Positions 1 to 64,000 of a stretch of 64,000 nucleotides of DNA are shown one piece after another. The stretch covers positions 620,001 to 684,000 of the forward strand of contig PBIO01000014.1 of the NCBI GenBank assembly GCA_002720865.1. Reading direction: 5' to 3'. A program made the position numbers and the translations under genes. How positions within the stretch are numbered: position 1 is the first letter of the stretch; each line of letters begins with the position of its first letter. A model generated the notes under the pieces. It made no database searches. It saw only the letters and a program-made list of their open reading frames with translations, and had not been told where the DNA came from. Source of the stretch: Halobacteriovorax sp. (lineage in GTDB: Bacteria; Bdellovibrionota; Bacteriovoracia; Bacteriovoracales; Bacteriovoracaceae).

Positions 1-1454
1 CTTCTCCAGATACTGCCTCTATTTAATTTAGATAAGGAATCGATACCAGCGGCCGCAAGAATTTCTGCAACGGCGTGAACTGTTTCATGATGAAAATTTG
101 CCACTCGAACATACTTGTCTTCAACGTCTAGACCTTTGTAAAGCTTTGGATTTTGTGTGGCTACACCAGTAGGGCATTTATTAGTATTACATTCTAGGGC
201 CTGAATACATCCTAGAGCGAGCATCATTCCCCTTGCGGAATAACAGGCATCTGCACCAAGAGAGATGGCCTTAACAATATCGAAGCCAGTTAATATTTTT
301 CCTGAACAAAGAATTTTAATATCTTTTTTAAGATCGTAAGCTTTTAAAAGATCAGAAGCAAAAATAAGTCCGTCTCTTAGGCTCATTCCAATTGAGTTTG
401 AAAACTCTGGTGGTGCAGCACCGGTTCCGCCCTCGCCGCCATCAATGGTAATAAAGTCTGGAGTGATTCCTGTATCCACCATGGTTTTACATAGTTCTTC
501 AAACTCAGCTGGAGAACCAAAACAAAGCTTAAAGCCGATAGGTTTTCCGCCAGATAATTCTCTTAAAGTTGCCACAAACTTAAGAAGCCCTTTTGGGTCA
601 GAAAAAGCAGAGTGGCTAGAGGGAGAGGCCACAGTTGTGTGAGGAGTCACCCCTCTTGCTTTAGCGATAAGAGGAGTATTCTTTTTGGCCGGAAGAATTC
701 CTCCGTGACCAGGTTTAGCACCCTGGGATAATTTGATTTCAATCATTTTTATATTTGAAGAGTTCGATCTCTCAGCAAACATCTGAGCATTAAAGCTACC
801 ATCTTCATTCCTACAGCCGAAGTAACCCGTACCAATTTGCCAAATAAGATCACCCTCTCTTTTTAAATGAAAGTCTGAAGCACTTCCTTCACCAGTATTA
901 TGGGCAAAGTTTCCAAGTTTCGCTCCCCAGTTTAAGGCCTCAATTGCATGGCTACTTAAGGAACCATAGCTCATGGCCGAAATATTGAGGATTGATAGGC
1001 TATATGGTTTCGCGCAATCCGGTCCACCAACGGTAATCCTTAGATTATCTGGAGAAACTTGATCAAGAGGAAGTGGATTCATAGAGTGATTAATCCACTC
1101 ATATCCTGGTTCATAAACATCTAGTTGAGTTCCAAAGGGAGTTGTAGAAATTTGTTTTTTAGATCTTTGATAAACAAGTGAACGATAAATTCTAGAGATG
1201 GGAGTTCCATCGGTATCGGATTCAATAAAGTATTGATAAATTTTTGGTCTTAAGTCTTCCATTATGTATCTAAGCCTTCCAAAGAGGGGATAGTTTTTCA
1301 TAATGGTTCTTTTCTTTTGCAGCATTTCATATACGCCAAGTAAGAAAAGAGGGGCCGTTATTAGAAAGCTCCATACTAATGGGTGATAAAAATAAGTAGC
1401 TATTCCTTGGATTGATAAAATCAAAAGACTTACGACGGTAAATTCCAATCTCAT
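1..1454 (-). CDS. FMN-binding glutamate synthase family protein (partial, C-terminus beyond window)
   Basis: The frame is open on the minus strand from an ATG at 1454 to the window edge, about 484 codons. Two hydrophobic segments occupy roughly residues 5-45. They are followed by a GltB-type FMN/TIM-barrel domain with SAMSYGSLS, SQGAKPGHGG, DGGEGGTGAAP and CNTNKCPTG, the last like the Fe-S cysteine motif of glutamate synthases. Stand-alone proteins of this family run about 500-540 residues, so little is missing. The family name is secure. The substrate is not: such membrane-anchored forms lack the amidotransferase domain, so glutamate synthesis from glutamine is not assured. It is divergent from murG across 123 bp. 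Confidence 0.9.
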   Translation of the reverse strand, partial: MRLEFTVVSLLILSIQGIATYFYHPLVWSFLITAPLFLLGVYEMLQKKRTIMKNYPLFGRLRYIMEDLRPKIYQYFIESDTDGTPISRIYRSLVYQRSKKQISTTPFGTQLDVYEPGYEWINHSMNPLPLDQVSPDNLRITVGGPDCAKPYSLSILNISAMSYGSLSSHAIEALNWGAKLGNFAHNTGEGSASDFHLKREGDLIWQIGTGYFGCRNEDGSFNAQMFAERSNSSNIKMIEIKLSQGAKPGHGGILPAKKNTPLIAKARGVTPHTTVASPSSHSAFSDPKGLLKFVATLRELSGGKPIGFKLCFGSPAEFEELCKTMVDTGITPDFITIDGGEGGTGAAPPEFSNSIGMSLRDGLIFASDLLKAYDLKKDIKILCSGKILTGFDIVKAISLGADACYSARGMMLALGCIQALECNTNKCPTGVATQNPKLYKGLDVEDKYVRVANFHHETVHAVAEILAAAGIDSLSKLNRGSIWR

Positions 1455-1577
1455 AAATTATTCCTGTTTGATGCCTATTTCTAGTTTATTGCATCATTAT
1501 ACTTCGCGACATAGGAAGCTTTTTCCGAAGAGGTTGATAATTTCAGTTGGGATTTTTTTCATGTTAAAATTCTAATC

Positions 1578-2645
1578 ATGTCAAAGACTTACGAAATTAT
1601 ATTTACTGGTGGGGGCTCTGGTGGTCATGTCATGCCCACTGTGACTTTGCTTAACGAAATTAAGGATAAATATCGTATTGGTTATATTGGCGGAAGTGGA
1701 ATTGAAAAAGAATTGATTGGTTCCTTAGGACTTAGCTTTCATACGATTTCGACGGGAAAGTTAAGACGTTATATAAGCTTAGAAAATCTAATTGATGTTT
1801 TTAAAGTCATAAAAGGTATCTTTGATTCCCTCTTTGTTCTCCTTAGGACCTCTAATAAAAAAACCTTAGTCTTTTCAACCGGCGGCTTTGTGACAGTTCC
1901 TGTGGTTTTGGCCGCTTGGCTTCTAGGAAGAAGAATCTATATTCATGAACAAACTACCCAGGTTGGTTTGGCCAATAAAATCGCCAGTAAGTTTGCTTCA
2001 AAAGTTTTTGTCTCTTTTGAAGACTCTTTAAAATATTTTCCTAAGGAAAAAACGCTTGTTTCGGGGTACCCCCTAAGGGCGGAGCTATTCGACCCTTCAA
2101 AAAAGCCAATTCAATATGAAGGGATGACCATCAATGAAAGTACTAAGCCTCTCCTTTTTATTACGGGTGGTGGAAATGGATCAAAACTCGTTAATGATTT
2201 GATTAAGGAAAATTTAGAGGACCTTCAAAAAAAATACTTTATTGTTCATCAAGTTGGTAAAGCCTTTATTGATGAGTATAAAAATTTAAAATCTGAAAAA
2301 TACTATCCCGTCGCTTTTGTAGGAAGTGAGATGACTGATCTCTATAAATGGGCAGATATTATTATTTCAAGAGCAGGAGCAGGAACGGTCTGCGAGCTTA
2401 TAGCCTTAAATAAAAGAAGTATCTTTATCCCTCTTAAGATTGCCCAAAAAAATGAGCAATTCCATAATGCGAAGGAAGCAGAGTCTAAAATAGGATCCTT
2501 GGTAATTACTGAAGATGAGTTAGAAAAAACGAATATAGATGAAATTCTAAAAGAGTTCTCCGGTGGTTCAGCGGTAACTAATGGAAGACCTCAAGAGAAT
2601 GGAAAAGATGTCTTACTAGGACAAATTAAAGAAGCTTTAAGTTAA
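1578..2645 (+). CDS. murG: MurG-family UDP-GlcNAc:lipid I N-acetylglucosaminyltransferase
   Basis: 355 residues, the usual MurG length. MurG transfers GlcNAc from UDP-GlcNAc to lipid I on the inner face of the cytoplasmic membrane to make lipid II. The N-terminal glycine-rich loop GGGSGGH holds the catalytic-type histidine. YIHEQTTQVGLANK matches the acceptor-domain signature, and SRAGAGTVCEL with the following KIAQKNEQFHNA matches the UDP-GlcNAc-binding C-terminal half. No other cell-wall gene is adjacent, which is unusual because murG normally sits in the dcw cluster; it may be the sole copy or a paralogue. It overlaps the convergent DUF4105 gene by 4 nt. Confidence 0.85.
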   Translation: MSKTYEIIFTGGGSGGHVMPTVTLLNEIKDKYRIGYIGGSGIEKELIGSLGLSFHTISTGKLRRYISLENLIDVFKVIKGIFDSLFVLLRTSNKKTLVFSTGGFVTVPVVLAAWLLGRRIYIHEQTTQVGLANKIASKFASKVFVSFEDSLKYFPKEKTLVSGYPLRAELFDPSKKPIQYEGMTINESTKPLLFITGGGNGSKLVNDLIKENLEDLQKKYFIVHQVGKAFIDEYKNLKSEKYYPVAFVGSEMTDLYKWADIIISRAGAGTVCELIALNKRSIFIPLKIAQKNEQFHNAKEAESKIGSLVITEDELEKTNIDEILKEFSGGSAVTNGRPQENGKDVLLGQIKEALS

Positions 2646-4555
2646 AAATAGATAAACATTTTTGCAATTCCATCCCAAAACCGATGATGTCTTTTGTACT
2701 TTAGTCCAAAGTTTAAATTTTGAAAGGTGTGAAAGCGAATTTCTGAGCTATAAGAATAGGAAGATTTATTACTTTCAACAAAGTAATTTTTCTTCCAATC
2801 TCCTGAGAGATCCCAGGACAATGTTTTTCCAAGTCTTAAGAGAAATTTAATCTCTGGACCGACTGCTAATCTAAAACCTCTATGGCTAATCCTTTTATTA
2901 AAATCAAATTCAGTGGCCCCCATTAAGTAGGCGAGTACTGGTCCCATCTTATAAGTGGCCCCAGCTCCGACTTGAGCAGTAGGAGCAAAACAATCATTAC
3001 ATCCGCCATCTTTAATGGTTCTCCCTCCAAAATTGGCCCTCCAGCTTAAGTCAGAGAAATACTTTTCCATTGGGGTTAAGGCATATACTTGAGCAATTGA
3101 AACTTCATCGACTCTAAAGCTAGAACTATTATTTCTAAATTTATCTTCGAGATTATACCTAAACTGTAAATGGGCCATTTCCATAGTGGCATTAGGGTTT
3201 TGACCGGTGCTTAAATCTAAAAGGTCATGCATGGCAAAGCGGTATTCAAGCTTTGAGAAAACATCTGACTTTGAACTTGTCCCTGCCCCAAGAGTAACTC
3301 TTCTGGCCTTATGACCGAGGTGAGGCATTTCATCTTCTGGAGTAGGAACTTTTAATTCTTCAGATTTAATTCCAAGCTTTGCTCTTTCTATGAGAAATTT
3401 ATTCTTAACCTTAACCTCATTAGACTCTTTCATAAGCACTTGCTCGGCATATTCAAAGTCAATAAAGTCTAGAACTGTGTCTAGGACCTTCGCCTTACTT
3501 TCTTTAGGACCTGAAAGAGCAACAGGTTTTAAGTCCTTTACGATCTTATCAAAATCCTTTCTTTCATCTTTATTCAATAGAGAGAGACGATGTTTAAGAA
3601 CAGTCATCTTTGAAGGTCTATAAGTAACGCCCTTTAAGAGTCCAGGTGTATTGGCGATGATGGCAATGGTGTCCGCAGGTATAACGAAATAGGGAACTCT
3701 ATCTGTAAGTCCGAAGTCGGGATTGGCTATGTCGATTAAGCCAAGCATGTGATAACTGCAGTTTTCTGTTAAGTAATAATAACGAAATCCGGTGCTTCCC
3801 ATCTCCCAAAGATGAGCAATAATTCTTTTAATCTCGATGGGCTTTAAATTTAAATGGTAGTCCCAAAGATCTCTTGATTCAAAATCACTGTATTCTCTAA
3901 TCTTATAGAAGTAAGGCATGGTGGCGAATTCACCCATGAACCCACCGGCAAGTCCCATCAAACCATAAAGGAAAGCATTACCTGTCGTTACATTGGCAGA
4001 ATAATTGGCGGCGTAATCAAGCAGCTCATATTTTTGTCCCTCTTTAGGATCAGCATTTTTGCTAAATCTCATTAGAGTATGACCAAAGGCTGAAGCGGGC
4101 CGACTTATAAAGTAGCTAGAGAAAACCAGGCTAATACCTTTAGCCGAAAGTTTATTAAAAAAGTTTTCGTACTTAGGACAAGTCTTATCTTTAAAGACAT
4201 TCTCAGTTTTTAAATGTCTTTTTAAGAATAAATATCTGGAAGGGAATTTACAGATCGGATGATCGTCCATGCTTTTTAGCTTATAAGATTTGGCAAAAGC
4301 ATTTATGGTGGCCTCTAACTCCAGCTGTAAATCTTCGTTTCCGCCTTCAGAGAAGAAAAAACTTTTTGTATCTGCTTCACTTTCCGTTCCACCAAAAAGA
4401 TTCCAGCGCCAGTGAAGTAAGTTCTTCCACTCTTTTGTTTGAGATAAGTTTTTTGCTCTAGATTCTTGAATAAGACTTTGAAGAGAAGTTGTATTTGCGA
4501 ATGATGCTTCGCATACTAAGATAAGTAAAATGTATAAAAAAAGGCCCCTGATCAT
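2642..4555 (-). CDS. DUF4105 (Lnb N-terminal-like) periplasmic/outer-membrane protein
   Basis: 637 residues with an N-terminal signal peptide (hydrophobic residues 3-20, ending CEASFA). A DUF4105/Lnb-like segment lies around residues 140-290, with AFGHTLMRF and a TENCSYHML motif whose Cys and His resemble a papain-like pair. The C-terminal ~230 residues alternate polar and aromatic residues like an outer-membrane barrel or lectin-like domain. The family is common in predatory and marine Gram-negatives; its biochemical role is not settled. No Shine-Dalgarno precedes the ATG. The start codon lies in the loop of the upstream gene's terminator, and the terminator's 3' arm encodes the first residues. 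Confidence 0.8.
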   Translation of the reverse strand: MIRGLFLYILLILVCEASFANTTSLQSLIQESRAKNLSQTKEWKNLLHWRWNLFGGTESEADTKSFFFSEGGNEDLQLELEATINAFAKSYKLKSMDDHPICKFPSRYLFLKRHLKTENVFKDKTCPKYENFFNKLSAKGISLVFSSYFISRPASAFGHTLMRFSKNADPKEGQKYELLDYAANYSANVTTGNAFLYGLMGLAGGFMGEFATMPYFYKIREYSDFESRDLWDYHLNLKPIEIKRIIAHLWEMGSTGFRYYYLTENCSYHMLGLIDIANPDFGLTDRVPYFVIPADTIAIIANTPGLLKGVTYRPSKMTVLKHRLSLLNKDERKDFDKIVKDLKPVALSGPKESKAKVLDTVLDFIDFEYAEQVLMKESNEVKVKNKFLIERAKLGIKSEELKVPTPEDEMPHLGHKARRVTLGAGTSSKSDVFSKLEYRFAMHDLLDLSTGQNPNATMEMAHLQFRYNLEDKFRNNSSSFRVDEVSIAQVYALTPMEKYFSDLSWRANFGGRTIKDGGCNDCFAPTAQVGAGATYKMGPVLAYLMGATEFDFNKRISHRGFRLAVGPEIKFLLRLGKTLSWDLSGDWKKNYFVESNKSSYSYSSEIRFHTFQNLNFGLKYKRHHRFWDGIAKMFIYF

Positions 4556-4582
4556 GCCAAATAAATTAGCTAATCAGGGGCC
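4536..4582 (-). terminator. Rho-independent terminator of the DUF3015 gene, overlapping the next start codon
   Basis: Arms GGCCCCTGAT (4573-4582) and ATCAGGGGCC (4543-4552) pair perfectly over 10 bp, and a seven-T run follows on the minus strand. The loop contains the ATG of the DUF4105 gene (4553-4555). The 3' arm and U-tract are therefore the first codons of that gene. Confidence 0.9.
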
Positions 4583-4604
4583 TTGTGGCAATTAAATCGC
4601 TAGA

Positions 4605-5060
4605 TTAGATACAAGCTTTGCTGTTGTCGATAAGCGCTGTAATTTTAGCGTCAACCTGAGCAGAAGTTGTTCCTTCAGCAAAAATCTTCCCGTAGTTTTG
4701 TTGTAAAACAGAACCTACAGCGTCAAGATTTGTACATCCGTACATTTTTGTTAGTGAAGCAAGAGTATCACCTTCACCACGAGCGATGTCGTTTGAAAGA
4801 GCTACTTTATTAGCTTCAATAAAAATAACTTGGGCCTGTCCACCAGCTCCGTCTAACTCACAGTTAGAAGTACCAGAAGTCATACCAAAAGTGTTGTTAC
4901 CAGAAGTACCGTTAGTAGTGGCACCAAGTACTTGGTGAACTAGTGACGATCCGTCTGTCCAAATTGTTGAACCAAGACCACAACCTTGTGCTTGGTAAGA
5001 TGCAGCTGAAACAGTTCCAGCAAAACCTAGTGCGATAACCGCTAATAGAATCTTTTTCAT
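4605..5060 (-). CDS. DUF3015 family secreted protein
   Basis: The ATG at 5060 is chosen because GGAGG lies 5 nt upstream; an ATG at 5072 would place that Shine-Dalgarno inside the gene. The 151-residue product begins with a signal peptide (MKKILLAVIALGFAGTVSA). It continues with the DUF3015-typical YQAQGCGLGSTIW segment, a Gly/Thr/Ser-rich middle and a helical C-terminal half ending in a cysteine. DUF3015 proteins are short exported proteins of unknown function that often occur in several copies in Gram-negative genomes. A strong terminator follows, so it is probably transcribed alone. Confidence 0.8.
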   Translation of the reverse strand: MKKILLAVIALGFAGTVSAASYQAQGCGLGSTIWTDGSSLVHQVLGATTNGTSGNNTFGMTSGTSNCELDGAGGQAQVIFIEANKVALSNDIARGEGDTLASLTKMYGCTNLDAVGSVLQQNYGKIFAEGTTSAQVDAKITALIDNSKACI

Positions 5061-5207
5061 AAGTTCCTCCATGGATAAATATTAGACTCTTGAGTATAAA
5101 AAAGGTTAACAGACAGTGAGGCCGGTCACAATGGGAATTTATAGTCATTTCAATACTTTTTATGACTACAATGCTATAAAATGAATCAAAAAAGTCGGGA
5201 TAGGTGT

Positions 5208-5573
5208 ATGGCATCAAAAGAAGTTTTAGAGGTAGGAAAATTTCAAAAACAGCTTTCAGATTTCGCTAAAGAAAGGGAATGGGAGCAGTTTCATTCACCA
5301 AAAAATATAGCTATGGCCTTATCTGTTGAAGCCTCAGAACTTATGGAAATATTCCAATGGAAGACCACTGACGAGTCCAGAGAGCTTTGTGAAAAGGATT
5401 TAAGAAAGGTTCAAGAGGAAGTCGCTGACGTCTTTTTATATACGATGAGAATGGCAGATCTTTTAAATATAAATATTGGTGAAGCTATTGAATCGAAGAT
5501 GGAGCAAAATGCTCAGAAGTACCCCGTTGATAAGTCACGGGGTAATTCTAAGAAGTATAATGAGTTAGATTAA
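5208..5573 (+). CDS. MazG-like / RS21-C6 type nucleotide pyrophosphohydrolase
   Basis: About 121 residues from the ATG at 5208; an in-frame ATG at 5181 adds nine residues without a ribosome site. The all-alpha MazG fold is indicated by HSPKNIAMALSVEASELMEIFQW, with the ExxE magnesium site, and by EEVADVFLYTMRMAD, with the E/D pair of the second half. Short single-domain members hydrolyse non-canonical or excess dNTPs (dCTPase, house-cleaning) to the monophosphate plus pyrophosphate. It is probably a cytosolic dimer or tetramer. The 3' end overlaps the convergent CHI-like gene by 4 nt. Confidence 0.85.
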   Translation: MASKEVLEVGKFQKQLSDFAKEREWEQFHSPKNIAMALSVEASELMEIFQWKTTDESRELCEKDLRKVQEEVADVFLYTMRMADLLNINIGEAIESKMEQNAQKYPVDKSRGNSKKYNELD

Positions 5574-6118
5574 AGACCGAGTAATCCGTCGCGAAGACCT
5601 TCGTCTTTAGCATTGATAAACCAAACTGAAAGAAGAGCTTTTGAAAAATCCCCACCTTTAATGGTTCCTGACTTACTATTGGCGAATTCAATATGAACGT
5701 CTTTATCAGTAAAAGTTAGAACGATCTCTTGGTTCTTTTTAACATCACCCATAAGAGCGTTGAGTTCATCAATTCTTTTTTGAATCTTTGATCTGTCCTT
5801 CACAGCGCTAGCAAAAGCTTCATTCCAGCCATTGATTAGCTTTTCACCTTTTACGTCTCTTACAAAATGCATTCTTATATATTTAACACCATTAGAATTT
5901 AAGATTGTTTGAGGGTCTTTGGATTTTTTCTCTAAATAAAGACCACCTACATAAACCTTTACTCTTAGCCATGTGGCCTTTCTCGTTCCTAGTCCATTAA
6001 GAACTAGGTCTTTGCCTTTTACATTAACTGAGTCAGGCATTGTTACTTTATCTAAAGTAGCTGCGTTTATATTTAGGCTTAGTAAAATTGAAGAAACTAA
6101 TAGTAATACTTTGTTCAT
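5570..6118 (-). CDS. Exported chalcone-isomerase-like domain protein
   Basis: 182 residues: signal peptide (residues 1-19, ending NINAA), then one CHI-like domain. Visible family features are NGLGTRKATWLRVKVYVGGLY, which is the usual core strand pair, and the MHFVRDV segment. The C-terminal part has the GTIKGGDFSKALLSVWF pattern typical of the bacterial CHI-like family. Bacterial members are periplasmic and have no demonstrated isomerase activity; a ligand-binding role is often assumed. Gene order gives no further clue. Confidence 0.8.
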   Translation of the reverse strand: MNKVLLLVSSILLSLNINAATLDKVTMPDSVNVKGKDLVLNGLGTRKATWLRVKVYVGGLYLEKKSKDPQTILNSNGVKYIRMHFVRDVKGEKLINGWNEAFASAVKDRSKIQKRIDELNALMGDVKKNQEIVLTFTDKDVHIEFANSKSGTIKGGDFSKALLSVWFINAKDEGLRDGLLGL

Positions 6119-6215
6119 TGCTTATCCCTGCGTTAAATTAAATTTGCGAGTTCCCGAGTTTAGCATTAAATTCCTTTTCAAAGAACTATTAGACTAACAA
6201 CGCAAGGCTTCATTT

Positions 6216-8054
6216 TTGATTCAAATCAATAACTTACATAAAGGCTACGGAGGACAGGACATTTTAAGTGAAGTGACTCTGTCTATGATGCCAAGAGAAA
6301 GAGTGGGGCTCGTCGGAAAAAATGGTTCTGGAAAGTCGACTCTCTTTAAAATGATCCTCGGAGAAGAATCACCAGACGAAGGAACTATAGTCGTTCCAAA
6401 AGGCTATATCTTAGGAAGCTTATCCCAGCATATCGAATTTCATCATGACACGGTTTTAGATGAATGTGCTTCTGCCTTACCGGTAGGTGAAGAGCATAAT
6501 GTTTATAAAGCGGAAAAATATTTAACCGGCCTAGGTTTTTCAGATGAAGACTTTTATAGACCTCCCTCAGAATTCTCTGGTGGATTTCAGCTAAGAATTA
6601 ATCTGGTTAAGGCCCTTTTAAAAGAACCAAATCTTTTACTTTTAGATGAGCCCACTAACTATCTTGATATTGTTTCCCTTCGTTGGCTTAAGATGTTTTT
6701 AAGGCAGTTTCCCGGGGAAATTATTTTGATCACTCACGATAGAGATTTTATGGATGAGGTAACGACTCATACTATGGGAATCGTTCGTAGGAAGATTAAA
6801 AAAATAAAAGGTGGTACTCAAAAGTTTTATGAACAAGTTCTTATGGAGGATGAAATCCATGAGCAAACAAGGCAAAACTTAGAGAAGAAAAAGAAACATC
6901 TCCAAAGCTTCGTGGACAGATTTAAGGCCAAGGCCTCTAAAGCAACCCAGGCCCAATCTAAAATGAAGCAACTTGATAAGCTAGGCTCAATCGACAAGTT
7001 AGAAGCTGACCGAAATTTTGGATTTACTTTTAACTACAAAGATATTCCTTCGAAGACGGTATTGGATGCTGAGAATTTAAGTTTTTCTTATGGAGAAGAG
7101 TTTCCAACCCTCTTTCAAGATGTTTCTATTCATTTAAAAAAGGGGGAAAGGCTGGCCATTATCGGTAAAAACGGCCGAGGAAAATCAACTCTTTTAAATG
7201 TTTTAGGAAAAGAGCTTAAAAGTCCTACGGGAAAAATTAAATTTCATAAAGATGCCTCGATCTCACATTTTGGCCAAACAAATATTAATCGCCTTAGCTT
7301 AAATGCTACGATTGCTGAAGAGATTCAAGAAAGTAATGATGCCTTATCAAGAACGGCCGTAAGAAATATTTGCGGCGCTATGATGTTTGAAGGGGATCTT
7401 GCTGATAAGAGGATTAAAGTCCTGTCTGGTGGAGAGAGAAGCCGAGTCCTTTTAGGTAAAATATTGGCCAACCAATCAACAGTTCTTTTATTAGATGAGC
7501 CAACTAACCATCTTGATATGGAGTCTGTGGAAATCTTGATTGATGAAATTGATAGCTTTCCTGGCTCTGTGATCTTAGTAACTCACTCGGAGTTTATGCT
7601 AAGGCAAATTGCCACAAAACTCATTGTCTTCCAAGGGGGAGTCGCCTTTGTTTTTGATGGTACTTATGATGAGTTCTTAGAGAAAATAGGCTGGCAAGAA
7701 GAAGATGATATAGGTCAGTCTAAGAAAAAGAAAAAAATTCCCAAAAAAGAAGCTAAGAGGCTTAGGGCCGAACTCACCAAAGAGAGAGGAAAGGTTTGCG
7801 GACCACTTAAAAAAGAAGTAGAAAAACTTGAAGATGAAATCTCAAAATCTGAAGAAAAAATAAAGACTCTTGAAATTGAACTTGCCGAAGCAAGCGCTAA
7901 CTCAAATGGAACTATTGTGACGGCCTTGTCAAAAGAACTTGGTGCTTTAAATAAAGCCATAGAAGAAAAGTTTGAGAAACTGGAAGTATCATCAGAAAAA
8001 TTAGATTCTCTTTGGAGTGAATTTGAAGAAAAATTAGAAGAGCTAGAAGGCTAG
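6216..8054 (+). CDS. ABC-F family ATPase
   Basis: 612 residues with two nucleotide-binding domains in one chain and no membrane segments, which defines ABC-F. The Walker A motifs are GLVGKNGSGKST (~residue 34) and AIIGKNGRGKST (~312). Signatures are FSGGFQ and LSGGERSR, and both Walker B motifs end in DEPTNYLD/DEPTNHLD. The linker and a long Lys/Glu-rich coiled-coil C-terminus (~510-612) resemble Uup/YheS-type members. Such proteins act on ribosomes as translation factors. The start is TTG (6216), supported by AAGG 8 nt upstream and by homology beginning at the next codon. Confidence 0.92.
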   Translation: MIQINNLHKGYGGQDILSEVTLSMMPRERVGLVGKNGSGKSTLFKMILGEESPDEGTIVVPKGYILGSLSQHIEFHHDTVLDECASALPVGEEHNVYKAEKYLTGLGFSDEDFYRPPSEFSGGFQLRINLVKALLKEPNLLLLDEPTNYLDIVSLRWLKMFLRQFPGEIILITHDRDFMDEVTTHTMGIVRRKIKKIKGGTQKFYEQVLMEDEIHEQTRQNLEKKKKHLQSFVDRFKAKASKATQAQSKMKQLDKLGSIDKLEADRNFGFTFNYKDIPSKTVLDAENLSFSYGEEFPTLFQDVSIHLKKGERLAIIGKNGRGKSTLLNVLGKELKSPTGKIKFHKDASISHFGQTNINRLSLNATIAEEIQESNDALSRTAVRNICGAMMFEGDLADKRIKVLSGGERSRVLLGKILANQSTVLLLDEPTNHLDMESVEILIDEIDSFPGSVILVTHSEFMLRQIATKLIVFQGGVAFVFDGTYDEFLEKIGWQEEDDIGQSKKKKKIPKKEAKRLRAELTKERGKVCGPLKKEVEKLEDEISKSEEKIKTLEIELAEASANSNGTIVTALSKELGALNKAIEEKFEKLEVSSEKLDSLWSEFEEKLEELEG

Positions 8055-8056
8055 TT

Positions 8057-8737
8057 TTATCTTTTAATTAATTGATATAAGAATTTTCCTAACAGCGGTA
8101 ATAGACCTACTAAGAATAAACTAATGATTAATGAGGGAGATAAAATTTCATCAACGGTAGTGATTTTAGATAGCTGAACCCCTGCATTGACATAGATAGC
8201 AGTACCTATGAGCATTCCTACTTGGGAAGTAAAATAGTAAGTTTTCACCTTTATTGTTGTAAGTCCCATGAGAAGATTGATTAAAAAGTTTGGAAAAGCT
8301 GGAACTAGCCTGAGTGACAATAAATAGAATACCCCATCCTTTTCAAAACCTTTATTGACTGTATTGAGCTTTTTTTCGAATTTTTTTTGGATAAAATCTC
8401 TAAAAAGAAACCTTGCAGATAAAAAGGCTAAAGTGCCTCCAATCGTTGAGGCGAAGCTGACCAGTACAAGAGCTGTTAGAAAGCCAAAAATAGCCCCTCC
8501 TGCAATCGATAAGAGAGTAGCTCCGCCAGGTATCGATAGAGCTGATACAAGGATATATAAGAAAAAATATAAAGTGATAAATAGAAAGCTATTCTCGTTA
8601 TAGGAAGCTAATAACTTGGCTTGATTTTCTTTTAAATAATCTAAAGTTAGGTATTGTGAAAGACCAAAATGATAGGCCAAAAGAAGAATGGCTAAAATTA
8701 TGAAGATTAATAAAAGTTTAGGATCTATTTTTTTCAA
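8057..8737 (-). CDS. TVP38/TMEM64 family membrane protein
   Basis: 226 residues with about six hydrophobic segments. The family core is present: SIPGGATLLSIAGGAIFG, then a GGTLAFLSARFLFRD loop, then LRLVPAFPNFLINLLMG. This is the VTT (DedA/TMEM64) domain, a reentrant-helix fold linked to lipid scrambling or transport across membranes in related proteins. It converges on the ABC-F gene 2 nt away. The upstream subtilase terminator ends only 4 nt before its start, so its promoter probably lies within or upstream of the terminator, or some transcripts read through. Confidence 0.85.
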   Translation of the reverse strand: MKKIDPKLLLIFIILAILLLAYHFGLSQYLTLDYLKENQAKLLASYNENSFLFITLYFFLYILVSALSIPGGATLLSIAGGAIFGFLTALVLVSFASTIGGTLAFLSARFLFRDFIQKKFEKKLNTVNKGFEKDGVFYLLSLRLVPAFPNFLINLLMGLTTIKVKTYYFTSQVGMLIGTAIYVNAGVQLSKITTVDEILSPSLIISLFLVGLLPLLGKFLYQLIKR

Positions 8738-8740
8738 AAC

Positions 8741-8775
8741 AAAAAAGCCCTATAACAAAATAATTGCTATAGGGC
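8741..8775 (-). terminator. Rho-independent terminator of the subtilase gene
   Basis: On the minus strand TATAGGGC (8768-8775) pairs with GCCCTATA (8747-8754) around a 13-nt AT-rich loop. It is followed directly by six T residues. Confidence 0.88.
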
Positions 8776-8795
8776 CTATTTATAGAAGTTCTTAG

Positions 8796-10094
8796 TTATT
8801 TAATTAAAGCTTTTTGAAGAGCACTGTATAGATCAATTCGCCCACCCGTAACAAGCTTACTTGAGAAACGTCCAACCTTAGTGGCACTTTCCATAAGAAG
8901 TCTTTTAAGCTCAACTGGTCCAAGCTCAGGGTTGTGACTAAGTACTTCAGCAGCAACACCAGCAGCAGATGGAGAGGCCATAGAAGTTCCTGACATGCTT
9001 GAGTATCTATTGTTTGGAGTTGTTGAGTAAACGCTTGACCCTGGAGCAGCTAGATCAACATTTTTCTTACCGTAGTTTGAAAAATAACTCATTCCACCAC
9101 GGTTACTTGTAGAAGCAACAACCATTAGGTGGTCATTTTCAAATGAAGCTGGGTAAGTAAGTCTTCTGTCGATATCTTGTGAAGAATTACCAGATGCTGC
9201 AATAACAAGTGTTCCGTATTTCTCTCCAATGTACTTGATGGCTTCAGAAACCGCTTGTCCACCTTCATTATGAGACTTACCAAATGAGCAGTTGATAATC
9301 TTAGCTCCGTTCTTAGCCGCATATAAAAAGGACTCAACAACATCTACGTCAAGTTCATCACCACTATTAGGAACTGTTCTGATTCCCATAATTTTCACAT
9401 TGCTCGCTACACCTGCGATACCAACACCATTATTTTGTTTAGCACCGATAATTCCAGAAACATGAGTTCCGTGACTGTGAGTATCTTTCATATTACCTGT
9501 GGCATTTCCGTCAGAATCTCTAGTTAATGTATTAATTCCATGAACATCGTCAACATAACCATTTCCGTCGTCATCAATATTGTTTCCAGGAATTTCACCT
9601 TCGTTAACCCACATGACTTCCTTTAAGTCTTCGTGATTAAAATCTACACCCGTATCAACAACAGCAACGATAACTTCGGCACCCTTACCATTGATAACTT
9701 CGTTATAAGCTTTAGTAACACTCATCCCTGTTTTGTTATTGAAGTGCCATAGTCTTCCAAGCTTTGGATCATTAAAGTCACCACTTAGCTTTTCATTTAA
9801 TTCAACAGTCTTTTCGGCCGTTGGTAACTTTTCAGTCCTTGATGAGTAGTAATCTTTTTCAACATACTCAAAGGCTTCATTACTTAAAAAGTCTGATTGT
9901 AGTGATTTAATATCTTCTAAGTGAAGAACATATAAACGCTCAAACAAATGCTGAACTTTTTTTACAGAGTGGTGAGCCGGCATGGCCTGACCTTCTTTTA
10001 ATTTAACAATAAGTCTTTTTGGGTTATAGCGAATTTCGCTGGCGAAAAGGCTAAGGCTCGTTACTGCAACAAGCAGGGCAACTAATAACTTCAT
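8796..10094 (-). CDS. Secreted S8 (subtilisin-like) serine protease
   Basis: 432 residues: signal peptide (1-18, ending SLFA), an I9-like propeptide to about residue 105, then the S8 catalytic domain. The triad is visible as VVDTGVDFNHED (Asp), HSHGTHVSGIIGA (His) and GTSMASPSAAG (Ser). GNNIDDDGNGYVDD looks like a calcium loop, and the oxyanion Asn is in the AASGNSSQ region. A protease of this kind is exported, self-processed and used extracellularly or in the periplasm. It has its own terminator downstream and a ~240-bp divergent promoter region upstream shared with the phosphatase gene. Confidence 0.93.
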   Translation of the reverse strand: MKLLVALLVAVTSLSLFASEIRYNPKRLIVKLKEGQAMPAHHSVKKVQHLFERLYVLHLEDIKSLQSDFLSNEAFEYVEKDYYSSRTEKLPTAEKTVELNEKLSGDFNDPKLGRLWHFNNKTGMSVTKAYNEVINGKGAEVIVAVVDTGVDFNHEDLKEVMWVNEGEIPGNNIDDDGNGYVDDVHGINTLTRDSDGNATGNMKDTHSHGTHVSGIIGAKQNNGVGIAGVASNVKIMGIRTVPNSGDELDVDVVESFLYAAKNGAKIINCSFGKSHNEGGQAVSEAIKYIGEKYGTLVIAASGNSSQDIDRRLTYPASFENDHLMVVASTSNRGGMSYFSNYGKKNVDLAAPGSSVYSTTPNNRYSSMSGTSMASPSAAGVAAEVLSHNPELGPVELKRLLMESATKVGRFSSKLVTGGRIDLYSALQKALIK

Positions 10095-10228
10095 AACAAT
10101 TCCTTTGTCTGTTGGATTATTTAACTGCAGACATCTTACTTAATAGATAAAAACTCTGGACACTTATCAAAACTTTCATTGGTGAAAGGGAATGTTAATC
10201 TGACCGAGGAAAGGACTTGGTTTTATCT

Positions 10229-10245
10229 CCGAGTCTTTGACTCGG
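10229..10245. promoter_or_regulatory. Perfect palindrome in the divergent subtilase/phosphatase promoter region
   Basis: CCGAGTC-TTT-GACTCGG is a perfect 7-bp inverted repeat with a 3-nt centre in the 242-bp gap between the divergent genes. No T-tract follows on either strand, so it is not a terminator. An operator or a 5' UTR hairpin is possible. Nothing else in the gap is recognised. Confidence 0.4.
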
Positions 10246-10336
10246 GAATACTTTAAAAACTGTATTGCTTGCTGTTTAATAAGCTTTCTTCCTTTTGTTC
10301 TTTTGAAAGGGTGTAAGATTTTTGACAACTTGGAGA

Positions 10337-10912
10337 ATGGATTTGGAGTTTTTTATCTTTAGACATGGGCAGACTGATTGGAATGCAGAGCGCAGAGTTC
10401 AGGGTCATACAGATATTGCTTTGAATGAAGTTGGAAGAAGAGAAGCGGAGTTGTTAGGAGAAAGACTAAAAGATTTAAAAATTGAAAAAGTTTTTAGCTC
10501 CGATCTTTCAAGGGCCTTAGAAACCGCAAAAATATCAAATCCAAATACTGAAATTGAATCATCCTCTAGGTTAAGAGAAGCACATTTTGGGGAAGCTGAA
10601 GGTAAGATCTTTACCGATGTTTTAAAAGAATTTGGAGAAGAGTATTTTAGAACAGAACCTGAGTTTTGGGATCACCGTATTGCCGGGGGAGAAACCAAAA
10701 GAGAAGTTATCGATAGAATTTGGGCTTACTTAAATGAAATTGCTAATGAACAAAAATATAGTTCCGTTGGAATTAGCACTCATGGTGGAGTCATACGAAA
10801 TATAATTCATTCCCTCTTGCCACCTGAAACGCCAAAAATTGAGATTCCTAACTGTTGCGTTTATCAGGTTACCTATAAAAATTCTAAATTTGAATTAATC
10901 GGAAGACTATAA
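10337..10912 (+). CDS. Histidine phosphatase family (phosphoglycerate mutase-like) protein
   Basis: 191 residues from the ATG at 10337; a TTG at 10322 with AAAGG 11 nt upstream is an alternative start. The catalytic FRHGQTDWN motif at residues 7-15 carries the phospho-accepting histidine. SSDLSRALETA, the acid residue region (REAHFGEAEG) and the second histidine in GISTHGGVIR complete the family pattern. Members dephosphorylate small metabolites such as sugar phosphates or alpha-ribazole phosphate. The substrate cannot be assigned, as no cobalamin or glycolytic gene is adjacent. It overlaps the convergent lipoprotein gene by 6 nt. Confidence 0.88.
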   Translation: MDLEFFIFRHGQTDWNAERRVQGHTDIALNEVGRREAELLGERLKDLKIEKVFSSDLSRALETAKISNPNTEIESSSRLREAHFGEAEGKIFTDVLKEFGEEYFRTEPEFWDHRIAGGETKREVIDRIWAYLNEIANEQKYSSVGISTHGGVIRNIIHSLLPPETPKIEIPNCCVYQVTYKNSKFELIGRL

Positions 10913-12022
10913 AATCTCAAAGGCCATTAGCATGGTTCTTTGACGCTTATTAAAATTATCATCGCTAATAACAATTAAAGTATGATTACCGTTCTTTAAT
11001 TTCGGTCCAAGGGCCAATCCCTCTATATTATCTAGCTTTTTCTTTCCAGCTGTCAGAAGGGGAATATAATCATCTAAGTCGGCGATAAGAACTTTTTTAA
11101 CTGGTCTATACTTTGAACCTTTTAATGATGAAATTGAAGAAACATCCGTCGAATCACTTTCAATTGTTACCTTAAAAATTTTAATGGTCTGCTTTCTATT
11201 CTCAGGAGTCCAGGCCCGCTCCATAGTAAAGAAATGATTTTTTGACATGGGAACAATTTCAACCAACCCGTTTACACCGCGAGTTTCAGAATGCCCTTCA
11301 ATGGCAGGAATTTTTTCAAGAGGGTAAGCAAATTCATCATTAAAAACAAAACCTGCATCCTTTCTTTTAAATCTAGCGATTCGAATAACACCGGGTTTTG
11401 ATAGAGATGTAAGTTCCCCGTCTTGAACCATCGTATCTTCGGTTCCCGTAAATAGATACTTTCCTTCCTTAGTAATTCCTAGTGACTCAAAGGCCATATT
11501 ATTTCTTGGACCCTTTGTTGTCTCTCCCTTGTGTTCAGGAAGATAGCGGTCGGGAACAGCTATCCATCCCTTATAGAAACCTTCTTTTGAAAACATCATT
11601 AAGCTAGGTGGAATTCTAGGAGTCATCCTATTATCACCTTCAGAGGAAATTATGAGATCTCCAGAAGGCGTTTGGGCAATCCCTTCAAAGTCCACTTCAC
11701 CTTTTTTAAAGGGACTCTGATTAGCTGCTCTTAAGATAACTTGAGTATTGATTTTGATATCAAAAACTGACTCAGAAATTTGAAGATCAAATTCATAGAA
11801 CCGGGCCGGACCTCTTTGGCTTCTGTCGTCGCTGATTCCAATTAACCGCTTGGTTTTCTTATCATAAGTGATTCCACTTATGCCGCCAAAAGGAATTTCC
11901 TCAAAAGTGGTCTTAGGTTCAAAAGCAAAGTCTCCAATTAACCTTAAGGTGTAAGTTTCTTTTTGAGCTAGACCAGAACATCCGACTAACAAAAAAAGAA
12001 AGAGGAGACTTAATCTTTTCAT
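10907..12022 (-). CDS. Esterase-like/phytase-like beta-propeller lipoprotein
   Basis: The start at 12022 is preferred: GGAAGG lies 4 nt upstream and the product then begins with a lipoprotein signal (MKRLSLLFLFLLVGCSG, lipobox Cys). Longer starts run back into pckA. The remaining ~350 residues match the esterase-like activity of phytase family: FGGISGITYDKKTKRLIGISDD near the start, then DFEGIAQTPSGDLIISSEG, and NIEGLALGPKLKNGNHTLIVISDDNF near the end. A membrane-anchored propeller hydrolase acting on phosphate esters is expected. Its ATG lies 1 nt after the pckA stop, so the two genes probably share a transcript. Confidence 0.82.
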   Translation of the reverse strand: MKRLSLLFLFLLVGCSGLAQKETYTLRLIGDFAFEPKTTFEEIPFGGISGITYDKKTKRLIGISDDRSQRGPARFYEFDLQISESVFDIKINTQVILRAANQSPFKKGEVDFEGIAQTPSGDLIISSEGDNRMTPRIPPSLMMFSKEGFYKGWIAVPDRYLPEHKGETTKGPRNNMAFESLGITKEGKYLFTGTEDTMVQDGELTSLSKPGVIRIARFKRKDAGFVFNDEFAYPLEKIPAIEGHSETRGVNGLVEIVPMSKNHFFTMERAWTPENRKQTIKIFKVTIESDSTDVSSISSLKGSKYRPVKKVLIADLDDYIPLLTAGKKKLDNIEGLALGPKLKNGNHTLIVISDDNFNKRQRTMLMAFEIL

Positions 12023-12023
12023 A

Positions 12024-13613
12024 TTACCTTCCGTAAGTAGGAGATCCTTCAATATTAGTTTCGTAGAATTCACCAAAACCTTTCATTTGCTTATGAAAGC
12101 TTTCCGCAAGTTCCTTGGCCTTTTTCTCGTACTCAGCTTTATCGGCCCAGCCCTCTTTAGGGTGAAGAAAAGAAGTTGGAACTTTTCTTACGGCGTGAGG
12201 AATATCAAAGCCAAAGATTTCATCTCTATCAAACGGAGTAATATTAAGAACATTCTTTTGAATTGTTCTTACAATCTGACGAGTGATTTGAAGTGGAAAT
12301 CTTTGACCAACACCATATGAACCACCGGTCCAACCTGTGTTGATTAACCAAACTCTAATATTATGCTTGTCTAGGTAATCACCTAAAAGCTTAGCGTATT
12401 CACTTGGATGTCTAAGCATGAACGGAGCCCCAAAACAAGGAGAGAAAGTGGCCATAGGCTCCTTTACTCCAATTTCTGTACCCGCTAGTTTCGCCGTATA
12501 TCCTAGAACGAAATAAAACATGGCCTGCTCTTTTGTGAGCTTAGCTACTGGAGGAAGAACTCCAAAGGCATCAGCAGTTAAAAAGAAGATATGACTTGGA
12601 ACTTTTCCGTTTGAAGACTCTTTAAGCTCATCGATAAAATCAAGGGGATATGAAGAACGTCCGTTCTCAGTAAGAGAATTATCAAAGAAGTCAGGCTCAC
12701 CTGTTCTTTCTGTTAAAACCACATTCTCAAGCATTGAACCAAATCTATTTGAAGCTGACCAAATCTCAGGCTCTCCTTGATTTGAAAGCTTGTAGGTTTT
12801 TGCATAACATCCACCTTCAAAGTTAAAGACACCTTCATCACTCATTCCGTGCTCATCGTCACCAATAAGAAGAGTTCCTTCATCTGTTGAAAGAGTTGTT
12901 TTACCCGTTCCGGAGAGTCCAAAAAAGATTCCTGTTTCACCATTCGTAAGCTCATTTGCTCCGGCGTGCATTGGAAGTACATTCGACTCTGGAAGTACAT
13001 AGTTTAAAACACAGAACATCGATTTCTTAATTTCACCGGCGTAAAGTGAACCAACAATGATGGTGGTATTAGTATCAAAACAAGTTGTAATAATCGTAGG
13101 GTTTTTCGCTCCATATTTTTTTGGATCGATAACCATTTCAGGTGCGTGAAGAATGAGAAAATCATTATCATCAAGTGGTCTCATTCTATGACGGAAAAGA
13201 TACTTACTAAAAAGTGCATGTTGTGGATGACTAGTTACAAGTCTTACTCCGATATTATGCTTTTCATGAGCACCGACTGAACGTTCTGTAATATAAAGAT
13301 CTCTGTCCTCATTTAAGTATTCTAAAACATCTTTTCTTAATTCAGCGAAATGCTCTGGAGTTTGGGCCGTTAAAGTATTTTCCCACCAAACTGTATTTTC
13401 AGTGCGAGGAGACTTAACAACATATTTATCGGCAGCACTTCTACCTGTATGCTTTCCAGTTTGAACAACCATGGCACCATGTTTAGTAAGCTTTCCATGC
13501 CCAAGCTGAACTGCTCTTTCGATTAAAGTGTTAAGGGGAGAATCTTTGTAAATTTTGTGATCACCACGATCTAACTTAACACCAACTTTTTCATAATATT
13601 CTTTATCGAGCAT
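12024..13613 (-). CDS. pckA: Phosphoenolpyruvate carboxykinase (ATP)
   Basis: 529 residues, normal for the ATP-dependent enzyme, which converts oxaloacetate plus ATP to PEP, CO2 and ADP in gluconeogenesis. GLSGTGKTTLS is the kinase-1a P-loop. MHAGANELTNGETGIFF and LIGDDEHGMSDEGVFNFEGGCYAKT carry the metal- and substrate-binding residues, and NTGWTGGSYGVGQRF the adenine-site region. AGGAG precedes the ATG. A predator living on prey amino acids would need this step, which is inference from lifestyle. Confidence 0.96.
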   Translation of the reverse strand: MLDKEYYEKVGVKLDRGDHKIYKDSPLNTLIERAVQLGHGKLTKHGAMVVQTGKHTGRSAADKYVVKSPRTENTVWWENTLTAQTPEHFAELRKDVLEYLNEDRDLYITERSVGAHEKHNIGVRLVTSHPQHALFSKYLFRHRMRPLDDNDFLILHAPEMVIDPKKYGAKNPTIITTCFDTNTTIIVGSLYAGEIKKSMFCVLNYVLPESNVLPMHAGANELTNGETGIFFGLSGTGKTTLSTDEGTLLIGDDEHGMSDEGVFNFEGGCYAKTYKLSNQGEPEIWSASNRFGSMLENVVLTERTGEPDFFDNSLTENGRSSYPLDFIDELKESSNGKVPSHIFFLTADAFGVLPPVAKLTKEQAMFYFVLGYTAKLAGTEIGVKEPMATFSPCFGAPFMLRHPSEYAKLLGDYLDKHNIRVWLINTGWTGGSYGVGQRFPLQITRQIVRTIQKNVLNITPFDRDEIFGFDIPHAVRKVPTSFLHPKEGWADKAEYEKKAKELAESFHKQMKGFGEFYETNIEGSPTYGR

Positions 13614-13729
13614 TTCAGGTCTCCTGTTGCGCTGCGTACTATTTGCTAATTATGACCACACTTTACTGCTATAAAGAGGATTTTAAAATGCGAAATGCGC
13701 CGGAAATGTTCAATTAGTTTAACCACAAA

Positions 13730-13759
13730 TTGACATGCTAAAGCCCTATCAAATAAGAT
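13730..13759 (+). promoter_or_regulatory. Sigma-70-type promoter of tRNA-Leu
   Basis: TTGACA at 13730-13735 and TAAGAT at 13754-13759, 18 nt apart. The expected start is near 13766, about 10 nt before the mature tRNA end. Confidence 0.75.
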
Positions 13760-13775
13760 GCCTTTTCACGTCCCT

Positions 13776-13861
13776 GCCGGGGTGGCGAAATGGTAGACGC
13801 AGCGGATTCAAAATCCGCCGGTGGCAACACCGTGGGGGTTCAAGTCCCCCCTCCGGCACCA
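13776..13861 (+). tRNA. tRNA-Leu (anticodon CAA)
   Basis: The acceptor arms GCCGGGG and CTCCGGC pair over seven positions (one G-U). The anticodon stem GCGGA/TCCGC encloses loop TTCAAAA, giving CAA. A class II variable arm and the T-arm GGGGGTTCAAGTCCCCC are visible. The CCA end is encoded at 13859-13861. Confidence 0.95.
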
Positions 13862-13921
13862 TCTCCTGGAATTATTTAACTTGTGCTACGCGTAGATTTA
13901 ATTCTCCTATAGAATAGGCAT

Positions 13922-15295
13922 ATGAGAATTTTGTACGCCGAAGATAATGAAGAAATTCGCGAGATCTTAGCCTTAAGACTCAAGTCCCTGACTAAGGGCG
14001 AAGTTTTGACCTGTGAAAATGGTCAAGAGGCCATCGGCGTTCTCGAGGGCGGCGTAAATGTGGACCTGGTTATTTCCGATCATTTTATGGATGGAGGTAA
14101 TGGGCTTGATTTATATAATTTTATGCGAAGGTCAGACATAAATGTGCCTTTTATTTTGATGACTGGCGCGGAGAATCCATCTGAACTTGGGTTCGGAGAT
14201 TTTCTTGAGCATAACCCCCATAATGCTTTGATTGCAAAACCACCGAAAATGGCCGCGCTTAAGGATGCGGTGATGACGGTGGTAAGCGCAAGAGAAGGGG
14301 AACCGGAAGGGCTTCCTCAATCTGAAAATGGTTATGTGCCAATTAGACTAAAAATTCTTTATCGTTCTGATGAAGCTCCAACGGATGTCTATATTAAAAT
14401 TCGTGAGGGACATTTTGTTAAAATTTACCACGCTGAAGGTGAGTTAAACGAAGAGGATATTTCTAAGTACGAAAGAAAAAATATTCAAACTATGTACATA
14501 AAGGAGGAGGAGTTAAACGCTTTTCTTGAACCCTTTATGATCATCTTGATGAAAATCTTTGCTGAAGAAATTGAGCAAGAGCCTAACAAAATTTATGAGC
14601 GGCAGCTTGAGGCCCAAGAACTGGTGCATTCGCAGTTGAAAGCTTCCGGTATGACTGAAGAGGCTATGGAGCTAGCGAAGTCATTGGTTGAGGATAATAT
14701 TAGGGCCTGCGCTCAGACTCCAAGGATTGGAGATCTAATAAAGCAGATGATGGGTAAGGCCGATTATATTTATGAGCATAGTCTTATGTGTTCTTATATT
14801 TCGGGGCTTATTTTAACGGACCTAGAATGGAATTCAAAAGATACTCAGTTTAAATTATATTTAGCTAGTATCTTTCACGATATGAGTTTAGATGGCTCTT
14901 CTGCCATGAAGGATATGGAACTCAATGGGATTATTCCTGAGAAACATTCGGAAGCGGATATAGAAAGATTTCTTAATCATCCTATGGAAGGATCAAATTT
15001 TATTCATGATTTTCGGGAAATTCCACCGGATACCAATGTTATTATAGCTCAGCACCACGAGCTTCCAATGGGTAAGGGATTTCCTAAAAAACTTTTAACC
15101 GCCAGAACCTTCCCACTTTCAAGGGTCTTTATAGTCGCACATTTTATTGTGGATTATATTTACAAGGAAGGATTCAATATTCAGACGGTAAAGAAATGCT
15201 TAACTCATATGAAGCAAATTTTTAATGAGCCTCAGTATGAGAAGATTCTAATCTCAGTGCTTAAGATTTTTAAACTTGAGTTTGCAAAGAAATAG
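13922..15295 (+). CDS. Response regulator with receiver and unconventional HD-GYP output domain
   Basis: 457 residues. An N-terminal receiver domain (~1-120) has the acidic pair in YAEDNEE, phospho-acceptor Asp in VISDHFMDG, Thr in LMTGAEN and Lys in IAKPP. A linker is followed by an HD-GYP-like domain (~270-440) with HSLMCSYIS, FHDMSLDG, NHPMEGSNF and QHHELPMGKGFP. The metal-binding histidines are kept. The signature reads GFP instead of GYP, and the lysine of HDIGK is lost. Bdellovibrio Bd1817 is a known HD-GYP protein lacking the GYP tyrosine. Cyclic-di-GMP hydrolysis or binding controlled by phosphorylation is likely. No sensor kinase is adjacent. Confidence 0.88.
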   Translation: MRILYAEDNEEIREILALRLKSLTKGEVLTCENGQEAIGVLEGGVNVDLVISDHFMDGGNGLDLYNFMRRSDINVPFILMTGAENPSELGFGDFLEHNPHNALIAKPPKMAALKDAVMTVVSAREGEPEGLPQSENGYVPIRLKILYRSDEAPTDVYIKIREGHFVKIYHAEGELNEEDISKYERKNIQTMYIKEEELNAFLEPFMIILMKIFAEEIEQEPNKIYERQLEAQELVHSQLKASGMTEEAMELAKSLVEDNIRACAQTPRIGDLIKQMMGKADYIYEHSLMCSYISGLILTDLEWNSKDTQFKLYLASIFHDMSLDGSSAMKDMELNGIIPEKHSEADIERFLNHPMEGSNFIHDFREIPPDTNVIIAQHHELPMGKGFPKKLLTARTFPLSRVFIVAHFIVDYIYKEGFNIQTVKKCLTHMKQIFNEPQYEKILISVLKIFKLEFAKK

Positions 15296-15298
15296 TTT

Positions 15299-16825
15299 TT
15301 ACTTAAAGTTTTTAAGACAACCGGTGCCTTTTCTAACATAAGTATTGAGTTTATCTGAAACAAATACTTTTTCGAACAAAGGACTATCTTTTAACCGATC
15401 TTTATCTAAATCGTATTCTTTAGTTTCCCACATACTATTAGGAGCTTTTAGTGAGTTTCCTTGTCTTGGGTTTATGTCACCAAAGGAAATAGCAATATTG
15501 GCACGCTCAAAATTATTGATTAGTACTTTTTCGTAAGAAAGCCTTAAGAAAGGTGAAATTTGTGGGTCGGTAGCAAACTTTTTTTCATTTGGGCATTTTG
15601 ATTCAAATAATTTAATAGCATTCTTGGCGATTGTGACATTTATGTTTTCTTTATGGAAATCAAAGTTTTTAAAAATTAAATCTAGGTTTCTTTCCCCGGC
15701 AAAAAAGATAAGAGTTAATGAAAAGGTTAAATATATGATGGGTAAAAAATAATCAATGGGAACAAAATTTTCTATTTTAGATTTGAGTTTGCAAAGATTA
15801 TTGATTCCAGAAATAAAACAAAGGTAGAGACCAGGAGTTAGAAAACTACTTTGATAATCCCAAAGTAGTGTCTTTCCTAGGTCATTCGATAGAAAAAGCA
15901 CCATTCCCGAAATAGATTTTAAAAGCCAGAGAAGGGGAGAAAATATCAAATGAAAGAAGAAAAAGGATTGGTTGAACTCCCAAAAGGCGCTGGTTTTTAT
16001 TTTTTCAATGACGAGACCAGGTGAAGTTAATACTCCGTAAATTATAGAGAGTGGTCCTTTGCCGTATTGACCAAGTTCATTGGTTAAATTCTCAGAATCG
16101 AAAAGAAAACTATAAGCAATGATAAAGTAGAAAAGACAAATGAATAAATACTTGTAAATATTTTGTTTATAGAGGCGATTCTCTTGAGTTACGAGGGGCT
16201 TTATTAGGAGAAGCATGAACAGGCAAATTATAGTATATACTGCGACATCTATTCTTAACCCCAGAGTAATTAAGAGAATTGGAATAACAACTTTCTTACT
16301 AATACCGTTTAGAATCAAAAAACAAAGTAGAGTTATTGATAGTGTTATATAAACTTCTGGATGAGCAGAGAATATTACTGATTCAAAATAAGAATTTGAA
16401 AGTAGCGAAAGAGGAAGAATTATCGAGATTAGTCTTGAGGTAAGCTCTGAAATATTATTCTTTCTTAAAGTTTGATAAACAAGTATTCCAAAAATCACGA
16501 GTGACAAAATGAGAGATAGAATCGGAAGAAAGACTATGATAAATTGTGAGTCCGTTAGGAGATATAGAGGGACCAAGAGAATATGGCTTACGGACACTGG
16601 TTTACTAAGCCATTGAGAGTTTAGTTGAGATACAAAAAAAGGTTTTTTCAAATATATGGTATTTGAGACGACATCATTTAAATAAGTGACATCATTAAAG
16701 CTATAAACACCGTGATCAAAAAATGATGTAGCCTTCCTTGTATATAAAAAAAGTAGGCTAATTGTAATTATCGATGCAATAACCACGAAAATTTTTGAAT
16801 TATTTTTGCTGAAAATCTCTCTCAT
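15299..16825 (-). CDS. DUF2079-like polytopic membrane protein
   Basis: 508 residues with an N-terminal helix and roughly ten hydrophobic segments up to ~residue 390, then a ~110-residue soluble C-terminal part. FSAHPEVYITLSITLLCF and the following LGLRIDVAVYT resemble the conserved HPE and E/D-V segments of DUF2079 proteins, which are related to GT-C glycosyltransferases. It is the last gene of a three-gene operon (acyltransferase, SDR, this) with 4-nt overlaps. This suggests a role in modifying a lipid-linked or surface sugar. The product is AT-rich and Phe/Ile-heavy; the family assignment is tentative. Confidence 0.6.
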   Translation of the reverse strand: MREIFSKNNSKIFVVIASIITISLLFLYTRKATSFFDHGVYSFNDVTYLNDVVSNTIYLKKPFFVSQLNSQWLSKPVSVSHILLVPLYLLTDSQFIIVFLPILSLILSLVIFGILVYQTLRKNNISELTSRLISIILPLSLLSNSYFESVIFSAHPEVYITLSITLLCFLILNGISKKVVIPILLITLGLRIDVAVYTIICLFMLLLIKPLVTQENRLYKQNIYKYLFICLFYFIIAYSFLFDSENLTNELGQYGKGPLSIIYGVLTSPGLVIEKIKTSAFWEFNQSFFFFHLIFSPLLWLLKSISGMVLFLSNDLGKTLLWDYQSSFLTPGLYLCFISGINNLCKLKSKIENFVPIDYFLPIIYLTFSLTLIFFAGERNLDLIFKNFDFHKENINVTIAKNAIKLFESKCPNEKKFATDPQISPFLRLSYEKVLINNFERANIAISFGDINPRQGNSLKAPNSMWETKEYDLDKDRLKDSPLFEKVFVSDKLNTYVRKGTGCLKNFK

Positions 16826-17793
16826 TCAAGCTTTAAAAGCTCTAGCGCTTCTCGAGTTGAAAAACGAAAGAAGTCATCCCCTAAATATTCCTGAATTGAT
16901 TTGCTATCAATAATACAGGCAAACTTTATATAATCTAAAAGATAGCGAGGAAACTTCCAAAAAGGAAAGTTTAACATTTTGACGGTCTGTTCAAGAAAGA
17001 TGAGGGGAACTGGAATGGTTGGAAGCCCAATGACCTTTTTTGCTTCTTTAATTGAGATGACTTCATTAGGGGCGACATTGTAAATTCCCGTTGGAACGGC
17101 CTCAAGAGAGCGAATTATAATATTAGCCATATCGTATTCATGAATGAATTGAAACATGGGATTAAAGTCTGCGCCAATGGGGGTGTAGGGACTTATTAAA
17201 TACAAACACATGGAGTTTCTAATATTTGGTCCAATAATAGAGCAAGGTCTTAGGACAACTGTTTCAATATCGGATTGATTTTTCCACATCCAGTTTGTTG
17301 CAAAGAGATCCATTTCCACAACATCTCGAAGTTCAGGGTATTTAATACTGGCACGTAGGGGTGCTTCTTCATTGATAAAAACGGGATTATCGGAAAGAGC
17401 TCCGTAAACATGATAGGTGCTCATGATGATATTTTTCTTAACCCCAAAACGTAGGGCCAAGTCCATAATTCTTTTTGTGCCCATGACGTTTAGGTCTAAT
17501 CTTTTTTCAAGATTTCCCATTGGGTTGGCATCCGCATGGCTCATTCTCCCCAGGTGGAGAACAGCGTCGAATTTTTTCTCCCTAAAGATTCGTTCAAAAT
17601 TTCCGCGGGTGTATTTCATTTGAACGGTTCTAATATTTTCCGTTTGAACTTCAAGCTTAATAGGTCTTGAGTCAACACCTGTCACTTTTATATGAGGATA
17701 TTTTTTAGCAAGAAGTCCGGCTGTGATTTTAGCTAGACCCCCGGCTATTCCAATGATTAAAACAGAAGAGATGTCTTTCATTTCTAAAGTCAT
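16822..17793 (-). CDS. Extended-SDR NAD-dependent epimerase/dehydratase family protein
   Basis: 323 residues. The Rossmann start reads SVLIIGIAGGLAKITAGLLA, a variant of GxxGxxG. VDSR follows beta-2, and LHLGRMSHAD lies in the next nucleotide-binding segment. The active-site region is IIMSTYHVYG, with Tyr but without a canonical YxxxK spacing, so activity as an epimerase is uncertain. GGAG precedes the ATG by 5 nt. It overlaps both neighbours by 4 nt (ATGA), so translation is probably coupled to the upstream acyltransferase. Confidence 0.85.
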   Translation of the reverse strand: MTLEMKDISSVLIIGIAGGLAKITAGLLAKKYPHIKVTGVDSRPIKLEVQTENIRTVQMKYTRGNFERIFREKKFDAVLHLGRMSHADANPMGNLEKRLDLNVMGTKRIMDLALRFGVKKNIIMSTYHVYGALSDNPVFINEEAPLRASIKYPELRDVVEMDLFATNWMWKNQSDIETVVLRPCSIIGPNIRNSMCLYLISPYTPIGADFNPMFQFIHEYDMANIIIRSLEAVPTGIYNVAPNEVISIKEAKKVIGLPTIPVPLIFLEQTVKMLNFPFWKFPRYLLDYIKFACIIDSKSIQEYLGDDFFRFSTREALELLKLE

Positions 17794-18644
17794 TCAGACT
17801 CCTCTTCATTAACATTGGCCCAAAAGGATCTTCTCTTTTTTAAGCCTTCTTCAGTAAGCCTTCTTACCTCACTCTCTAGGGCCTTGATATGAATATCTAT
17901 TTCTGAATCTGAAGATTCAGGAGTAAGGCCCTCCGGAACGTCATACGGCTTTCCAATATAAATATCGACTGGAGAAGGCATTGGAATTAGTGATGGGGTT
18001 AGTGGCAGGGCCGGCAACCCAAGAAATTTTGCTAACTTTCTTGGATGATAAACGAAGGGGTAGAACTCTTCTGCACCCACAACAGCAATGGGAAGCATTT
18101 TCGTTCCCGTTTGCAGGGCCATCCTAAAAAAGCCTCGCGTAAATTTCTGAAGTTTGTAAAAATCAGCCGTGTTCTTGGCCACACCTCGAACGCCTTCAGG
18201 AAAAACGAGGACTGACTGCTTGGCCTCTAGTAAGTTAATACAGTTTTGTCGATCACCAAGAACTGCGCCACCTTCCGCGGCCCAGGTTCCAAAAAATGGT
18301 AGGCTTGTTACAAATCTTTCAACCATGGGTCTTAGCACTCGAGGAGATTCCATCTCCATACAAAAAGCGATGCAAATTAGCATGCCATCAATTGCTATTT
18401 GCCCTGAGTGATTGGAGACCACTAAGTAGGGTTCGTCTTGAACATTTTCTTTTCCAAAAACGCGAACCTTGAAATAGTTTTTATAAAAGGGCCAGATCAT
18501 CTCCATATTTTTTCTGGCCTTGCGCAGGCTTAGCCCCCAAGGATCTTCCCCTTCGGGATAAATTTTACGAAGGTGTTCAAAGATGCGATCAAGCTCTTCT
18601 TTAGGTGGTTTAACTCGGAGCTTTTCGCTCAAAAACTCTAACAT
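17790..18644 (-). CDS. Lysophospholipid acyltransferase family (PlsC-like) protein
   Basis: 284 residues. The catalytic block SNHSGQIAIDG corresponds to the NHxxxxD motif at ~residues 77-84. FPEGVRG is the PEG/acceptor-binding block (~150). A third hydrophobic motif around AVVGAEEFYPFVYHPRK follows. This family acylates glycerophospholipids or other lipids at the inner membrane. It is the first gene of the acyltransferase-SDR-DUF2079 operon and points to lipid or glycolipid synthesis. The family is clear; the acceptor is not. Confidence 0.88.
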   Translation of the reverse strand: MLEFLSEKLRVKPPKEELDRIFEHLRKIYPEGEDPWGLSLRKARKNMEMIWPFYKNYFKVRVFGKENVQDEPYLVVSNHSGQIAIDGMLICIAFCMEMESPRVLRPMVERFVTSLPFFGTWAAEGGAVLGDRQNCINLLEAKQSVLVFPEGVRGVAKNTADFYKLQKFTRGFFRMALQTGTKMLPIAVVGAEEFYPFVYHPRKLAKFLGLPALPLTPSLIPMPSPVDIYIGKPYDVPEGLTPESSDSEIDIHIKALESEVRRLTEEGLKKRRSFWANVNEEESE

Positions 18645-18751
18645 AACGTACCGTGATCATTGGGTTTTCTTTTATTCTATCACTTTCGGCCCGCTTCACA
18701 AGAAACGGCAGTTTAGGTTATACTTTCCCTAGGTTTTACCGGAGTAAATTT

Positions 18752-19087
18752 ATGCAGAAACAACCAGGTTGGCAGTCACGTTTTCAAGAGATCCTTCAAA
18801 CTTGTCAGGATGAGGTGAAGAGGACCACAGAGATTGGCAAGAAAATGCTAACGGCCTCTAGGACAAATACAAATTTACATGAAGCTCATGAAGAGCTTGG
18901 GCAACTTGTGGTGAGATCTATTGAAAGCGGAGAGCTTAAGTGGGAGAACCCAAAAGTTATTGAGCTTTTAGAAAAAATCAAAGACTGCGAAAAAGACTTA
19001 GAAACCATTGAAGAAGAAGTTAATAAGATTAAATTTGCCGCTGGTCCGGTGGACGTTTCAAAGGATGAACAACCTAAACAAGATTAA
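18752..19087 (+). CDS. Small cytosolic helical/coiled-coil protein of unknown function
   Basis: I do not recognise this 111-residue protein. The ATG at 18752 is preferred because GGAG lies 7 nt upstream; an ATG at 18653 adds 33 residues that read as leader sequence. The product is strongly charged and helical. Heptad-like spacing at residues ~55-95 (LLEKIKDCEKDLETIEEEVNK) suggests a short coiled coil, and the tail is acidic and disordered. It ends inside the convergent engB gene (14-nt overlap). No signal peptide. Confidence 0.65.
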   Translation: MQKQPGWQSRFQEILQTCQDEVKRTTEIGKKMLTASRTNTNLHEAHEELGQLVVRSIESGELKWENPKVIELLEKIKDCEKDLETIEEEVNKIKFAAGPVDVSKDEQPKQD

Positions 19088-19718
19088 CTCTTAAGAGATA
19101 ATTAACCAGGGCGTCTTCTAGCTGGGGAACGCCCTTTGAATTCTCAGCTGAAACAAAATAAATTTGCTTAAAAAATGGAGTGGCTGCAAAGATGGCCGGC
19201 TTTTGCTTTTCTAATTTTGCCCTATCTTTTTGAGTCTTAAGTTTGTCAATTTTATTAAAAATTAAAAATGCTTCATGATTAAAATTAATAATAAAATCTT
19301 GAAAATGAAGATCGGTTTTTTGCTGGGGATGTCTTGAGTCTTGTAGGTTAAGCAAAAGAACTCTTGAAGGCATTTTATTGAAGAAAAGACCCATCAGCTC
19401 TTCCCATCTTTGGGACATCAGCTTGTTTACATCAGCATGCCCATAGCCAGGTAGATCAAAGAGAAAAAATGTTTCTTCATTATCACCTTCAAGCTTAAAC
19501 TCGAAGATATTAACTTCTCTGGTTCTACCAGGTGTTTTAGAGGTTCTTGCAGTTTTTCTTCCAAAGAGAGTATTGATAAGACTCGACTTTCCAACATTAG
19601 AGCGTCCAACAAAGGCCAAACCTTTGGCATTTGGATTGTCATTCAACCATTGCTCTAGCTGAGCAGGCTGGCTGATACCCATTTTAAATTGAGCGCTGCC
19701 TTTGGCAATCTTACTCAT
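19074..19718 (-). CDS. engB: EngB/YihA (YsxC) ribosome-biogenesis GTPase
   Basis: 214 residues from the ATG at 19718, chosen because AGGAG sits 5 nt upstream; the open frame extends 48 codons further without support. G1 is GRSNVGKSS, G2 the SKTPGRT region, G3 DLPGYG, G4 NKID and G5 VSAENSKG, all canonical for EngB. EngB assists late maturation of the large ribosomal subunit and is usually essential. It is divergent from the sigma-54 activator and overlaps the convergent small coiled-coil gene. Confidence 0.94.
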   Translation of the reverse strand: MSKIAKGSAQFKMGISQPAQLEQWLNDNPNAKGLAFVGRSNVGKSSLINTLFGRKTARTSKTPGRTREVNIFEFKLEGDNEETFFLFDLPGYGHADVNKLMSQRWEELMGLFFNKMPSRVLLLNLQDSRHPQQKTDLHFQDFIINFNHEAFLIFNKIDKLKTQKDRAKLEKQKPAIFAATPFFKQIYFVSAENSKGVPQLEDALVNYLLRVNLV

Positions 19719-19856
19719 TGATTCTCCTGGCGGTCTTAAGCGGACCACAATGTTCTCTAAAAAGTCATCGCACCTTACTAAATAATTGAAACCTTTGACC
19801 ATAGTTAGGCATGACATTTGAAAAAAACACCGAGAGTTCAATTTTTGGAGGTTAAA

Positions 19857-21182
19857 ATGCAATCAATTGTAGAGTTTAAAGAAGAAAAACCTAGATTCTT
19901 TAGTGATTTTGGTGGCTTACGAATTAAGGAATCAGGTCTTAGGCTTGGAGATAAGATCACAATTAAGCCTTTCAATGGGGCCAGACAAGAGGTTTTGCTT
20001 TCAAGGCTTAGCTATAGGTTCAAAAGGGGAAGTGAGTATGCCTTTTTTGGGGAGGATTGTGAGATTCAAATACCCATTATTTCAAAAGTGTTTACTGAAT
20101 ATAAGTTAATACTTTGCTCTAAAGATCCTGAGATCTCCGTCGATGAAAATGCCCGATATCTTTTAAGAGCAACGGGGCTAAATCCCTTCAAGTTAAACGG
20201 GAATTATACCTTTGAAGCTTTTTTGGAGTACGGAGATAAGGTTGAACTTGAGTATACGAGACTTGAGATTAATCAACCAACTCCCACTGAGCATTCGGCG
20301 GAGCTACCTTTAGATAAAAACTTAATACAAAGTAATCTCAGTGTATTGATAGTGGGAGAAACAGGGACTGGAAAAAGTAGATTGGCAAATAACATTCATG
20401 AAAACTCTCTTAGGCAAGGACCATTTGTACAAATCAATATTTCTTCCTATTCAGAAAGCCTGCTTGAATCTGAACTCTTTGGACATGTAAAAGGAGCCTT
20501 CACCGGAGCAGTTACTTCAAAGAAGGGGGCTTTTGCAGAGGCTCATAGAGGTACTCTTTTTATCGATGAAATTGATTCTTTGCCAATGGGGATTCAAACA
20601 AAACTTCTTTTATTCTTAGATAATAAAAAGATCAGACCGGTTGGAGGGTTAAGTGATCAACAGCTTGATGTAAGGCTTATTTTTTCAAGTGGAAAAGATT
20701 TAAAAGAATTGGTTCGGCAAGATAAAATGAGAAGGGATTTTTACTATAGGCTAACAACCGGTGGGAGGATTCATCTAAAACCTCTTAGACTCGATACAAA
20801 AAAAATTACTCTTTTATTAAAGCATTTTGAAAAAGAAAAAGGGGTTCATATAGTCCCTGGTCTCAAAAAGTTTTATCGCAAGTATCAATGGCCTGGGAAT
20901 ATTAGACAGCTATTAGGTCATTTAGAGCAGAAACATATTCTCTCTGGAGGAGATAAAATTTCATATTCGTCAGTGGATGAGGAGCTTTCACAAAACCTGC
21001 TGGAAGAACAAGTCTTAAGCAATATCGACGATATTAAGTCCTTAGAGCAGATGAAAAAACTTTATGTGAATAGAATCTATGAAAGGATTGGAAGAAATAT
21101 AAAAAAGACGTCAAAAGTTCTTGGAGTCTCACCTAATACAGTTAGGTCCTTGGTAAAAGAGGTTAAAACTGAACTACTTTAA
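19857..21182 (+). CDS. Sigma-54-dependent transcriptional activator with FHA-like N-terminus
   Basis: 441 residues from the ATG at 19857 (GGAGG five nt upstream). The N-terminal ~145 residues lack a receiver. RATGLNPFKLNGNYTF followed by LEYGDKVELEY resembles the end of an FHA domain, which binds phosphothreonine, but the match is weak. The AAA+ domain has Walker A GETGTGKS (~residue 166), the intact sigma-54-contacting loop GAFTGA, and Walker B LFIDEIDSLP. A Fis-type helix-turn-helix closes the protein (RNIKKTSKVLGVSPNTVRSLV). It should open promoters of -24/-12 type; the targets are not visible here. A convergent FliL-like gene hints at motility or surface functions. Confidence 0.9.
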   Translation: MQSIVEFKEEKPRFFSDFGGLRIKESGLRLGDKITIKPFNGARQEVLLSRLSYRFKRGSEYAFFGEDCEIQIPIISKVFTEYKLILCSKDPEISVDENARYLLRATGLNPFKLNGNYTFEAFLEYGDKVELEYTRLEINQPTPTEHSAELPLDKNLIQSNLSVLIVGETGTGKSRLANNIHENSLRQGPFVQINISSYSESLLESELFGHVKGAFTGAVTSKKGAFAEAHRGTLFIDEIDSLPMGIQTKLLLFLDNKKIRPVGGLSDQQLDVRLIFSSGKDLKELVRQDKMRRDFYYRLTTGGRIHLKPLRLDTKKITLLLKHFEKEKGVHIVPGLKKFYRKYQWPGNIRQLLGHLEQKHILSGGDKISYSSVDEELSQNLLEEQVLSNIDDIKSLEQMKKLYVNRIYERIGRNIKKTSKVLGVSPNTVRSLVKEVKTELL

Positions 21183-21398
21183 TGGTGATGAAAAAAGCCA
21201 GGTAAGCAAGGAGCTAACAAGCTTTGGTAGTCATCCAAGTTTTATCGACGCGCTTTAGGGCAGCTGGATTATTTTTTGATCAAAAACAGACCAGTGAGGT
21301 TCAAACCTCTATTAATCATAATTTCTAAAAGAGTTCTTTAGTTCGGTTTGAGACCTGGCATTATTCATCACCATGGTAGTAGGTCAGTTTAAAAGAGG
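21183..21398. other. 216-bp intergenic region between convergent genes
   Basis: No ORF or RNA gene is recognised. It contains a short inverted repeat, GAGGTTCAAACCTC at 21296-21309, and no T-tract terminator on either strand. Confidence 0.4.
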
Positions 21399-22238
21399 TT
21401 AGCCAGCCATGATGCTGTGGATATGCACTTCTTCAATACTTCCCTCAATCTTTAGGTCATTAAGAAGCACTTGCATTTCTTTCTTGATTTTTTCTTTTAT
21501 GACTCTCTTTCCGTCATCCTCTAATGGGAAGTTAGGTAAGATTTGTTCTACTGATGTGTTGAGCTTATCTTTTAAGAGGTGAATATTTTCAAAGAAATAT
21601 TCCTTGATATAGCGATTAGATGAAACAAAAGTAAAGTCGATTACAAGTTTAGAGGCAGGATTTCTCCCTGCATAAACAGGGAAGGATACATTCCTCACTC
21701 TTAATTCTCTTTCTTGCCTTTTATAATAAACAGGTCTTTTTTCAGGAGTATTTGCGCTCGGAGCTTCCTCAATCATTTCGCTGGCCGGAGCTCTTTTTTC
21801 CGAGATTTTTTGAACTTGTTGATAGATGGCAATTGATGAAAGGCCGCCCATTGTTGCAACGGAAACCATAGCGAGCATAGTCGTTGGCTTCATGGCGATA
21901 TACCAGTCTCGAACTCTTCCTATAAAAGGAGAGAAGACGGCGAAGACGGCGAGAAAAACTTTTTCCCAATCAATCTTCTTAAAGTCTGTTGTTTTAAAAA
22001 ATAAAAGAGCTTTTCCAATGGCACCAGAAATCTTTCCAAAAAAAGAATCAAAAACACTTTTAATTCCAAGTAGCTTTACTTGCAGATTTTGAAGGTCAAA
22101 TAAGGGCTTTCCTTTTCTTTTGTCGATGGTGTTCTTAATTGAGCTGGGAGTGCTCTTGGCCACGAAAATACGAAGAAAGTTCATCATACTTTCGATAAGT
22201 AAATTGAGCTTTTCTTCTAATTTTTCCCATGCTTTCAA
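21399..22238 (-). CDS. FliL-like membrane protein with extended cytoplasmic N-terminus
   Basis: 279 residues. It starts at TTG (22238): AGGAGG lies 8 nt upstream, and no ATG begins the same frame nearby. The first ~115 residues are charged. One transmembrane segment follows (~118-137, LAMVSVATMGGLSSIAI), then a periplasmic domain whose order of strand, helix and KEKIKKEMQVLLNDLKIEGSIEEV resembles FliL, the stator-associated flagellar protein. True FliL has only a short cytoplasmic tail. This may be a FliL relative tied to flagella or to another motility or adhesion motor. The resemblance is by pattern only. Confidence 0.5.
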   Translation of the reverse strand: MKAWEKLEEKLNLLIESMMNFLRIFVAKSTPSSIKNTIDKRKGKPLFDLQNLQVKLLGIKSVFDSFFGKISGAIGKALLFFKTTDFKKIDWEKVFLAVFAVFSPFIGRVRDWYIAMKPTTMLAMVSVATMGGLSSIAIYQQVQKISEKRAPASEMIEEAPSANTPEKRPVYYKRQERELRVRNVSFPVYAGRNPASKLVIDFTFVSSNRYIKEYFFENIHLLKDKLNTSVEQILPNFPLEDDGKRVIKEKIKKEMQVLLNDLKIEGSIEEVHIHSIMAG

Positions 22239-22421
22239 AAGCTTAACCTCCTAAGGCTTGCCATCTCTTACTTATCGGAAAATAGGCTTAAAACCTGACT
22301 ATCTAAGTAAATAGTAGAGTATTTTCCTCCAATAGAGAGCTGAAATAGGCATAAATGTCCATATATTGGGGATATAGGGCGGTTTCTAGAGGTTTTAGAA
22401 ATTTGCCCCGATAAGCTTAAT

Positions 22422-22448
22422 GCCCAAGGAAATGGGCTAATTGGCCCA
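22422..22448 (+). promoter_or_regulatory. Three-arm stem set before the BamE-like lipoprotein gene
   Basis: GCCCA (22422-22426), TGGGC (22433-22437) and GCCCA (22444-22448) follow each other with 6-nt spacers, so the middle arm can pair with either side. The last arm ends 16 nt before the ATG. Such alternatives can control translation, but arms of 5 bp are short. The rest of the 226-bp gap shows nothing recognised. Confidence 0.3.
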
Positions 22449-22464
22449 TAAATAGGATTTAACT

Positions 22465-23127
22465 ATGAAAGCATTATCTCTAATCACGATACTCTTTTTG
22501 ACCACGAGCTGCGCTTCTTTATTTCAAGAAAGAACTTTTATTCGAGAAATGGATAAGGAAAGCGATGGAACTTGGACTCCTCATGAGGATTTTCATGTCA
22601 TTCCAGGTGACCAACATGATGGTTATAGGACCAGAGAACAAATTGCTTCTCGAACTCCGGGGGCAAAAATTAATACCCTAGAGGATAGTCTGCAAAGAGA
22701 GCTTTCAGTGAAAGAAAAATCACTGACCATGGAGCAGTATGCGGAGTATTCAGAAATCAAACCAGATTTAGATACGATTAGTGAAAAAATTTATTTTTTA
22801 AATTTATCAGTTGATGAAAGAGAAGAGTATTTAAGCTCAAGGCAGCTCGGTAAATATGCTGTTACCAATCGTCCTTCAAGAGGAAGACGATCGGCCGGTT
22901 ATAGGGAACCTGCTTCAATGCCAATTGCTAATTCCTTTTCCTATGGAAGAAATATCTATCAAGGAATGGCGAAAGAAGAAGTGAGGAGCTCTTGGGGAAG
23001 ACCTACCAGAGTGGATGTAGCAGGGGATCCTAGAAACCAAAATGAGCGCTGGACTTTCTATGAAAATGGGAAGATTAAGCAGGTCTTTTTTGAAGGTGGA
23101 GTGGTTCAAGGCTGGGCCCTCGAGTAA
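22465..23127 (+). CDS. Lipoprotein with C-terminal BamE/SmpA-like domain
   Basis: 220 residues: lipoprotein signal with lipobox around LTTSC (Cys16), a charged central region, and a C-terminal ~60-residue domain. That domain begins YQGMAKEEVRSSWGRPTRVD and ends RWTFYENGKIKQVFFEGGVV, the SmpA/OmlA-like pattern (small beta-sheet domain of BamE). Position before accA with no other envelope gene does not define a partner. It may serve as an outer-membrane assembly accessory or an unrelated envelope lipoprotein using the same fold. Confidence 0.7.
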   Translation: MKALSLITILFLTTSCASLFQERTFIREMDKESDGTWTPHEDFHVIPGDQHDGYRTREQIASRTPGAKINTLEDSLQRELSVKEKSLTMEQYAEYSEIKPDLDTISEKIYFLNLSVDEREEYLSSRQLGKYAVTNRPSRGRRSAGYREPASMPIANSFSYGRNIYQGMAKEEVRSSWGRPTRVDVAGDPRNQNERWTFYENGKIKQVFFEGGVVQGWALE

Positions 23128-23274
23128 ATCTTAATAAATGACGAATTTTTAATACCTTTTCGCTGTGTCATTTGGCACAGCTCCGTTGTTTTCTCCTAAT
23201 TTTTCTACTATTCTCCGAGCTAAATTTTTGGGCACACTATAAAGAAGGTGACACAGGTCATCAAAGGAAGAATC

Positions 23275-24246
23275 ATGAGTGAACTTCTCGATAGTTATAC
23301 TCTGGAGTTTGAAAAGCCGGTTAAAGAGCTTGAAGAACAAATTAGGGAATTAGAAAACAAAGGTCATGTGGACCTCTCTAAAGAAATCAAAGCTCTTCAG
23401 AAAAAAGTTAATGGCTTAATAAAAGAGATCTACGATAATTTAAGTCCTTGGGAAAGAGTTCAGCTTTCAAGACATCCGAATCGTCCCCATGCACTTGATT
23501 ATATCAATAATATTATTTCAGACTTTCATGAAGTGGCCGGAGATCGCCATTTTGCAAATGACCCCGCCGTTCTTGCAGGCTTTGGCTTTATTGGTAAACA
23601 AAAAGTCGCTGTTGTAGGTATTCAAAAAGGTCGAAAGACTAAAGAAAAAGTTTTAAGAAATTTTGGTATGCCTAGACCTGAAGGATATAGAAAAGCCTTA
23701 AGAGTTATGCAGACGGCAAGCCGGTTTAATATTCCCATCATCAGCTTAGTTGATACTCCCGGTGCCTACCCTGGAATTGGTGCTGAGGAAAGAGGTCAGT
23801 CTTGTGCCATCGCAGAGAACTTGGCCGAAATGTTTGATATCAAAAGCCCAATCGTTTCAGTCGTCATTGGAGAAGGGGGATCAGGAGGGGCGCTCGGCAT
23901 AGCCATCGCAGATAAAGTTCTCATGATGGAGTATTCAGTTTACTCAGTGATCTCTCCTGAATCCTGTGCTTCAATTCTTTGGGCCGATCCTAAAAAAGCA
24001 GAGGTAGCTGCTAACTCACTTCAAATAGGACCAAGTAAAGCACTAGAGCTTGGCGTAGTTGATGGTATAATAGCGGAACCCACTGGTGGAGCACATAAAG
24101 ATACGGCAAAAGCGTTTGAAGCTGTGACAAAAGCTATTGAAACAGAAATAAAGAAACTATTAAAAGAAGATATAGAAGATTTAAAGAATTCCCGCTTTGA
24201 AAAATTCAGGGCCATGGGTAACTCGACCATCTTCGCGGAGAACTAG
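23275..24246 (+). CDS. accA: Acetyl-CoA carboxylase carboxyltransferase subunit alpha
   Basis: 323 residues from the ATG at 23275 (AAGGA upstream); a GTG at 23248 adds nine. AccA with AccD transfers the carboxyl group from biotin to acetyl-CoA for fatty-acid synthesis. The N-terminal helix (LEFEKPVKELEEQIRELE) and the crotonase-like core with GRKTKEKVLRNFGMPRPEGYRKA, PGAYPGIGAEERGQ and GEGGSGGALGI are family hallmarks. accD is not in the window. It is followed closely by yicC, gmk and rel, with gaps of only 5, 2 and 0 nt, so one transcript is likely. Confidence 0.96.
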   Translation: MSELLDSYTLEFEKPVKELEEQIRELENKGHVDLSKEIKALQKKVNGLIKEIYDNLSPWERVQLSRHPNRPHALDYINNIISDFHEVAGDRHFANDPAVLAGFGFIGKQKVAVVGIQKGRKTKEKVLRNFGMPRPEGYRKALRVMQTASRFNIPIISLVDTPGAYPGIGAEERGQSCAIAENLAEMFDIKSPIVSVVIGEGGSGGALGIAIADKVLMMEYSVYSVISPESCASILWADPKKAEVAANSLQIGPSKALELGVVDGIIAEPTGGAHKDTAKAFEAVTKAIETEIKKLLKEDIEDLKNSRFEKFRAMGNSTIFAEN

Positions 24247-24251
24247 AAATT

Positions 24252-25124
24252 ATGATTTACTCCATGACCGGATTTGGAAGAGGTGAAGGGAATAACGATG
24301 ATTATGCTGTCACCGTTGAACTAAAGTCGGTTAATCATCGCTTTAAAGATACGCGATTCAAAATGTCTTCGGCTTTTAACTCAATAGAACTAGATATGAA
24401 AAAGCGTTTGAATGAAAAATTCAAGCGTGGAAGCTTTGATATTTTTGTTAATTATAAAAGAAGTGAAAGCAACTCTAAGTTTGCTGATATTGACTCTGAT
24501 AAAGTTAAGAGCTTTATTTCATCAATCAAAGAGATGACAGAAGGGGCAGGTGTACAGGTCACAGCAGATGCAACTTCTTTTCTTCGAAATGAATTCTATG
24601 TTGATCAAGATCTAAGCAAAGACAAAAGATTGATGTCTGCCACTTGGGAAGCTTTTGATGCCGCTGTTGAATCCCTTAGCGCTAGTCGCCTTTCTGAAGG
24701 CGAAAAAATGTTAAAAGTGATTCAGAACCATAAAAAGCAATATGAAGGATTTTATCAATTCATTAACTCGAAGGCGGACTCTTTTCAAGAGAGCGTTGAA
24801 GAGAAGCTTAAGAAAAGGTTCCATGAGTATGCTTCAGAACTGAATGTAGATGAGCCTCGCTTTATGCAGGAAGTGATTTATTATCTTGAAAAGCTCGATG
24901 TGCATGAAGAAATAAATCGTATTCAGGCCCATCTTGAAAAGCTTGATAAAATCTTAAGTGATGGCGGAGAAGTAGGAAGGCAAATAGATTTTTTAATTCA
25001 GGAATTAAATAGAGAGACGAATACCATTGGTTCTAAATCTAATTTAAAAGACATTTCGGATTCAGTCGTTCAAATGAAAGTTCAGCTCGAGAAAATTAGA
25101 GAGCAAGGGCTAAATCTGGAATAA
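24252..25124 (+). CDS. YicC/YloC family endoribonuclease
   Basis: 290 residues. MIYSMTGFGRGEG at the N-terminus and VELKSVNHRFKDTRFKM are the YicC-N signature. The C-terminal DUF1732 block is present as DVHEEINRIQAHLEKLDKIL and GRQIDFLIQELNRETNTIGSK. YicC-type proteins are hexameric endoribonucleases and commonly precede gmk, as here. It follows accA by 5 nt and precedes gmk by 2 nt. Confidence 0.93.
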   Translation: MIYSMTGFGRGEGNNDDYAVTVELKSVNHRFKDTRFKMSSAFNSIELDMKKRLNEKFKRGSFDIFVNYKRSESNSKFADIDSDKVKSFISSIKEMTEGAGVQVTADATSFLRNEFYVDQDLSKDKRLMSATWEAFDAAVESLSASRLSEGEKMLKVIQNHKKQYEGFYQFINSKADSFQESVEEKLKKRFHEYASELNVDEPRFMQEVIYYLEKLDVHEEINRIQAHLEKLDKILSDGGEVGRQIDFLIQELNRETNTIGSKSNLKDISDSVVQMKVQLEKIREQGLNLE

Positions 25125-25126
25125 TC

Positions 25127-25699
25127 ATGGCACAAACTGAAGGTAAAATCATAATCATCGTAGCGCCATCCGGTTCTGGAAAATCTACTTTAATTCAAAA
25201 AATTAAGGAAGAATTCAAAAACTTAGAATGGTCGGTAAGCTTTACGACTCGCCCTCAAAGAGAAGGTGAAGTCGATGGGGTTGCTTATAATTTTATAAAC
25301 AAAGAAGAATTTGAACAAAGAAGAGATAAGAACGAATTTCTTGAATGGGCCCTGGTTCATCAAAACTATTATGGAACTTCAAAGATATTTGTTGAAGAAA
25401 AGCTTAAAGAAGGAATTAATATCTTATTTGATTTAGATGTTCAGGGTGTCGATAGCTTTAAAGAATACTTTGGAGATAAGGCCAAAGCAATTTTTATTGC
25501 TCCACCTTCAATTGAGGCTCTAAAGTCTAGGCTCTTGCAAAGAGGAACAGATAATATCGATGTGATTAATGTTCGCTTAGAGAATGCGCAAAAAGAGCTG
25601 CTAAGAAAAGATGATTTTGATTACTGTGTTGTGAATGATGAAATAGACCGCGCCCATCAGGAGCTTAGGTCTGTTATACTAGAGATTATGGAGAGTTAG
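25127..25699 (+). CDS. gmk: Guanylate kinase
   Basis: 190 residues. It phosphorylates GMP to GDP with ATP. The P-loop is IVAPSGSGKST (~residue 11), and the GMP-binding block is SFTTRPQREGEVDGVAYNF. LFDLDVQGVDSFK and the lid region complete the family pattern. Located between yicC and the ppGpp synthase/hydrolase, it supplies the guanine nucleotide pool that the next enzyme uses and senses. Confidence 0.96.
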   Translation: MAQTEGKIIIIVAPSGSGKSTLIQKIKEEFKNLEWSVSFTTRPQREGEVDGVAYNFINKEEFEQRRDKNEFLEWALVHQNYYGTSKIFVEEKLKEGINILFDLDVQGVDSFKEYFGDKAKAIFIAPPSIEALKSRLLQRGTDNIDVINVRLENAQKELLRKDDFDYCVVNDEIDRAHQELRSVILEIMES

Positions 25700-27883
25700 T
25701 TGTACCAAAGGTTAGATTTTTCACATGAAAGAGATCTTAATATTGATGATTTAAGTCGTCGATTGGAAGCCTATTATCCGGATGCTGACTTTGCTCTTCT
25801 TAAAAAAGCTTATACTTTTGCTGAAAAAGCTCACTCCGGTCAAAAGAGAAGCTCAGGGGAAGATTATATTATTCATCCCATCAACGTAGCTGGAACTCTT
25901 ATCAAGCTTAAGCTTGATATGGATTCAATTGTGGCCGGACTTCTTCACGATGTCGTTGAAGACTGCGGAGTTACTCCAGAAGAAATCGAGAAAGAGTTCT
26001 CCCATAATATTGCTCAAATTGTCGTGGGTCTTACTAAGATCTCAAAAATTAAATTTAAGACCAAAGAAGAGTCTCAGGCCGAAAACTTTCGAAAGATGGT
26101 TGTGGCCATGGCCAAAGATCTTCGAGTCATAATCGTAAAACTAGCTGATCGAATGCATAATATGCGTACTCTTCAATATGTGAATGAAGATAAGCAAAAA
26201 AAGATCGCCAAAGAAACTCTAGATATTTATGTTCCCTTGGCCAGCCGCCTAGGTATTAACTCCGTCAAAGCGGAACTTGAAGATTTATGCCTAAGATTTT
26301 TACACCCAGATATTTATTATCGCTTGGCCGAAAAGGTCACGATGAAAAAATCAGAGCGTGATAATTATATCAAGGAAGTGATCGACCATATTCAAGAGAA
26401 GCTCTTAGAATATTCTCTAAAGGCCGATGTTAAAGGAAGACCAAAGCACTTTTTCTCTATTTATAAAAAAATGATCGCCAGGGGTGTAGACTTTGAGCAG
26501 ATTCAGGACGTTTTAGCCTTTAGGGTTATCGTTAATAATATAACTGAGTGTTATAAAGGTCTTGGGATTATTCACTCTTCGATGACACCTATTCCAGGTC
26601 GATTTAAGGACTATATTGCAATACCTAAGGTTAACAACTACCAGTCGCTCCATACTACCGTTATTGGACCAAAAGCAAATCGTATTGAAATTCAAATTAG
26701 AACTCATGATATGGATGAGGTTGCTGAAACAGGTGTTGCCGCCCATTGGAAATATAAAGAAGGGATGGCAAGTGGTGAGACAAGACTTGATTGGGTTCAA
26801 GAGCTTTTAGAGTTTAACCAAAATGTTGAGAATAATAATGAGTTCATGGCCGCGGTTAAGAGTGATCTCGATGTTGGAGGTGTTTTTGTTTTTACTCCCA
26901 CCGGTGATGTTAGAGAGCTAAGGTACGGAGCTACGCCATTAGATTTTGCTTACGCCGTTCATACAGAAGTTGGAAATAAATGCGTTGGCGCTAAGATCAA
27001 TGGAAAAATGGTACCTCTTAAGTACACTCTAAAGTCAGGAGATACTGTTGAAATTCTAACTTCAAAGAATCAAACACCATCAAAAGATTGGCTTGGAATG
27101 GTTAAGTCCAGTAGGGCCAAATCAAAAATAAAGCAATACCTACTTAAAATTGAAAGAGATGAAAATAAAGACCTCGGTAAAGAAGTCCTAGAGAAAGCCT
27201 TTCGTGTATTTGGAACCTCTTTAAAAGCTGTGCAAAAGACAGGGGAGTTTACTAAGGCCTGTGAAGCATTTAGTGTTGCCAACGAAGAAGACCTTTTTAT
27301 CCAAATTGGTTCAGGAAAGTATGGGCCAAAAGAATTTATCAATACAATCCCTTCTCTTAAAAAAGAAGAAGATGTCGATGAGAAGATTGACGAACTCGAC
27401 TCATATACAAAGAAAGTTACTTCTACGGCCCGTAAAAAATCGAATAAAGATAATGCCGTAATCGTTGATGGAATGGACGACTTGATGGTGAGAATGGCCC
27501 GCTGTTGTAATCCAATCCCAGGGGACCCTATCGTGGGTTATATAACTCGTGGGCGAGGGATTACAGTTCACACGGCCACCTGTGATCGAATTGATTCAGG
27601 AGATATCGGTAGAAATATCGAAGTTAACTGGAATACTGAATTTAGCTTTAAACATCCTGTTAATATTAGAGTTATTACTCATGATAAACCTGGGATCTTA
27701 TCAAATATCTCAAAGAGTATTACTAGTATTGGTGTAAACATCAGGTCTGCACTGGCTAAATCACTGCCCGATCGAAAGGGATCTTTTATCTTTGAAATTG
27801 AAGTTAAGGATTATAGTGAACTGTTAAAAGTAACAGGCATGATTGAAGGTCATGAAGAGGTTATTTCAGTAACTCGGGTCTAA
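25700..27883 (+). CDS. Bifunctional (p)ppGpp synthetase/hydrolase (Rel/SpoT)
   Basis: 727 residues. The hydrolase HD domain is intact (AGLLHDVVEDCGVT and KLADRMHNMRTL). The synthetase domain also looks intact (PGRFKDYIAIPKVNNYQSLHTT and EIQIRTHDMDEVAETGVAAHW). TGS (~residues 390-450), a zinc-finger-like region (MVRMARCCNPIPGDPIVGYITRG) and a C-terminal ACT domain follow. The start is TTG at 25700, with GGAG 6 nt upstream, abutting the gmk stop. The usual rpoZ gene between gmk and spoT is absent. The 3' end overlaps the convergent YdcF-like gene by 23 nt. Confidence 0.94.
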   Translation: MYQRLDFSHERDLNIDDLSRRLEAYYPDADFALLKKAYTFAEKAHSGQKRSSGEDYIIHPINVAGTLIKLKLDMDSIVAGLLHDVVEDCGVTPEEIEKEFSHNIAQIVVGLTKISKIKFKTKEESQAENFRKMVVAMAKDLRVIIVKLADRMHNMRTLQYVNEDKQKKIAKETLDIYVPLASRLGINSVKAELEDLCLRFLHPDIYYRLAEKVTMKKSERDNYIKEVIDHIQEKLLEYSLKADVKGRPKHFFSIYKKMIARGVDFEQIQDVLAFRVIVNNITECYKGLGIIHSSMTPIPGRFKDYIAIPKVNNYQSLHTTVIGPKANRIEIQIRTHDMDEVAETGVAAHWKYKEGMASGETRLDWVQELLEFNQNVENNNEFMAAVKSDLDVGGVFVFTPTGDVRELRYGATPLDFAYAVHTEVGNKCVGAKINGKMVPLKYTLKSGDTVEILTSKNQTPSKDWLGMVKSSRAKSKIKQYLLKIERDENKDLGKEVLEKAFRVFGTSLKAVQKTGEFTKACEAFSVANEEDLFIQIGSGKYGPKEFINTIPSLKKEEDVDEKIDELDSYTKKVTSTARKKSNKDNAVIVDGMDDLMVRMARCCNPIPGDPIVGYITRGRGITVHTATCDRIDSGDIGRNIEVNWNTEFSFKHPVNIRVITHDKPGILSNISKSITSIGVNIRSALAKSLPDRKGSFIFEIEVKDYSELLKVTGMIEGHEEVISVTRV

Positions 27884-28532
27884 CGCGGCTATTTTCTTGA
27901 GAATCCCAAAAAATCAGAAATCCATAAGTTCTAAGAAGTTTAAAAACCTCTTTATAAAGAATTTTTAAGTTTCTCCAGTTTGTATAACTTGTAGGAATCC
28001 CACTATAGTGAAACTTAAAACCTTCATCAGGCTGAATAATACTATTCATAATGAGCTTGATCCTCATGATATGGTAATCATGGGAGATGATAAGGATATT
28101 TTTATAAACTTTTTCACTCCTTAAATATCTTAAAGTCGAAATACAATTTTCAAGAGTATTCCTAGCGAGATAATCAATTTGAAGTAAATCAGGATTAAAG
28201 CTTTCTTCAACTTTTAAAGGAGTTAACAAGGTATCGACATTATTTTTAGAGTAGACTCCAGTAATAAAAATATGAGGCTGCTTATATTCAGCCGCTCTTT
28301 TTAAGGCAAAGGGAATTCTTCCGGCATCGCCAGTAAAAACAACAATTAAATCTGGAGAATTATTATAAAACCTATCGTGTGAGGATTTGCTGGCATTCTC
28401 TGATACTAAAATAAAGATAGCAGAAAAGATTGAGTACAATAGAAACAAAATAACCAAGATAAAAAGAGAGTTTTTTAAATATCTTTGAATCTTGGTTTGC
28501 TTTGTTTCAAATATGTACTTGCTACTAAACAT
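27861..28532 (-). CDS. YdcF/ElyC/SanA (DUF218) family membrane protein
   Basis: 223 residues. One N-terminal transmembrane helix (~16-40) precedes a DUF218 domain with LIVVFTGDAGRIPFALKRA, HIFITGVYS, ARNTLENCISTLRYL and ILIISHDYHIMR, the usual nucleotide-like fold motifs. ElyC/SanA relatives affect envelope or undecaprenyl-lipid metabolism; the reaction is unknown. It lies 1 nt after ridA at the end of a maeB-ridA-this operon and overlaps rel antiparallel. Confidence 0.87.
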   Translation of the reverse strand: MFSSKYIFETKQTKIQRYLKNSLFILVILFLLYSIFSAIFILVSENASKSSHDRFYNNSPDLIVVFTGDAGRIPFALKRAAEYKQPHIFITGVYSKNNVDTLLTPLKVEESFNPDLLQIDYLARNTLENCISTLRYLRSEKVYKNILIISHDYHIMRIKLIMNSIIQPDEGFKFHYSGIPTSYTNWRNLKILYKEVFKLLRTYGFLIFWDSQENSRVRPELLK

Positions 28533-28533
28533 C

Positions 28534-28911
28534 TTACTTGTAAGCGATCACTTCAATTTCTATCAGTGCCCCTTTTGGAAGTGCTGGGACTTCCACGCAG
28601 CTTCTGGCCGGATAAGGTGCCTGAAAATACTCTTCATAGGCCTTATTAACGATCCCAAAGTTTCCAAGATCAGTAATAAAAATTGAAGTTTTTAAAATAT
28701 TAGTTCTTTTTAAACTTTGAGACTCAAGAAGTCCGTCGATATTTTTTAAGATTTGATCTAGCTGCTCTTCACAAGTTGCAGCCATCTCCATGGTTTTAGG
28801 ATCAAGCCCAATCTGACCAGAAAAATAAAAAGTTCCATTATGCTCTACACCCTGGGAGTAAGTTCCAACTGCGGCAGGTGCTTTGTCAGTGTCTACAATT
28901 TTAATACTCAT
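28534..28911 (-). CDS. ridA: RidA family reactive enamine/imine deaminase
   Basis: 125 residues, standard length. Family features are PAAVGTYSQGVEHNGTFYFSGQIGLDP near the start, the trimer-interface segment around LKTSIFITDLGNF, and the substrate-binding arginine in the ARSCVEVPALPKGALIEIE signature. RidA hydrolyses 2-aminoacrylate and other enamines that arise from PLP-enzyme chemistry. Its ATG overlaps the maeB stop by 4 nt. Confidence 0.93.
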   Translation of the reverse strand: MSIKIVDTDKAPAAVGTYSQGVEHNGTFYFSGQIGLDPKTMEMAATCEEQLDQILKNIDGLLESQSLKRTNILKTSIFITDLGNFGIVNKAYEEYFQAPYPARSCVEVPALPKGALIEIEVIAYK

Positions 28912-31214
28912 TTACTTTTCTCCTTAGCACGTTCTTCTTCTTCAGATAGTAGTGCTGTAAGAATACAGTTATTAACAATTTCAGAAACCGGCGAAGTTCT
29001 TTGAATGATGTTCACCGTAGCATTCATAGGAACAAGTAGCGGTCCAACGGCCGTACAGTCGGCCAATTGAGATAGAAGCTTATAGCTAATATTGGCCGCG
29101 TTTAAGTCTGGGAAAATAAGAATATCGGTATCTCCACCCTCTAAATCAGTAAAGTTAAAGAGCTTATCCAGAATATGCTTATTAACGGCAACGTCAGCCT
29201 GAACTTCTCCATCAACTCTCATTTTTGGAAAAGATTCTTTAGTAAGCTGAACAGCCTTTTTTACTTTCTTTGCTTCAGGATGATTATTTGACCCAAAGTT
29301 AGAGAAACTTAAAAAGGCAACCCTTGGGTTACGCTTCATAACATGTTTATAAAGATCGACGGCATCACCTGCTATATCTCTTAATTGTTCTGCCGTAGGA
29401 TTAATATTGGCCGTACAATCCGCTAGAAAAATTACTCTATGTTTAAAAACCATTACAAAGATACCTGCAGCAGTCCTCTTATCTCTTGTACCAATAGTTT
29501 TCATGATTGGAATAAAACAATCTGGGTAACTTAAAGTAGGTCCGGCCATAAATGTATGAGCAAGACCTTTTTTAACCATCATTGATCCAAAGTAATTCTC
29601 TTGGATCATAGCATCTTCAGCATGGTAAATACTTACACCAGCTCTTTTCTTTTGCTCGTGAAAGTCCATATAGAAATCTTGGAAATGCTCACTTTTATTT
29701 GGTTGAATAATTTCTAAGTCTTTTAAATCTTCAAGACCAAGTTTTTTCATCTTATTTAAAATATGTTCCCTATCACCTAAAAGAATAGGTTCGATTCTTC
29801 CATCTTCACTAAGAATCTTAACAGCGTTTAAGATTCTCGTGTTGGCACCTTCAGCAAAAACCATTTTTACTTTACGCCCATTTTTCTTAACATGATTTTT
29901 CAGTCGGTCTCTAATCTGCTTCATAAAAGGAGCAGTTGTTCCTAATCTATCTTCAAGGCTTGAAGCATAGGCAGTAAAATTATCTATTTTTACCCTTGCG
30001 ACTCCTGAATCAATAGCAGCTTTAGCAACGGCCGGAGTCACTCTTGTAAGAACTCGTGTATCAAAAGGTTTTGGAATTAAATAGTTAGCACCAAAGCTAA
30101 AATCCTCTCCGCCGTAGGCAATCTTCACTTCCTCTGTCACTTCTTCTTTAGCTAAGTCCGCTAAGGCATGAACTGCAGCAAGCTTCATTTCTTTATTGAT
30201 CGCAGTTGCTCTAACGTCTAAGGCACCTCTAAAGATAAAGGGAAAACCTAAAACATTATTTACCTGGTTAGGAAAATCAGACCTACCTGTTGCCATAATA
30301 GCATCGTCTCTTACTTCAAAAACTTCATGAGGGTAGATTTCTGGGTCAGGATTGGCCATGGCAAAGATAATTGGTCTCTTCGCCATTGTTGCCACCATTT
30401 CTTTTGTTAAGATGCCTCTGGCACTACAACCAATAAACCCGTCAGCGTCTTTGAGGGCATCGGCAAGTGTTCTGCATTCTGTATCAGCAGCAAACTCTTC
30501 TTTATAAGGATTCATTCCCTCTTTTCTTCCCTTATAGATAACTCCTTTTGAGTCACACATAATGAAGTTTTCTCTTTTTACGCCCATATCAAAAAATAAT
30601 TTTGCACAGGCAATAGAGGCAGCTCCGGCACCACTAAAGACAACTTTAATATCTTCGATTTTCTTGCCGCTAATTTCTACTGCATTGATAAAACCGGCAG
30701 AAGCAATAATGGCCGTGCCGTGTTGATCGTCGTGGAAAACGGGAATATTCATTTGTTCCACGAGTTGTCTTTCAATCTCAAAACATTCTGGTGCTTTAAT
30801 ATCTTCTAAATTAATACCACCGAAGGTTGGCTCCATGGCCTTAACTGTTCGAACCATTCCTTCAATGGTTGGTTCATCAACTTCGATATCAAAAACATCA
30901 ATATCGGCAAATCTTTTAAACAGGTTTCCCTTTCCTTCCATGACCGGTTTCGAAGCAGCAGCCCCAATATTACCTAAACCTAAAACTGCAGTTCCATTTG
31001 ATACAACTCCAACTAGATTTCCTCTTGAAGTATATCGATAAGAGTCTTCTTCATTGTCTGCAATTTTTAAACATGGAACTGCTACCCCTGGTGTATAGGC
31101 CAGAGCGAGGTCCTTTGAACTTAACATTGGCTTAGTTGGAACGACCTCAATTTTTCCTGGTCTAATTCCTTCGTGATAATCTAAAGCCCGTTTTTCATCT
31201 TCTTTTGTACTCAC
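28908..31214 (-). CDS. maeB: NADP-dependent malic enzyme (MaeB type, with phosphotransacetylase-like domain)
   Basis: 768 residues in two parts. The N-terminal malic enzyme (~1-420) has the Tyr motif ALAYTPGVAVP, FHDDQHGTA and VVFSGAGAASIACAKL. The C-terminal PTA-like domain (~430-768) includes FAEGANTRILNA and LIFPDLNAANISYKL. It decarboxylates malate to pyruvate and makes NADPH; in MaeB-type enzymes the PTA-like part is regulatory (acetyl-CoA sensing). It is the first gene of a three-gene operon with ridA and the YdcF-like gene. Confidence 0.95.
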   Translation of the reverse strand: MSTKEDEKRALDYHEGIRPGKIEVVPTKPMLSSKDLALAYTPGVAVPCLKIADNEEDSYRYTSRGNLVGVVSNGTAVLGLGNIGAAASKPVMEGKGNLFKRFADIDVFDIEVDEPTIEGMVRTVKAMEPTFGGINLEDIKAPECFEIERQLVEQMNIPVFHDDQHGTAIIASAGFINAVEISGKKIEDIKVVFSGAGAASIACAKLFFDMGVKRENFIMCDSKGVIYKGRKEGMNPYKEEFAADTECRTLADALKDADGFIGCSARGILTKEMVATMAKRPIIFAMANPDPEIYPHEVFEVRDDAIMATGRSDFPNQVNNVLGFPFIFRGALDVRATAINKEMKLAAVHALADLAKEEVTEEVKIAYGGEDFSFGANYLIPKPFDTRVLTRVTPAVAKAAIDSGVARVKIDNFTAYASSLEDRLGTTAPFMKQIRDRLKNHVKKNGRKVKMVFAEGANTRILNAVKILSEDGRIEPILLGDREHILNKMKKLGLEDLKDLEIIQPNKSEHFQDFYMDFHEQKKRAGVSIYHAEDAMIQENYFGSMMVKKGLAHTFMAGPTLSYPDCFIPIMKTIGTRDKRTAAGIFVMVFKHRVIFLADCTANINPTAEQLRDIAGDAVDLYKHVMKRNPRVAFLSFSNFGSNNHPEAKKVKKAVQLTKESFPKMRVDGEVQADVAVNKHILDKLFNFTDLEGGDTDILIFPDLNAANISYKLLSQLADCTAVGPLLVPMNATVNIIQRTSPVSEIVNNCILTALLSEEEERAKEKSK

Positions 31215-31275
31215 AAAAATTCCTTGGTTTGCCCGAAAAAGTATCCCTATAGACTAGTTCAGTTTCTTAGGAATT

Positions 31276-31291
31276 GTCACAAACTTGTGAC
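31276..31291. promoter_or_regulatory. Palindromic operator-like site upstream of maeB
   Basis: GTCACAAACTTGTGAC has 7-bp perfect arms (GTCACAA/TTGTGAC) around AC. It lies 61 nt before the maeB start and just after the symporter stop. A second inverted repeat, GACGC/GCGTC (31289-31305), overlaps it. No T-run follows, so an operator is more likely than a terminator. Confidence 0.45.
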
Positions 31292-31294
31292 GCG

Positions 31295-32719
31295 TTAATT
31301 GCGTCTTAATACAGGAATTTTTGCCCCTAAAATTAAGGCAAGGGTTGTACAGAGAATACCGGCATAGAGTTCATCAATATTGGCCCAAAAACCGGTGTGT
31401 GTTGCGTTGCGCCAGTAACTTGTTCCTATGACGCCAACCACACAGGCAAAGACGAACTGACGATCTTTGATTTTTCCCGGGAACATATAGCCGTACATAA
31501 CCGGTAAAAGAAGACAGGCAGCACTATAAGATCCAAGAGTCTTCCAGACTGTTTTTATATTACCCTCAAAAATTAGGGCCATGACAATTGATAAAAGACC
31601 AACGGAAGCCACGCCGATATGGTGAAGGATTGGTTTTCCTTTGTATTTTTCTGGGACCAAGTCGTAACTTACGGTGGTGCCTGCTAAGAAAAGGTAACTA
31701 TCTAGGGTAGAAAGAATGGTCGCTAGAATTCCAGCTAAAACAAAGCCTCTTACACCCGGTGGAAGAATTTGAAGGGCATAAGTGAGGTAAGCATTCTCAC
31801 TGGCTGCTTCTGGAATAACCGCCTTAGCGTACATGGCACCAAAGGTTGTACAAATATCAAAGCAAAACCAAACAAAAGTTGAGATTAGAATTCCTTTTTT
31901 CGCAATCTTTGGTGACTTTGCTGCAAAAACTCTTTGATAGAAATTTGGATCTACTAAAGTTGATAGGGCTATAAAGCCCCAAACTAAAGTGGTCGCAATG
32001 GGGTATCCTCCCGTGAGACTAAAGTGATTTGCGGGAAGATTTTTTTGAAGGAATCCAAGCCCTCCGAAAGTTCCAACAGAAATCGCCAAAATTAGAAAAA
32101 CCCCAAGGCACATAACAAAGAATTGTATTAAGTCAGAAAAAACAACGGCCCTAAAACCACCCATCATCGAATAGGCAATAACGATGAGAACGCCGCCAAA
32201 CATATTAAGCCAAAGCTCTCCTCCGAAAAGAAGTTGGCTAAAAAGTCCAAGACTAATTGTGTAAGCAATAGGTAGGACATTAAAGAAATTAAAGATACCG
32301 CTTAGCTTCGCTGAATTTGGACCAAACATCTTTCCTATAAGATCAGGTAAAGTAACGGCCTTATAGGACTGAATTCGACTGATAATTAAAAATGCAAAGA
32401 GGATATAGGCCACGTACCAAAAAAGCCCCTGAGTAACAAAATTATAGAGACCTGATTCAAATGCTATTTTTGTGACTCCAAAAATCCCCCCATACCAAGT
32501 GGCCACGAGGGTGGCGATAAATAGTGGAAGAGTTAACTGACGACCCATTAAGAGTAAGTCTAAAAAATTAGCCTTTTCATTGGACTCATCAACCTCGTCG
32601 CTTTTTTTAAGCTGACCATAAACGACAGAGCCAATTGTAATAATAAGGACAATAAAAAAGACCACCCAATCAAGGGTGGTCAAAACTTCTGAATATTCAA
32701 TTGATGTTTTAAGTGACAT
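31295..32719 (-). CDS. Sodium:solute symporter (SSS) family transporter, candidate thiamine transporter
   Basis: 474 residues with about 13 hydrophobic segments. SSS hallmarks include WYGGIFGVTKIAFESGLYNF, YSMMGGFRAVVFSDLIQFFVM and the Na-site-like ATILSTLDSYLFLAGTT. A TPP riboswitch immediately upstream makes thiamine, or a precursor such as HMP, the likely cargo; SSS proteins under THI-box control have been proposed before as thiamine transporters. No thiamine biosynthesis gene is nearby, fitting salvage from prey. The Shine-Dalgarno GGGAG belongs to the 3' edge of the aptamer. Confidence 0.9.
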   Translation of the reverse strand: MSLKTSIEYSEVLTTLDWVVFFIVLIITIGSVVYGQLKKSDEVDESNEKANFLDLLLMGRQLTLPLFIATLVATWYGGIFGVTKIAFESGLYNFVTQGLFWYVAYILFAFLIISRIQSYKAVTLPDLIGKMFGPNSAKLSGIFNFFNVLPIAYTISLGLFSQLLFGGELWLNMFGGVLIVIAYSMMGGFRAVVFSDLIQFFVMCLGVFLILAISVGTFGGLGFLQKNLPANHFSLTGGYPIATTLVWGFIALSTLVDPNFYQRVFAAKSPKIAKKGILISTFVWFCFDICTTFGAMYAKAVIPEAASENAYLTYALQILPPGVRGFVLAGILATILSTLDSYLFLAGTTVSYDLVPEKYKGKPILHHIGVASVGLLSIVMALIFEGNIKTVWKTLGSYSAACLLLPVMYGYMFPGKIKDRQFVFACVVGVIGTSYWRNATHTGFWANIDELYAGILCTTLALILGAKIPVLRRN

Positions 32720-32812
32720 TTAATCTCCCTACGTCGGCATTATCCGAATCAAGTTAAAGGGTCGTGGTTTTCCACCTCTCAGCCTCTATTAAATCGGCTC
32801 CCCTGATTTGCA
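32720..32812 (-). promoter_or_regulatory. TPP (thiamin pyrophosphate) riboswitch
   Basis: Minus-strand reading gives the THI-box blocks in order. GGGGAGCC is followed by GGCTGAGAGGTGG, then ACCCTTTAACTTGATTCGG, then ATAATGCCGACGTAGGGA. The P1 ends AATC and GATT are complementary. The closing stem ends at the ribosome-binding site GGGAGATT, and the symporter ATG follows. There is no room for a separate terminator, so TPP binding probably blocks translation. Confidence 0.93.
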
Positions 32813-32845
32813 TGTCTTATAGTTTAACAGCTTTTCTTTAACAAG

Positions 32846-33235
32846 TTAATTTAATCCACCTCCAAAATTTGAAGAGAGCTCAATCTCAAGTCCATTTGGA
32901 TCAGTGATATAGGCCGACTTACTTTCTGGATATTGAATTACCCCTCCATATCCTAGTTTTATGCCCTTTTGCTTGAGAACCTTAATGGATTCATCAAAGT
33001 TCTCAAGGTTAAATCCAATATGGTTTAGTGGGTTGGCATCGACTTCGTCATGACCATTTTCATACAGGGCCATATACAGAACCCCTGACTTTCCAATAAT
33101 CTTGTATGGATTTCCTTTGGAGCTAACTCCAGCTTCTTTAACTTTGAACCCAAATAATTCGCTATACCATTCAACAGTTTTATCTAAGTTAATAACATTT
33201 AAATTTAAGTGATCTAGTCCATTTACGTTTAACAT
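32846..33235 (-). CDS. VOC (glyoxalase/extradiol dioxygenase) superfamily protein
   Basis: 129 residues with two betaalphabetabetabeta modules. Putative metal ligands are His in LDHLNLNV (residue 9), His in LNHIGFNL (~71) and Glu in NGLEIELS near the end. Short VOC proteins include glyoxalase I, fosfomycin-resistance enzymes and others, so the substrate is open. GGAGG lies 8 nt upstream. The gene starts 1 nt after a 44-codon ORF and is divergent from an OxyR-type regulator. Confidence 0.88.
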   Translation of the reverse strand: MLNVNGLDHLNLNVINLDKTVEWYSELFGFKVKEAGVSSKGNPYKIIGKSGVLYMALYENGHDEVDANPLNHIGFNLENFDESIKVLKQKGIKLGYGGVIQYPESKSAYITDPNGLEIELSSNFGGGLN

Positions 33236-33236
33236 T

Positions 33237-33371
33237 TTAGTATCCTCCTAAAGAAGCGTTTGCTACTTTTCTTTGGCTTACACGAATTCTACATTCAGCA
33301 AGCTGGTATGCCCTCTCAGCCTGTAGGCTAGGGTGAATTAGGTTTTTAAGTATATTGAATAAGGTCTTCAT
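33237..33371 (-). CDS. Small 44-residue ORF upstream of the VOC gene
   Basis: The ATG at 33371 has AAAGGAG five nt upstream. The frame runs 44 codons to TAA at 33237-33239, one nt before the VOC ATG, and its last codons contain the VOC Shine-Dalgarno, so the two are translationally coupled. The product starts MKTLFNILKNLIHPSLQ and continues as a basic amphipathic helix (AERAYQLAECRIRVSQRK) with one cysteine, ending LGGY. It resembles no family I can name. Good ribosome sites and coupling argue that it is real. It may be an OxyR-regulated small protein. Confidence 0.7.
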   Translation of the reverse strand: MKTLFNILKNLIHPSLQAERAYQLAECRIRVSQRKVANASLGGY

Positions 33372-33460
33372 CTTTTCTCCTTTGTTTTGTTGATACCTTT
33401 ATCGCCGATTCTGTGATATAAATAAATTCGATTATATTTATGTACCGATAGGAGTTATCT
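33372..33460. promoter_or_regulatory. Divergent promoter/operator region of oxyR and the small ORF-VOC operon
   Basis: The 89-bp AT-rich gap holds an inverted repeat ATAAATA (33418-33424)/TATTTAT (33435-33441) with 10-nt spacing and a short palindrome GATACCTTTATC. Autoregulation from such a gap is normal for LysR-type regulators. Neither element is a clear match to the enteric OxyR consensus. Confidence 0.45.
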
Positions 33461-34393
33461 ATGACGCTTCAACAGCTCGAATATGTACTTGCCGTGGAAA
33501 AGCACCGACATTTTAAGAAAGCCGCGGAATCCTGCTTTGTGACTCAACCAACCCTCTCTATGCAGCTGCAAAAACTCGAGGAAGAGCTTGAAATCATCAT
33601 TTTTGATCGAACAAAGTCTCCAGTCCTTGTGACAAAGGAAGGGGAAGTTTTTATCACACAGGCCAGAGTCGTTCACCGGGAATATCTAAGGTTATTAGAA
33701 GTTGCTAAATCTTCCGAGGGAGAAGTATCAGGCTCTTTTCATTTGGGAGTCATTCCAACACTTACTCCTTATATCGTCCCACTTTTTGTGGAGAGCTTTC
33801 ATAATATGTATCCAGAAGTGGATTTAAAAATTGAAGAGATGAAAACGGAAGACATTGTTAAGGCCTTGTCAAAAGATGAGATTGATGGAGGCTTATTGGT
33901 TACTCCCTTAAAGGAGGATGGCCTAATTGAAAGAGTCCTTTATTATGAGAACTTTAGATTATTTTTAAATTCTGAGCATCAACTCCTTAAAAAAAGTAAA
34001 ATTAGAGAATCAGATCTTGACCCAAGTGAAGTTTGGCTTTTGAACGAGGGACACTGTTTTAGAAACCAAGTCCTAAAAGTTTGCGGTCTTAAAAAGAATC
34101 AGAGACAAAGTTTATTTGAATCAGGAAATATAGAAACACTTCGAAATATGGTTATGAAAACTTCTGGGTACACTATCATTCCTGAGATGTCCCTTGAGGG
34201 ACTACCTAGTAGTCAAAAAAAATTAACCAGAGAGTTTCATAAACCTATTCCGACTAGAGAGGTTTCACTTGTTTATGGAAGAAGCTTCTATAAAGAGAAA
34301 ATTATTGAGGCGCTAGAGAAATCAATAGTTTCGAACCTTCCTAAAAGCGTCAGTTCTTTGAAGAGTAAAGAATTGCAGGTTGTCGATATTTAA
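33461..34393 (+). CDS. oxyR: OxyR-type LysR-family peroxide-sensing regulator
   Basis: 310 residues. The N-terminal winged HTH has TLQQLEYVLAVEKHRHFKKAA and VTQPTLSMQLQKLEEELEI. The regulatory domain carries NEGHCFRNQVLKVCGL, two cysteines separated by eight residues, matching the peroxide-reactive pair of OxyR (Cys199/Cys208 in E. coli). This makes a thiol-disulfide switch likely. AGGAG precedes the ATG. It is divergent from the small ORF-VOC operon, the first candidate target. Confidence 0.9.
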   Translation: MTLQQLEYVLAVEKHRHFKKAAESCFVTQPTLSMQLQKLEEELEIIIFDRTKSPVLVTKEGEVFITQARVVHREYLRLLEVAKSSEGEVSGSFHLGVIPTLTPYIVPLFVESFHNMYPEVDLKIEEMKTEDIVKALSKDEIDGGLLVTPLKEDGLIERVLYYENFRLFLNSEHQLLKKSKIRESDLDPSEVWLLNEGHCFRNQVLKVCGLKKNQRQSLFESGNIETLRNMVMKTSGYTIIPEMSLEGLPSSQKKLTREFHKPIPTREVSLVYGRSFYKEKIIEALEKSIVSNLPKSVSSLKSKELQVVDI

Positions 34394-34395
34394 GG

Positions 34396-34977
34396 ATGAG
34401 CTATAATAAGCTAATGAAAATTTTAATTCTCTTTTTATTTTCTCTCTCACTTCTTGGCTCGGTCCCAAAGAATCTTGATCTTTATAAAAAGGTTTTTAAA
34501 TCCTACTCCAAGTCAAAAGTGCATAAAACTGAAGACCGAATTAGTGAGTTTAAAACCAATAAAACTATTTTAGAAGCATTTGATTCAAGCGGGAAAAGGC
34601 TTGGTTTTATTCGTGAAGTAAACACCTCAACAGGGTGTAATGACGGCTGCTTACCTGTTATCTTTACCTTATTCTATGATTCAAAAGGGCAGTTTTTACG
34701 TCTTATTTCTAAGGAAGGTCTTACTAAAAAGGATCATGAAGAATTTGGCGACCTTGATTACTTAAAACTAGAAACTATTGTTAGAAAGAACCCGCCAGTA
34801 TTTAAAAAGGTTGGTCACCCCTCCGAAATGGTTGACGCCATTACAAGGGCCACCTTAAAAGTTTACAAACCCCATGTGATTGAAAGAGCTGCCTATACTA
34901 CCTTAAGGGTTAGCCTCTATAACCAAGATACTTTAAATTTTATTAATAAAACAATTCTGAAAACCACTAAAAACTGA
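34396..34977 (+). CDS. Exported protein with possible FMN-binding-like C-terminus
   Basis: 193 residues, starting 2 nt after oxyR; an ATG at 34414 gives a shorter signal peptide and is equally possible. A signal peptide (MKILILFLFSLSLLG) is followed by a mixed domain. STGCNDGCLP holds two cysteines, and EMVDAITRATLKVY near the C-terminus recalls the D-x-(S/T)-x-A-T flavinylation motif of FMN-binding domains. The motif is imperfect. The product is probably periplasmic, and co-transcription with oxyR could tie it to redox stress; this is inference. Confidence 0.55.
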   Translation: MSYNKLMKILILFLFSLSLLGSVPKNLDLYKKVFKSYSKSKVHKTEDRISEFKTNKTILEAFDSSGKRLGFIREVNTSTGCNDGCLPVIFTLFYDSKGQFLRLISKEGLTKKDHEEFGDLDYLKLETIVRKNPPVFKKVGHPSEMVDAITRATLKVYKPHVIERAAYTTLRVSLYNQDTLNFINKTILKTTKN

Positions 34978-35190
34978 TGTCACTTTGATACCGGTCCGGC
35001 TTACATTCTTTTACTTCTCCTAAGTAAAACCTCTAAGTTAACGAAATCCTTTTAATTTTTGGAGAAAGAAAGTGTCAGCATTTAGAACGTAGTAATTTCC
35101 TCAAGTAAGTTATAATTTATCGTCATTAAGTCTAGTTCTATTCGGAGCGGGAAGGACTTAATACTATCTTTGAGAGGGAAGGAGTCCTGT

Positions 35191-36699
35191 ATGTCTAAAT
35201 CTAAAACGCCACAATACCCACAAATTGTACTTCTTACGCTGCTCGCACTTGTTTTTGCCTCATGCGGAAAGCAAGCTGTAGACAGCGAAGGAAATCCTGT
35301 TTCATCATCAATTATCGTAGGAGACTTGGGATGGAAAGAGATCACTTCATTATCAAGCTTTAATCCAATCCGAGTTGCTGGTAAGGCAGTAGCCGATATC
35401 GATCTTCCGGCCATGGGTTCTCGTTGTACTGGCTTTCTTATTAGCGAAAGTATTTTAATGACTAACCAACATTGTATTCCAACCTCTTCTCACGCTAGAG
35501 GGGTAACTGCCATTTTTAATCATGAAAAAGGCGTGTCGAAATCAAGTCAAAGAAAATACGACTGCTCAACCTTTATTGGAAATAATGCCAAACTTGATTA
35601 TGCACTTTTAAAGTGTAAAAACTTTCCTGGCAGAACCTATGGGGTTGTGGAATTAGATGATTCTCAAATGCAAAGGGGTGATGCTCTTTATATCGTTCAG
35701 CAAAACTGTGATTACTATACTGATAGAAATTGCGACTACACTAAAAAGTATAGTACCGGGGCCATCACAAAAGTTGGGGATGAGTACACTCATAATGCAG
35801 ATACTCTAGGAGGTTCTTCAGGATCTCCTGTCTTTAGTACTGAGACAAATACCGTTATTGCTATTCACCATGCAGGAATGGGAAATAATGGACGTGGTCG
35901 TGGTCTTGAGAACTACGCTGTACCAATGTCAAAAATTGTTCCGCATATCATGACAAACTTTCCTAGCGTTGATCTTGGGGATGTAAGTGACGGTGGTAAC
36001 GACGATGACGATACTCCTACGCAGACTGGTGATGAGCCAAATAATACCAGATCAGGGGCAACTCTTCTTAGTGGAACTTCTCTAACAAAAAGAGCCGCAA
36101 CAATATCATCTGCTAGCGATGTAGATTACTACAAAATAAAAGTACCAAGTGGATCAAAGGTAACTGTCAGTATTGCTTTTAGTCACTCTCAAGGGGATCT
36201 TGATATGAAGGTCCTAAGCTCAACAGGAGCGACTCTTGGAAAAAGTGCAAGCACAGGAAATACTGAATCAGTAAGTCTGGCCTCTGCCTCTGGTACCGTT
36301 TACTTTCAAGTCTATGGCTATAAAGGAGCTAAGGCTGATTATTCTCTAAGCTTTTCGGTGACTAAAAAAGTAACGAGAAGTAATGATACAAAAGAGGGAG
36401 CGACTAAAATTAGCCTTCCTTATACAACAAGCACGAAGAGCATTGGGACTTCAAAAGATCTAGATCACTATACCTTTACACTGACGAGAACGAAGAGCGT
36501 TTCTGCTTCAATCTCCTTTTCTCACTCAAAAGGGGATCTTGAACTTTACCTATTAAGTAGCACTGGAAAAGTGATCGCAAAGAGCACAAGCACCAAAAGC
36601 ACTGAGAAAATTGTTAAAACTCTAGGTGCCGGTAAATATTATGTTCTTGTTTTTGGATATAAAGGTGCCAAAGGAAAGTATTCAATGAGTGTAAAATAA
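35191..36699 (+). CDS. Trypsin-like serine protease lipoprotein with two PPC domains
   Basis: 502 residues from the ATG at 35191 (GGAAGGAG upstream); a TTG at 35170 adds seven. A lipobox LVFASCGK gives a lipid-anchored Cys. An S1 protease domain (~50-265) shows the triad in MTNQHC (His), AKLDYALLKC (Asp) and GGSSGSPVF (Ser). An acidic linker (GGNDDDDTPTQ) is followed by two PPC domains (~285-390 and ~400-502). They share the paired motifs DVDYYKIKVPSG / DLDHYTFTLTRT and VYGYKGAKADYSLS / VFGYKGAKGKYSMS. PPC domains usually aid secretion or binding. The protein is exposed at the cell surface or in the periplasm. Confidence 0.9.
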   Translation: MSKSKTPQYPQIVLLTLLALVFASCGKQAVDSEGNPVSSSIIVGDLGWKEITSLSSFNPIRVAGKAVADIDLPAMGSRCTGFLISESILMTNQHCIPTSSHARGVTAIFNHEKGVSKSSQRKYDCSTFIGNNAKLDYALLKCKNFPGRTYGVVELDDSQMQRGDALYIVQQNCDYYTDRNCDYTKKYSTGAITKVGDEYTHNADTLGGSSGSPVFSTETNTVIAIHHAGMGNNGRGRGLENYAVPMSKIVPHIMTNFPSVDLGDVSDGGNDDDDTPTQTGDEPNNTRSGATLLSGTSLTKRAATISSASDVDYYKIKVPSGSKVTVSIAFSHSQGDLDMKVLSSTGATLGKSASTGNTESVSLASASGTVYFQVYGYKGAKADYSLSFSVTKKVTRSNDTKEGATKISLPYTTSTKSIGTSKDLDHYTFTLTRTKSVSASISFSHSKGDLELYLLSSTGKVIAKSTSTKSTEKIVKTLGAGKYYVLVFGYKGAKGKYSMSVK

Positions 36700-37692
36700 T
36701 TAAGCAACGTTAAATAATCTATTATCCAGGCAGTCTCTTCTTAAGAACTGCCTGGCTCTTCTTTCAGACCAATAATGCTCATCTTTAAAACAAACAAAAC
36801 CTACATGGCCCCCTGATTTCGGAGTTTCTAAAAAGATATTTGGATTATTCCTAGCAAGTTGTTCGGGGTACGAATTTTCTCCTAAGAATGGGTCGTTTTG
36901 AGCATTTAATATTAAGGTTGGAACTTTAATATTGCCGATTAAGTTGATTGAGCTAGCGTGTCTATAGTATTCGTCGGCAGTTTCAAACCCATTAACTTTG
37001 GCCGTATAAAGATTATCGAAATCTCTAAAGCTCTTAGCTTTTTTTACTGCTGCTACATCAATTCCGGGTAATCCCATTAGCTCATGCTTTTCGATAACTT
37101 TCTTTCTCATCGTGGAAAGAAAAGACTCCGTATAGACTTTTCCAAAATGCCAATTTGTTAAATTTGTAATGGCCTCTTCAATATCAAGAGGTGAGGAAAT
37201 AAGCATGGCACTTACGATCTCGCTTGGAACGTGAGCCCCTTTATCTCCTAGGTAATAGCTTGTTAGACTTCCACCAAAAGAAAAACCAATTAAAGAAATC
37301 TTTTTATACCCCATTCTTATGGCCCAGCTAATGACTAGCTCTAGGTCTGAATAGTTATTGGCATTGTAGAACCAGCGCTGTTTATTCATAACCCCGCTAC
37401 AAGATCTATAATTCCAAGCGATGACATCAAAGTGTTCTGTGGAGAGACTCTTCATCATTCCCTGTACATAAGGGTTAACAGACGAGCCTTCAAGGCCATG
37501 AGATAAAATAGCCACATGGTCTCTTCCGTTTAAACTAACATCAATATCTATAAAATCGTCATCGTGGGTATCGATCCTAACTCTTTGCGTTTCAACACCT
37601 TCAACTTTTCTAAACATAACAGGATAAATGGTCTGTATATGTCCATTTTTAAATAGCTTTGGGGCTACATAAGTTGATTTAATTAAAGGCAT
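36700..37692 (-). CDS. YheT-type alpha/beta hydrolase
   Basis: 330 residues. The family start reads PKLFKNGHIQTIYP. ILSHGLEGSSVNPY forms the oxyanion region, GFSFGGSL the nucleophile elbow with Ser, LNAQNDPFLG the Asp region, and SGGHVGFV the catalytic His. The YheT group is cytosolic and of unknown substrate, probably an esterase. Its stop codon abuts that of the convergent protease gene with no gap. Confidence 0.9.
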   Translation of the reverse strand: MPLIKSTYVAPKLFKNGHIQTIYPVMFRKVEGVETQRVRIDTHDDDFIDIDVSLNGRDHVAILSHGLEGSSVNPYVQGMMKSLSTEHFDVIAWNYRSCSGVMNKQRWFYNANNYSDLELVISWAIRMGYKKISLIGFSFGGSLTSYYLGDKGAHVPSEIVSAMLISSPLDIEEAITNLTNWHFGKVYTESFLSTMRKKVIEKHELMGLPGIDVAAVKKAKSFRDFDNLYTAKVNGFETADEYYRHASSINLIGNIKVPTLILNAQNDPFLGENSYPEQLARNNPNIFLETPKSGGHVGFVCFKDEHYWSERRARQFLRRDCLDNRLFNVA

Positions 37693-37814
37693 ATGAATTG
37701 AATCCTTTGAAAGTTGCCTGCATATCCTAGTTTAAATTTTATCAAATTCATAATGGAGAACGAAGAAGGTAAAAATTGTTTGGTAATAATTGAGATCCGT
37801 GTTATTTTGCTCCT

Positions 37815-37871
37815 ATGAATAGGGAATTCTGTATCTATATTCAAGTAATTACCACCATCATCACCCCGTAG
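37815..37871 (+). CDS. Thr/Ile leader peptide of the threonyl-tRNA synthetase gene
   Basis: An 18-codon ORF encodes MNREFCIYIQVITTIITP and stops with TAG. Six consecutive codons, ATT ACC ACC ATC ATC ACC, are Ile or Thr; overall five are Ile and three Thr. The stop codon lies in the loop of a terminator hairpin whose left arm is the last codons. A ThrRS gene starts 103 nt downstream. This is the layout of amino-acid attenuation, as in the enterobacterial thr leader. No good Shine-Dalgarno is visible, which is the main weakness. Confidence 0.7.
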   Translation: MNREFCIYIQVITTIITP

Positions 37872-37887
37872 GGGGTCATTCTTTTTT
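37860..37887 (+). terminator. Attenuator terminator before the threonyl-tRNA synthetase gene
   Basis: ATCACCCC (37860-37867) pairs with GGGGTCAT (37872-37879) over seven of eight positions around loop GTAG. Six T residues follow at 37882-37887. No plus-strand gene other than the leader lies upstream to need a terminator. A ribosome stalled on the Thr/Ile codons would cover the left arm and let transcription continue. Confidence 0.72.
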
Positions 37888-37974
37888 ATTACTAAATTCA
37901 TAATGATGTCTTATTTGAGAAAATTGCTCAGATAGGAATTTTATTTAATTTTTTTAGACTCGATGGAGGCGAAT

Positions 37975-39213
37975 ATGGATTCGTACGTCAAAAATATAGA
38001 TCATCGGAGGTTAGGTGAAGAACTAGACCTCTATAGCTTTTATGAGGAAGCACCGGGCTGTCCTTTTTATCATCCCAAGGGAATTTTCTTACGGGAGTAT
38101 TTGATTAGGAGATGGAGATTGCTCCATCAAAAAAATAACTATAAGGAGATTATCTCACCTCAACTGATGAAAGAAGAGCTTTGGGAAAAATCTGGTCATA
38201 GTGATTTGTTTTCTGAACTAATGTTTTATTCTTCAGATGGAGAATCAAAGTTAGCGCTTAAGCCAATGAGCTGTCCTGGAGCCATTCTTTTTTATAAAAG
38301 AAAGCTCAAAAGCTATAAAGACCTTCCTGTTAGGTTATGTGAGCTTGGACATGTGCATAGGAATGAACCTTCTGGAGCGAGGAATGGACTTTTAAGGGCC
38401 AGAAGTTTTGTTCAAGATGATGCTCATATCTTTTGCTCAGAGAAAATGGTGAAAGATGAGCTCCAGAAAATTTTAAATCTTGCCCGTGAGCTCCTAGCTA
38501 GCTTTGGATTTAAAGATTTTTATTTTGAAATTTCACTGCGAGATTACTCTAAGCAAGGTAAGTATCTTGGTAAAGATAGTATGTGGATAAAACTAGAAAA
38601 TATTCTAGTGGAGTTAATGGAAGAAAATGATCTTTCTTATGTTAAGAAGCATGGAGAGGCCAAATTTTATGGTCCATCTCTAGACCTTCACTTAAAAGAT
38701 TCTAATGGCAATAATTGGCAATGCTCATCGGTTCAAATCGATTTTAATCTACCAAAGAGATTTGATGTTTCCTTTATCAACGAAAAAGGAGAAAAAGAAA
38801 TTCCGATTTTAATTCATCGAGCACTTTATGGTTCACTTGAAAGATTCCTTGGAATTCTTGTTGAGCACTATGAAGGCGTCTTTCCATTTGCGATGAGTCC
38901 GATACAATTTAGGATTGCTCCCATTAATCAAGAACAGCATTCTTATGCTAGGGAAGTTGAAAGTAAATTGGAGAAAATGGGGTTTAGAGTTGAGGTTGAT
39001 GATAGGAGTATTTCTTTTTCTAAAAAAGTTCGAAATTTTTATTCTTCAAAAGAGCCTTACTTGATAATTGTTGGAAAGTCGGAAATGGAAAAGGGTTTAA
39101 TAAGCTTTAGATCAAGATCCGGAGCCTTAAAAAAAGAGATCGACTTAAGTGAACTTCTTAAGGATGGTGGTGACAGCAATCATCCGCTTTTTGGCTATCA
39201 CGATGAATCTTAA
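37975..39213 (+). CDS. Threonyl-tRNA synthetase lacking TGS and editing domains
   Basis: 412 residues from the ATG at 37975 (GGAGG 5 nt upstream); the ATG at 37963 would include that site. Standard ThrRS is ~640 residues with N-terminal TGS and editing domains; here the protein starts at the catalytic core. The zinc ligands are present in KPMSCPG (Cys), QDDAHIFC (His) and HRALYGSLERF (His), and motif 2 arginine in HRNEPSGA. The anticodon domain is at ~305-395. It should charge tRNA-Thr but cannot clear Ser-tRNA-Thr itself. It may be an inducible paralogue. The 3' end overlaps the MerC-like gene by 56 nt. Confidence 0.88.
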   Translation: MDSYVKNIDHRRLGEELDLYSFYEEAPGCPFYHPKGIFLREYLIRRWRLLHQKNNYKEIISPQLMKEELWEKSGHSDLFSELMFYSSDGESKLALKPMSCPGAILFYKRKLKSYKDLPVRLCELGHVHRNEPSGARNGLLRARSFVQDDAHIFCSEKMVKDELQKILNLARELLASFGFKDFYFEISLRDYSKQGKYLGKDSMWIKLENILVELMEENDLSYVKKHGEAKFYGPSLDLHLKDSNGNNWQCSSVQIDFNLPKRFDVSFINEKGEKEIPILIHRALYGSLERFLGILVEHYEGVFPFAMSPIQFRIAPINQEQHSYAREVESKLEKMGFRVEVDDRSISFSKKVRNFYSSKEPYLIIVGKSEMEKGLISFRSRSGALKKEIDLSELLKDGGDSNHPLFGYHDES

Positions 39214-39634
39214 TATTAAGCCAGTGCCCGGCCATAAGGATAACAGAACCGATAACATTTATGATGGTATCGAGGTAATGAAAATGTTCTTGGTTGTGGG
39301 CGTGAAAATCACCTTCGGCTATTTTCCATCCATGCCCAGGGCTTAATAAAGCTAAGCATAAGACTAAGATTCCTATGGTTCCAAGAATCATAGGAGTCTT
39401 ATTTCGATGATTTTTATAAAAACGCCAAAAGGTAAAATAGGCCACAGGAACAATAAATAAAAAGATACCTAGATGCGACCATTTTGAATCAAAGAAATGC
39501 GCCACCATTGGGCTAAACATTATAAGAAAGGGAGTGGCTATGCAGTGTATAACACAGAGTCCCGAAAGGACGATTCCCACCTTATCCAAAGATTGGGTTT
39601 GTACATAGTCTTCTGATTCTTGCTCTATTTTCAT
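39158..39634 (-). CDS. MerC-domain membrane protein
   Basis: 158 residues with four hydrophobic segments. GLCVIHCIATPFLIMFSP is the MerC signature, including the CxxxC-like Cys-His-Cys in the first helix. A His-rich loop (DFHAHNQEHFHYLD) and tail (DDCCHHHP) could bind metal. MerC proteins of mer operons import Hg(II), but free-standing members in bacteria without merA, as here, have an unknown metal or role. The gene overlaps the convergent ThrRS gene by 56 nt. Confidence 0.82.
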   Translation of the reverse strand: MKIEQESEDYVQTQSLDKVGIVLSGLCVIHCIATPFLIMFSPMVAHFFDSKWSHLGIFLFIVPVAYFTFWRFYKNHRNKTPMILGTIGILVLCLALLSPGHGWKIAEGDFHAHNQEHFHYLDTIINVIGSVILMAGHWLNIKIHRDSQKADDCCHHHP

Positions 39635-39689
39635 GGATGATGAAAATCGCTCTTTTATTGGGATTAGTCAAATACTTATATAGCTGATT

Positions 39690-40343
39690 TTATTCGCTTT
39701 TAGGAGGATGGTTTGTGAAAACATCCAGTTCAAAGTCCTCATTTAAACTGACCTTGGCCCTGCCCCCTAGATTTGAAGTCACATATCCTAAAATAGGCTT
39801 CCTCGATTTTTCATCGTTGCCGTTAATGGCCATAAACTCGACAGCACCTTCACCTTTGTTAAAAACTCGAATTGAAGAGGTTTGACCTGGCTTTACATAG
39901 TTCACATGAACCCCGTCTCCATTAGGAAGGATGACAACGAGATCTTTTAAGGGCTCTTGGTAGTTATTTGTGAATTCAATACTTATGGTACTTGTAATCC
40001 ATGAGTAGTTATAAATAATTCCTGCAGCAATAGGGTAGTTTAAAAATAGCAATACAAAGAGAGAGATAAATTTAATCTTTAACCCAGAATCGCTTTGAAT
40101 TTCAGAGCGACCTTTTTTCCAAGGTATATAAAGGAAAATGATTCCTAGAATATTGGCCGGTACTGCAACAACCAAAAGAGCAAAACCAATGGTCGAAATT
40201 TTTCCGCCTTGAGGTGCAATATTAAACTCACCAAAATATTGGCTTAGCCAATAACCATAAATAGCAAGTCCCAAGAACATTGGAACTAAAGCAATGGCTA
40301 ATGTTGAAGCAATCCTACGACTACTTAAAGCTTCTGTTTGCAT
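39690..40343 (-). CDS. Membrane protein of unknown function
   Basis: Not recognised. 217 residues: three hydrophobic helices (about 12-32, 50-75 and 92-118) followed by a ~100-residue extracytoplasmic beta-rich domain (ISIEFTNNYQEPLKDLVVILPNGDG...). The soluble part, with VKPGQTSSIRVFNKGEGAVEF, looks like an immunoglobulin-like or CARDB-like sandwich. No ribosome site is obvious before the ATG. It is flanked by MerC-like and DUF2452 genes on the same strand with 44-56 nt gaps. Confidence 0.65.
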   Translation of the reverse strand: MQTEALSSRRIASTLAIALVPMFLGLAIYGYWLSQYFGEFNIAPQGGKISTIGFALLVVAVPANILGIIFLYIPWKKGRSEIQSDSGLKIKFISLFVLLFLNYPIAAGIIYNYSWITSTISIEFTNNYQEPLKDLVVILPNGDGVHVNYVKPGQTSSIRVFNKGEGAVEFMAINGNDEKSRKPILGYVTSNLGGRAKVSLNEDFELDVFTNHPPKSE

Positions 40344-40386
40344 AAGTCTATTTTGCCAAACCTCTTGGGAAGTTTAAATAGGTAAG

Positions 40387-40884
40387 TCAATCTTGGTCAA
40401 AACGCTCAAGTACTTTCCATGTATGATCAGAAAGCAACTTTACCTCTGCCAGACAGGCCTTAAACTTCTTTGAGTTACCCCAATCTTTAGGGCCAATTAA
40501 GCTTAAGAGCTTTTTCCCATCCTCTTTTTCATAGAGGTAATATTTTTTCCCAATAATGGGTTCAAATTTTATCTCGGCATCGTAAACATAGTGGGAGATT
40601 TCAACTCTGTCTTGAACATCTTTAGCCTGTTTAGCAAGAGTTCTCATTTGCTCAAGAATCATATCGAGTCTTTCTTGAGTCTGCTCTTGCATGGCATTCA
40701 TGGCCCTGCCTTTAATAACACCTTGTTCAGTAGGAACAACACTAAAGCCCCCAACTGAGTGGGCATACTCCACAAGTCCTGGGAGATCCACGGTCTTAAG
40801 TTTCATTAGATCTAAATCTAATCCCTCTATATCTACTGGTACTGGTTTTTTATCTTCTTTTTTACTCATAATAATTGCGCTCAT
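40387..40884 (-). CDS. DUF2452 family protein
   Basis: 165 residues, no signal or membrane segment; an ATG at 40869 is an alternative start. Family features are LVEYAHSVGGFSVVPTEQGVIKGRAMNAM near residue 40 and the C-terminal KKYYLYEKEDGKKLLSLIGPKDWG block. DUF2452 occurs in several marine bacteria and in eukaryotes, and its function is unknown. It may share a transcript with mltA upstream (52-nt gap). Confidence 0.82.
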   Translation of the reverse strand: MSAIIMSKKEDKKPVPVDIEGLDLDLMKLKTVDLPGLVEYAHSVGGFSVVPTEQGVIKGRAMNAMQEQTQERLDMILEQMRTLAKQAKDVQDRVEISHYVYDAEIKFEPIIGKKYYLYEKEDGKKLLSLIGPKDWGNSKKFKACLAEVKLLSDHTWKVLERFDQD

Positions 40885-40936
40885 TCTCTTTTCTAGCTTG
40901 GATTATACTATAAAATCAAGAAGAGATGACCCTTGT

Positions 40937-42124
40937 CTAATCTAATTTAGGGTAGAGAAACCAAAGCTTTGCTGAATGCCTCATTGTTCCTGCATACCTA
41001 AGGGCCTCATCACCTTCACCCCAGAAAAGATCTGCTCTGCCTGGAGACTTAATAGCTCCGCCAGTATCCTGTGCTAAAACAAGCCTAGAAGTTTCTTCGT
41101 AGCTCGTGGGGACTTCTACAGATTTATCTGCGAAATAAGGTTTTTGAAAACTTAAGTAACCAAGAGCTCCTAGAGGAAATAGGGAGCTATCAACGGCCAA
41201 AGTTCTTCCAGAAACAACTTCATTTCCAAAGGTCGTTAAGCCTCTACTTTCTATGACTTTAAAATATACATAGCTTGGGTTTATTTTTAAAAAATCTAAG
41301 AGCTCATCTTTTGAAAGAGTTCTTAGGTGAGCCTCAATTCTTTGTAGGCTCATCTCTTCTCTTGGAATTACATGAAAGAGATGTTTTCCGATACTTTCGT
41401 ATTTCCATCCGTTTTGACCTGCATAACCAACTCGAACTCTCTTCCCACTTGGAAGTTCAAGAACCCCAGAGCCTTGGATTTGTAAAAAGAAAGAATGAAT
41501 AGGGTCTAGGTAATAAAGCTCTAAATTTCTTCCTTTGAGTTTTTTTTCAATAGTTATTTCTTCCCGGCTAAAATGAGGAAGGATTTTAGGAAAGGGCAGT
41601 CCTGCATTGACAATTCTACCTGATACTTTAGTTCTTGAGGTTTCAAAATTTCCGATTCCTTCATCGGCGAAACTTTGCATATCGATTTCTACTAAATCTT
41701 TAGGCAGTTTATAAATTGGCATATAGTATTTTTCAGTAGGCTTTTTTCTCGCAGGATAGAGTGGTTCGTAATAGCTGGTTAAAAGAATTTCACCCCAATC
41801 CTTTTTTCCATAAACTTCCATAAGGATAAAGTTTTCTTCTACATATTTAAGAAGCTTATCCTTATCTTTAAACTTTAAAAGCTCCATCAAAGCAAAGCCA
41901 TAATCTTTGGCAAAAACATTTTTAGACCCAAACTTTAAAACTCGGCTTGGAGTCTTCATTAAGATTTTTATATGTTTTTTAAGCCCAGCCTGAAAAACGT
42001 CGATGGGAAGATCGTCCTTGAGGAGCATTTCCGAGGGGAGTGACCTCATGGCCTCTTCTGGAGTAGATATTTCTTTTCGGGCACAGGACCCTAAGAGCAA
42101 AAGTATGATTATTAAAGTTTTCAT
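40937..42124 (-). CDS. mltA: Membrane-bound lytic murein transglycosylase A
   Basis: 395 residues with a lipoprotein signal (MKTLIIILLLLGSCAR, Cys14). The MltA double-psi barrel is marked by LTSYYEPLYPA and IHSFFLQIQGSGVLELPSG. The 3D domain near the end, RLVLAQDTGGAIKSPGRADLFWG, holds the catalytic Asp and GxIxxxGRxDxFxG pattern. It cleaves peptidoglycan glycan strands to anhydromuropeptides at the outer membrane. In a predator it may remodel its own or prey wall, which is inference. It is divergent from thpR. Confidence 0.93.
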   Translation of the reverse strand: MKTLIIILLLLGSCARKEISTPEEAMRSLPSEMLLKDDLPIDVFQAGLKKHIKILMKTPSRVLKFGSKNVFAKDYGFALMELLKFKDKDKLLKYVEENFILMEVYGKKDWGEILLTSYYEPLYPARKKPTEKYYMPIYKLPKDLVEIDMQSFADEGIGNFETSRTKVSGRIVNAGLPFPKILPHFSREEITIEKKLKGRNLELYYLDPIHSFFLQIQGSGVLELPSGKRVRVGYAGQNGWKYESIGKHLFHVIPREEMSLQRIEAHLRTLSKDELLDFLKINPSYVYFKVIESRGLTTFGNEVVSGRTLAVDSSLFPLGALGYLSFQKPYFADKSVEVPTSYEETSRLVLAQDTGGAIKSPGRADLFWGEGDEALRYAGTMRHSAKLWFLYPKLD

Positions 42125-42152
42125 GGACCCATTATAGCTTTATATTAGAAAC

Positions 42153-42722
42153 ATGGAAGAAATGAGTGGCCGACTTTTTCTGGGAGTTCCCATAAATGAC
42201 GAGGTCCGAAAAAAGCTTAAACAAAATACCTGGCAGTCATTATCGCGTTATAAAAAAGACCGAATGACTCCGGCCCATAATTGGCATTTTACAATGGCCT
42301 ACTTCGGGCAAATTCCACTATCAAAACTTGAAAGCTTTACTAAATCACTACTTAGTGAAAACTGGGGAGAGAGCTTCAAGCTTGGTATTAAAGGCTATGG
42401 TGCCTTTCCCCAAATGAGTGAAGGGCGGGTTCTATGGCTAGGTGTTTCAAGGGGAGAGGTTGAAATATCATCCCTTGCAAAAAGGCTAAGGCAATTAGCT
42501 GATGATCATGAAATCGAGTACGATCAAAAACCTTTTATTCCCCACTTAACTGTTTGCAGAATGAAGGTTCCTCGTAACTTAACTCGCTTAGCGGAAGATT
42601 ATAAAGTTAAACAAGAGTTACCTTTTATTGTCGATAAGTTCATTCTTTATGAAAGTATAGGCGGGGCTCAAAAATATAAAGAGATTTGTGAAATTCCCAT
42701 TGGGGTCTCTAAAGACCAATAG
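42153..42722 (+). CDS. thpR: RNA 2',3'-cyclic phosphodiesterase (ThpR/LigT)
   Basis: 189 residues; an ATG at 42162 is an alternative start. The two catalytic HxT motifs of the 2H superfamily are HFTM in HNWHFTMAYFGQ (~residue 48) and HLTV in FIPHLTVCRMK (~130). The family opens a terminal 2',3'-cyclic phosphate on RNA and has ligase activity in vitro. The start is 28 nt from mltA on the other strand. It overlaps the convergent TerB-like gene by 14 nt. Confidence 0.93.
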   Translation: MEEMSGRLFLGVPINDEVRKKLKQNTWQSLSRYKKDRMTPAHNWHFTMAYFGQIPLSKLESFTKSLLSENWGESFKLGIKGYGAFPQMSEGRVLWLGVSRGEVEISSLAKRLRQLADDHEIEYDQKPFIPHLTVCRMKVPRNLTRLAEDYKVKQELPFIVDKFILYESIGGAQKYKEICEIPIGVSKDQ

Positions 42723-43167
42723 TAAAAAGTAATCTCTCAATAACATTTTCTAAAATTGAATGTTTATTATCAATTTCTAATTTATTCTTATTTGAAAGCT
42801 CTTCCATTTTTTGAACTTCAGCTTCGATAGGAGCCAAATCAATATCTTTTAAGATTTCCTTTTCTAAATACTTAAAGGCTTCTTTTTCAGAATCACTATA
42901 ATCTCCCTCAAGATGCCCTATAGTTCGACAAAGATGAAGAAGAAAGGCCCGGTCAGGCTTATGTGTGATTGATGGTAAGAGCTCTTCAACTTTTGCGCCT
43001 TTAACAAGATCAAGTTCTAAAGTAGATTTTTGTGAGTTACTTAAAGGAAGGGAAGATAGTTTTTCTTTTGCCCAGGCTTGTTCTTCAATTGAGACTTTGC
43101 CGTCCACGTGAATAATAGAAAAGGCCGCACGCCACATATTAAATTTGCTTTCGCTTAGTTCACTCAT
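42709..43167 (-). CDS. TerB-like domain protein
   Basis: 152 residues, all-helical, cytosolic. FSIIHVDGKVSIEEQAWAKEKLSSLPLS and LCRTIGHLEGDYSDSEKEAFKYLEK form the two metal-binding-like D-x-x-x-x-x-E repeats of the TerB/DjlA fold. TerB-like modules occur in stress and membrane-associated systems. No other ter gene is nearby, so tellurite resistance is not implied. Confidence 0.75.
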   Translation of the reverse strand: MSELSESKFNMWRAAFSIIHVDGKVSIEEQAWAKEKLSSLPLSNSQKSTLELDLVKGAKVEELLPSITHKPDRAFLLHLCRTIGHLEGDYSDSEKEAFKYLEKEILKDIDLAPIEAEVQKMEELSNKNKLEIDNKHSILENVIERLLFTIGL

Positions 43168-43200
43168 TCCTAGTCCTCTTTTGTTTGGGACTATTATACC

Positions 43201-43638
43201 TTACTTACAGATAAATGGTGATTTTACTGAGTAGCTTGGAGTGCAGTAATCCTTCCAAACGCCATCCTCATAAGTAGAGAAGGCAAAAAACCAACGAACT
43301 TGCTCAGTTCCTTTAAGCTCGATTTCATCAGGCATAGCAGCTGGTTGAAACCCATCTATCTCATAACACCAACCATAGGCCCGCATTTTTGTATCACTTA
43401 AGACTTCAATTGCTTCCATTCCAACTGGTGACCCTAGAATAGAGTTTATTCCCCCTTCAGAACCGATGTACTCAGTCTTAGATTCCTCTAGAGCTGAAAT
43501 GGTTAGAGCACCTGCCGTAATTCCAGCACCGGTGTTTTCACCGACTAAAAAAGGTTTCTCCTCGCACGGACCTTGGAAATATACTTCGCCGGCAAAAGAG
43601 GAAAGGGAGATTAAAGCTGAGATGAGAAGTGTTTTCAT
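43201..43638 (-). CDS. Secreted DUF4430-like protein
   Basis: 145 residues with a short signal peptide (MKTLLISALISLSSFAG). Four cysteines remain (Cys25, Cys91, Cys132, Cys144), likely forming disulfides. The central MRAYGWCYEIDGFQPAAMPDEIEL and EQVRWFFAFSTYEDG match the shape of DUF4430 domains (GWCYxVNG, then W-x-Y/F), which relate to the cobalamin-binding C-terminus of transcobalamin. Ligand binding is not shown. It is probably periplasmic. Confidence 0.55.
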   Translation of the reverse strand: MKTLLISALISLSSFAGEVYFQGPCEEKPFLVGENTGAGITAGALTISALEESKTEYIGSEGGINSILGSPVGMEAIEVLSDTKMRAYGWCYEIDGFQPAAMPDEIELKGTEQVRWFFAFSTYEDGVWKDYCTPSYSVKSPFICK

Positions 43639-43788
43639 AAATGAACTTTTAGGACAGGAGAGTCAGAATGTCATTGCAATCTGATACCAGTGTCTATGGG
43701 GTCCCGCGTCTAGTTATTGAAAACTCGCTAAAATACATGGCTTTTAAATTGCAACTTAAACCCCATTCAATTTATCTGAGGGGCAAAA

Positions 43789-44397
43789 ATGAAACTTTTA
43801 ACTGTAATTCTATTTTTATTATCAACCACAGCTTCTGCTGACCTAATCACTCAAAGTGAAAAATTAACCAGAACCATCGATCAAAATCTTAGCCGATTAA
43901 ACGATACTAAAAAGCAAAGACTGCGAGGTCTTATAAAAGAGGCCATCGCTGTGGCCAGTAGTTCAACGGGAACACCTTCCTCTTGTTACGAGCAGGCCTA
44001 TAGAGAGTTTTATAATCAAACTCAAGCACAGGAGCTATGCTCAGGGGGCGGAACAGTTGAGACAGTGGCCTGCTATAAAAAAATGTATAGCGAGGTTTAT
44101 AATAAAGACCTAGCGATCCGACTCTGTAAACGCGGAGGAACTGTAGGTACCTATAACTGTTATAAAGCCACGTATTCAGATGTTTACAATAAAGACTTTG
44201 CCGTTTCCCTTTGTGAAAACAGAGGAAATGATGAAACTTTTCAGTGTTATAAAAAAATGTACTCAAATGTTTATAATAAAGAACAAGCAAAAACTCTTTG
44301 TATGAACGGTGGAACTCTTCAAACTTATTCATGTTATGAGAATATGTATTCTCAAACTTATAATAGAGACCGTTCCATTCAAACATGTAAAAACTAG
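43789..44397 (+). CDS. Secreted protein of 29-residue cysteine repeats
   Basis: 202 residues: signal peptide (1-17), a helical stretch (20-58), then repeats of exactly 29 residues starting at Cys66, 95, 124, 153 and a partial one at 182. The consensus is CYxxxYSxVYNKxxAxxLCxxGGTxxTYx, with cysteines at repeat positions 1 and 19, so intra- or inter-repeat disulfides are likely outside the cytoplasm. I know no named family for it. The regular unit suggests a solenoid or helical-hairpin array, perhaps for binding. It has its own terminator. Confidence 0.75.
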   Translation: MKLLTVILFLLSTTASADLITQSEKLTRTIDQNLSRLNDTKKQRLRGLIKEAIAVASSSTGTPSSCYEQAYREFYNQTQAQELCSGGGTVETVACYKKMYSEVYNKDLAIRLCKRGGTVGTYNCYKATYSDVYNKDFAVSLCENRGNDETFQCYKKMYSNVYNKEQAKTLCMNGGTLQTYSCYENMYSQTYNRDRSIQTCKN

Positions 44398-44403
44398 TTT
44401 ACC

Positions 44404-44428
44404 TGGGGCCGCCTAGGCCCCACTTTTT
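44404..44428 (+). terminator. Rho-independent terminator of the cysteine-repeat gene
   Basis: TGGGGCC (44404-44410) pairs with GGCCCCA (44416-44422) around a 5-nt loop and is followed by CTTTTT. It lies 7 nt after the stop codon. Confidence 0.9.
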
Positions 44429-44570
44429 CCTTACAAAATCCAAACTTTCTTTCATCTCATTACAATCGTGCCTAAATGACAATGTTTAAAGACCTAGCGG
44501 TTGTCTCCCTTTTAATAAGCCTTTAATTATAAGAAAAGGATCAAATACTTTGGTCCTTGGGGAGAGAGAG

Positions 44571-45179
44571 ATGAAAAATATATTGAATGCCTTTAGCATA
44601 GTGATGCTTCTTTTCTTAGTTTCCTGTGATCCCGATGATCTACCAGGAGGAGAAAATATTGACTTCACCTTGGGTCAACCTGAGATTGCCGGAACTGGCT
44701 GCCAGGACACCACCATCCGAGTAAGCGACGATGGAAAATCCGTAGAAATCGATACTGAGTCCTTAACGGTCAAGGCCGGAAGTACTTTTAAATCTCTTGC
44801 CCGAATCAATTGCTTAGCAGCGGTGCCCATCTCAATTCCTTCAAACTATCAAGTGGCGGTTTTACCGGCCACCTTTAAAGGCAAGCATCTTCTTCAGGAA
44901 GGAGCCTCCTTAAAAGTAAGCTCTGAAACTTTTCTTGCAGGTCAAAAAGGACAGCAAGCTGAAACTCAAATCCTAGGAAAGGAGAAGGGAACCTTTAAAT
45001 TAGGAACAGATGAATATAACAATGCTTCAGTAAGTAAGTGCGGTGAAGATAGCATCCTTAGGCTAAACCTTAGACTCTTCTTAAAATCAAAAAACAAAGA
45101 AGCGGCTTCGGCGGGAAAAATCACAGGTCTAGCAGAGGGTGAGAAGTCTATCTTTAAACTGAAGTTCATTAAGTGTTAA
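44571..45179 (+). CDS. Lipoprotein of unknown function
   Basis: Not recognised. 202 residues from the ATG at 44571 (GGGGAG upstream). The lipobox is FLVSC (Cys19), followed by DPDD, which might favour a particular sorting. The mature part is beta-rich with three further cysteines in the first half and a fourth in the last third (CQDT, NCLA, SKCGED), plus one at the terminal KC. Segments such as GQPEIAGTGCQDTTIRVSD suggest a small extracytoplasmic sandwich domain. It is flanked by terminators, so it is monocistronic. Confidence 0.65.
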   Translation: MKNILNAFSIVMLLFLVSCDPDDLPGGENIDFTLGQPEIAGTGCQDTTIRVSDDGKSVEIDTESLTVKAGSTFKSLARINCLAAVPISIPSNYQVAVLPATFKGKHLLQEGASLKVSSETFLAGQKGQQAETQILGKEKGTFKLGTDEYNNASVSKCGEDSILRLNLRLFLKSKNKEAASAGKITGLAEGEKSIFKLKFIKC

Positions 45180-45205
45180 AAAAATAACGACAACTAGGGG
45201 AGAGA

Positions 45206-45234
45206 GAGGGCCAGGTTACTGGTCCTCTTATTTT
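45206..45234 (+). terminator. Rho-independent terminator of the lipoprotein gene
   Basis: GAGGGCCAG (45206-45214) pairs with CTGGTCCTC (45219-45227), one G-U, with loop GTTA. TTATTTT follows. Its tail overlaps the stop codon of the convergent hemolysin-III gene. Confidence 0.8.
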
Positions 45235-45872
45235 GGGAAGGCCACAACAATGGCAAGATAATGCATTGTGGTTCCGCCCATAACAAAAAGATGCCAAACC
45301 ATATGCGTATAGCGAATTCTCTTCATCATATAAAAAACTGAACCCACCGTATAAGAAAGACCACCAAATAGAATATAGTCCACTGATTTTTGAGGTAATA
45401 CTTCCTTTAAGTCAGACCACATAAAAAGAGCTGACCAGCCCATGGCCAAATATATAAAAAGAGAAAGTTTTCTTCGCTCCTTTTTTCCAAACAATTTAAA
45501 AAGAACTCCTCCTAAAGCATAAAGCCAGAAGAATGCGCAAAACCAAATACTTTTTGGAGTCGCGATATTAAACATCAAAAACGGAGTAAAGGTTCCTGCG
45601 ATCAAAATAAAGATGGCCATATGATCACATTTTTTTAGCATCAGCTTTCGCGTCTCATTCTTTTCTAAATGATAATAAGTCGAACTTAGGTACATTAAAA
45701 AAAGTGACAGCCCAAAGGCCCCATAACTTAAAACTGCTTTGGCCCCAAAAGGATAAGCGCTCCAAACCAAATCAAAAATCACATAAAGAGCAAAGAGAAC
45801 TCCAAAAAAATGCGTAAGGGCATTGGCTTTCTCTTCTGCCTCAGAATACTGAAATACTTTTTTGCTGGTCAT
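45228..45872 (-). CDS. Hemolysin III family (PAQR-like) membrane protein
   Basis: 214 residues with seven hydrophobic segments. Family motifs include EEKANALTHFFGVLFAL, SSTYYHLEK (Ser/His near helix 2), CDHMAIFILIAGTFTPF and RYTHMVWHLFVMGGTTMHY, whose histidines form the metal-site pattern of PAQR/YqfA proteins. Despite the name, haemolysis is not the general function; a membrane hydrolase or stress role is assumed. It is divergent from the accessory region. Confidence 0.9.
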   Translation of the reverse strand: MTSKKVFQYSEAEEKANALTHFFGVLFALYVIFDLVWSAYPFGAKAVLSYGAFGLSLFLMYLSSTYYHLEKNETRKLMLKKCDHMAIFILIAGTFTPFLMFNIATPKSIWFCAFFWLYALGGVLFKLFGKKERRKLSLFIYLAMGWSALFMWSDLKEVLPQKSVDYILFGGLSYTVGSVFYMMKRIRYTHMVWHLFVMGGTTMHYLAIVVAFPK

Positions 45873-45904
45873 GAATCCATTCTAATGGAATTGAAGAGAA
45901 GCTG

Positions 45905-45952
45905 TTGTAAAATATATGTCATGCGCACTAGGCCATAAACCTTGACACTTAT
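45905..45952 (+). repeat. 48-bp direct repeat, left copy
   Basis: It begins TTGTAAAATATATGTCATGC and ends AACCTTGACACTTAT. It matches 47987-48034 at 46 of 48 positions with no gaps. The two copies bracket the HigBA-metallopeptidase-lipoprotein genes. The repeat contains a TTGACA box. Confidence 0.95.
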
Positions 45953-46110
45953 GACCCCGAGTTCAATTTTTCTTGAATCTAATTGAGATTTTTATTCAAA
46001 ATTCAGTTAATTTAGTGCGAAATTCGACTATTCTGGAAAGAATATAATGACCCCCCTAAGTTTTCAGAAATATTTCTAAAACCTTTAACTTAAGTTGTTG
46101 AATACGCGAA

Positions 46111-46124
46111 AAGTAACCACGTAC
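46111..46124 (+). repeat. AAGTAACCACGTAC motif, copy 1
   Basis: The same 14 bases occur at 49144-49157, and the variant AAGTAACCAGGTA ends both 151-bp repeats (49067-49079 and 49923-49935). Both exact copies are preceded by CGCGAWA (W is A or T). Possibly a REP-like or recombination element. Confidence 0.65.
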
Positions 46125-46142
46125 CAGAAATTATCGATACTT

Positions 46143-46169
46143 GATAATATTATCGGGGTGTGATAATAT
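46143..46169 (+). promoter_or_regulatory. HigBA operator
   Basis: GATAATATTATC (46143-46154) is a perfect 12-bp palindrome, followed by a half-site GATAATAT (46162-46169) just before the toxin ATG. A further TTATCGATA lies at 46131-46139. Antitoxin autorepression at such sites is typical of TA modules. Confidence 0.6.
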
Positions 46170-46174
46170 GGGGT

Positions 46175-46465
46175 ATGATCAAGAGCTTTGGAAACCAGCT
46201 TGCTGAAGACTTATTTAACGATAAAAAGAAAACCAAAGCTTTAAGAAAGTTTCCTCCCGAGTTGCTAAGGGTCGCAAGAAGAAAGATTCTTTATTTGTAT
46301 GATGCGGCAATTTTGCAAGACTTAAAAGTCCCACCCGGAAATAGGTTAGAGGCCTTGAAAGGTGATTTGGAAGGATATTACTCGATAAGAATTAATGACC
46401 AATGGAGAGTTATTTTCAAGTGGGATAATGGAGCTTCAGATGTTCAGGTTTTGGACTATCATTAA
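46175..46465 (+). CDS. higB: HigB-family toxin (RelE-like mRNA interferase)
   Basis: 96 residues from the ATG at 46175; a GTG at 46160 would add five. Family pattern: MIKSFGNQLAEDLF at the start, LPRKARRKI-like KFPPELLRVARRKILYLYDAA, DLKVPPGNRLEALKGDLEGYYSIRINDQWRVIFKW and the terminal VQVLDYH. It cleaves mRNA on the ribosome when freed from HigA. The toxin precedes the antitoxin by 14 nt, the order typical of higBA and opposite to most TA pairs. Confidence 0.95.
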   Translation: MIKSFGNQLAEDLFNDKKKTKALRKFPPELLRVARRKILYLYDAAILQDLKVPPGNRLEALKGDLEGYYSIRINDQWRVIFKWDNGASDVQVLDYH

Positions 46466-46479
46466 GAATAGAGGTTTTT

Positions 46480-46755
46480 ATGAAGAAACAAAAAACACCG
46501 GTTAATCCTTTTCATCCAGGGGAGATGCTTTTGGAAGAATTCATTGAGCCTAATGGTTGGACTCAGGCTTATGTTGCTGAACAGCTTGGCTGGACTAAAG
46601 CTAAGTTAAATGAGCTGATTAAGGGAAAGAGGGGAATAACAGCAGACTCTGCATTAGACCTATCTGACCTTTTAGGGACTAGTCCTAAATTATGGATGAA
46701 TCTTCAGTCCACATTTGATTTGGAGCAAGCTCGGAAAAAGAGAGAGGCAGCATAA
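46480..46755 (+). CDS. higA: HigA-family antitoxin
   Basis: 91 residues. NPFHPGEMLLEEFIEPNGWTQAYVAEQLGWTKAKLNELIKGKRGITADSAL is the Xre-type HTH of HigA, including the standard HPGE start. It neutralises HigB and, with it, represses the operon. The ORF ends 4 nt before the next gene, so the downstream peptidase-lipoprotein pair is likely on the same transcript. Confidence 0.95.
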   Translation: MKKQKTPVNPFHPGEMLLEEFIEPNGWTQAYVAEQLGWTKAKLNELIKGKRGITADSALDLSDLLGTSPKLWMNLQSTFDLEQARKKREAA

Positions 46756-46759
46756 AATA

Positions 46760-47494
46760 ATGTCAGAATGGAGTGCAATAATAAATTCAAAACTTGTTGT
46801 ACTCTCTGTATTCGTTCTATTGTTTATAGGAGCTAAAGCATTTAGCTGCGAGCCTGATGAAATTTTTGTAAGATCACATCGAGTTAAGTCTCACACAAAA
46901 AAAGATGGCACTCTGATTAGAGAATATTTAAGGAAAGGTCATTGCCGAGAGATTCGAAGTCATAACTATTTCAGTAATAATCGAAAACAGAAATTTAAAA
47001 ATGTAAGAACTAATTTAAAAAAGTGGAAAACTCACGAAATTAAGATAGTAAAAGAGGTAATGGAAACATTACCCAAGTGGTTAAAAAGATATAAATTAAA
47101 CGAAATCTTAAGAGCTGATGATTTTAATGGGGTAAAACTTAACCCTGCTGCAACAATTCCCCAGAGTAAGACATTGATAGTCTTTAATAATTTTTTTGAA
47201 AGGACAAACAAGAGAGACGTTTTGATTCATGAGCTTTCTCATATCGCCGTGTATGATTTTGAGCCTTTAAAGCTTGAAGAGTTTTTTATTAGCTCAGGTT
47301 GGAAGTACAATAAAAATAAGAAACTAAAATCACCAGTCAATCCTCTATTGAAAGATTCCATAGTTTCTCCAAGTGAAGACTTTGCGAACCATGTTCAAAT
47401 TTATTACTCAAATCCAAGTTTGCTCAAGAAGCATAATTTTAAGTCATACCTACTTTTGAAAAAGATGATCTCAAAAAAGGAAAATAGAAAATGA
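46760..47494 (+). CDS. Exported putative HExxH metallopeptidase, TA-linked
   Basis: 244 residues from the ATG at 46760. One N-terminal hydrophobic segment (~9-27) ends in AFSCEP, a signal peptide or anchor. A basic middle region is followed by DVLIHELSHIAVYDF, an HExxH zinc motif. SEDFANHVQIYYSNP about 50 residues later may give the third ligand (Glu), as in some gluzincins. I cannot place it in a named family. It starts 4 nt after higA and overlaps the lipoprotein gene by 4 nt (ATGA). The codon use is strongly AT-biased, as expected for transferred DNA. Confidence 0.7.
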   Translation: MSEWSAIINSKLVVLSVFVLLFIGAKAFSCEPDEIFVRSHRVKSHTKKDGTLIREYLRKGHCREIRSHNYFSNNRKQKFKNVRTNLKKWKTHEIKIVKEVMETLPKWLKRYKLNEILRADDFNGVKLNPAATIPQSKTLIVFNNFFERTNKRDVLIHELSHIAVYDFEPLKLEEFFISSGWKYNKNKKLKSPVNPLLKDSIVSPSEDFANHVQIYYSNPSLLKKHNFKSYLLLKKMISKKENRK

Positions 47495-47964
47495 AATCTG
47501 TAGTTATATTACTTTTTTTTGTTTTTGGTTGCTCAAAAGTTGAGCTGAATTACAGCAAAGACCACTTTTCTCCGATTTTGAGAGTTATGCAGAGTAAAGA
47601 CTTAGTAGAACTCAATAAGGTCTTTGGAAAACCTGATAAGAAAAGAATCGAAAATGAAAATAAAAGGAATGAAAAAATATACAGTTATAATTCTTCCAAA
47701 AGCTTTGGATCAATAACTGCATATGTAGATGAAAACAGTCAAAAGGTATTAAGAATGACTTTTTTCTTCTGGGCCGATTTTGATAATTATGAATATCTAA
47801 AAAATCGATTTAAAGGCTATAAGTGGATAGAGACAAAAGAAGTCGATAATAATAACCATGTTGTTACAGACAATCGCTTAGTTGAAATTCCTGAGCTGAA
47901 AATATTTTTTCACTACGATAATAATTCTCCAAAAAGAAAAGTAATGTGGATCGTTTTCGATTAA
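47491..47964 (+). CDS. Lipoprotein of unknown function in the HigBA cassette
   Basis: Not recognised. 157 residues with a lipoprotein signal (MKSVVILLFFVFGCSK, Cys14). The mature part starts with a helical LRVMQSKDLVELNKVFGKPDKKR, vaguely like a BamE/SmpA-type opening, then beta-strands with many aromatic residues (FFFWADFDNYEYL). The start is coupled to the upstream HExxH gene by an ATGA overlap, suggesting a joint envelope function. It ends 22 nt before the right 48-bp repeat. Confidence 0.65.
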   Translation: MKSVVILLFFVFGCSKVELNYSKDHFSPILRVMQSKDLVELNKVFGKPDKKRIENENKRNEKIYSYNSSKSFGSITAYVDENSQKVLRMTFFFWADFDNYEYLKNRFKGYKWIETKEVDNNNHVVTDNRLVEIPELKIFFHYDNNSPKRKVMWIVFD

Positions 47965-47986
47965 TCTTTCACAGAACAAATCTCTC

Positions 47987-48034
47987 TTGTAAAATATATG
48001 TCATGCGCACCAGGCTATAAACCTTGACACTTAT
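47987..48034 (+). repeat. 48-bp direct repeat, right copy
   Basis: Matches 45905-45952 at 46 of 48 positions. It contains TTGACA 30 nt before the start codon of the small membrane ORF at 48058, so this copy is probably part of that gene's promoter. Confidence 0.95.
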
Positions 48035-48057
48035 AAAAGAGCCCCCATCTTAGGTTT

Positions 48058-48306
48058 ATGAAAGAAGAACTGAACAATATATTTCTTGGAGCCCTACTAT
48101 TTGCCCTGACGGCTTTGGCCCTTATGGGGGTAAATCTAGGCATTGAGCAACTTCAGTTCATGTTTATTGCGTTTTCGGGCCTACTTACTTTGGCCCTTAT
48201 CTCTAAATCAAAGTCGGAATCAAAAAGACTTATTTTCTCTCCAGTCTTTAGACCGGTTCCAGCAAGATCACAAACTAAACGAAGAATAGATCCACTCCTG
48301 AATTAA
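48058..48306 (+). CDS. Small two-helix membrane protein, candidate arrest-type regulator of the YidC paralogue
   Basis: 82 residues: two hydrophobic helices (~9-27 and ~33-49) and a basic 33-residue tail ending RLIFSPVFRPVPARSQ plus nine more residues. It belongs to no family I recognise. It lies 58 nt before a YidC-like gene, and a hairpin hiding that gene's ribosome site begins 2 nt after its stop. MifM in Bacillus and VemP in Vibrio are small exported/inserted proteins in the same position that stall ribosomes to induce YidC2 or SecDF2. Tail length from helix 2 is about one ribosome exit tunnel. The role is inferred from architecture only. Confidence 0.7.
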   Translation: MKEELNNIFLGALLFALTALALMGVNLGIEQLQFMFIAFSGLLTLALISKSKSESKRLIFSPVFRPVPARSQTKRRIDPLLN

Positions 48307-48308
48307 AC

Positions 48309-48360
48309 AATCCTTAAATTTTAAAAAGAACTAACGTTAATTTTTTAAATTATAAGGATT
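48309..48360 (+). promoter_or_regulatory. Hairpin sequestering the Shine-Dalgarno of the YidC-like gene
   Basis: Arms 48309-48328 and 48341-48360 pair at 18 of 20 positions (one G-U) around a 12-nt loop. TCCTT (48311-48315) pairs fully with AAGGA (48354-48358), the ribosome site 6 nt before the ATG at 48365. The left arm begins 2 nt after the stop of the upstream ORF, so a ribosome stalled or terminating there would open it. Confidence 0.75.
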
Positions 48361-48364
48361 TTGT

Positions 48365-48952
48365 ATGGAAAACTTACTCTTATCAGCTATTGAAACTTTT
48401 AATACTTTTTTTGGGAACTATGGTCTTTCAATCATCGCGATTACCCTTGTTATAAAATTTGTCACCTTACCACTGATGATTATCTCAGCTAAGAGCTCTA
48501 AAAAAATGGATCAAGTGAATAAAAAACTTAAGACCTATGAAAATTTAGAACCAGCCGAGCTGGCCCAAAAAAGAATCGAGCTCTTTAAAGAACATCAAAT
48601 CAATCCGCTCGCATCAATACTTCCGCTTCTAATCCAAGCCCCCATTTATTTTTTCTTATTCTCGGTCCTAAGTGGAAACTCATTCCATGGAAGCTTTATC
48701 TGGATTACAAACCTTGGGGCCTCTGACCCCTTTTTTATCCTACCCATTCTGGCCTGCCTTAGCTTTGCCATTCCCATGTTTCTAAAAAAGCAAAATGAAA
48801 TCCCCCAAACCATGAAGAAGCTTCAGTACATCCTTCCCGTCATAAGCTTTCTCTTCCTCTACAAAATGAAGGCCGCCGTCCTGCTCTACATCGCAACCAG
48901 CTCAATAATGTCTTCAATCACAACTTGGGGAATCGACCGCTTTTCATCTTAA
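48365..48952 (+). CDS. YidC/Oxa1-family membrane insertase, short paralogue
   Basis: 195 residues with about five hydrophobic segments and no large periplasmic domain; the main Gram-negative YidC is ~540. The family core is visible: NYGLSIIAITLVIKFVTLPLMI, the coiled loop KSSKKMDQVNKKLKTYE and LFKEHQINPLASILPLLIQAPIYFFLFSVL. An arginine in helix 1, needed in Bacillus YidC, is not seen; a Lys (VIKF) stands nearby. It likely inserts a subset of membrane proteins or acts as a backup insertase. Its 3' end is duplicated at 49785-49935. Confidence 0.85.
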   Translation: MENLLLSAIETFNTFFGNYGLSIIAITLVIKFVTLPLMIISAKSSKKMDQVNKKLKTYENLEPAELAQKRIELFKEHQINPLASILPLLIQAPIYFFLFSVLSGNSFHGSFIWITNLGASDPFFILPILACLSFAIPMFLKKQNEIPQTMKKLQYILPVISFLFLYKMKAAVLLYIATSSIMSSITTWGIDRFSS

Positions 48953-49079
48953 AAATATTTAAATTTTCTGGCGTAGTTCTCTTTCCTGCAAAGAGAGTAA
49001 ATTTTAACGTGAGACACGGATAACTCAATCAGTTTTGCTTTCTTGAAACAACATTTTCATTTCTACAAGTAACCAGGTA
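48929..49079 (+). repeat. 151-bp direct repeat, copy A (overlaps the yidC-like 3' end)
   Basis: It begins GGAATCGACCGCTTTTCATC, the last codons of the YidC-like gene, and ends at AAGTAACCAGGTA. By eye it differs from copy B at about 9 of 151 positions, without gaps. The non-coding part contains a hairpin-like CTCTTTCCTGCAAAGAGAG. Confidence 0.95.
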
Positions 49080-49143
49080 CCTAATGAGGTCCGCAGCGGA
49101 CTGCATTTATGAAATTGAGCAAGTAAGCAGTTGATTCCGCGAT

Positions 49144-49157
49144 AAGTAACCACGTAC
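49144..49157 (+). repeat. AAGTAACCACGTAC motif, copy 2
   Basis: Identical to 46111-46124 and preceded by CGCGATA. It lies 65 nt inside the left edge of the segment bounded by the 151-bp repeats. A perfect GTCCGC-A-GCGGAC palindrome lies ~45 nt upstream. Confidence 0.65.
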
Positions 49158-49167
49158 TAATCAAAAG

Positions 49168-49212
49168 TTGAGTAACTGTATAGGGAGTTTTTGCCTTCCC
49201 TAAATTACTCAA
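49168..49212 (+). promoter_or_regulatory. Two-part stem-loop before the barrel-like gene
   Basis: The outer stem TTGAGTAA/TTACTCAA (8 bp) and inner stem TAGGGA/TCCCTA (6 bp) stack with short bulges. TATAAT follows at 49222-49227, 6 nt before the GTG start of the next gene. The stem could terminate or insulate upstream transcription. Confidence 0.5.
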
Positions 49213-49233
49213 TAAACTTGTTATAATTAGCTG

Positions 49234-49770
49234 GTGAACAGTTTAAAAATGTTTCTGATTATATTATTTGTTTTGTCTCCATCTAAGTGCCTTAGTTCTT
49301 ATTTTGTAGGTTTGAATTCAACTTATTCTGCTAAAAATTCACATCCTGAACATCACAATGATCCGCCTGCTTTAGGTAAAGTTAACTTTGGAGGCTCGAT
49401 AGGACATATTTCAGAAACCACAATAAAGAAAAAAATAGGAGTACAAGGAAAAATTATGATTTCTTTTGATAATGTGGAAATTATTGATCCTAGGGATAAC
49501 GTTACTAAGAGCGATGCAATTTCCAGTGTAAAGTTTGGTTTAAATTTCTTTTCAAATTTCCCCGTATTTGGGAACTTTATGCTTGGAGTCTCTGCAAATA
49601 ATTTTTCTCAAAAGATAAATGAGAGAGAATTTATATTGGGAATCTGTTACTCCGTTGGACTAGGCTTTAGATTTGGACCATTTGATTTATTAACTTCCCT
49701 TGAAAATAGTGACTTAGGACCAACAGGTAAACTTAGATTTTTCTCAACATCTCTAATTTTAAATTTTTAA
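49234..49770 (+). CDS. Exported beta-barrel-like protein of unknown function
   Basis: 178 residues from a GTG; an ATG at 49249 would give a shorter start. Signal peptide (MFLIILFVLSPSKCLSS) is followed by alternating strands rich in Phe, Gly and Ser and a terminal SLILNF ending in Phe, the usual outer-membrane barrel signature. Not a named family. It is the only gene in the 705-bp segment bounded by the 151-bp repeats. A TATAAT box 6 nt before the GTG leaves almost no 5' UTR, so the mRNA may be leaderless or use the ATG. Confidence 0.6.
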   Translation: MNSLKMFLIILFVLSPSKCLSSYFVGLNSTYSAKNSHPEHHNDPPALGKVNFGGSIGHISETTIKKKIGVQGKIMISFDNVEIIDPRDNVTKSDAISSVKFGLNFFSNFPVFGNFMLGVSANNFSQKINEREFILGICYSVGLGFRFGPFDLLTSLENSDLGPTGKLRFFSTSLILNF

Positions 49771-49784
49771 TGTTACTTTCGTTT

Positions 49785-49935
49785 GGAATCGACCGCTTTT
49801 CATCTTAAAGATATTTAAGTTTTCTGGTGTAGCTCTCTTTCCTGCAAAGAGAGTAAATTTTAACGTGAGACAAGGATAACTCAATCAATATTGCGTTCTT
49901 GAAACAAAATTTTCATTTCTACAAGTAACCAGGTA
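49785..49935 (+). repeat. 151-bp direct repeat, copy B
   Basis: A second copy of the YidC-like gene's last codons and following sequence, about 94% identical to copy A by eye. It starts 14 nt after the barrel gene stop. The coding part is a remnant, not attached to any ORF. Confidence 0.95.
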
Positions 49936-49992
49936 TCAGGGTAAATTTGAGAAAGACACTTTTAAATAGCCTTATTTCAGTCATTTATGACT

Positions 49993-50015
49993 TCAAATTT
50001 TGTAAAGTAATTTGA
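49993..50015. promoter_or_regulatory. Inverted repeat before the S1 protease gene
   Basis: TCAAATT (49993-49999) and AATTTGA (50009-50015) flank a 9-nt spacer. AGTCATTTATGACT, a second palindrome, lies just upstream. Both are operator candidates. Confidence 0.4.
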
Positions 50016-50036
50016 TCAACTATCCGATACCTATAT

Positions 50037-51347
50037 GTGAACTTCAAACTTTCTTTATTGATACTGATTTTTATTTTACCTAGCGTAAATGCAAGTGATT
50101 TCGATAAATTCGATAATCTCGTCCACATCATAAAAGTTAAATCTAAGAAGGGTGGGAGTCATACTGCCAGTGGAACGGGGTTTGTTATTGGAAAGAATGG
50201 AAAACTTATTACCAATTATCATGTGATTTCGAAGCTTTTTAAAAAAGGAAAGATTAACGATAAGTACAAAATATACGTAAAAATAGGTAAAAAAGAATTT
50301 TTGGCAAAAATACTTAAGATTGATATTTTGAGTGATCTTGCTCTTATTGAAATCCCACATAAATTTAAATCAACCGTATCTATAGCTAGTAGAGAAATTG
50401 GTAAGGGAGAAAAAATTTATTCCCTCGGTTATCATGACAAAGAGTTTTTAGCGATTAATCAAGGAACTTTTAGTGATTATATCATAGATCAAGCAAACAA
50501 TTTAATGGCACTTTCTATCCCTCTCAATCGAGGAATGTCTGGGGGGCCTATTCTAAATACACGCTTCAAAGTTATTGGAGTGAATGTGATGAAGAATACG
50601 GATCGAGAATCTTCAGGTTATGGGATAAATAGGAAAAAACTTATTAAGTTTATTAAGGAAAGCGAGGATTTAGACCCTAATGTGTCCCTTGAAGAAATTC
50701 TATCAAAGCAAGTTAGTGAGACCTACGGAAGAGTAATTGCGTCTATAAATAATACGAAAGATCATCAAGATTTAAATAATTGGAAAACTCCAGATATGGA
50801 ACATTTTCTATATTGTGGTGAGTTTGATGATGATGAGAACTTTAATAATGATGTCGATGATAAAGATAAAGATCAGATATTAGCGAAGTATAAAGTATGT
50901 CAAATGGACTACAGGAAGGTTCCACTAGCGGCAATGGGAAGTGATATAAAAATCAGTTACGCGATTGTGAATTTTAAGGGCAGTCAAAATACAAGACCGG
51001 TTACTTATTATAATTATATCAATAACCAGTTTAAGTTTGAAAAATTTAAAAACATTTTTCAGAATGATAAATTCTCCTGCAAAAAAGACCATATTGAAAA
51101 CTCTCATGGAGTTTCTTTTAAATTATCAATTTGTGCATTCAAGTATGAAAGGGTGCCGAGTTATATTAAAGACAAAAATTATTATAAATTTGATGTTAAA
51201 TCAATAACGATGAATCCTGAGCTGGATGATATTCTAATCAATCTTCAGTTTAGTGGAGAACCACATCTAGCAAAATCGATAATAAAAAGTGTGTTAGAGA
51301 ACATCTATAAAATTAAGAAGGATAGAACAATTGCACAAGATGAATGA
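50037..51347 (+). CDS. Exported trypsin-like (S1/DegP-type) serine protease with unknown C-terminal domain
   Basis: 436 residues from GTG. Signal peptide (1-18). The protease domain (~20-215) has the triad in KLITNYHVIS (His), DILSDLALIEIP (Asp) and NRGMSGGPIL (Ser). The Ser motif has GMSGG rather than GNSGG. No PDZ is apparent. The C-terminal ~220 residues are Asp/Lys/Asn-rich with CGEFDDDENFNNDVDD and several cysteines, and match nothing I know. It overlaps the next gene by 8 nt, so the membrane protein is likely its partner. It is AT-rich. Confidence 0.8.
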   Translation: MNFKLSLLILIFILPSVNASDFDKFDNLVHIIKVKSKKGGSHTASGTGFVIGKNGKLITNYHVISKLFKKGKINDKYKIYVKIGKKEFLAKILKIDILSDLALIEIPHKFKSTVSIASREIGKGEKIYSLGYHDKEFLAINQGTFSDYIIDQANNLMALSIPLNRGMSGGPILNTRFKVIGVNVMKNTDRESSGYGINRKKLIKFIKESEDLDPNVSLEEILSKQVSETYGRVIASINNTKDHQDLNNWKTPDMEHFLYCGEFDDDENFNNDVDDKDKDQILAKYKVCQMDYRKVPLAAMGSDIKISYAIVNFKGSQNTRPVTYYNYINNQFKFEKFKNIFQNDKFSCKKDHIENSHGVSFKLSICAFKYERVPSYIKDKNYYKFDVKSITMNPELDDILINLQFSGEPHLAKSIIKSVLENIYKIKKDRTIAQDE

Positions 51348-52053
51348 TGAAAATGACATTGTCCCCGTAGATGAAAACTTGCCGATGAATGCAGATTCAA
51401 TCTCGCCTAAGCAATTGGATTACCTAGAGCTTATAATGGAGAAAATGTACCATCATCAGTTCCGTCATATAAAGCTCATAACATGGGAGTTTGTATACAA
51501 ATGGGCATTAATTTTACTTTCAATAATAATCTTTCAAAAATTCTATGTTCTTAACTTAAAGCTTTCTGAGTCCCTCTACGAAGGTTTTTACTATTCATGG
51601 GGTGTTCTTTTTACTGCAGGAACTTTTTCAGTTTTGTCTAAGTGTATAACAAGCCTTTACTACTTTAAGAATATCTTATTGAGAGTTATTCAAGTTCTTG
51701 TAATAGATTCACTATTTGAATTAGTTAGACCTTTTAGTTTAGGATTGAATCGATTTTCTATTGAAGCTGAGGTTGTTGTAAACATTCTAAGTCTAATACT
51801 TTCTGTAGTTTGTCTTTATTATATTATGGTTTCTTTTGTTCCGTATAAATGGATTAAAAGAGCAACTAAATTTTACGTCGCATTTTCAGTATTTATTGCC
51901 CTTACAATTCCAGTTAATGATGGATTAAAGCACATGGTTTTCTTGGACAACGAGGTAAAAGTTTACTCTGACTCTGAAAAAAGAAATAGCAGGTCAGTTG
52001 CAGAGATCGAGAGCATGATCGACGAAGTTATAAAGGATCTTGAAGTTCAATAG
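51340..52053 (+). CDS. Four-helix membrane protein, partner of the upstream protease
   Basis: 237 residues from the ATG at 51340, which overlaps the protease stop by 8 nt; a TTG at 51331 is an alternative. An acidic N-terminal ~45 residues is followed by hydrophobic segments at about 50-70, 82-100, 140-165 and 178-195, and a charged C-terminal tail. No family is recognised. Coupling suggests a signal or substrate relation with the protease, for example a membrane-bound target. It is the last accessory gene before the tRNA genes. Confidence 0.6.
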   Translation: MNDENDIVPVDENLPMNADSISPKQLDYLELIMEKMYHHQFRHIKLITWEFVYKWALILLSIIIFQKFYVLNLKLSESLYEGFYYSWGVLFTAGTFSVLSKCITSLYYFKNILLRVIQVLVIDSLFELVRPFSLGLNRFSIEAEVVVNILSLILSVVCLYYIMVSFVPYKWIKRATKFYVAFSVFIALTIPVNDGLKHMVFLDNEVKVYSDSEKRNSRSVAEIESMIDEVIKDLEVQ

Positions 52054-52125
52054 TCATATGAGTACTACTAAAGCTGATTCTACCCTTCCATGCGAACAAA
52101 TCATTTTAGGCCGGGACGCGTAGGC

Positions 52126-52152
52126 AAAAAAAAAGCCCCGCAAACGCGAGGC
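52126..52152 (-). terminator. Rho-independent terminator of the tRNA operon
   Basis: On the minus strand GCCTCGC pairs with GCGGGGC (52135-52152, one G-U), loop GTTT, then a run of nine T. Confidence 0.9.
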
Positions 52153-52165
52153 TTCTTTTTTAAAT

Positions 52166-52243
52166 TGGTACTCCGTAGGGGATTCGAACCCCTGTTACCG
52201 CCGTGAAAAGGCGGTGTCCTAGACCGGGCTAGACGAACGGAGC
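52166..52243 (-). tRNA. tRNA-Glu (anticodon TTC)
   Basis: Minus strand: acceptor GCTCCGT/ACGGAGT (first pair G-U), anticodon stem CCGCC/GGCGG with loop TTTTCAC giving TTC, T-arm with GGTTCGAATCC, and encoded CCA at 52166-52168. It is the second gene of a tRNA-Lys/tRNA-Glu transcript. Confidence 0.95.
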
Positions 52244-52342
52244 ATATCTGGACTACTTCTTGAAAACATCTGTGGAGGTGATTCCAAGAGCTAGTCCAAA
52301 AATGGTTTGCCTCGAAAGCTAGTACCAATTCGGTGTTTTTAA

Positions 52343-52419
52343 TGGTGAACCCTCTGCGACTCGAACGCAGGACCCTCTCCTTAAAAGGGAGATGCTCTAA
52401 CCAACTGAGCTAAGGGTCC
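52343..52419 (-). tRNA. tRNA-Lys (anticodon TTT)
   Basis: Minus strand, 77 nt. Acceptor GGACCCT/AGGGTTC, D-arm GCTC/GAGC, anticodon stem TCTCC/GGAGA with loop CTTTTAA giving TTT, T-arm CTGCG/CGCAG, and encoded CCA at 52343-52345. Confidence 0.95.
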
Positions 52420-52439
52420 ACATTTAAAACGTAAGAAGG

Positions 52440-52468
52440 AATGTAGTTTTCTCGGGCTTTTTTGTCAA
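52440..52468 (-). promoter_or_regulatory. Sigma-70-type promoter of the tRNA operon
   Basis: On the minus strand TTGACA (52463-52468) and TACATT (52440-52445) are 17 nt apart, 20 nt before tRNA-Lys. Confidence 0.75.
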
Positions 52469-52509
52469 TTTGAAATGTAAGTAATTTTGCACCTTTGTCA
52501 GAAAATTTC

Positions 52510-52538
52510 TTGCGCATTGGGAGAGGGCTTACTAGATT
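52510..52538 (+). promoter_or_regulatory. Candidate promoter of mtaB
   Basis: TTGCGC (52510-52515) and TAGATT (52533-52538), spacer 17 nt. The expected start near 52545 leaves a 5' UTR of about 9 nt, and no Shine-Dalgarno is present. Confidence 0.5.
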
Positions 52539-52553
52539 GGGCACCTGCAAAAT

Positions 52554-53867
52554 ATGAGTGAATCAAACGAAAACATATTGACTGGTGAAAAGAAGAGAGT
52601 GGCCGTCCATACTCTGGGCTGTCGTCTGAATTTCTCTGAAACTGGCTCTATTTCCCAAGGATTCGCCGATCGTGGCTATGAGATCGTGCCTTTTGGGGAA
52701 GAAGCTGAGGTTACTTTTATCAACACCTGCACAGTGACGGATGACGCTGATTCAAGCTGTAGGAGCCTTATACGTAAGGCTCACCGATCTTCGCCAGAAG
52801 GGAAGATTGTGGTAGCGGGTTGCTACGCCCAAATGGACCCGAAAACTATTTCTGGGATGCAGGGCGTTGATTTAGTCTTAGGAACTTCTGAAAAATATAA
52901 GGTTTTTGATTATCTTGGTGAGGAAGAAGAGCAGGTTGTGGCCGTAGATAAAACAAATTTGTTTTGGGGCGCTTCAACAAGTCCTGCCGATAATCACACC
53001 CGCGCTTTTTTAAAAATTCAGGATGGCTGCAATTATGTGTGCAGCTTTTGCATTATTCCCCAGGCCAGAGGCAGATCTCGGACTATCACCGTGGATCAGG
53101 CCGTTTCAGAGGCTCAAGCTTTAGTTGAGAACGGCTTTAAGGAGATAGTGCTTACTGGAGTTAATATTGGTGAGTACGAGTCCACAAGCGGAGAAAAGCT
53201 CACTGATTTAGTTCGAAGAATTTTGGCCATTGAAGGACTTAAGAGATTACGTCTTTCTTCGGTGGAGCCAAACACGATTACTGATGAGCTTTTGGATGTA
53301 CTGGAAGCTTCAGATAAGTTTATGGATCATTTTCATATCCCCATGCAAAGTGGCTGCGATGAGATTTTAACGTCCATGAAAAGAAAATATGATGTGGCCT
53401 TTTATAAGGAGATTATAAATAAGATCCTTTTAAGATTTCCAAATGCTGCCATTGGGGCGGATATGATTGTTGGCTATCCGGGTGAAACCGAGGAGCAGTT
53501 TAAGGAAACTTATAATCTGGCCAAAGAGCTTCCCATTACTCACTTCCATGTTTTTCCTTACTCAAAGAGAAAGGGAACCATTGCGGCGAGATCTGAAAAT
53601 CATATTCATCAAGCAGTGAAGAAGGAGAGATCCCGCGCTCTTCATATGTTTGGAGAGGCCAAGCTTGCCATGCTTTCAGAAGATATGGTGGGAACTTCTA
53701 CTGAGGTGTTATTTGAGCGCCGAAATAAGGAAGGCTTCTTCGGTGGATATAGTACGAATTTCGTTAAAGTTTTTGTTAAGACGGATTCCGATTTAAAGAA
53801 TGAAATCCGCCGCGTGCATCTTACGAGCTTTAGAGATGGAAAGCTCTACGGTGAGCTGATTCAATAA
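52554..53867 (+). CDS. mtaB: tRNA (t6A37-C2)-methylthiotransferase MtaB
   Basis: 437 residues. The N-terminal UPF0004 domain binds one cluster through HTLGCRLN, NTCTVT and VAGCYAQ. The radical-SAM domain has the CxxxCxxC motif in CNYVCSFCIIPQARG. A C-terminal TRAM-like region is at ~375-437. It converts t6A37 to ms2t6A37 in tRNAs reading ANN codons. The HTLGCRLN form separates MtaB from MiaB and RimO. It shares a divergent promoter region with the tRNA-Lys/Glu genes. Confidence 0.93.
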   Translation: MSESNENILTGEKKRVAVHTLGCRLNFSETGSISQGFADRGYEIVPFGEEAEVTFINTCTVTDDADSSCRSLIRKAHRSSPEGKIVVAGCYAQMDPKTISGMQGVDLVLGTSEKYKVFDYLGEEEEQVVAVDKTNLFWGASTSPADNHTRAFLKIQDGCNYVCSFCIIPQARGRSRTITVDQAVSEAQALVENGFKEIVLTGVNIGEYESTSGEKLTDLVRRILAIEGLKRLRLSSVEPNTITDELLDVLEASDKFMDHFHIPMQSGCDEILTSMKRKYDVAFYKEIINKILLRFPNAAIGADMIVGYPGETEEQFKETYNLAKELPITHFHVFPYSKRKGTIAARSENHIHQAVKKERSRALHMFGEAKLAMLSEDMVGTSTEVLFERRNKEGFFGGYSTNFVKVFVKTDSDLKNEIRRVHLTSFRDGKLYGELIQ

Positions 53868-53874
53868 CTAATTA

Positions 53875-54297
53875 CTATTCAAGCCTTGTTGAGAAAGCCC
53901 GATTCCCTTTTCTATCTCTAAATTTTAGAAGCGATTGAGAACCATCTTTTCTCGTAATGGTAAAGGTATAATCCATGTCTACGTCAAAGGTAAGAATTTT
54001 TCTAAAAGCGGTTAGCTTAAGTACGCCATTATCGTATTTCCAAGTTCCTTCTCCGTCACCTAGGTTTTCAAGATTGTAATAAAACTTGCCGTCGCTGTAG
54101 AGGGCAAGCTCGATTGGGTAATCGTTATTCACAATTTTTTTGTCGATACTTAGGTTCGGTTGATCGGGTTTTGGTTTTTGATTGATGAACTGGTCATAAT
54201 CAGACTTCGACTTTTCAAATACAATAAGCTCACCTTTTTCTTTCTTTAGGCCGCAGCTAGCAAAAAGGAAAACGGTGAGCAGTAAAACTAATTTCAA
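53875..54297 (-). CDS. Lipoprotein of unknown function behind purA
   Basis: 140 residues: lipobox FASCGLKK (Cys15), then a ~120-residue domain with LALYSDGKFYYNLENLGDGEGTWKYDNGVLKLTA. This resembles the short beta-sheet lipocalin-like domains that compare computed and control states, but no family is certain. The ATG overlaps the purA stop by 4 nt, so it is translated with purA, although a functional link is not obvious. Confidence 0.65.
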   Translation of the reverse strand: MKLVLLLTVFLFASCGLKKEKGELIVFEKSKSDYDQFINQKPKPDQPNLSIDKKIVNNDYPIELALYSDGKFYYNLENLGDGEGTWKYDNGVLKLTAFRKILTFDVDMDYTFTITRKDGSQSLLKFRDRKGNRAFSTRLE

Positions 54298-55568
54298 TTG
54301 AAGTACTCCTTCTTGAATTTAATTTCAGATCTTTCCGGTCCATAAGCAAGAATTCCAACAGGAATGCCAATGAACTTTTCAATCGTTTCGATATAAGTTT
54401 TTAAAGTGTCGCTTAGATTATCTGTTTCAAAAGTGTCTTTGAAACATTCCATTTCTACATAGATTGGCTCTACTTGAGAAAGGTCAATTCCTGGGTAAGC
54501 ACAGTCAATTGTCTGGCCTTTATACTTGTAACCAGTACAGATTTTAAGAGTGTCTACATGGCATAAGACATCAAGCTTTGTTAGAGCGATGGAAGTCATG
54601 TTTGAGGCTTTAACGGTGTATTTTAGGAGGGGAAGGTCAAGCCAACCACATCTTCTTTTACGTCCCGTGGTAGCGCCGAACTCACCACCGATGGTTTGAA
54701 TTTTTTCTCCTAGTTCATCAAAGAGCTCTGTAGGAAAAGGACCTTCACCAACACGAGTTGTATAGGCCTTAGTGATTCCTAGAACTTCTTGGATTGATTG
54801 ACCTGGAAGACCAGCACCTGTGTAGATTCCTCCAGCTCCAGTGCTAGAAGAAGTTACGAAGGGGTATGATCCATAGTCGATATCAAGAAGAACACCTTGA
54901 GCGCCTTCGTAAAGGACTTTTTTATTTTCTCTAAGGGCATGATCAAGGAAGCTAAAAGTATCAGTTAAGTAAGGAGCGACATTCTTTCCAAGTTTGAAAA
55001 GATGCTCAGCTTCTTCTTCTACTGTTGGAAAGTCTGAACCGTAAAGATGCTTAAAGAGAATTTCTTTTTCTTGCAGATTATTTCTTAGCTTTTGAATAAG
55101 AAGGTCTTTGTCGAGAAGGTCTTTTAATTTAAGTCCCTTTCTTGAAACTTTATCTTCGTAGGCCGGTCCAATTCCTTTTCCGGTGGTACCAATTTTAACA
55201 GGACCTTGGTTTTCTCTAAGTCCATCGAGAAGTTTGTTATATGAAGTGATAACAGCGCAGTTTTCTGAGATCTTTAATTTATCAGGGGTAACTTCAACAC
55301 CTGAATTTCGAACATCTTCAAGTTCCACTTGAAAAGCTTCTGGATCAAAAACTACACCGTGCCCGACAACGGAAGTACAGTGGTCATGTAAGATACCGGA
55401 AGGAATCAGGTGTAGAACAATTTTTTTGTCACCGACAATAATGGTATGTCCGGCGTTATTCCCACCTTGGTAGCGAACAACAACATCACATTTTTGTCCT
55501 AGTAGATCTGTAATTTTACCTTTTCCTTCGTCTCCCCATTGGGAACCGACTATAGCTAGTGATTGCAT
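54294..55568 (-). CDS. purA: Adenylosuccinate synthetase
   Basis: 424 residues, standard. It condenses IMP with aspartate using GTP, the first step to AMP. GSQWGDEGKGKITDLL (P-loop with catalytic Asp), GGNNAGHTI (His), GTTGKGIGPAYEDK, and the C-terminal GRKRRCGWLDLPLLKY are diagnostic. It overlaps the upstream dehydrogenase gene by one nt and the downstream lipoprotein by four, forming one operon. Confidence 0.97.
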   Translation of the reverse strand: MQSLAIVGSQWGDEGKGKITDLLGQKCDVVVRYQGGNNAGHTIIVGDKKIVLHLIPSGILHDHCTSVVGHGVVFDPEAFQVELEDVRNSGVEVTPDKLKISENCAVITSYNKLLDGLRENQGPVKIGTTGKGIGPAYEDKVSRKGLKLKDLLDKDLLIQKLRNNLQEKEILFKHLYGSDFPTVEEEAEHLFKLGKNVAPYLTDTFSFLDHALRENKKVLYEGAQGVLLDIDYGSYPFVTSSSTGAGGIYTGAGLPGQSIQEVLGITKAYTTRVGEGPFPTELFDELGEKIQTIGGEFGATTGRKRRCGWLDLPLLKYTVKASNMTSIALTKLDVLCHVDTLKICTGYKYKGQTIDCAYPGIDLSQVEPIYVEMECFKDTFETDNLSDTLKTYIETIEKFIGIPVGILAYGPERSEIKFKKEYFN

Positions 55569-56515
55569 TAGGCTTTTACCTCGTTTAACAAGTTACTATT
55601 TAAAAAGAATTCACTTAATTGATTAACAACCATTTCCCCAACACGAATTTGAGCTTCTCCAGTGGAGGCCCCAAGGTGAGGAGTCAGAACGAGGTTAGAA
55701 AGTTTTCGAAGAGGTGAGTCTTCTGGAAGAGGTTCAGTTGCAAAAACATCAAAACCAGCCCCTTTAATTTTATTGTTTGAAAGAATATCGTGAAGAGCTT
55801 CTTCATCAACAATCCCGCCGCGGCTGGCGTTGATTAAAACAGCATCTTCTCTCATTGATTCAAGAAGAGATCTATTAACCATTCCTCTTGTGGCGTCCAT
55901 AAGTGGAGTGTGAAGAGAGATGATTTCGCATTCTTTAAAAATTTGCTCTAGATTTTCAGCTTTATTTGCATAGGGAAGATCTGACTTCTCTACAAAGGGA
56001 TCGAAGAAAAGAAGATCTGGCTCAAAACCAGCAAGCCTCTTGGCATAGATTTGACCGATACGACCAAAACCTACAACACCAACTTTTTTATTTGAAAGTT
56101 CAGTTCCAGCAAATTTTGATTTATCCCAGCCACCATTACTCATAGTCGAATGGGCCCAAGCTGTTTTTCTAAGAACAGTCATCGTTAAGGCCATAGCATG
56201 TTCAGCAGCTGAATTATTATTGGCTCCAGGAGTATTTGAAACTTTAACTCCTTTTTGTCCGCAGGCAACTTTATCTATATTATCAGTCCCTTCACCGGCA
56301 CGAATAACGTACTTTAAATTTGGGGCCATTTCTAAAAGGTCTGGGGTTACAGTCGTGGCCGATCTGATAACAAGCCCTTCAGTGGTAGGGAGTAGTTCTT
56401 TTAATTTATCTTGGGTGATTTTTGGTTCTGGGTGAACGTTAAATTGGTCCATTTCCAGCAATTTCGCGAACAAATTTTTGTCAAATCCATCAGCGATGAC
56501 AATTGAGGGTTTCAT
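55568..56515 (-). CDS. D-isomer-specific 2-hydroxyacid dehydrogenase, likely phosphoglycerate dehydrogenase
   Basis: 315 residues, the short form without the C-terminal ACT/regulatory domain of SerA. NAD binding is GVVGFGRIGQIYAKRL. The active-site Arg is in INASRGGIVDEEAL, the Glu in FATEPLPED, and the His in LTPHLGAST. The N-terminal substrate loop, RSATTVTPDLL and RAGEGTDNID, fits 3-phosphoglycerate dehydrogenases, so serine synthesis is likely though not proven. GGAG lies upstream of the ATG. First gene of the purA operon. Confidence 0.87.
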   Translation of the reverse strand: MKPSIVIADGFDKNLFAKLLEMDQFNVHPEPKITQDKLKELLPTTEGLVIRSATTVTPDLLEMAPNLKYVIRAGEGTDNIDKVACGQKGVKVSNTPGANNNSAAEHAMALTMTVLRKTAWAHSTMSNGGWDKSKFAGTELSNKKVGVVGFGRIGQIYAKRLAGFEPDLLFFDPFVEKSDLPYANKAENLEQIFKECEIISLHTPLMDATRGMVNRSLLESMREDAVLINASRGGIVDEEALHDILSNNKIKGAGFDVFATEPLPEDSPLRKLSNLVLTPHLGASTGEAQIRVGEMVVNQLSEFFLNSNLLNEVKA

Positions 56516-56596
56516 TATAATCTCCAGAGATTTACGATTGGTTAACCGTAGCCGATACTAGCTCGAATACTATAGGTAAGAAAAGGTATATTGCTT

Positions 56597-57232
56597 ATGA
56601 CAGAGAATAAAAGAGTCGAAGAGTTTTTCACCCCGCACAATCAGCTTCTTATTCAGCAGAAGAAGGAGTGGACTGAGATCATCACAAACTTCGAAACCCG
56701 TAATAAATACCAAATCTTATCTACGGGGGGAGCTGAGCTTGGCTTTATGGCAGAGCAGGGAAGTGGTTTTGGCGCTATGCTAGCAAGATGGTTTCTACGA
56801 ACGCATCGCCCAATGAAAGTAATGGTCTGGGGAAAAGACCGAGAGGAGTTAATGCAACTAGAGAGACCATTTTTTTGGTTCTTTTCTGACCTGACTGTAA
56901 AAGATTCAGAGGGCAATATTCTTGGGCATGTATATAGAAGGTTTGGGATTCTTCATAAGAAATATGACCTAGCATCAGAAACAGAAAAAGTTTTTGCTAG
57001 AGTCGTCTCACCAATTTGGCGGCTTTGGACTTTCTTTATAAAGGATAATACGGAAAGAGAAATTGGAACCATCTCAAAAAATTGGGGAGGCCTTTTAAAA
57101 GAAATGTTCACAGATGCGGATCGATTCCAAGTTAGTTTTGGTAATCAATCTTGGAAAGAGAAGGCCGTAATTTTTGCAGCAGCAATTAGCATAGATATGG
57201 ATTTCTTTGACGATAATCAACGAAATAATTAA
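56597..57232 (+). CDS. Phospholipid scramblase-like (PLSCR fold) protein
   Basis: 211 residues from the ATG at 56597; TTG at 56591 is possible. The Tubby-like beta-barrel of scramblases is suggested by KYQILSTGGAELGFMAEQGSGFGAMLARWFLRTHRPMKV, with the FLRPHRPF-like acidic/basic turn, then WFFSDLTVKDSEGNILGHVYRRF and the final hydrophobic AVIFAAAISIDMDFFD helix-strand. Bacterial members are widely distributed and mostly unstudied; lipid binding or transfer at the membrane is assumed. Confidence 0.82.
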   Translation: MTENKRVEEFFTPHNQLLIQQKKEWTEIITNFETRNKYQILSTGGAELGFMAEQGSGFGAMLARWFLRTHRPMKVMVWGKDREELMQLERPFFWFFSDLTVKDSEGNILGHVYRRFGILHKKYDLASETEKVFARVVSPIWRLWTFFIKDNTEREIGTISKNWGGLLKEMFTDADRFQVSFGNQSWKEKAVIFAAAISIDMDFFDDNQRNN

Positions 57233-57317
57233 CTCAACTATTCAAAAGCCCCATGAACACTTGATTTATTTCTTATTGCGGGGACTCCAGTGCCTGATAT
57301 AATTAAATTAGGTACTT

Positions 57318-58883
57318 ATGTTTAGAAACATCTTTATAACATCTATTTTTACTTTATTTATCTCCTCCGCTTTTGGTCAACGCATAGATGTTGATAAAAT
57401 TAGAAAGCTACAAAAGATAAAAGAAGAGCAGGCCGTAGTTGATGAAGCTGAACAGCGTAAACGTGCAGCGGAAAAACTAGAACAAGAAAAGCTAAGAGAG
57501 GCCATTGGTCTTGGTCGAATTCGTTACTGCACGATTCTTCCGTTTGAATATAAAGATGATCAAGATTTAGCTGACTCCGTCGTTCTTGAAATTGAAAAAT
57601 TTCTCTCAAAAAATTCAGTTTGTCGTTTTCATACGGATATTGGGATTTTTCAAAAAATGAAGGAAAAATCTCAAGGCTTAAACTTCTACCTTGATCAACA
57701 AAAAGTCCGAAGAATTGTGGCCGACAAGTTAGAAGTGGGCTCTCTATTTAAGGTTCGTTATTTAAAGAAACAAGATGGATCATTAAAAGTTCAGTTTAAG
57801 GTCTTAGGTGAAAATGGTAGAGACTATTACTATGAGGAAGAAAGAGTTTTCTTCAAACCTACTACTGAAGCCATCAGTAAACAAGTTGTGGCCTGGATAA
57901 AAGAATTTGATGAAGCTCTTCCTTTTGATGCAGCCGTCTTCCAGGTCTTTGAAGATAAAGTAAAGTTTAACCGAGGAAAAGAGATTGCTGATTATCAGAA
58001 TCATATTTTTATTATTAAAAGACTAGTTAAGAAAAAAAGAACCACGGAAAATCCAGATAAAGTTACTGGCTTTATTACTAAAGATATTGCTCGCGGAACC
58101 ATCATAAGAGTTGAAGATAAAGAGACGATTGGATTAGTTAGAAATTATAAAAAGCTTATTCAGCCAGGTGATTGGATTAAAATTGAAGATTACGATTATT
58201 ACGGCAAAGAAGTTCAAGATGAGTACACACCAAAACTAGGGCATTTCGAACTTGGTGCTTTAATGACTCAAGTTTCAGGAATTGGGAATGATTTTGATGG
58301 ATTAAGCTATGGCGGTTTTGCGGCCATGAAGCTTAACTTTCCTCATCAATGGTACTTCTATGGTTATACAGAAAGACGTTTTGGTAGTTTTTCTGGAAGC
58401 TCTTTTATTACCGCCGGCTCAGAAACAAAACTAACCGATATGAACTTTAAGGCCTTGCTTGGTAAAACAATTAATTATGAAAAGTGGCTTAGAGATATTT
58501 ATATTTCTATTTACGGTGGTTATACCAGCTATCAACATGGATTTGGCTCTACGGCCCTAACGGGATTTAAAGATATAACTATGCATGGGATTACCTTCGG
58601 AGCTCTTGCACTATTAGAAATGACTAATAAGATAAATGTCTTCGGAAGATTCGAAGTTATTCCAATCCCATGGCTTACGATCGATCCCGACACTTTTGGG
58701 GAGCCTTCTTATAAATATGTTTATCAGTTTGAAGGATCTCTTATCTATAAAGTGAATAGGGCCTGGTCAATTAGAGGTGGGTTTCAGTACACCATCAATA
58801 TGGTGAAATACGAAGAGCCAGTTCTTAGAAGATTTAAATATAACGAATCTCTTTTTAAACTTGGTCCCATCTGGGCTTTTTAA
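57318..58883 (+). CDS. Large exported protein with coiled-coil start and barrel-like C-terminus
   Basis: Not recognised. 521 residues: signal peptide (1-20, ending SAFG), a charged helical stretch rich in Lys/Glu (~25-62), a mixed domain with GRIRYCTILPFEYKDDQ that resembles CsgG-like/TolB-like openings (~67-210), then a region with ENPDKVTGFITKDIARGTIIRVED (~245-300). A C-terminal ~220 residues with many alternating aromatic strands ends in WAF, fitting an outer-membrane barrel. It is followed by a strong terminator. Probably a surface or outer-membrane protein. Confidence 0.65.
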   Translation: MFRNIFITSIFTLFISSAFGQRIDVDKIRKLQKIKEEQAVVDEAEQRKRAAEKLEQEKLREAIGLGRIRYCTILPFEYKDDQDLADSVVLEIEKFLSKNSVCRFHTDIGIFQKMKEKSQGLNFYLDQQKVRRIVADKLEVGSLFKVRYLKKQDGSLKVQFKVLGENGRDYYYEEERVFFKPTTEAISKQVVAWIKEFDEALPFDAAVFQVFEDKVKFNRGKEIADYQNHIFIIKRLVKKKRTTENPDKVTGFITKDIARGTIIRVEDKETIGLVRNYKKLIQPGDWIKIEDYDYYGKEVQDEYTPKLGHFELGALMTQVSGIGNDFDGLSYGGFAAMKLNFPHQWYFYGYTERRFGSFSGSSFITAGSETKLTDMNFKALLGKTINYEKWLRDIYISIYGGYTSYQHGFGSTALTGFKDITMHGITFGALALLEMTNKINVFGRFEVIPIPWLTIDPDTFGEPSYKYVYQFEGSLIYKVNRAWSIRGGFQYTINMVKYEEPVLRRFKYNESLFKLGPIWAF

Positions 58884-58889
58884 AAAGGC

Positions 58890-58918
58890 CGCCGACCTGG
58901 TGGGCCGGCGACGTTTTT
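58890..58918 (+). terminator. Rho-independent terminator after the barrel-like protein
   Basis: CGCCGACC (58890-58897) pairs with GGCCGGCG (58903-58910), one wobble, around a 5-nt loop. ACGTTTTT follows. Confidence 0.88.
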
Positions 58919-58933
58919 AATCTACGCTTCTTC

Positions 58934-59281
58934 TCAGCACGCAATTGGTCTTAATTCCAAATTCATTTGAAGTCGGTTAAGTGTTTCTTGAAACTCGTGA
59001 AGAGTAGGCAAGGAACCAAAATGCGTGTTCTCGTAAGTGGATTGAGAAATGAAATCATAGATCTCGATTGGCTTACTCGCATCACTATTTTTAGTGAATG
59101 CTTTCCAGTTGGACTTTCCTGTCCTCCTGATACTCCTAAAGAGACTTTGAACCACTTCTTCTCGGGTTTTTACACCGAGTCCGATCACGTCCCCATGATC
59201 AGAGAGCTCTAAGAACCAGACCTTATAATCAGTCCTCTTAATTGGGTTCTTAGAAGTTTCTACAGCAATGGCCATGTACAT
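58934..59281 (-). CDS. Small soluble protein of unknown function
   Basis: 115 residues. The ATG at 59281 has GGGAGG 5 nt upstream; a second ATG follows six nt later. No signal or membrane segment. The sequence (DYKVWFLELSDHGDVIGLGVKTREEVVQSLFRSIRRTG) looks like a small alpha/beta domain with WFLELSD and a Ser/Asn-rich middle. No family is recognised. It is 293 nt downstream of the dCMP deaminase gene, so separately transcribed. Confidence 0.55.
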   Translation of the reverse strand: MYMAIAVETSKNPIKRTDYKVWFLELSDHGDVIGLGVKTREEVVQSLFRSIRRTGKSNWKAFTKNSDASKPIEIYDFISQSTYENTHFGSLPTLHEFQETLNRLQMNLELRPIAC

Positions 59282-59574
59282 AAACGCCTCCCGCGGTTAA
59301 TGACAAGGCTCAGAACTTTCTCCGGAGAATTTCTAAGCAGGGAGAAGTGCATTGTGTGTGTGCGTTTTACCAATATTCATCCTGAAAGTTGGTCTTCCCC
59401 TTTTCTAATTAAATCTTAGAACGCGTAAAGCCCCATCTGCACGCCTTTTCGGCTAACACTTACTGACGGGAAGTAGAGAGAATGTCAGTAAAACTGGGGT
59501 CACTAAATCTAAAAGCTTAAAATTAGGCGTAATACAGGGCCGAAAGGTCTTCGTTCATAGCGCAAAAACCGGGC
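59282..59574. other. 293-bp intergenic region with stem-loops
   Basis: No convincing ORF or known RNA. Perfect stems include TTACTGAC/GTCAGTAA (59459-59466 and 59483-59490) and a small GCC-TTTTC-GGC hairpin. A weak terminator, CCGAGC/GCCCGG with T5 on the minus strand, overlaps the dCMP deaminase stop. An unknown small RNA is possible but unsupported. Confidence 0.35.
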
Positions 59575-60120
59575 CTAAAGCTCGGTTAAAAGGCTTTTTA
59601 AATGGTCATTAAGGGAATTTAGAAGGTTTTCTGAAATAGGTAATTGCCTATGCTTAATTCCAGCTAGGTCAAAAATCTTTCTAGCAATTTTTGAATGTGC
59701 TTTATCAGCATGTTTATCAGAAAGAAAAACAATCTCTCTTACTTTTGAACTAGCAATTAATTTTGCACACTCGTTACAAGGAAAGAGCGTTACATAGGCG
59801 GTTGTATTTTTAAGGGGGGCCTTCGCATGTAGAATCGCATTGGCCTCCGCGTGGACGACATAGCCATATTTTTGATGTTCAAGTCCAACCGAAGAGTCTT
59901 TTCCCCAGGGAAGTCTTGTCTCATCAATACCTGCAACAAAGCCATTATAGCCCATAGTCACTTGATGATTATTTTCGTCGACAAAAACAGCACCGACTTT
60001 AGTACTAGGATCTTTAGAGCGAAAGCTAGCTATCATTGCCTGCAACATAAAATACTCATCCCAATTTAGGGCACTTTTAACTTCAATTAAGTTTATATTT
60101 TGATCGACGTTTTCACTCAT
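59575..60120 (-). CDS. Deoxycytidylate (dCMP) deaminase family protein
   Basis: 181 residues. The zinc deaminase motifs are HAEANAILHA (His-Ala-Glu) and LFPCNECAKLI (PCxxC). VGAVFVDENNHQVTMGYNGFVAGIDE matches dCMP deaminases (ComEB type), which make dUMP for dTTP synthesis from dCMP. It is cytosolic. It is separated from the flagellin gene by a 265-bp divergent region. Confidence 0.92.
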   Translation of the reverse strand: MSENVDQNINLIEVKSALNWDEYFMLQAMIASFRSKDPSTKVGAVFVDENNHQVTMGYNGFVAGIDETRLPWGKDSSVGLEHQKYGYVVHAEANAILHAKAPLKNTTAYVTLFPCNECAKLIASSKVREIVFLSDKHADKAHSKIARKIFDLAGIKHRQLPISENLLNSLNDHLKSLLTEL

Positions 60121-60385
60121 GAATTATTTTTACCTCAATTTAAGGGATTTGGGTATAAGCCAAGGCCTTAAGATGACAAAAAAAATAGCCTTATGCCGCT
60201 GTAATTACATGAGAGTTAATTAATATCATTCAGATCTAGAATTACCTCAGTTTTATATTTTGACCACCGAGAAGTAAGCCTGCACATCAAGTGCAACAAA
60301 CATTTTAATCAATAGCAGTAGGCTTATGCGACTCAAGGCGAGTAGCGATTCCAAGGAATGGGAAAACAAATTCCAAGGAGGATGA
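60121..60385 (+). promoter_or_regulatory. Leader and promoter region of the flagellin gene
   Basis: 265 bp between divergent genes. TAAGCCT (60275-60281) and AGGCTTA (60320-60326) could form a long-range stem, and ATTCCAAGGA occurs twice (60348-60357 and 60370-60379), the second as part of the ribosome site AAGGAGG. No convincing sigma-28 (TAAA-N15-GCCGATAA) or sigma-54 box was found. Confidence 0.4.
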
Positions 60386-61219
60386 ATGGGTCTACGTATC
60401 AATACGAATGTTCCCTCACTATCAGCAAGAAGAACTCTCGGAGTTAACAACGAAAAGCAAGCACAGACTTTAGGGAAACTATCGTCAGGTACTCGTATTA
60501 CTCGTTCTGCAGATGATGCTGCCGGTTTAGCGATTAGTGAAAAGTTGAAAGCCCAAGTGCGATCAACCAATCAAGCTGAACGAAACGCTAATGATGGTAT
60601 TTCTTTGATTCAAACGGCAGAAGGTGGTTTGAATGAAGTTTCAAATATCTTAATTAGGCTTAGAGAACTTGCCATTCAGTCATCATCGGATACCGTTGGT
60701 GATTCAGAAAGAAAGTTTACAGACCTTGAATACCAAAGCTTGAAAGCTGAAGTTGAAAGGATCTCGCAGGTTACAGAATTTAACGGCAAGAAACTGTTAA
60801 ATGGTGCCGGTGAAAAGTATGATTTCCAGATTGGTATCAATAATAATGATTTCAATGATCGAATTTCATACAATGCTCAATTGACGAATTCGTCGTCAGC
60901 TAGTCTAGGAATAGATGCACTTACTGTCGGTTCAAAAGCCGATGCTCAGGCCAGTCTTGAAATGGTGGATGCTGCCATTCAAAATGTTTCTGGTCAGAGA
61001 GCAGAACTTGGTGCCGTCCAAAATAGGCTAACGTCAACAATTCAGAATTTACAGGTTTCAAGTGAAAACTTAAACGCTGCTAACTCAAGAATTCGCGATA
61101 CTGACTACGCCGCTGAAACAGCAAAGAATGCAAAATTAAGTATTCTTACTAATGCTGGTACAGCAGTACTTGCTCAATCTAATGCTCAAGGATCCAACGC
61201 CCTTAAGCTAATCGGTTAA
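60386..61219 (+). CDS. fliC: Flagellin
   Basis: 277 residues, a minimal flagellin with D0/D1 helices and almost no variable D2/D3. The N-terminal signature is MGLRINTNVPSLSARRTL, then LSSGTRITRSADDAAGLAISEKLKAQ and ERNANDGISLIQTAEGGLNEV. The C-terminal AANSRIRDTDYAAETAKNAK and VLAQSNAQGSNALKLIG complete the family pattern. AAGGAGG precedes the ATG. Predatory Bdellovibrionota carry several such short flagellins in a sheathed flagellum; whether this is the major one is unknown. A terminator follows. Confidence 0.96.
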   Translation: MGLRINTNVPSLSARRTLGVNNEKQAQTLGKLSSGTRITRSADDAAGLAISEKLKAQVRSTNQAERNANDGISLIQTAEGGLNEVSNILIRLRELAIQSSSDTVGDSERKFTDLEYQSLKAEVERISQVTEFNGKKLLNGAGEKYDFQIGINNNDFNDRISYNAQLTNSSSASLGIDALTVGSKADAQASLEMVDAAIQNVSGQRAELGAVQNRLTSTIQNLQVSSENLNAANSRIRDTDYAAETAKNAKLSILTNAGTAVLAQSNAQGSNALKLIG

Positions 61220-61230
61220 TTTCATAAATA

Positions 61231-61263
61231 AGAGGGCCTTCGAATGAGGGCCCTTTATTTTTT
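61231..61263 (+). terminator. Rho-independent terminator of flagellin
   Basis: AGAGGGCC (61231-61238) pairs with GGCCCTTT (61249-61256) including one G-U, followed by ATTTTTT. The tail reaches into the stop region of the convergent protease gene. Confidence 0.82.
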
Positions 61264-62250
61264 CGGGTATAAATAATTTATTTTCTTTAAATCTTCACTA
61301 GAGAGCTTCTCTTTGTTTGCCGTGTAAGTGTCTCCGTCCTGTTTAACAATCGTAAGATCTCCAGGATATTTTGAAAAAGCATTTTGGGCATAAAGCATTA
61401 TGCTGTTAAAATCAAAAGGATGCTCATTAGGGTTGAGTAATTTATTTGAGATTTTTTGAAATTGAAGATGATTTTTTGAATCAATATTTTCCCAGAGAAT
61501 CCTAATATATTTGTCGCGATCCGTTCTATTTTGTTCATGAAGTAGTCCCATCGTATGAAGCATCTCATGCATTATACTGCCACTATTACAATTTTCTGCC
61601 AGACTTATTGTTTGCTCACCACCAATCTTTCCTAGGGGAGAGTAACAATTTAAAGGACCGCTCTTAAAACGAACGAAATCTTTTTCTCCCTCACGCTTTT
61701 CCCATTTTATATTACTAACCTTATTTAATTCATCGATGGCCTTTCGAACTTCTTCAAGGTTAGGAAGGTCGCTATCAATTTCATAGGGAATAGCTTCACC
61801 AGACCATAGAACGGGTTTAGGAAGAATTATGGGCTCCCCTGATTTTGCCCTTTCTAAAAATTCATCCATATCATCAATTTCACCAACAATTAAGTCTCCG
61901 TGGGCGATAATCATTTTGTCCACGATATTCACGCTTGTGATAATAAGGTCTCCATTTGGTTTTTGATAATGAGTAGCAATTTCATCTTCAGGAAGAACTT
62001 CGTTTATATGCTTTGGTTTTGAGATAGAAACTGGCTTTTCCTTTTTCTGAACAACAGTTCTCTTAGATTTCTCAAAAAGTTTTTTTGGTATTTTTTTGTT
62101 AATTTCCTCAACCTTTTTTACAAGCTTCGCTTGATTTTCAGGAAAGGGATACTGGCGCAGTACAATGGGATCGGGGTTTCTTTTTTTCCAAACTAGGAAC
62201 ACCAAAAGGGCGATTGCGAGTACTGTGGCTATAGGGAGAAGCTTTTTCAT
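61255..62250 (-). CDS. Membrane-anchored astacin-like (M12A) metalloprotease
   Basis: 331 residues. One N-terminal transmembrane segment (~4-21) acts as a signal anchor. A Lys/Pro-rich linker precedes the catalytic domain (~140-331). The zinc site is HEMLHTMGLLHEQNRTDRD, the full HExxHxxGxxHEQxRxDRD astacin motif, and the Met-turn is SIMLYAQNAFS with the Tyr. It also has the N-terminal IPYEIDSDLPN typical of astacin starts. It faces the periplasm or outside and adds to the window's set of exported peptidases. Confidence 0.9.
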   Translation of the reverse strand: MKKLLPIATVLAIALLVFLVWKKRNPDPIVLRQYPFPENQAKLVKKVEEINKKIPKKLFEKSKRTVVQKKEKPVSISKPKHINEVLPEDEIATHYQKPNGDLIITSVNIVDKMIIAHGDLIVGEIDDMDEFLERAKSGEPIILPKPVLWSGEAIPYEIDSDLPNLEEVRKAIDELNKVSNIKWEKREGEKDFVRFKSGPLNCYSPLGKIGGEQTISLAENCNSGSIMHEMLHTMGLLHEQNRTDRDKYIRILWENIDSKNHLQFQKISNKLLNPNEHPFDFNSIMLYAQNAFSKYPGDLTIVKQDGDTYTANKEKLSSEDLKKINYLYPKK

Positions 62251-62417
62251 TATTGTAATCTTTTATCCTAGGATGAATAATGACAATAAAAATAAACCTC
62301 GTCAAATAAAGCTAGTAATATTAAATACTTAGTTGCTTGTAATTTCTTCACAAGAATAGCTTTTTTTACTCATTAGGCTAGTCTCCCCCTCTATATACCA
62401 GTATCAAGTTGGAACTT

Positions 62418-64000
62418 ATGAAAACTCTTTTTCTACTACTAATTTTAGTCACTACAGGCTTAAACGCCTACTCCTATGAATCAAACTCAGAAGGTAAAGT
62501 TACTGCAAAACACGATCAAGAATTTCAAAAAAAGTTGGATAAATATTTTTATACAAATAAATCCTTAGATATTAGAAAACTAGAAAATATAATTAAAACA
62601 ACGACTCAGAAGAGAGACGGGATAAGAAACTCTGTGTTTCTATACGAGAAGACTCGTTATATCGAAAAATATCATTTATCAGATGCTGAAGCGACCAAAA
62701 AAGCTAATAAAAGAATAGCTAAAAATAAAACCATTCTTTTCGCCTTTGATTTGGTGATTGAAAAATCAAAAAAGCTTCTAAGAAAAAATAAAATACTTAC
62801 AGAACGTCAAATTATGGATGAGGCCTCAGATATCCTGATGTTTTTGTCAGCCACCAATACGGTTAAAAACTTTACAATCTCTTGGGAAATTACAGAAAGG
62901 CTAAGTGATGTTATTCGTAATTTTTATAAGTTAAAGTTAGATGACTCGGCGGAGTTACAGGCCTCTAACTTAATTGATGCCAATAATAATTTTCTTTCTC
63001 AAAAAGATTTAACGGAACATAGAAAAAATGGAGGAGATCTATCTGAGCTAAATCCTCCAGATAGTGCTTTTTGGCAAAATAACAAAGTTGAAAAGTATGA
63101 CCCTTTTAAAGAAAAGTATAGAGGTAAAAAGATTTTCCCTAAAAAAGATGTGACTTTTCATTACGAAAGATTTGGTAAAGGTGCTGTTAAAATTAAAGCC
63201 TTCTACAATGAAATGGATGAAGGGGAACTAAAAGAAAGAGATGTTACGATTAAACTTGGTAAAGAAGTAAACTCTCAACTTTTTTCAGCTCATTTAGCTA
63301 GGGCCGTTGGATACCCTGCTATTCCAATGGTTTTTAGAAAAAACTTAAAATTAAATATTGGAAAGCTCACTTATCAGCAATTTATTTCTTCTTGGAAAGA
63401 AAATCATGGGAATGGGGATTTTAATCCAAGCGGTCTTTTTAAATATGATAGAGAAACCAATACAGTAATCCTTAAGGAATGCTTTTTAGAAGTCTATCCA
63501 AAAACAGGAAAGAAGTACGCTAAGCTTGGACCTTTCCGTTCTGGTAGAAACGGTTTTAGAAATAGACGAGAGTACCGTGCCCTTATCTTATACATGGCCA
63601 TGGTTGGAGCCTCAGATACAGGCGATAGAAATATTCGAGTTGATGCCTATAAGGATAAAAAAACTAAAGAGTGGAAGCCTCTTTATTTTATGAATGATAC
63701 TGGTTATTCCATGGGAACTTGGTATTCCGGCTTTAATCCATTAGTAGTAAATCAATATGTTGATAAAGTAGTCTGGGATAAAGGTGATAAAGTATGGTTA
63801 ACCTATTTCCAGCAGGGACCAAACCCGAAAACCTTTAGAACAGTTACGGCCACAGATATTAAATGGCTTGCTAGAAGATATGCAAGATTAAGTCATGAAC
63901 AAATTCTAAATATGGGACTTTCTGCCGGAATTCCTAATTATTTAGCAGAGCTATATGCAGAAAAAATTAAAAGAAGAATTAATGGTCTTATAAAGGCTTT
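62418..64000 (+). CDS. Large exported protein with kinase-like motifs (partial at window end)
   Basis: Open from the ATG at 62418 to the window edge, more than 527 codons. Signal peptide (MKTLFLLLILVTTGLNAYS). The C-terminal half has VTIKLGKEVNSQLFSAHLARAVG, then YRALILYMAMVGASDTGDRNIRVDA, and LYFMNDTGYSMG. The order Lys, then D-R-N, then D-x-G recalls the catalytic loops of FAM20/HipA-type atypical kinases. I cannot name a family, and the comparison is by eye. No clear terminator precedes it; a 167-bp gap separates it from the divergent astacin gene. Confidence 0.6.
   Translation, partial: MKTLFLLLILVTTGLNAYSYESNSEGKVTAKHDQEFQKKLDKYFYTNKSLDIRKLENIIKTTTQKRDGIRNSVFLYEKTRYIEKYHLSDAEATKKANKRIAKNKTILFAFDLVIEKSKKLLRKNKILTERQIMDEASDILMFLSATNTVKNFTISWEITERLSDVIRNFYKLKLDDSAELQASNLIDANNNFLSQKDLTEHRKNGGDLSELNPPDSAFWQNNKVEKYDPFKEKYRGKKIFPKKDVTFHYERFGKGAVKIKAFYNEMDEGELKERDVTIKLGKEVNSQLFSAHLARAVGYPAIPMVFRKNLKLNIGKLTYQQFISSWKENHGNGDFNPSGLFKYDRETNTVILKECFLEVYPKTGKKYAKLGPFRSGRNGFRNRREYRALILYMAMVGASDTGDRNIRVDAYKDKKTKEWKPLYFMNDTGYSMGTWYSGFNPLVVNQYVDKVVWDKGDKVWLTYFQQGPNPKTFRTVTATDIKWLARRYARLSHEQILNMGLSAGIPNYLAELYAEKIKRRINGLIKA

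Follow-up and report, generated by a model that had tools for sequence, protein, structure and literature searches.

A putative leaderless threonine attenuator upstream of a spare, core-only threonyl-tRNA synthetase in Halobacteriovorax and its relatives

In the 64,000-nt stretch of Halobacteriovorax sp. DNA analyzed here (the window), a second, short threonyl-tRNA synthetase (ThrRS) gene is preceded by a compact element that is probably a threonine-responsive, ribosome-mediated attenuator controlling this spare, core-only enzyme by trp-type 1:2/2:3/3:4 logic. Comparison with its counterparts across the phylum makes it very probable that the element works like a ribosome-mediated leader-peptide attenuator; we do not place it as a strict terminator-based attenuator, because a canonical terminator was looked for and, in most loci, was absent. 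A sequence-only reading of this region had described an 18-codon ORF with a Thr/Ile run, a TAG in a hairpin loop, a T6 tract and a ThrRS start 103 nt further on, all of which are present where it placed them; the short, second-copy nature of the ThrRS, the hairpin at 37909-37937 and the promoter abutting the leader ATG were not part of it. The locus is laid out as follows (type-1 relatives are described below):

37780..37785, plus strand: -35-like hexamer TTGGTA, with a 17-nt spacer to the -10; position kept in 9/9 type-1 relatives with upstream sequence
37803..37808, plus strand: -10 hexamer TATTTT, whose 3' end lies 6 nt upstream of the leader ATG; the predicted +1 is the ATG or adjoins it
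37815..37871, plus strand: leader ORF, predicted to be leaderless, 18 codons plus TAG, MNREFCIYIQVITTIITP; counterparts in 35 compiled loci
37848..37865, plus strand: regulatory codons ATT ACC ACC ATC ATC ACC (leader codons 12-17), in which the conserved signal is threonine
37869-37871, plus strand: leader stop TAG, in the loop of hairpin 1
37863..37876, plus strand: hairpin 1 (segments 1:2), ACCCC-GTAG-GGGGT, predicted by folding, with pairing-consistent changes in relatives
37882..37887, plus strand: T6, five bases 3' of the hairpin 1 stem, weak as an intrinsic terminator
37909..37937, plus strand: hairpin 2 (3:4), predicted, with an 11-bp stem and a T-rich stretch after it; in most relatives it lies about 20 nt nearer the leader stop
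37965..37969, plus strand: Shine-Dalgarno sequence GGAGG of the ThrRS gene, five bases before ATG 37975
37975..39213, plus strand: second, short ThrRS gene, with catalytic core and anticodon-binding domain only

The likely ThrRS start, ATG 37975, lies 103 nt from the leader stop; an alternative, longer ORF starts at 37963, within GGAGG; ATG 37975 is the better start, and the protein is 412-416 aa long depending on the choice. It matches the NCBIfam profile thrS (TIGR00418) only from profile position 165-169, and its only Pfam domains are PF00587 and PF03129, without the TGS domain or the editing region. A full-length ThrRS of 589 aa is encoded elsewhere in the genome (G000:C27). The gene that the sequence-only reading took to be ThrRS does encode one, and its predicted product is a spare second ThrRS, not the housekeeping enzyme. 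By analogy with the crystallized E. coli core construct, to which it corresponds, the short protein should be capable of charging tRNA but lacks the editing region. Elsewhere in the window, a MerC-domain gene (39158-39634, minus strand) is convergent with the short ThrRS gene and overlaps its 3' end by ∼56 nt, an arrangement also present in G001; a zinc (Zur) role was considered on account of this neighbor. A TPP riboswitch at 32709-32814 (minus strand) scores above the gathering threshold.

Related leaders were compiled across the phylum in front of 35 short (∼400-aa) ThrRS genes; three further loci (G237, G231 and G190) were inspected by eye and excluded from the statistics, and the G256 locus begins at a contig edge. 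The leaders are 16-22 codons long, and threonine accounts for 106/245 of their last seven codons compared with 0/339 of the earlier ones, counts that come from rows sharing descent and are not independent events. Each leader carries two to five Thr codons within its last seven. This conserved Thr run with diverging flanks is what would be expected of a leader peptide tuning ThrRS to Thr-tRNA charging, as the sequence-only reading had proposed. Its second proposed signal, isoleucine, falls away: the run shows no enrichment of Ile (24/245 codons compared with 47/339 before it), and threonine alone is therefore the signal. The Thr codons of the 35 leaders are mostly ACC (88, with 8 ACG, 6 ACT and 4 ACA), whereas across twelve window genes 33 of 155 Thr codons are ACC. 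The stop codons are TAG in 25 loci, TAA in nine and TGA in one, and 30/35 loci have the stop within a hairpin loop closed by a CCC(C)/GGG(G) stem; in some others (G152, G232, G210, G211 and G217) it is just 3' of hairpin 1, the G152 leader CCTCAGGGGTAA having a sense codon as its loop triplet and the stop directly after. A chance ORF is ruled out by the recurrence of the leader, the stop-in-loop hairpin and the promoter spacing before dozens of orthologous or analogous genes; by this comparison the predicted leader ORF is real.

The promoter is placed with the same regularity. In the nine type-1 loci with upstream sequence, the -10 box always ends 6-7 nt 5' of the ATG, and the mean promoter score at that gap is 8.4 versus 3.25 ± 0.84; when 34 loci are taken together, a gap of 6-7 nt has a mean of 6.7 compared with 3.0 ± 0.4 at other gaps. 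At a gap of 6-7 nt, which most loci have, there is no room for a Shine-Dalgarno sequence, which explains why the leaders have none. The missing Shine-Dalgarno sequence, correctly noted in the sequence-only reading, is thus no weakness of the proposal: from the predicted promoter and start site, the leader is probably translated from a leaderless mRNA.

The leader accompanies two kinds of short ThrRS. A profile built from three short ThrRSs and searched against 369 other genomes of the phylum yielded ten clear members of one kind (type 1), all in one family. These proteins are 45-81% identical to the window protein and form a clade of their own, with support 100/100, that excludes every full-length enzyme used, and all their loci have a leader ORF with terminal Thr codons and a hairpin with the stop in its loop. 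Two sequence models of the leader itself (R1 and R2), searched in the family and in all 369 other genomes, matched five genomes of genus g14 as well as, in two other families, G158, G161 and G236. All R2 matches with E ≤ 1e-3, spread over 18 genomes, are upstream of short-kind ThrRS genes, the ThrRS frame running off the contig in G236 and being broken in G070. The ThrRSs of g14, G158, G161 and G236 belong to a second lineage (type 2), unrelated to type 1, that groups with a Lysinibacillus enzyme (SH-aLRT 96); searching with a profile of this lineage brought up about 26 short ThrRSs from several families, nearly all with the leader. The same predicted leader would control two unrelated lineages of short ThrRS. 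The sole return of a genome-contig scan was a full-length Lysinibacillus ThrRS. Among Klebsiella plasmids, 569 records show some degree of match to the ThrRS query; L106, the record examined, encodes a full-length enzyme, beside a metal ABC transporter gene.

The 1:2 and 3:4 hairpins are well supported by folding and comparison. Hairpin 1 is nearly invariant across relatives, and the changes seen are consistent with pairing: a C-G pair is replaced by U-G in G069, and in G070 by U-A, with the stop changed from TAG to TAA, and in G065 both arms are shortened together. Formal covariation is not above that of shuffled alignments (95/500), because the stem hardly varies. Hairpin 2 starts ∼15-24 nt 3' of the stop in most loci and 40 nt in the window, and its sequence differs greatly among loci; over 30 representatives its region folds better than shuffled sequences (Stouffer z -10.2), in a test with a fixed window that largely misses the hairpin of the window locus. 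Masking segment 1 lets segment 2 pair instead with segment 3, which forms the left arm of hairpin 2 (Stouffer z -4.2). This alternative 2:3 pairing is strong in G024, G145, G062, G161 and G236; G149, G089, G186, G171 and, by the computation, G152 and G232 show little or none of it. In the window locus, where hairpin 2 is displaced, the duplex amounts to just -1.9 kcal/mol. Several smaller features were seen nearby. A motif, CACATT or GCATTTTTT, recurs ∼6-16 nt 3' of hairpin 2, and in G065, G066, G069 and G070 a third small hairpin of varying sequence (GGCG/CGCC, GACG/CGTC, GCGA/TCGC) adjoins the ThrRS Shine-Dalgarno sequence. Sequestration of that sequence by the Thr run, present in the fold of the window locus, is not conserved in relatives and was rejected.

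These features suggest an arrangement in which the spare enzyme is turned on when charged Thr-tRNA is short. Transcription would start at or next to the leader ATG, and the 16-22-codon leader would be translated leaderless. With ample charged Thr-tRNA(Thr), the ribosome would pass the Thr codons, reach the stop and cover hairpin 1; hairpin 2, just past its leading edge, would then form, and the spare ThrRS would be held down. When charged Thr-tRNA is scarce, through threonine shortage or because the housekeeping ThrRS is inhibited or damaged, the ribosome would stall on the Thr codons and cover segment 1, so that the GGGG of segment 2 could form the 2:3 pairing with hairpin 2's left arm, and the spare ThrRS would be expressed. 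There is good support for threonine sensing through ribosome stalling; we infer the stalling event itself, the 2:3 switch and transcription termination as the output, the candidates for which include termination aided by NusA, NusG or Rho, or some other step.

The output is where the most serious alternative enters. The same threonine sensing could act through Rho-dependent termination, RNA polymerase pausing, mRNA decay at the T-runs after the hairpins, or translation control, rather than through a trp-type switch. The leader is conserved, yet canonical terminators are lacking: a canonical hairpin plus U-tract before the ThrRS gene is absent in most loci, the exception being hairpin 2 of G001, the only one of the loci scored whose terminator score is not low. 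In most loci no canonical U-tract directly follows hairpin 2, and in many a run of five or more T's starts 6-16 nt later. The leader ORFs are C-rich and G-poor, as are Rho sites, and in several type-2 loci a hairpin abuts the Shine-Dalgarno sequence. No conserved pairing with that sequence was found, however, and the 2:3 signal favors alternative hairpins; we regard these outputs as unlikely replacements for the trp-type switch.

Less probable again is the mechanism put forward in the sequence-only reading, in which hairpin 1 and T6 form an intrinsic terminator whose left arm is occluded by a ribosome stalled on the Thr codons. Direct occlusion of a terminator by the ribosome is known from pyrBI and ampC; judging from geometry, a stall at the Thr codons would cover 37863-37867, and a hairpin with a nearby T-run is also found in G001, G059 and G145. 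The hairpin itself makes a poor terminator. Its T-tract is set back 5-12 nt from the stem, and its d'Aubenton-type score is -22.9 (hairpin 2 of the window, -33); five strong hairpins found in the same window, whose T-tracts adjoin the stem, reach 31-49. Among relatives the T-tract is poor in G089, G136, G060, G149 and G024, with none usable in G089 and G136. On these grounds we rejected hairpin 1 as a canonical intrinsic terminator. Occlusion would moreover leave the conserved hairpin 2 unexplained, and a ribosome at the stop codon would block hairpin 1 too. What the geometry does fit is a 1:2 hairpin whose loop holds the stop, with hairpin 2 after it.

It is highly improbable that hairpin 1 is a tRNA mimic through which ThrRS represses its own synthesis, with the short ORF incidental, as in E. 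coli thrS (autoregulation of E. coli ThrRS is cited in PMC2965389), since the stops, the start position and the Thr codons (ACC, ACA, ACT, ACG) are conserved as coding features and the element is common to two unrelated ThrRS lineages. No known Rfam element was found at the leader site, and a T-box was rejected: the covariance model RF00230 had no match in the genome or the window and did match the positive controls L104 and L110.

A broader version of the attenuator reading, which we hold only tentatively, is that the leaderless threonine attenuator is a portable cassette, which became attached to two unrelated lineages of core-only ThrRS, making them inhibitor- or starvation-inducible spares, and which is read out through a hairpin-spacer-T-run element with no canonical terminator. 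No conserved gene neighborhood was found among the type-1 genera; the flanking genes differ, which argues that leader and gene move as a unit. All ten type-1 enzymes carry an invariant GEAKFYGP in an active-site loop; at this position most of the full-length enzymes examined have GDGAFYGP or GEGAFYGP. The loop adjoins Tyr462 and Gly463 of E. coli ThrRS (our own numbering). In the E. coli enzyme, rigidifying changes at the Tyr462/Gly463 loop give resistance to obafluorin and borrelidin, and Ala460 borders the pocket (PMC11252418). Gly463 is kept in type 1, and the GEAKFYGP signature is absent from type 2; inhibitor tolerance of the type-1 enzymes is only a suggestion from these residues.

The trp attenuator has its stop codon in the 1:2 hairpin loop, and the present element shares with the trp, his, thr and pheST attenuators its regulatory codons, this position of the stop and the potential 2:3 and 3:4 hairpins; it differs from them in its predicted leaderless start and in being very compact, with no canonical intrinsic terminator detected. 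Part of this was already known. A leaderless leader of 18 aa with Thr codons, likewise without a clear terminator, has been proposed before thrS in Streptomyces lividans (thrL); the excerpt of that work on which we draw (PMC8079986) gives it two Thr only, annotated in a single species and before thrS rather than a core-only second copy, and describes no stop-in-loop hairpin. Attenuators of leuS and trpS are known in Streptomyces (PMC1262725), and a His leader precedes hisS paralogues of bacilli (PMC2965389); these too place a leader peptide before an aminoacyl-tRNA synthetase gene, duplicated in the case of bacillar hisS, but involve other amino acids and other phyla. The leader RNA of S. meliloti trpL likewise begins at the leader-ORF ATG, although it serves a tryptophan biosynthesis gene and has a known terminator (PMC7298713). 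The Anabaena T2 ThrRS is also an inducible second ThrRS with impaired editing, but its induction is by low zinc and its editing domain is degenerate, not absent (PMC4787780). Tandem T-boxes before thrS in Bacillota also sense tRNA(Thr) charging, by direct tRNA binding and with no leader peptide; a core-only ThrRS (about 401 aa) on a plasmid of Cytobacillus spongiae (L104, NZ_CP089998.1) lies under two of them and is a parallel solution in that phylum. Our literature search found no leaderless attenuator described in the phylum studied here, to which the present element adds a conserved, putative one that would couple threonine-tRNA starvation to a spare ThrRS lacking the editing region. With no terminator of the usual kind, it also opens the action of terminator-less attenuators, noted in Streptomyces too, to direct testing, and it places one regulatory element before two unrelated versions of one enzyme, much as T-boxes serve the similar gene of Bacillota.

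Follow-up and report, generated by a model that had tools for sequence, protein, structure and literature searches.

Second copies of YidC have usually been described from Gram-positive bacteria (PMC10588454), and the arrest peptides linked to yidC genes from Bacillus, Actinobacteria and Clostridia. These peptides, MifM, ApcA and CliM, are all encoded upstream of secondary yidC genes (PMC6037786, PMC7897499, PMC13183943), and small ORFs upstream of secondary yidC genes recur patchily in other phyla (PMC10987492, PMC7897499, PMC13183943). The window analyzed here, a stretch of 64,000 nucleotides from a Halobacteriovorax genome, holds a short yidC paralogue preceded by a small membrane ORF and a predicted RNA hairpin. 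The question that this locus raises is whether the ORF and the hairpin together control the synthesis of the second insertase, and in what manner.

A short YidC paralogue and its upstream ORF

The two genes and the tail of the first were delimited as follows:

48058..48306, + strand: upstream ORF of 82 aa with two predicted transmembrane helices and a basic tail (hydropathy, codon score, AlphaFold model)
48205..48303, + strand: basic C-terminal tail of this ORF, 33 residues, net charge about +6
48365..48952, + strand: yidC2, a short YidC/Oxa1 paralogue of 195 aa without the P1 domain and without a C-terminal extension (PF02096 E=9e-33, TIGR03592 E=1e-37)

The yidC2 product covers the PF02096 profile (60KD_IMP core domain) at positions 1–162 of 163. 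The main YidC of the same genome is an ordinary protein of 494 aa, encoded elsewhere (G000:C14:227k) in the order rnpA–yidD–yidC–mnmE, the genes being named from their sequences. Two other genomes of the genus have the long copy only, and searches of viral contigs, phages, plasmids and genome contigs for close relatives of the short YidC returned only ordinary YidC, at about 25–38% identity. The plasmid matches that were inspected (Legionella, Acidithiobacillus, C. difficile) proved to be ordinary rpmH–rnpA–yidD–yidC operons and were set aside as relatives of the short YidC.

The upstream ORF ends with a TAA stop codon at 48304–48306, 58 nt upstream of yidC2. Hydropathy peaks place its two helices at about residues 4–23 and 30–47, and a single-sequence AlphaFold model gives helices at 2–22 and 29–59 followed by an unstructured end, with pLDDT values of 74–85 over residues 1–50 and of 49–62 in the tail. 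The tail comprises 33 residues when counted from residue 50, and about 33–35 aa separate the second helix from the stop; the topology is likely N-in/C-in. The ORF looks coding because its codon score beats that of 99.8% of off-frame chunks, a score that is low among real genes (about the 7th percentile). It has no match in Pfam or NCBIfam, and homologues were absent from 97 relatives, 129 family genomes, plasmids and viral contigs. A weak match in genome G164 contains internal stops and was not counted as a homologue. An assignment of the ORF to YidD was likewise rejected: the YidD gene of this genome precedes the main yidC, and the ORF lacks YidD sequence.

A predicted hairpin over the ribosome site of yidC2

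The spacer between the two genes is predicted to fold into a hairpin that includes the Shine-Dalgarno (SD) sequence of yidC2:

48309..48328, + strand: left arm of the hairpin, beginning 2 nt past the ORF stop codon
48341..48360, + strand: right arm of the hairpin, holding the yidC2 SD
48354..48358, + strand: AAGGA, the SD of yidC2, pairing with TCCTT at 48311–48315

Across the hairpin (48309–48360), 18 of the 20 arm positions are paired, 17 as Watson–Crick pairs and one as G–U, and the AAGGA lies 6 nt upstream of the yidC2 ATG at 48365. For the 61 nt that run from the ORF stop to this ATG, the predicted folding energy is −11.7 kcal/mol; 200 shuffles average −4.8 (z −3.4), and not one of them is as stable. 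Within a 121-nt context z is only −0.65, with the hairpin still part of the minimum-energy structure. The Rfam scan yielded no credible RNA element, its one chance match lying far below the gathering score, and no terminator was found on the + strand of the locus.

To place these values, two controls were drawn from the same genome. Among 43 tandem gene pairs with gaps of 30–90 nt, the SD is paired at a level of at least 0.9 with the 20 nt that follow the upstream stop in four, the yidC2 pair included. Of 500 candidate starts, a set that includes internal ATGs and to which the tandem-pair control is preferred, 26 (about 5%) fold just as stably and have their SD paired. The base rate of an SD-hiding hairpin alone in this genome is about 5–9%. 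The ORF–yidC2 hairpin is thus real by prediction, yet by itself not rare in this genome, because four of the 43 tandem pairs have their SD paired likewise.

One further tandem pair of the same genome (G000:C14, L106:11356–11431) has a hairpin of −21.6 kcal/mol in which the downstream SD pairs with the post-stop sequence; this pair is a candidate for translational coupling.

The preliminary description of the locus, made from the letters of the sequence, had set out this arrangement, and it is confirmed. The two helices and the 33-residue basic tail ending at 48306 are recovered by hydropathy and the AlphaFold model, and the hairpin 2 nt past the stop, with 18 of 20 paired positions and its TCCTT–AAGGA pairing, is seen in the sequence and in the fold of −11.7 kcal/mol. 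The next gene is indeed a short YidC/Oxa1 paralogue, with a PF02096 match at E=9e-33 over 195 aa. Likewise in agreement with that description, which had seen no known arrest motif, RAPP, RAPG, RAGP and KYxIW are absent from the tail of the 82-aa ORF.

A second instance in another family

A Pfam search of 369 genomes of the phylum found more than one PF02096 match in just four, namely the window genome, G247, G102 and G058. G102 was rejected as a carrier of a short paralogue since it has two long copies, and G058 since its matches are fragments of one gene. A short second YidC is therefore present in 2 of the 369 genomes, the window genome and G247, which belongs to another family; a profile built from the two short YidC proteins found no further short member among the 369. 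The preliminary description had proposed a search for the same ORF–hairpin–yidC order elsewhere, and this order was found in G247, the sole further genome of the set that has a short second YidC.

Immediately upstream of the gene for the G247 short YidC (197 aa) lies an ORF of 91 aa (L132:1099–1374) with two hydropathy helices followed by a basic tail. The helices end near residues 20 and 47 in both the window and the G247 ORF, and the spacer from helix to end is about 44 residues in G247. In the predicted fold of this leader, a segment made up of the final two codons, the stop and the bases just after it pairs with the SD and the start codon of the short yidC. The fold (−15.5 kcal/mol) is equaled by 12 of 200 shuffles (z −1.5) and is not strongly beyond chance. 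The two short YidC proteins pair in the tree with 86/86 support; because both are very long branches, a shared origin is not established. In the alignment, the groove position is occupied by lysine in the window protein (VIKFVTLPL) and by arginine in that of G247; we take this lysine to stand at the conserved groove arginine of YidC.

The resemblance between the two upstream ORFs is concentrated in a short motif:

48283..48303, + strand: C-terminal motif RIDPLLN-stop (R-x-D-P-x-L-x-stop), common to the G247 ORF (RHDPYLI-stop)

Anchored at the stop and aligned without gaps, the tails VFRPVPARSQTKRRIDPLLN (window ORF) and SYRLDVPRKEWIKRHDPYLI (G247 ORF) agree at six of their 20 terminal residues; four identities within the final nine make up R-x-D-P-x-L-x-stop. 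In frequency tests that were made after the G247 ORF had been seen, and whose numbers are a guide only, shuffling one tail gives six identities per 20 with P of about 0.001, none of 878 other proteins reaches 6/20 tail identities with either ORF, and an R.DP.L. ending occurs in the window and G247 ORFs and in none of those 878. Compared as wholes, the two ORFs give no BLASTP match and are 24% identical overall; their similarity therefore lies mainly at the end, where an arrest motif would be expected. No third credible member emerged from the 369 genomes with a profile built from both ORFs, so the C-terminal conservation rests on two sequences in that set. Of the tail conservation and the hairpin covariation to which the preliminary description looked, the former is represented by the R-x-D-P-x-L-x-stop common to these two sequences, which are too few to show the latter.

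A two-helix ORF of 60–120 aa with a tail lies just upstream of 3 of 458 genes of the window genome (those encoding 150 aa or more whose upstream neighbor lies on the same strand), yidC2 included; this count, too, was made after G247 had been seen and serves as a guide. Because only these three genes have such an ORF, its presence before both short yidC genes is unlikely to be due to chance. The same order and the stop-anchored tail motif in G247 support the view that ORF, hairpin and yidC2 form a conserved regulatory unit.

Predicted opening of the hairpin

A ribosome protects about 15–16 nt counted from the first base of the P site. To model the switch, the fold was computed with part of the RNA held single-stranded. 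The cost of opening the yidC2 ribosome site is predicted to fall from about 11.7 to about 2.5 kcal/mol once protection extends 9 nt beyond the first base of the stop; the modeled release in G247 is weaker, from 8–9 to 5–5.5 kcal/mol. Because protection to +9 of the stop is combined with a footprint of 15–16 nt, the predicted opening would require the P site to be in one of the last one or two codons, or termination, and a stall further upstream would fail to open the site. The modeled opening fits both an arrest at the ORF end and coupling by a terminating ribosome.

The mechanism that we propose runs as follows. With no ribosome near the ORF end, the hairpin is predicted to hide the yidC2 ribosome site; a ribosome detained on the final one or two codons, or on the stop codon, would cover the left arm and free the site. 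By analogy with MifM, ApcA and CliM, this hold would most likely come from nascent-chain arrest by the C-terminal R-x-D-P-x-L-x-stop motif, the arrest would be released once YidC inserts the two N-terminal helices, and a loss of insertase capacity would induce YidC2. The ORF and the hairpin are probably a translation switch that turns on a spare insertase, most likely upon insertion failure. A YidC-monitoring arrest switch, MifM-like by layout, is the best-supported reading, to which we assign a probability of about 0.5; confidence in the arrest stays at this level because the ORF shows no known motif and no family match, coupling has a precedent (rpmI–rplT) and post-stop structures are common. 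The MifM-like interpretation given in the preliminary description is partly supported by the G247 gene order, the stop-anchored motif and the agreement with published features of monitoring substrates (PMC10987492).

Alternative explanations

The main rival of the arrest switch is plain translational coupling, in which a ribosome reaching the ORF stop would briefly open the hairpin and tie YidC2 to translation of the ORF with no regulated stall; the ORF may then be a dispensable leader. The preliminary description had named it the main alternative, and we agree, since SD-hiding hairpins by themselves occur at a base rate of about 5–9%. The hairpin begins 2 nt past the stop, where ordinary termination would, by prediction, suffice to open it, and SD-hiding hairpins follow the stops of other tandem genes of the genome (4/43). 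In E. coli, rpmI–rplT is coupled by such unfolding: a ribosome translating the upstream gene melts a structure that covers the downstream SD, at a similar spacing of about 50 nt (52 nt; PMC12548453). That system differs in that its upstream gene is not a membrane ORF, and it has no regulated stall. Coupling leaves unexplained why a two-helix membrane ORF with a shared, stop-anchored tail stands at both short yidC genes of the phylum, and we regard it as somewhat unlikely.

It is improbable that the small two-helix protein is instead a dedicated partner or substrate of YidC2, with coupling keeping the two in proportion and the tail binding YidC2 or the ribosome after synthesis. Such a role would suit the strict co-occurrence of the ORF and the short YidC in two families, as well as the basic tail, which is like that of ribosome-binding extensions, next to a short YidC that lacks a C-terminal basic tail of its own. 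The helices, however, are not conserved in sequence (24% overall identity and no BLAST match), and the residues in common sit at the very end, beside the stop. A chance AU-rich palindrome or generic post-stop structure (RTS) with no regulatory role for yidC2 would agree with the z of −0.65 in the wider context, with the 26 of 500 candidate starts (about 5%) and with the post-stop structures found after 18–65% of bacterial genes (PMC7518266), but is very unlikely given that 0 of 200 intergenic shuffles folds as well, that the pairing falls exactly on the SD and that G247 has its own predicted pairing of ORF end with start region.

Comparison with known arrest systems

The arrest switch can be set against the published criteria for Sec/YidC monitoring substrates, which include a small, functionally uncharacterized ORF immediately upstream of a sec or yidC gene, an N-terminal signal or transmembrane segment, a C-terminal sequence conserved among homologues and a spacer of more than 30 residues from the membrane segment to the end of the conserved sequence (PMC10987492). 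The window ORF has the position, the membrane segment and the spacer, the last of about 33–35 residues and just above the limit; a hairpin over the downstream SD that is opened by a ribosome at the ORF end is present as a prediction. The two predicted helices of both the window and the G247 ORF fit a two-helix N-in/C-in topology with a small outer loop, which is reported for MifM and ApcA homologues (PMC10987492).

The closest layout is that of MifM–yidC2 of Bacillus, in which a small membrane ORF also lies directly upstream of a secondary yidC, and a hairpin hides the yidC2 SD until it is opened by a ribosome close to the end of the ORF (PMC6037786), as is predicted for the window ORF. MifM differs in its median spacer of 54 residues, compared with the tail of about 33 aa, and in its stall, which falls mainly at codons 89–92 of 95, whereas a stall in the window ORF would be confined to the last one or two codons or the stop. 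The window ORF has no family match in Pfam or NCBIfam; its likeness to MifM is one of layout, and it is not filed as a MifM homologue. ApcA of Actinobacteria and CliM/uC_KYxIW of Clostridia are likewise encoded upstream of secondary yidC genes, and their N-terminal part forms one helix or two (PMC7897499, PMC10987492). Both a start-hiding hairpin and the monitoring of YidC have been demonstrated for CliM (PMC13183943). Their motifs, RAPG and KYxIW, are absent from the window ORF, and those described are from Gram-positive phyla. SecM and VemP agree with the proposed scheme in that their arrest unfolds a hairpin covering the SD of a translocation gene; they differ in monitoring Sec export and in having long spacers and other arrest motifs.

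Genomic setting of the ORF–yidC2 pair

The genes that flank the locus, one hemolysin-III-like (45228–45872) and one MtaB-like (52554), both named from their sequences, are kept in genome G002, where different genes lie between them beside tRNA-Glu and tRNA-Lys. The locus of the ORF–yidC2 pair is therefore variable, and the pair was probably gained horizontally.

Several repeats were recorded in the same region. A 51-bp direct repeat (94%; window 45902–45952 and 47984–48034), the second copy just upstream of the 82-aa ORF, flanks about 2 kb with a HigBA-like toxin–antitoxin pair and two further genes; this segment resembles an insertion by which the leader region was duplicated. Farther along, an ORF of 178 aa is flanked by a 151-bp direct repeat (94%; window 48929–49079 and 49785–49935) that takes in the final 24 nt of yidC2, apparently a second insertion with a flanking duplication. 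Elements of the form AAGTAACCASGTAC are dispersed in the window genome and G002 (window 49067, 49144 and 46111; L040–L049, L055 and L057–L059). They may be REP elements, because one of them, in L043, precedes an ORF that resembles, on reading by eye, a REP-associated tyrosine transposase. Genome G002 has, upstream of the intact region, a 66-nt copy (89%; L060:11023–11087) of window 52119–52184, the stretch that overlaps the 3' end of tRNA-Glu; this copy suggests an integrated element at a hot spot.

Conclusions

Tentatively, the two units can be seen as a possible new class of YidC-monitoring arrest peptides outside the Gram-positive phyla, which would carry a stop-proximal R-x-D-P-x-L-x-stop motif, accompany a short backup YidC at variable loci and have an origin independent of MifM, ApcA and CliM. 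The ORF–yidC2 unit is a small and directly testable target. If the proposal is true, it would add another independent origin of nascent-chain insertion sensing, in a further phylum and with a new motif at the stop codon.

Follow-up and report, generated by a model that had tools for sequence, protein, structure and literature searches.

A 151-bp direct repeat in a Halobacteriovorax gene-swapping hotspot resembles a duplicated REP-type module more than an integration scar

A pair of 151-bp direct repeats brackets an orphan gene behind a YidC-like gene in the window, the 64,000-nt stretch of DNA from Halobacteriovorax sp., a lineage of predatory bacteria, that was analyzed here. Its features fit duplication of a REP-type module better than integration of a circle. 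Our favored explanation, to which we give slightly less than an even chance, is that a module consisting of the yidC-like tail, its 3' UTR and a REP-like motif was copied to a site 856 bp downstream, either through a RAYT (a Y1 HUH transposase) or through REP-primed recombination. This explanation was favored because the right boundary of the repeat is the end of the motif, duplications of flank plus motif recur in the genus, and the contig is without a tyrosine recombinase. Genus-limited dispersal of the motif, its association with RAYT genes and its enrichment at synteny breaks also support it. As no empty-site relative was found, we infer the mechanism.

The repeat pair and the genes around it

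Repeat search and self-BLAST returned two ungapped copies of 151 nt, identical at 142 positions (94.0%, 9 mismatches; E 5e-62) and spaced 856 bp apart, which reproduces exactly the coordinates, length and ~94% identity given in the original prediction. The initial 24 nt (GGA ATC GAC CGC TTT TCA TCT TAA) are the 3' terminus of the 195-aa YidC-like ORF (7 codons and the stop), and the interval between the copies holds a single 178-aa ORF and no integrase gene; both points had been read correctly from the sequence. Beyond that reading, the final ~31 bp of the repeat were found to be dispersed, a class-B motif was found after copy 1, and a neighboring 51-bp repeat proved equally identical (Table 1). 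Copy 1 carries a complete class-A motif, copy 2 one without the outer CCTAAT, and 14 bp of non-repeat sequence separate the orphan stop from copy 2.

The 151-bp repeat is not due to chance, because at ≥38 bp and ≥86% identity only three local direct repeats, with copies no more than 8 kb apart, were found in the 1.41-Mb contig (C14): this pair, the 51-bp pair 3 kb upstream, and a distant tRNA-Ser 3'-end pair, which looks like a typical tRNA-gene integration. The first two lie less than 4 kb apart, in the window. The 51-bp pair encloses higBA and two further accessory genes.

The 195-aa YidC-like ORF represents an accessory paralog. Housekeeping YidC is a separate full-length protein of 495 aa (G000:C14:227815, G000 being the genome of the window), and housekeeping yidC was accordingly rejected as the target. 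Orthologs of the paralog or the orphan were found neither by DNA (59 relatives) nor by protein (39 and 192 relatives), and phage searches with the YidC-like protein gave remote Oxa1/YidC matches only. The orphan had no match in Pfam or NCBIfam, no relatives in 84,980 GTDB species genomes or in plasmids, and no convincing counterpart among 192 related genomes, which bears out its predicted foreign character; its AF2 model (mean pLDDT 34) was unusable for fold. No gene-free relative with one repeat copy was found, and no relative searched carries the YidC-like paralog.

The Rfam search at the repeat gave no credible match, and the 3' UTR of the window copies folded no better than shuffles (z -0.1 and -1.4). 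The idea that the repeat contains a conserved RNA hairpin was dropped, since folding was significant at locus L132 only and not in the window copies. Integron attC cassettes resemble the arrangement in that a 3'-end module of ~110-150 bp is repeated behind consecutive genes, but the repeat here holds coding sequence of the first gene and its ends, GGAATCG... and ...CCAGGTA, read from the sequence, are without the core sites GTTRRRY/RYYYAAC; attC was therefore rejected.

Table 1. Features of the window (plain coordinates) and related features elsewhere in the genus (genome, contig or locus given)
Feature	Position	Strand	Remarks
hlyIII	45228-45872		Conserved left flank
Variable hotspot segment	45873-52118		Between conserved hlyIII and tRNA-Glu/tRNA-Lys/mtaB; content wholly different in G002
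51-bp direct repeat, left copy	45902-45952	+	Pair 94.1% identical; upstream of hlyIII
Class-B REP-like motif	46102-46127	+	Precedes higBA toxin-antitoxin genes
51-bp direct repeat, right copy	47984-48034	+	Just upstream of 82-aa ORF/yidC-like operon
YidC/Oxa1-like accessory paralog, 195 aa	48365-48952	+	ORF; Pfam 60KD_IMP 9e-33
151-bp repeat, copy 1	48929-49079	+	YidC-like tail (last 8 codons including stop), 3' UTR with CTCTTT-CCTGC-AAAGAG inverted repeat, class-A motif at right end
Class-A REP-like motif, TTTTCATTTCTACAAGTAACCAGGTACCTAAT	49054-49085	+	Copy 1, complete
Class-B REP-like motif, TTCCGCGATAAGTAACCACGTACTAA	49135-49160	+	Class B also flanks RAYT gene at G000:C31
Enclosed orphan, 178 aa	49234-49770	+	ORF between repeat copies; exported (signal-peptide-like start)
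151-bp repeat, copy 2	49785-49935	+	94.0% identical to copy 1; terminal class-A motif truncated at CAGGTA/TCAGGG
tRNA-Glu/tRNA-Lys/mtaB	52166-53867		Conserved right flank
tRNA-Ser 3'-end repeat, 69 bp, 98.6%	G000:C14:175574-175641 / 179754-179822		Around 4.1-kb stretch
Peptidase-gene 3' end, 56-58 bp	L111 (G000:C3)		Duplicated across 0.5-kb stretch; copy 2 ends at GGTACC, the motif's outer end
Small gene's 3' end, 151 bp	L123 (G002:C1)		Duplicated; copy 2 joins class-A motif within shared 9-bp CAAGTAACC
tRNA-Glu 3' end + terminator, 63 bp, 100%	L137:4025-4087 / 5365-5427 (G002:C2:55024-56426)		Around 1.3 kb; motif adjacent; same hotspot
RAYT gene	G002:C2		Class A on both sides, inverted orientation
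RAYT gene	G000:C14		Class A on one side, 86 bp upstream; gene at about 1113534-1114079 (L109:18535-19080)
RAYT gene	G000:C31		Bracketed by class B
RAYT gene	G000:C19		Bracketed by class C, TCCAAAAGGAAGCGTGTACC

Dispersed REP-like motifs and RAYT genes

When the 151 bp were searched against the whole genome, many matches were obtained, restricted to the last ~26 bp; the repeat terminates in a 31-bp dispersed motif (class A, TTTTCATTTnTACAAGTAACCAGGTACCTAAT), and the motif end is its right boundary. Fifteen exact copies of the class-A 14-mer core were counted genome-wide and 0 in the reversed control, with 16 class-A matches in the closest congener (G001), 28 in a second congener (G002) and essentially none in other genera. 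Among 84,980 GTDB species genomes, a collection from which the window's own genome is possibly absent, the sole matches to a 27-position version came from two MAGs labeled Halobacteriovorax sp. The window has two sites of class B (CGCGAAAAGTAACCACGTACC), and a third class, C, lies around a RAYT gene on another contig. Like REPs, the motifs are short, multi-copy, lineage-specific and nearly all intergenic.

Across G000 and G002, 6 Y1 HUH transposase genes were identified, all matching PF01797 above its cutoff; their best NCBIfam match was NF047646 'REP-associated tyrosine transposase' (E 1e-16 to 6e-20, in every case under its curated 80-bit cutoff). Four of the 6 have motifs of class A, B or C beside them at ≤200 bp, as in the REPtron, where cognate REPs surround the TnpA_REP gene (PMC6006769). 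No RAYT was found in the G001 assembly, which is only 81% complete yet holds motif matches. Because the motifs flank RAYT genes, each of which has a cognate class in inverted orientation, they behave as REP-like sequences.

The resemblance to REP/REPtron systems thus extends to short dispersed intergenic motifs, class-specific inverted flanks of a Y1 HUH gene, several classes per genome and restriction to a lineage. It ends at copy number, ~15-28 class-A copies per genome here versus hundreds, and at the GT[AG]G foot and strong hairpin that are canonical for REPs. These are missing here (the conserved class-A end is GGTAC, its hairpin is weak and GTAG is absent), and the motifs are therefore called no more than 'REP-like', although TnpA_REP subclass 2.6 and class 3 are known to have atypical REPs that lack GT[AG]G (PMC6006769). 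Each window copy carries a single class-A motif in the same orientation and not the inverted doublet of a REPIN; inverted pairs occur elsewhere, at L132 and on G000:C27, where a near-perfect palindrome (44025-44082) is formed by two class-A motifs back to back in REPIN-like fashion. Separately, an inverted class-C-like pair at G000:C14:1251172-1251584 was seen to frame one gene conserved in G002, and a G000-specific 2-kb insertion begins at the outer side of its right motif.

About 100 bp upstream of the class-A motif, the signature CTGGYGTRG-N-CCTGCA was found 4 times in three whole genomes, in both window copies and at two G002 sites, one of them in the same hotspot; this specificity is descriptive, because the pattern was derived from those same sites. 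The region forms a hairpin in G002, strong by shuffle test at L132 only.

A gene-swapping hotspot and synteny breaks at the motifs

The locus from hlyIII to tRNA-Glu/tRNA-Lys/mtaB is a gene-swapping hotspot. G002 has both flanks, with hlyIII at 48805-49446 and, at 56.4-58.1 kb, tRNA-Glu, tRNA-Lys and mtaB (91% identical). No gene that it holds between hlyIII and tRNA-Glu matches those of the window, and a class-A motif lies 22 bp from its conserved right flank. G001, whose contigs end at mtaB and inside hlyIII, was left out of this comparison. A foreign insertion had been proposed for this locus, and its wholly different content in G002 substantiates gene gain there.

Synteny was compared between G002:C2 (629 kb) and the collinear part of C14. 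Synteny-broken segments contained 24 of 25 REP-like motifs versus 3169 of 6000 random intergenic positions (53%), and an aligned block edge lay ≤60 bp from 10 of the 25 motifs versus 559 of the 6000 positions; most class-A motifs on both contigs are clustered in one scrambled zone (G000:C14:892000-1133000 / G002:C2:251000-475000) and are therefore not independent, so no P value is given. That zone of scrambled gene order (C14 892-1133 kb) lies between otherwise collinear congeners. On other contigs, breaks between L113 and L122 and between L111 and L131 fall at, or ≤~50 bp from, motifs common to both species. A polarity rule, by which variable DNA would always lie on the TTTTCA side of the motif, fitted close edges, failed across all sites and was dropped. 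The genus pattern contrasts with Pseudomonas, where REPs avoid variable segments and acquired or variable regions are REP deserts (PMC3390384). A lineage with few REP-like sites, placed at nearly every synteny break examined around them and carrying flank duplications, would make such junctions directly readable.

The main and strong rival, which we regard as possible but clearly doubtful, is that two divergent versions of the hotspot recombined. A donor allele carrying a yidC-like gene, 3' UTR, motif and orphan would have entered by homologous recombination on the left and by an illegitimate joint with the 3' end of the recipient's yidC on the right, so that the gained gene would now have the donor's form of the 151 bp on one side and the recipient's on the other. 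Such homology-facilitated illegitimate recombination is described for other bacteria (PMC3240628). It accounts for the ~6% divergence in both pairs and for the gene gain between: the two hotspot pairs have matching identity (94.0 and 94.1%), as from one donor-recipient divergence, and each encloses accessory genes, the G002 hotspot is wholly different, and the L123 junction falls within the 9-bp microhomology. Equal divergence fits equal age equally well, no donor allele is known, and recombination between alleles alone leaves the repeats beside RAYT-associated motifs unexplained, though hotspot motifs could supply microhomology.

Recurring flank duplications and the proposed copying of a module

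Direct repeats of 51-151 bp recur beside REP-like motifs in the genus (Table 1), and repeats of ≥45 bp and ≥90% identity were found at none of 138 control positions in the same loci. Since these loci were sampled for motifs, the unbiased evidence is that of the scans of C14 and G002:C2; in the latter (≥45 bp, ≥90% identity), the tRNA-Glu repeat was the only case other than protein repeats.

Ordinary integration at a tRNA gene can account for this tRNA-Glu repeat, which bears on the original prediction that a non-autonomous element or circle integrated at the yidC-like 3' end; the 151 bp would then be attL/attR. As in tRNA islands and e14-type elements, the gene 3' end is restored and a displaced copy lies beyond the foreign DNA, and the G002 duplication, in the same hotspot, looks like a genuine case. 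However, a PF00589 profile search for tyrosine recombinases gave 8 matches in the genome and 0 on C14, the repeats hold only one orphan gene, the repeat stops on the right where a dispersed, RAYT-associated motif stops, and at other genes this motif is found next to unrelated repeats. With 'yidC' being an accessory paralog as well, the proposed integration found no support, and we judge site-specific integration of a circle less likely than the copying of a module, indeed improbable. A common dispersed intergenic element had been named as the finding that would speak against insertion, and this holds for the right boundary of the repeat, which is the end of such a motif.

A plain tandem duplication of the 151 bp whose junction later received the orphan is very unlikely, as is a tandem duplication of yidC that has since been mostly overwritten. 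Tandem motif units with flanks do exist in G002 (L123:17217-17316), but a second event would be needed exactly at the junction, and the 14 bp before copy 2 and the full outer motif end after copy 1 do not fit.

Under module copying, the module behind the yidC-like gene would have been copied behind the adjacent orphan gene, either by a RAYT acting in trans on single-stranded DNA or through template switching primed where the DNA broke or a fork stalled at the motif. Copy 1 would be the source and copy 2 derived from it, since copy 1 has the complete motif and a coding part that belongs to the reading frame of yidC; the orphan would be a neighbor and need not be what moved. A precedent for the incorporation of flanks is found in the ordered REPIN clusters of Pseudomonas fluorescens SBW25, in which REP units are repeated in tandem with flanking sequence and non-repeated stretches lie between units (PMC3116915, Fig. 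S7). Unlike the units of those clusters, the two copies here are separated by a 0.7-kb spacer that contains a gene, and each holds a single motif and no inverted doublet. Against module copying, the left boundary of copy 2 is without a recognised RAYT cleavage site, the motifs lack a GTAG foot or strong hairpin, and the window 3' UTR is not unusually structured. The 51-bp repeat lies ~150 bp from its nearest motif and is equally identical, so a shared non-REP cause may be involved. A literature search found no experimental demonstration of RAYT movement of flanking DNA. A wider proposal, that RAYTs mobilise REP-ended DNA together with neighboring gene ends or whole accessory genes, so that REP-like motifs are the ends of small gene cassettes driving turnover and the 50-150-bp flank duplications are their scars, is rather unlikely.

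Two further features of the window were recorded. Positions 43789-44397 encode a 202-aa secreted protein with Cys-containing repeats of ~29 residues (CYKKMYSEVYNKD...), the DNA repeats being 68% identical, and a TPP riboswitch (Rfam RF00059, 65 bits) lies at 32709-32814 on the minus strand.
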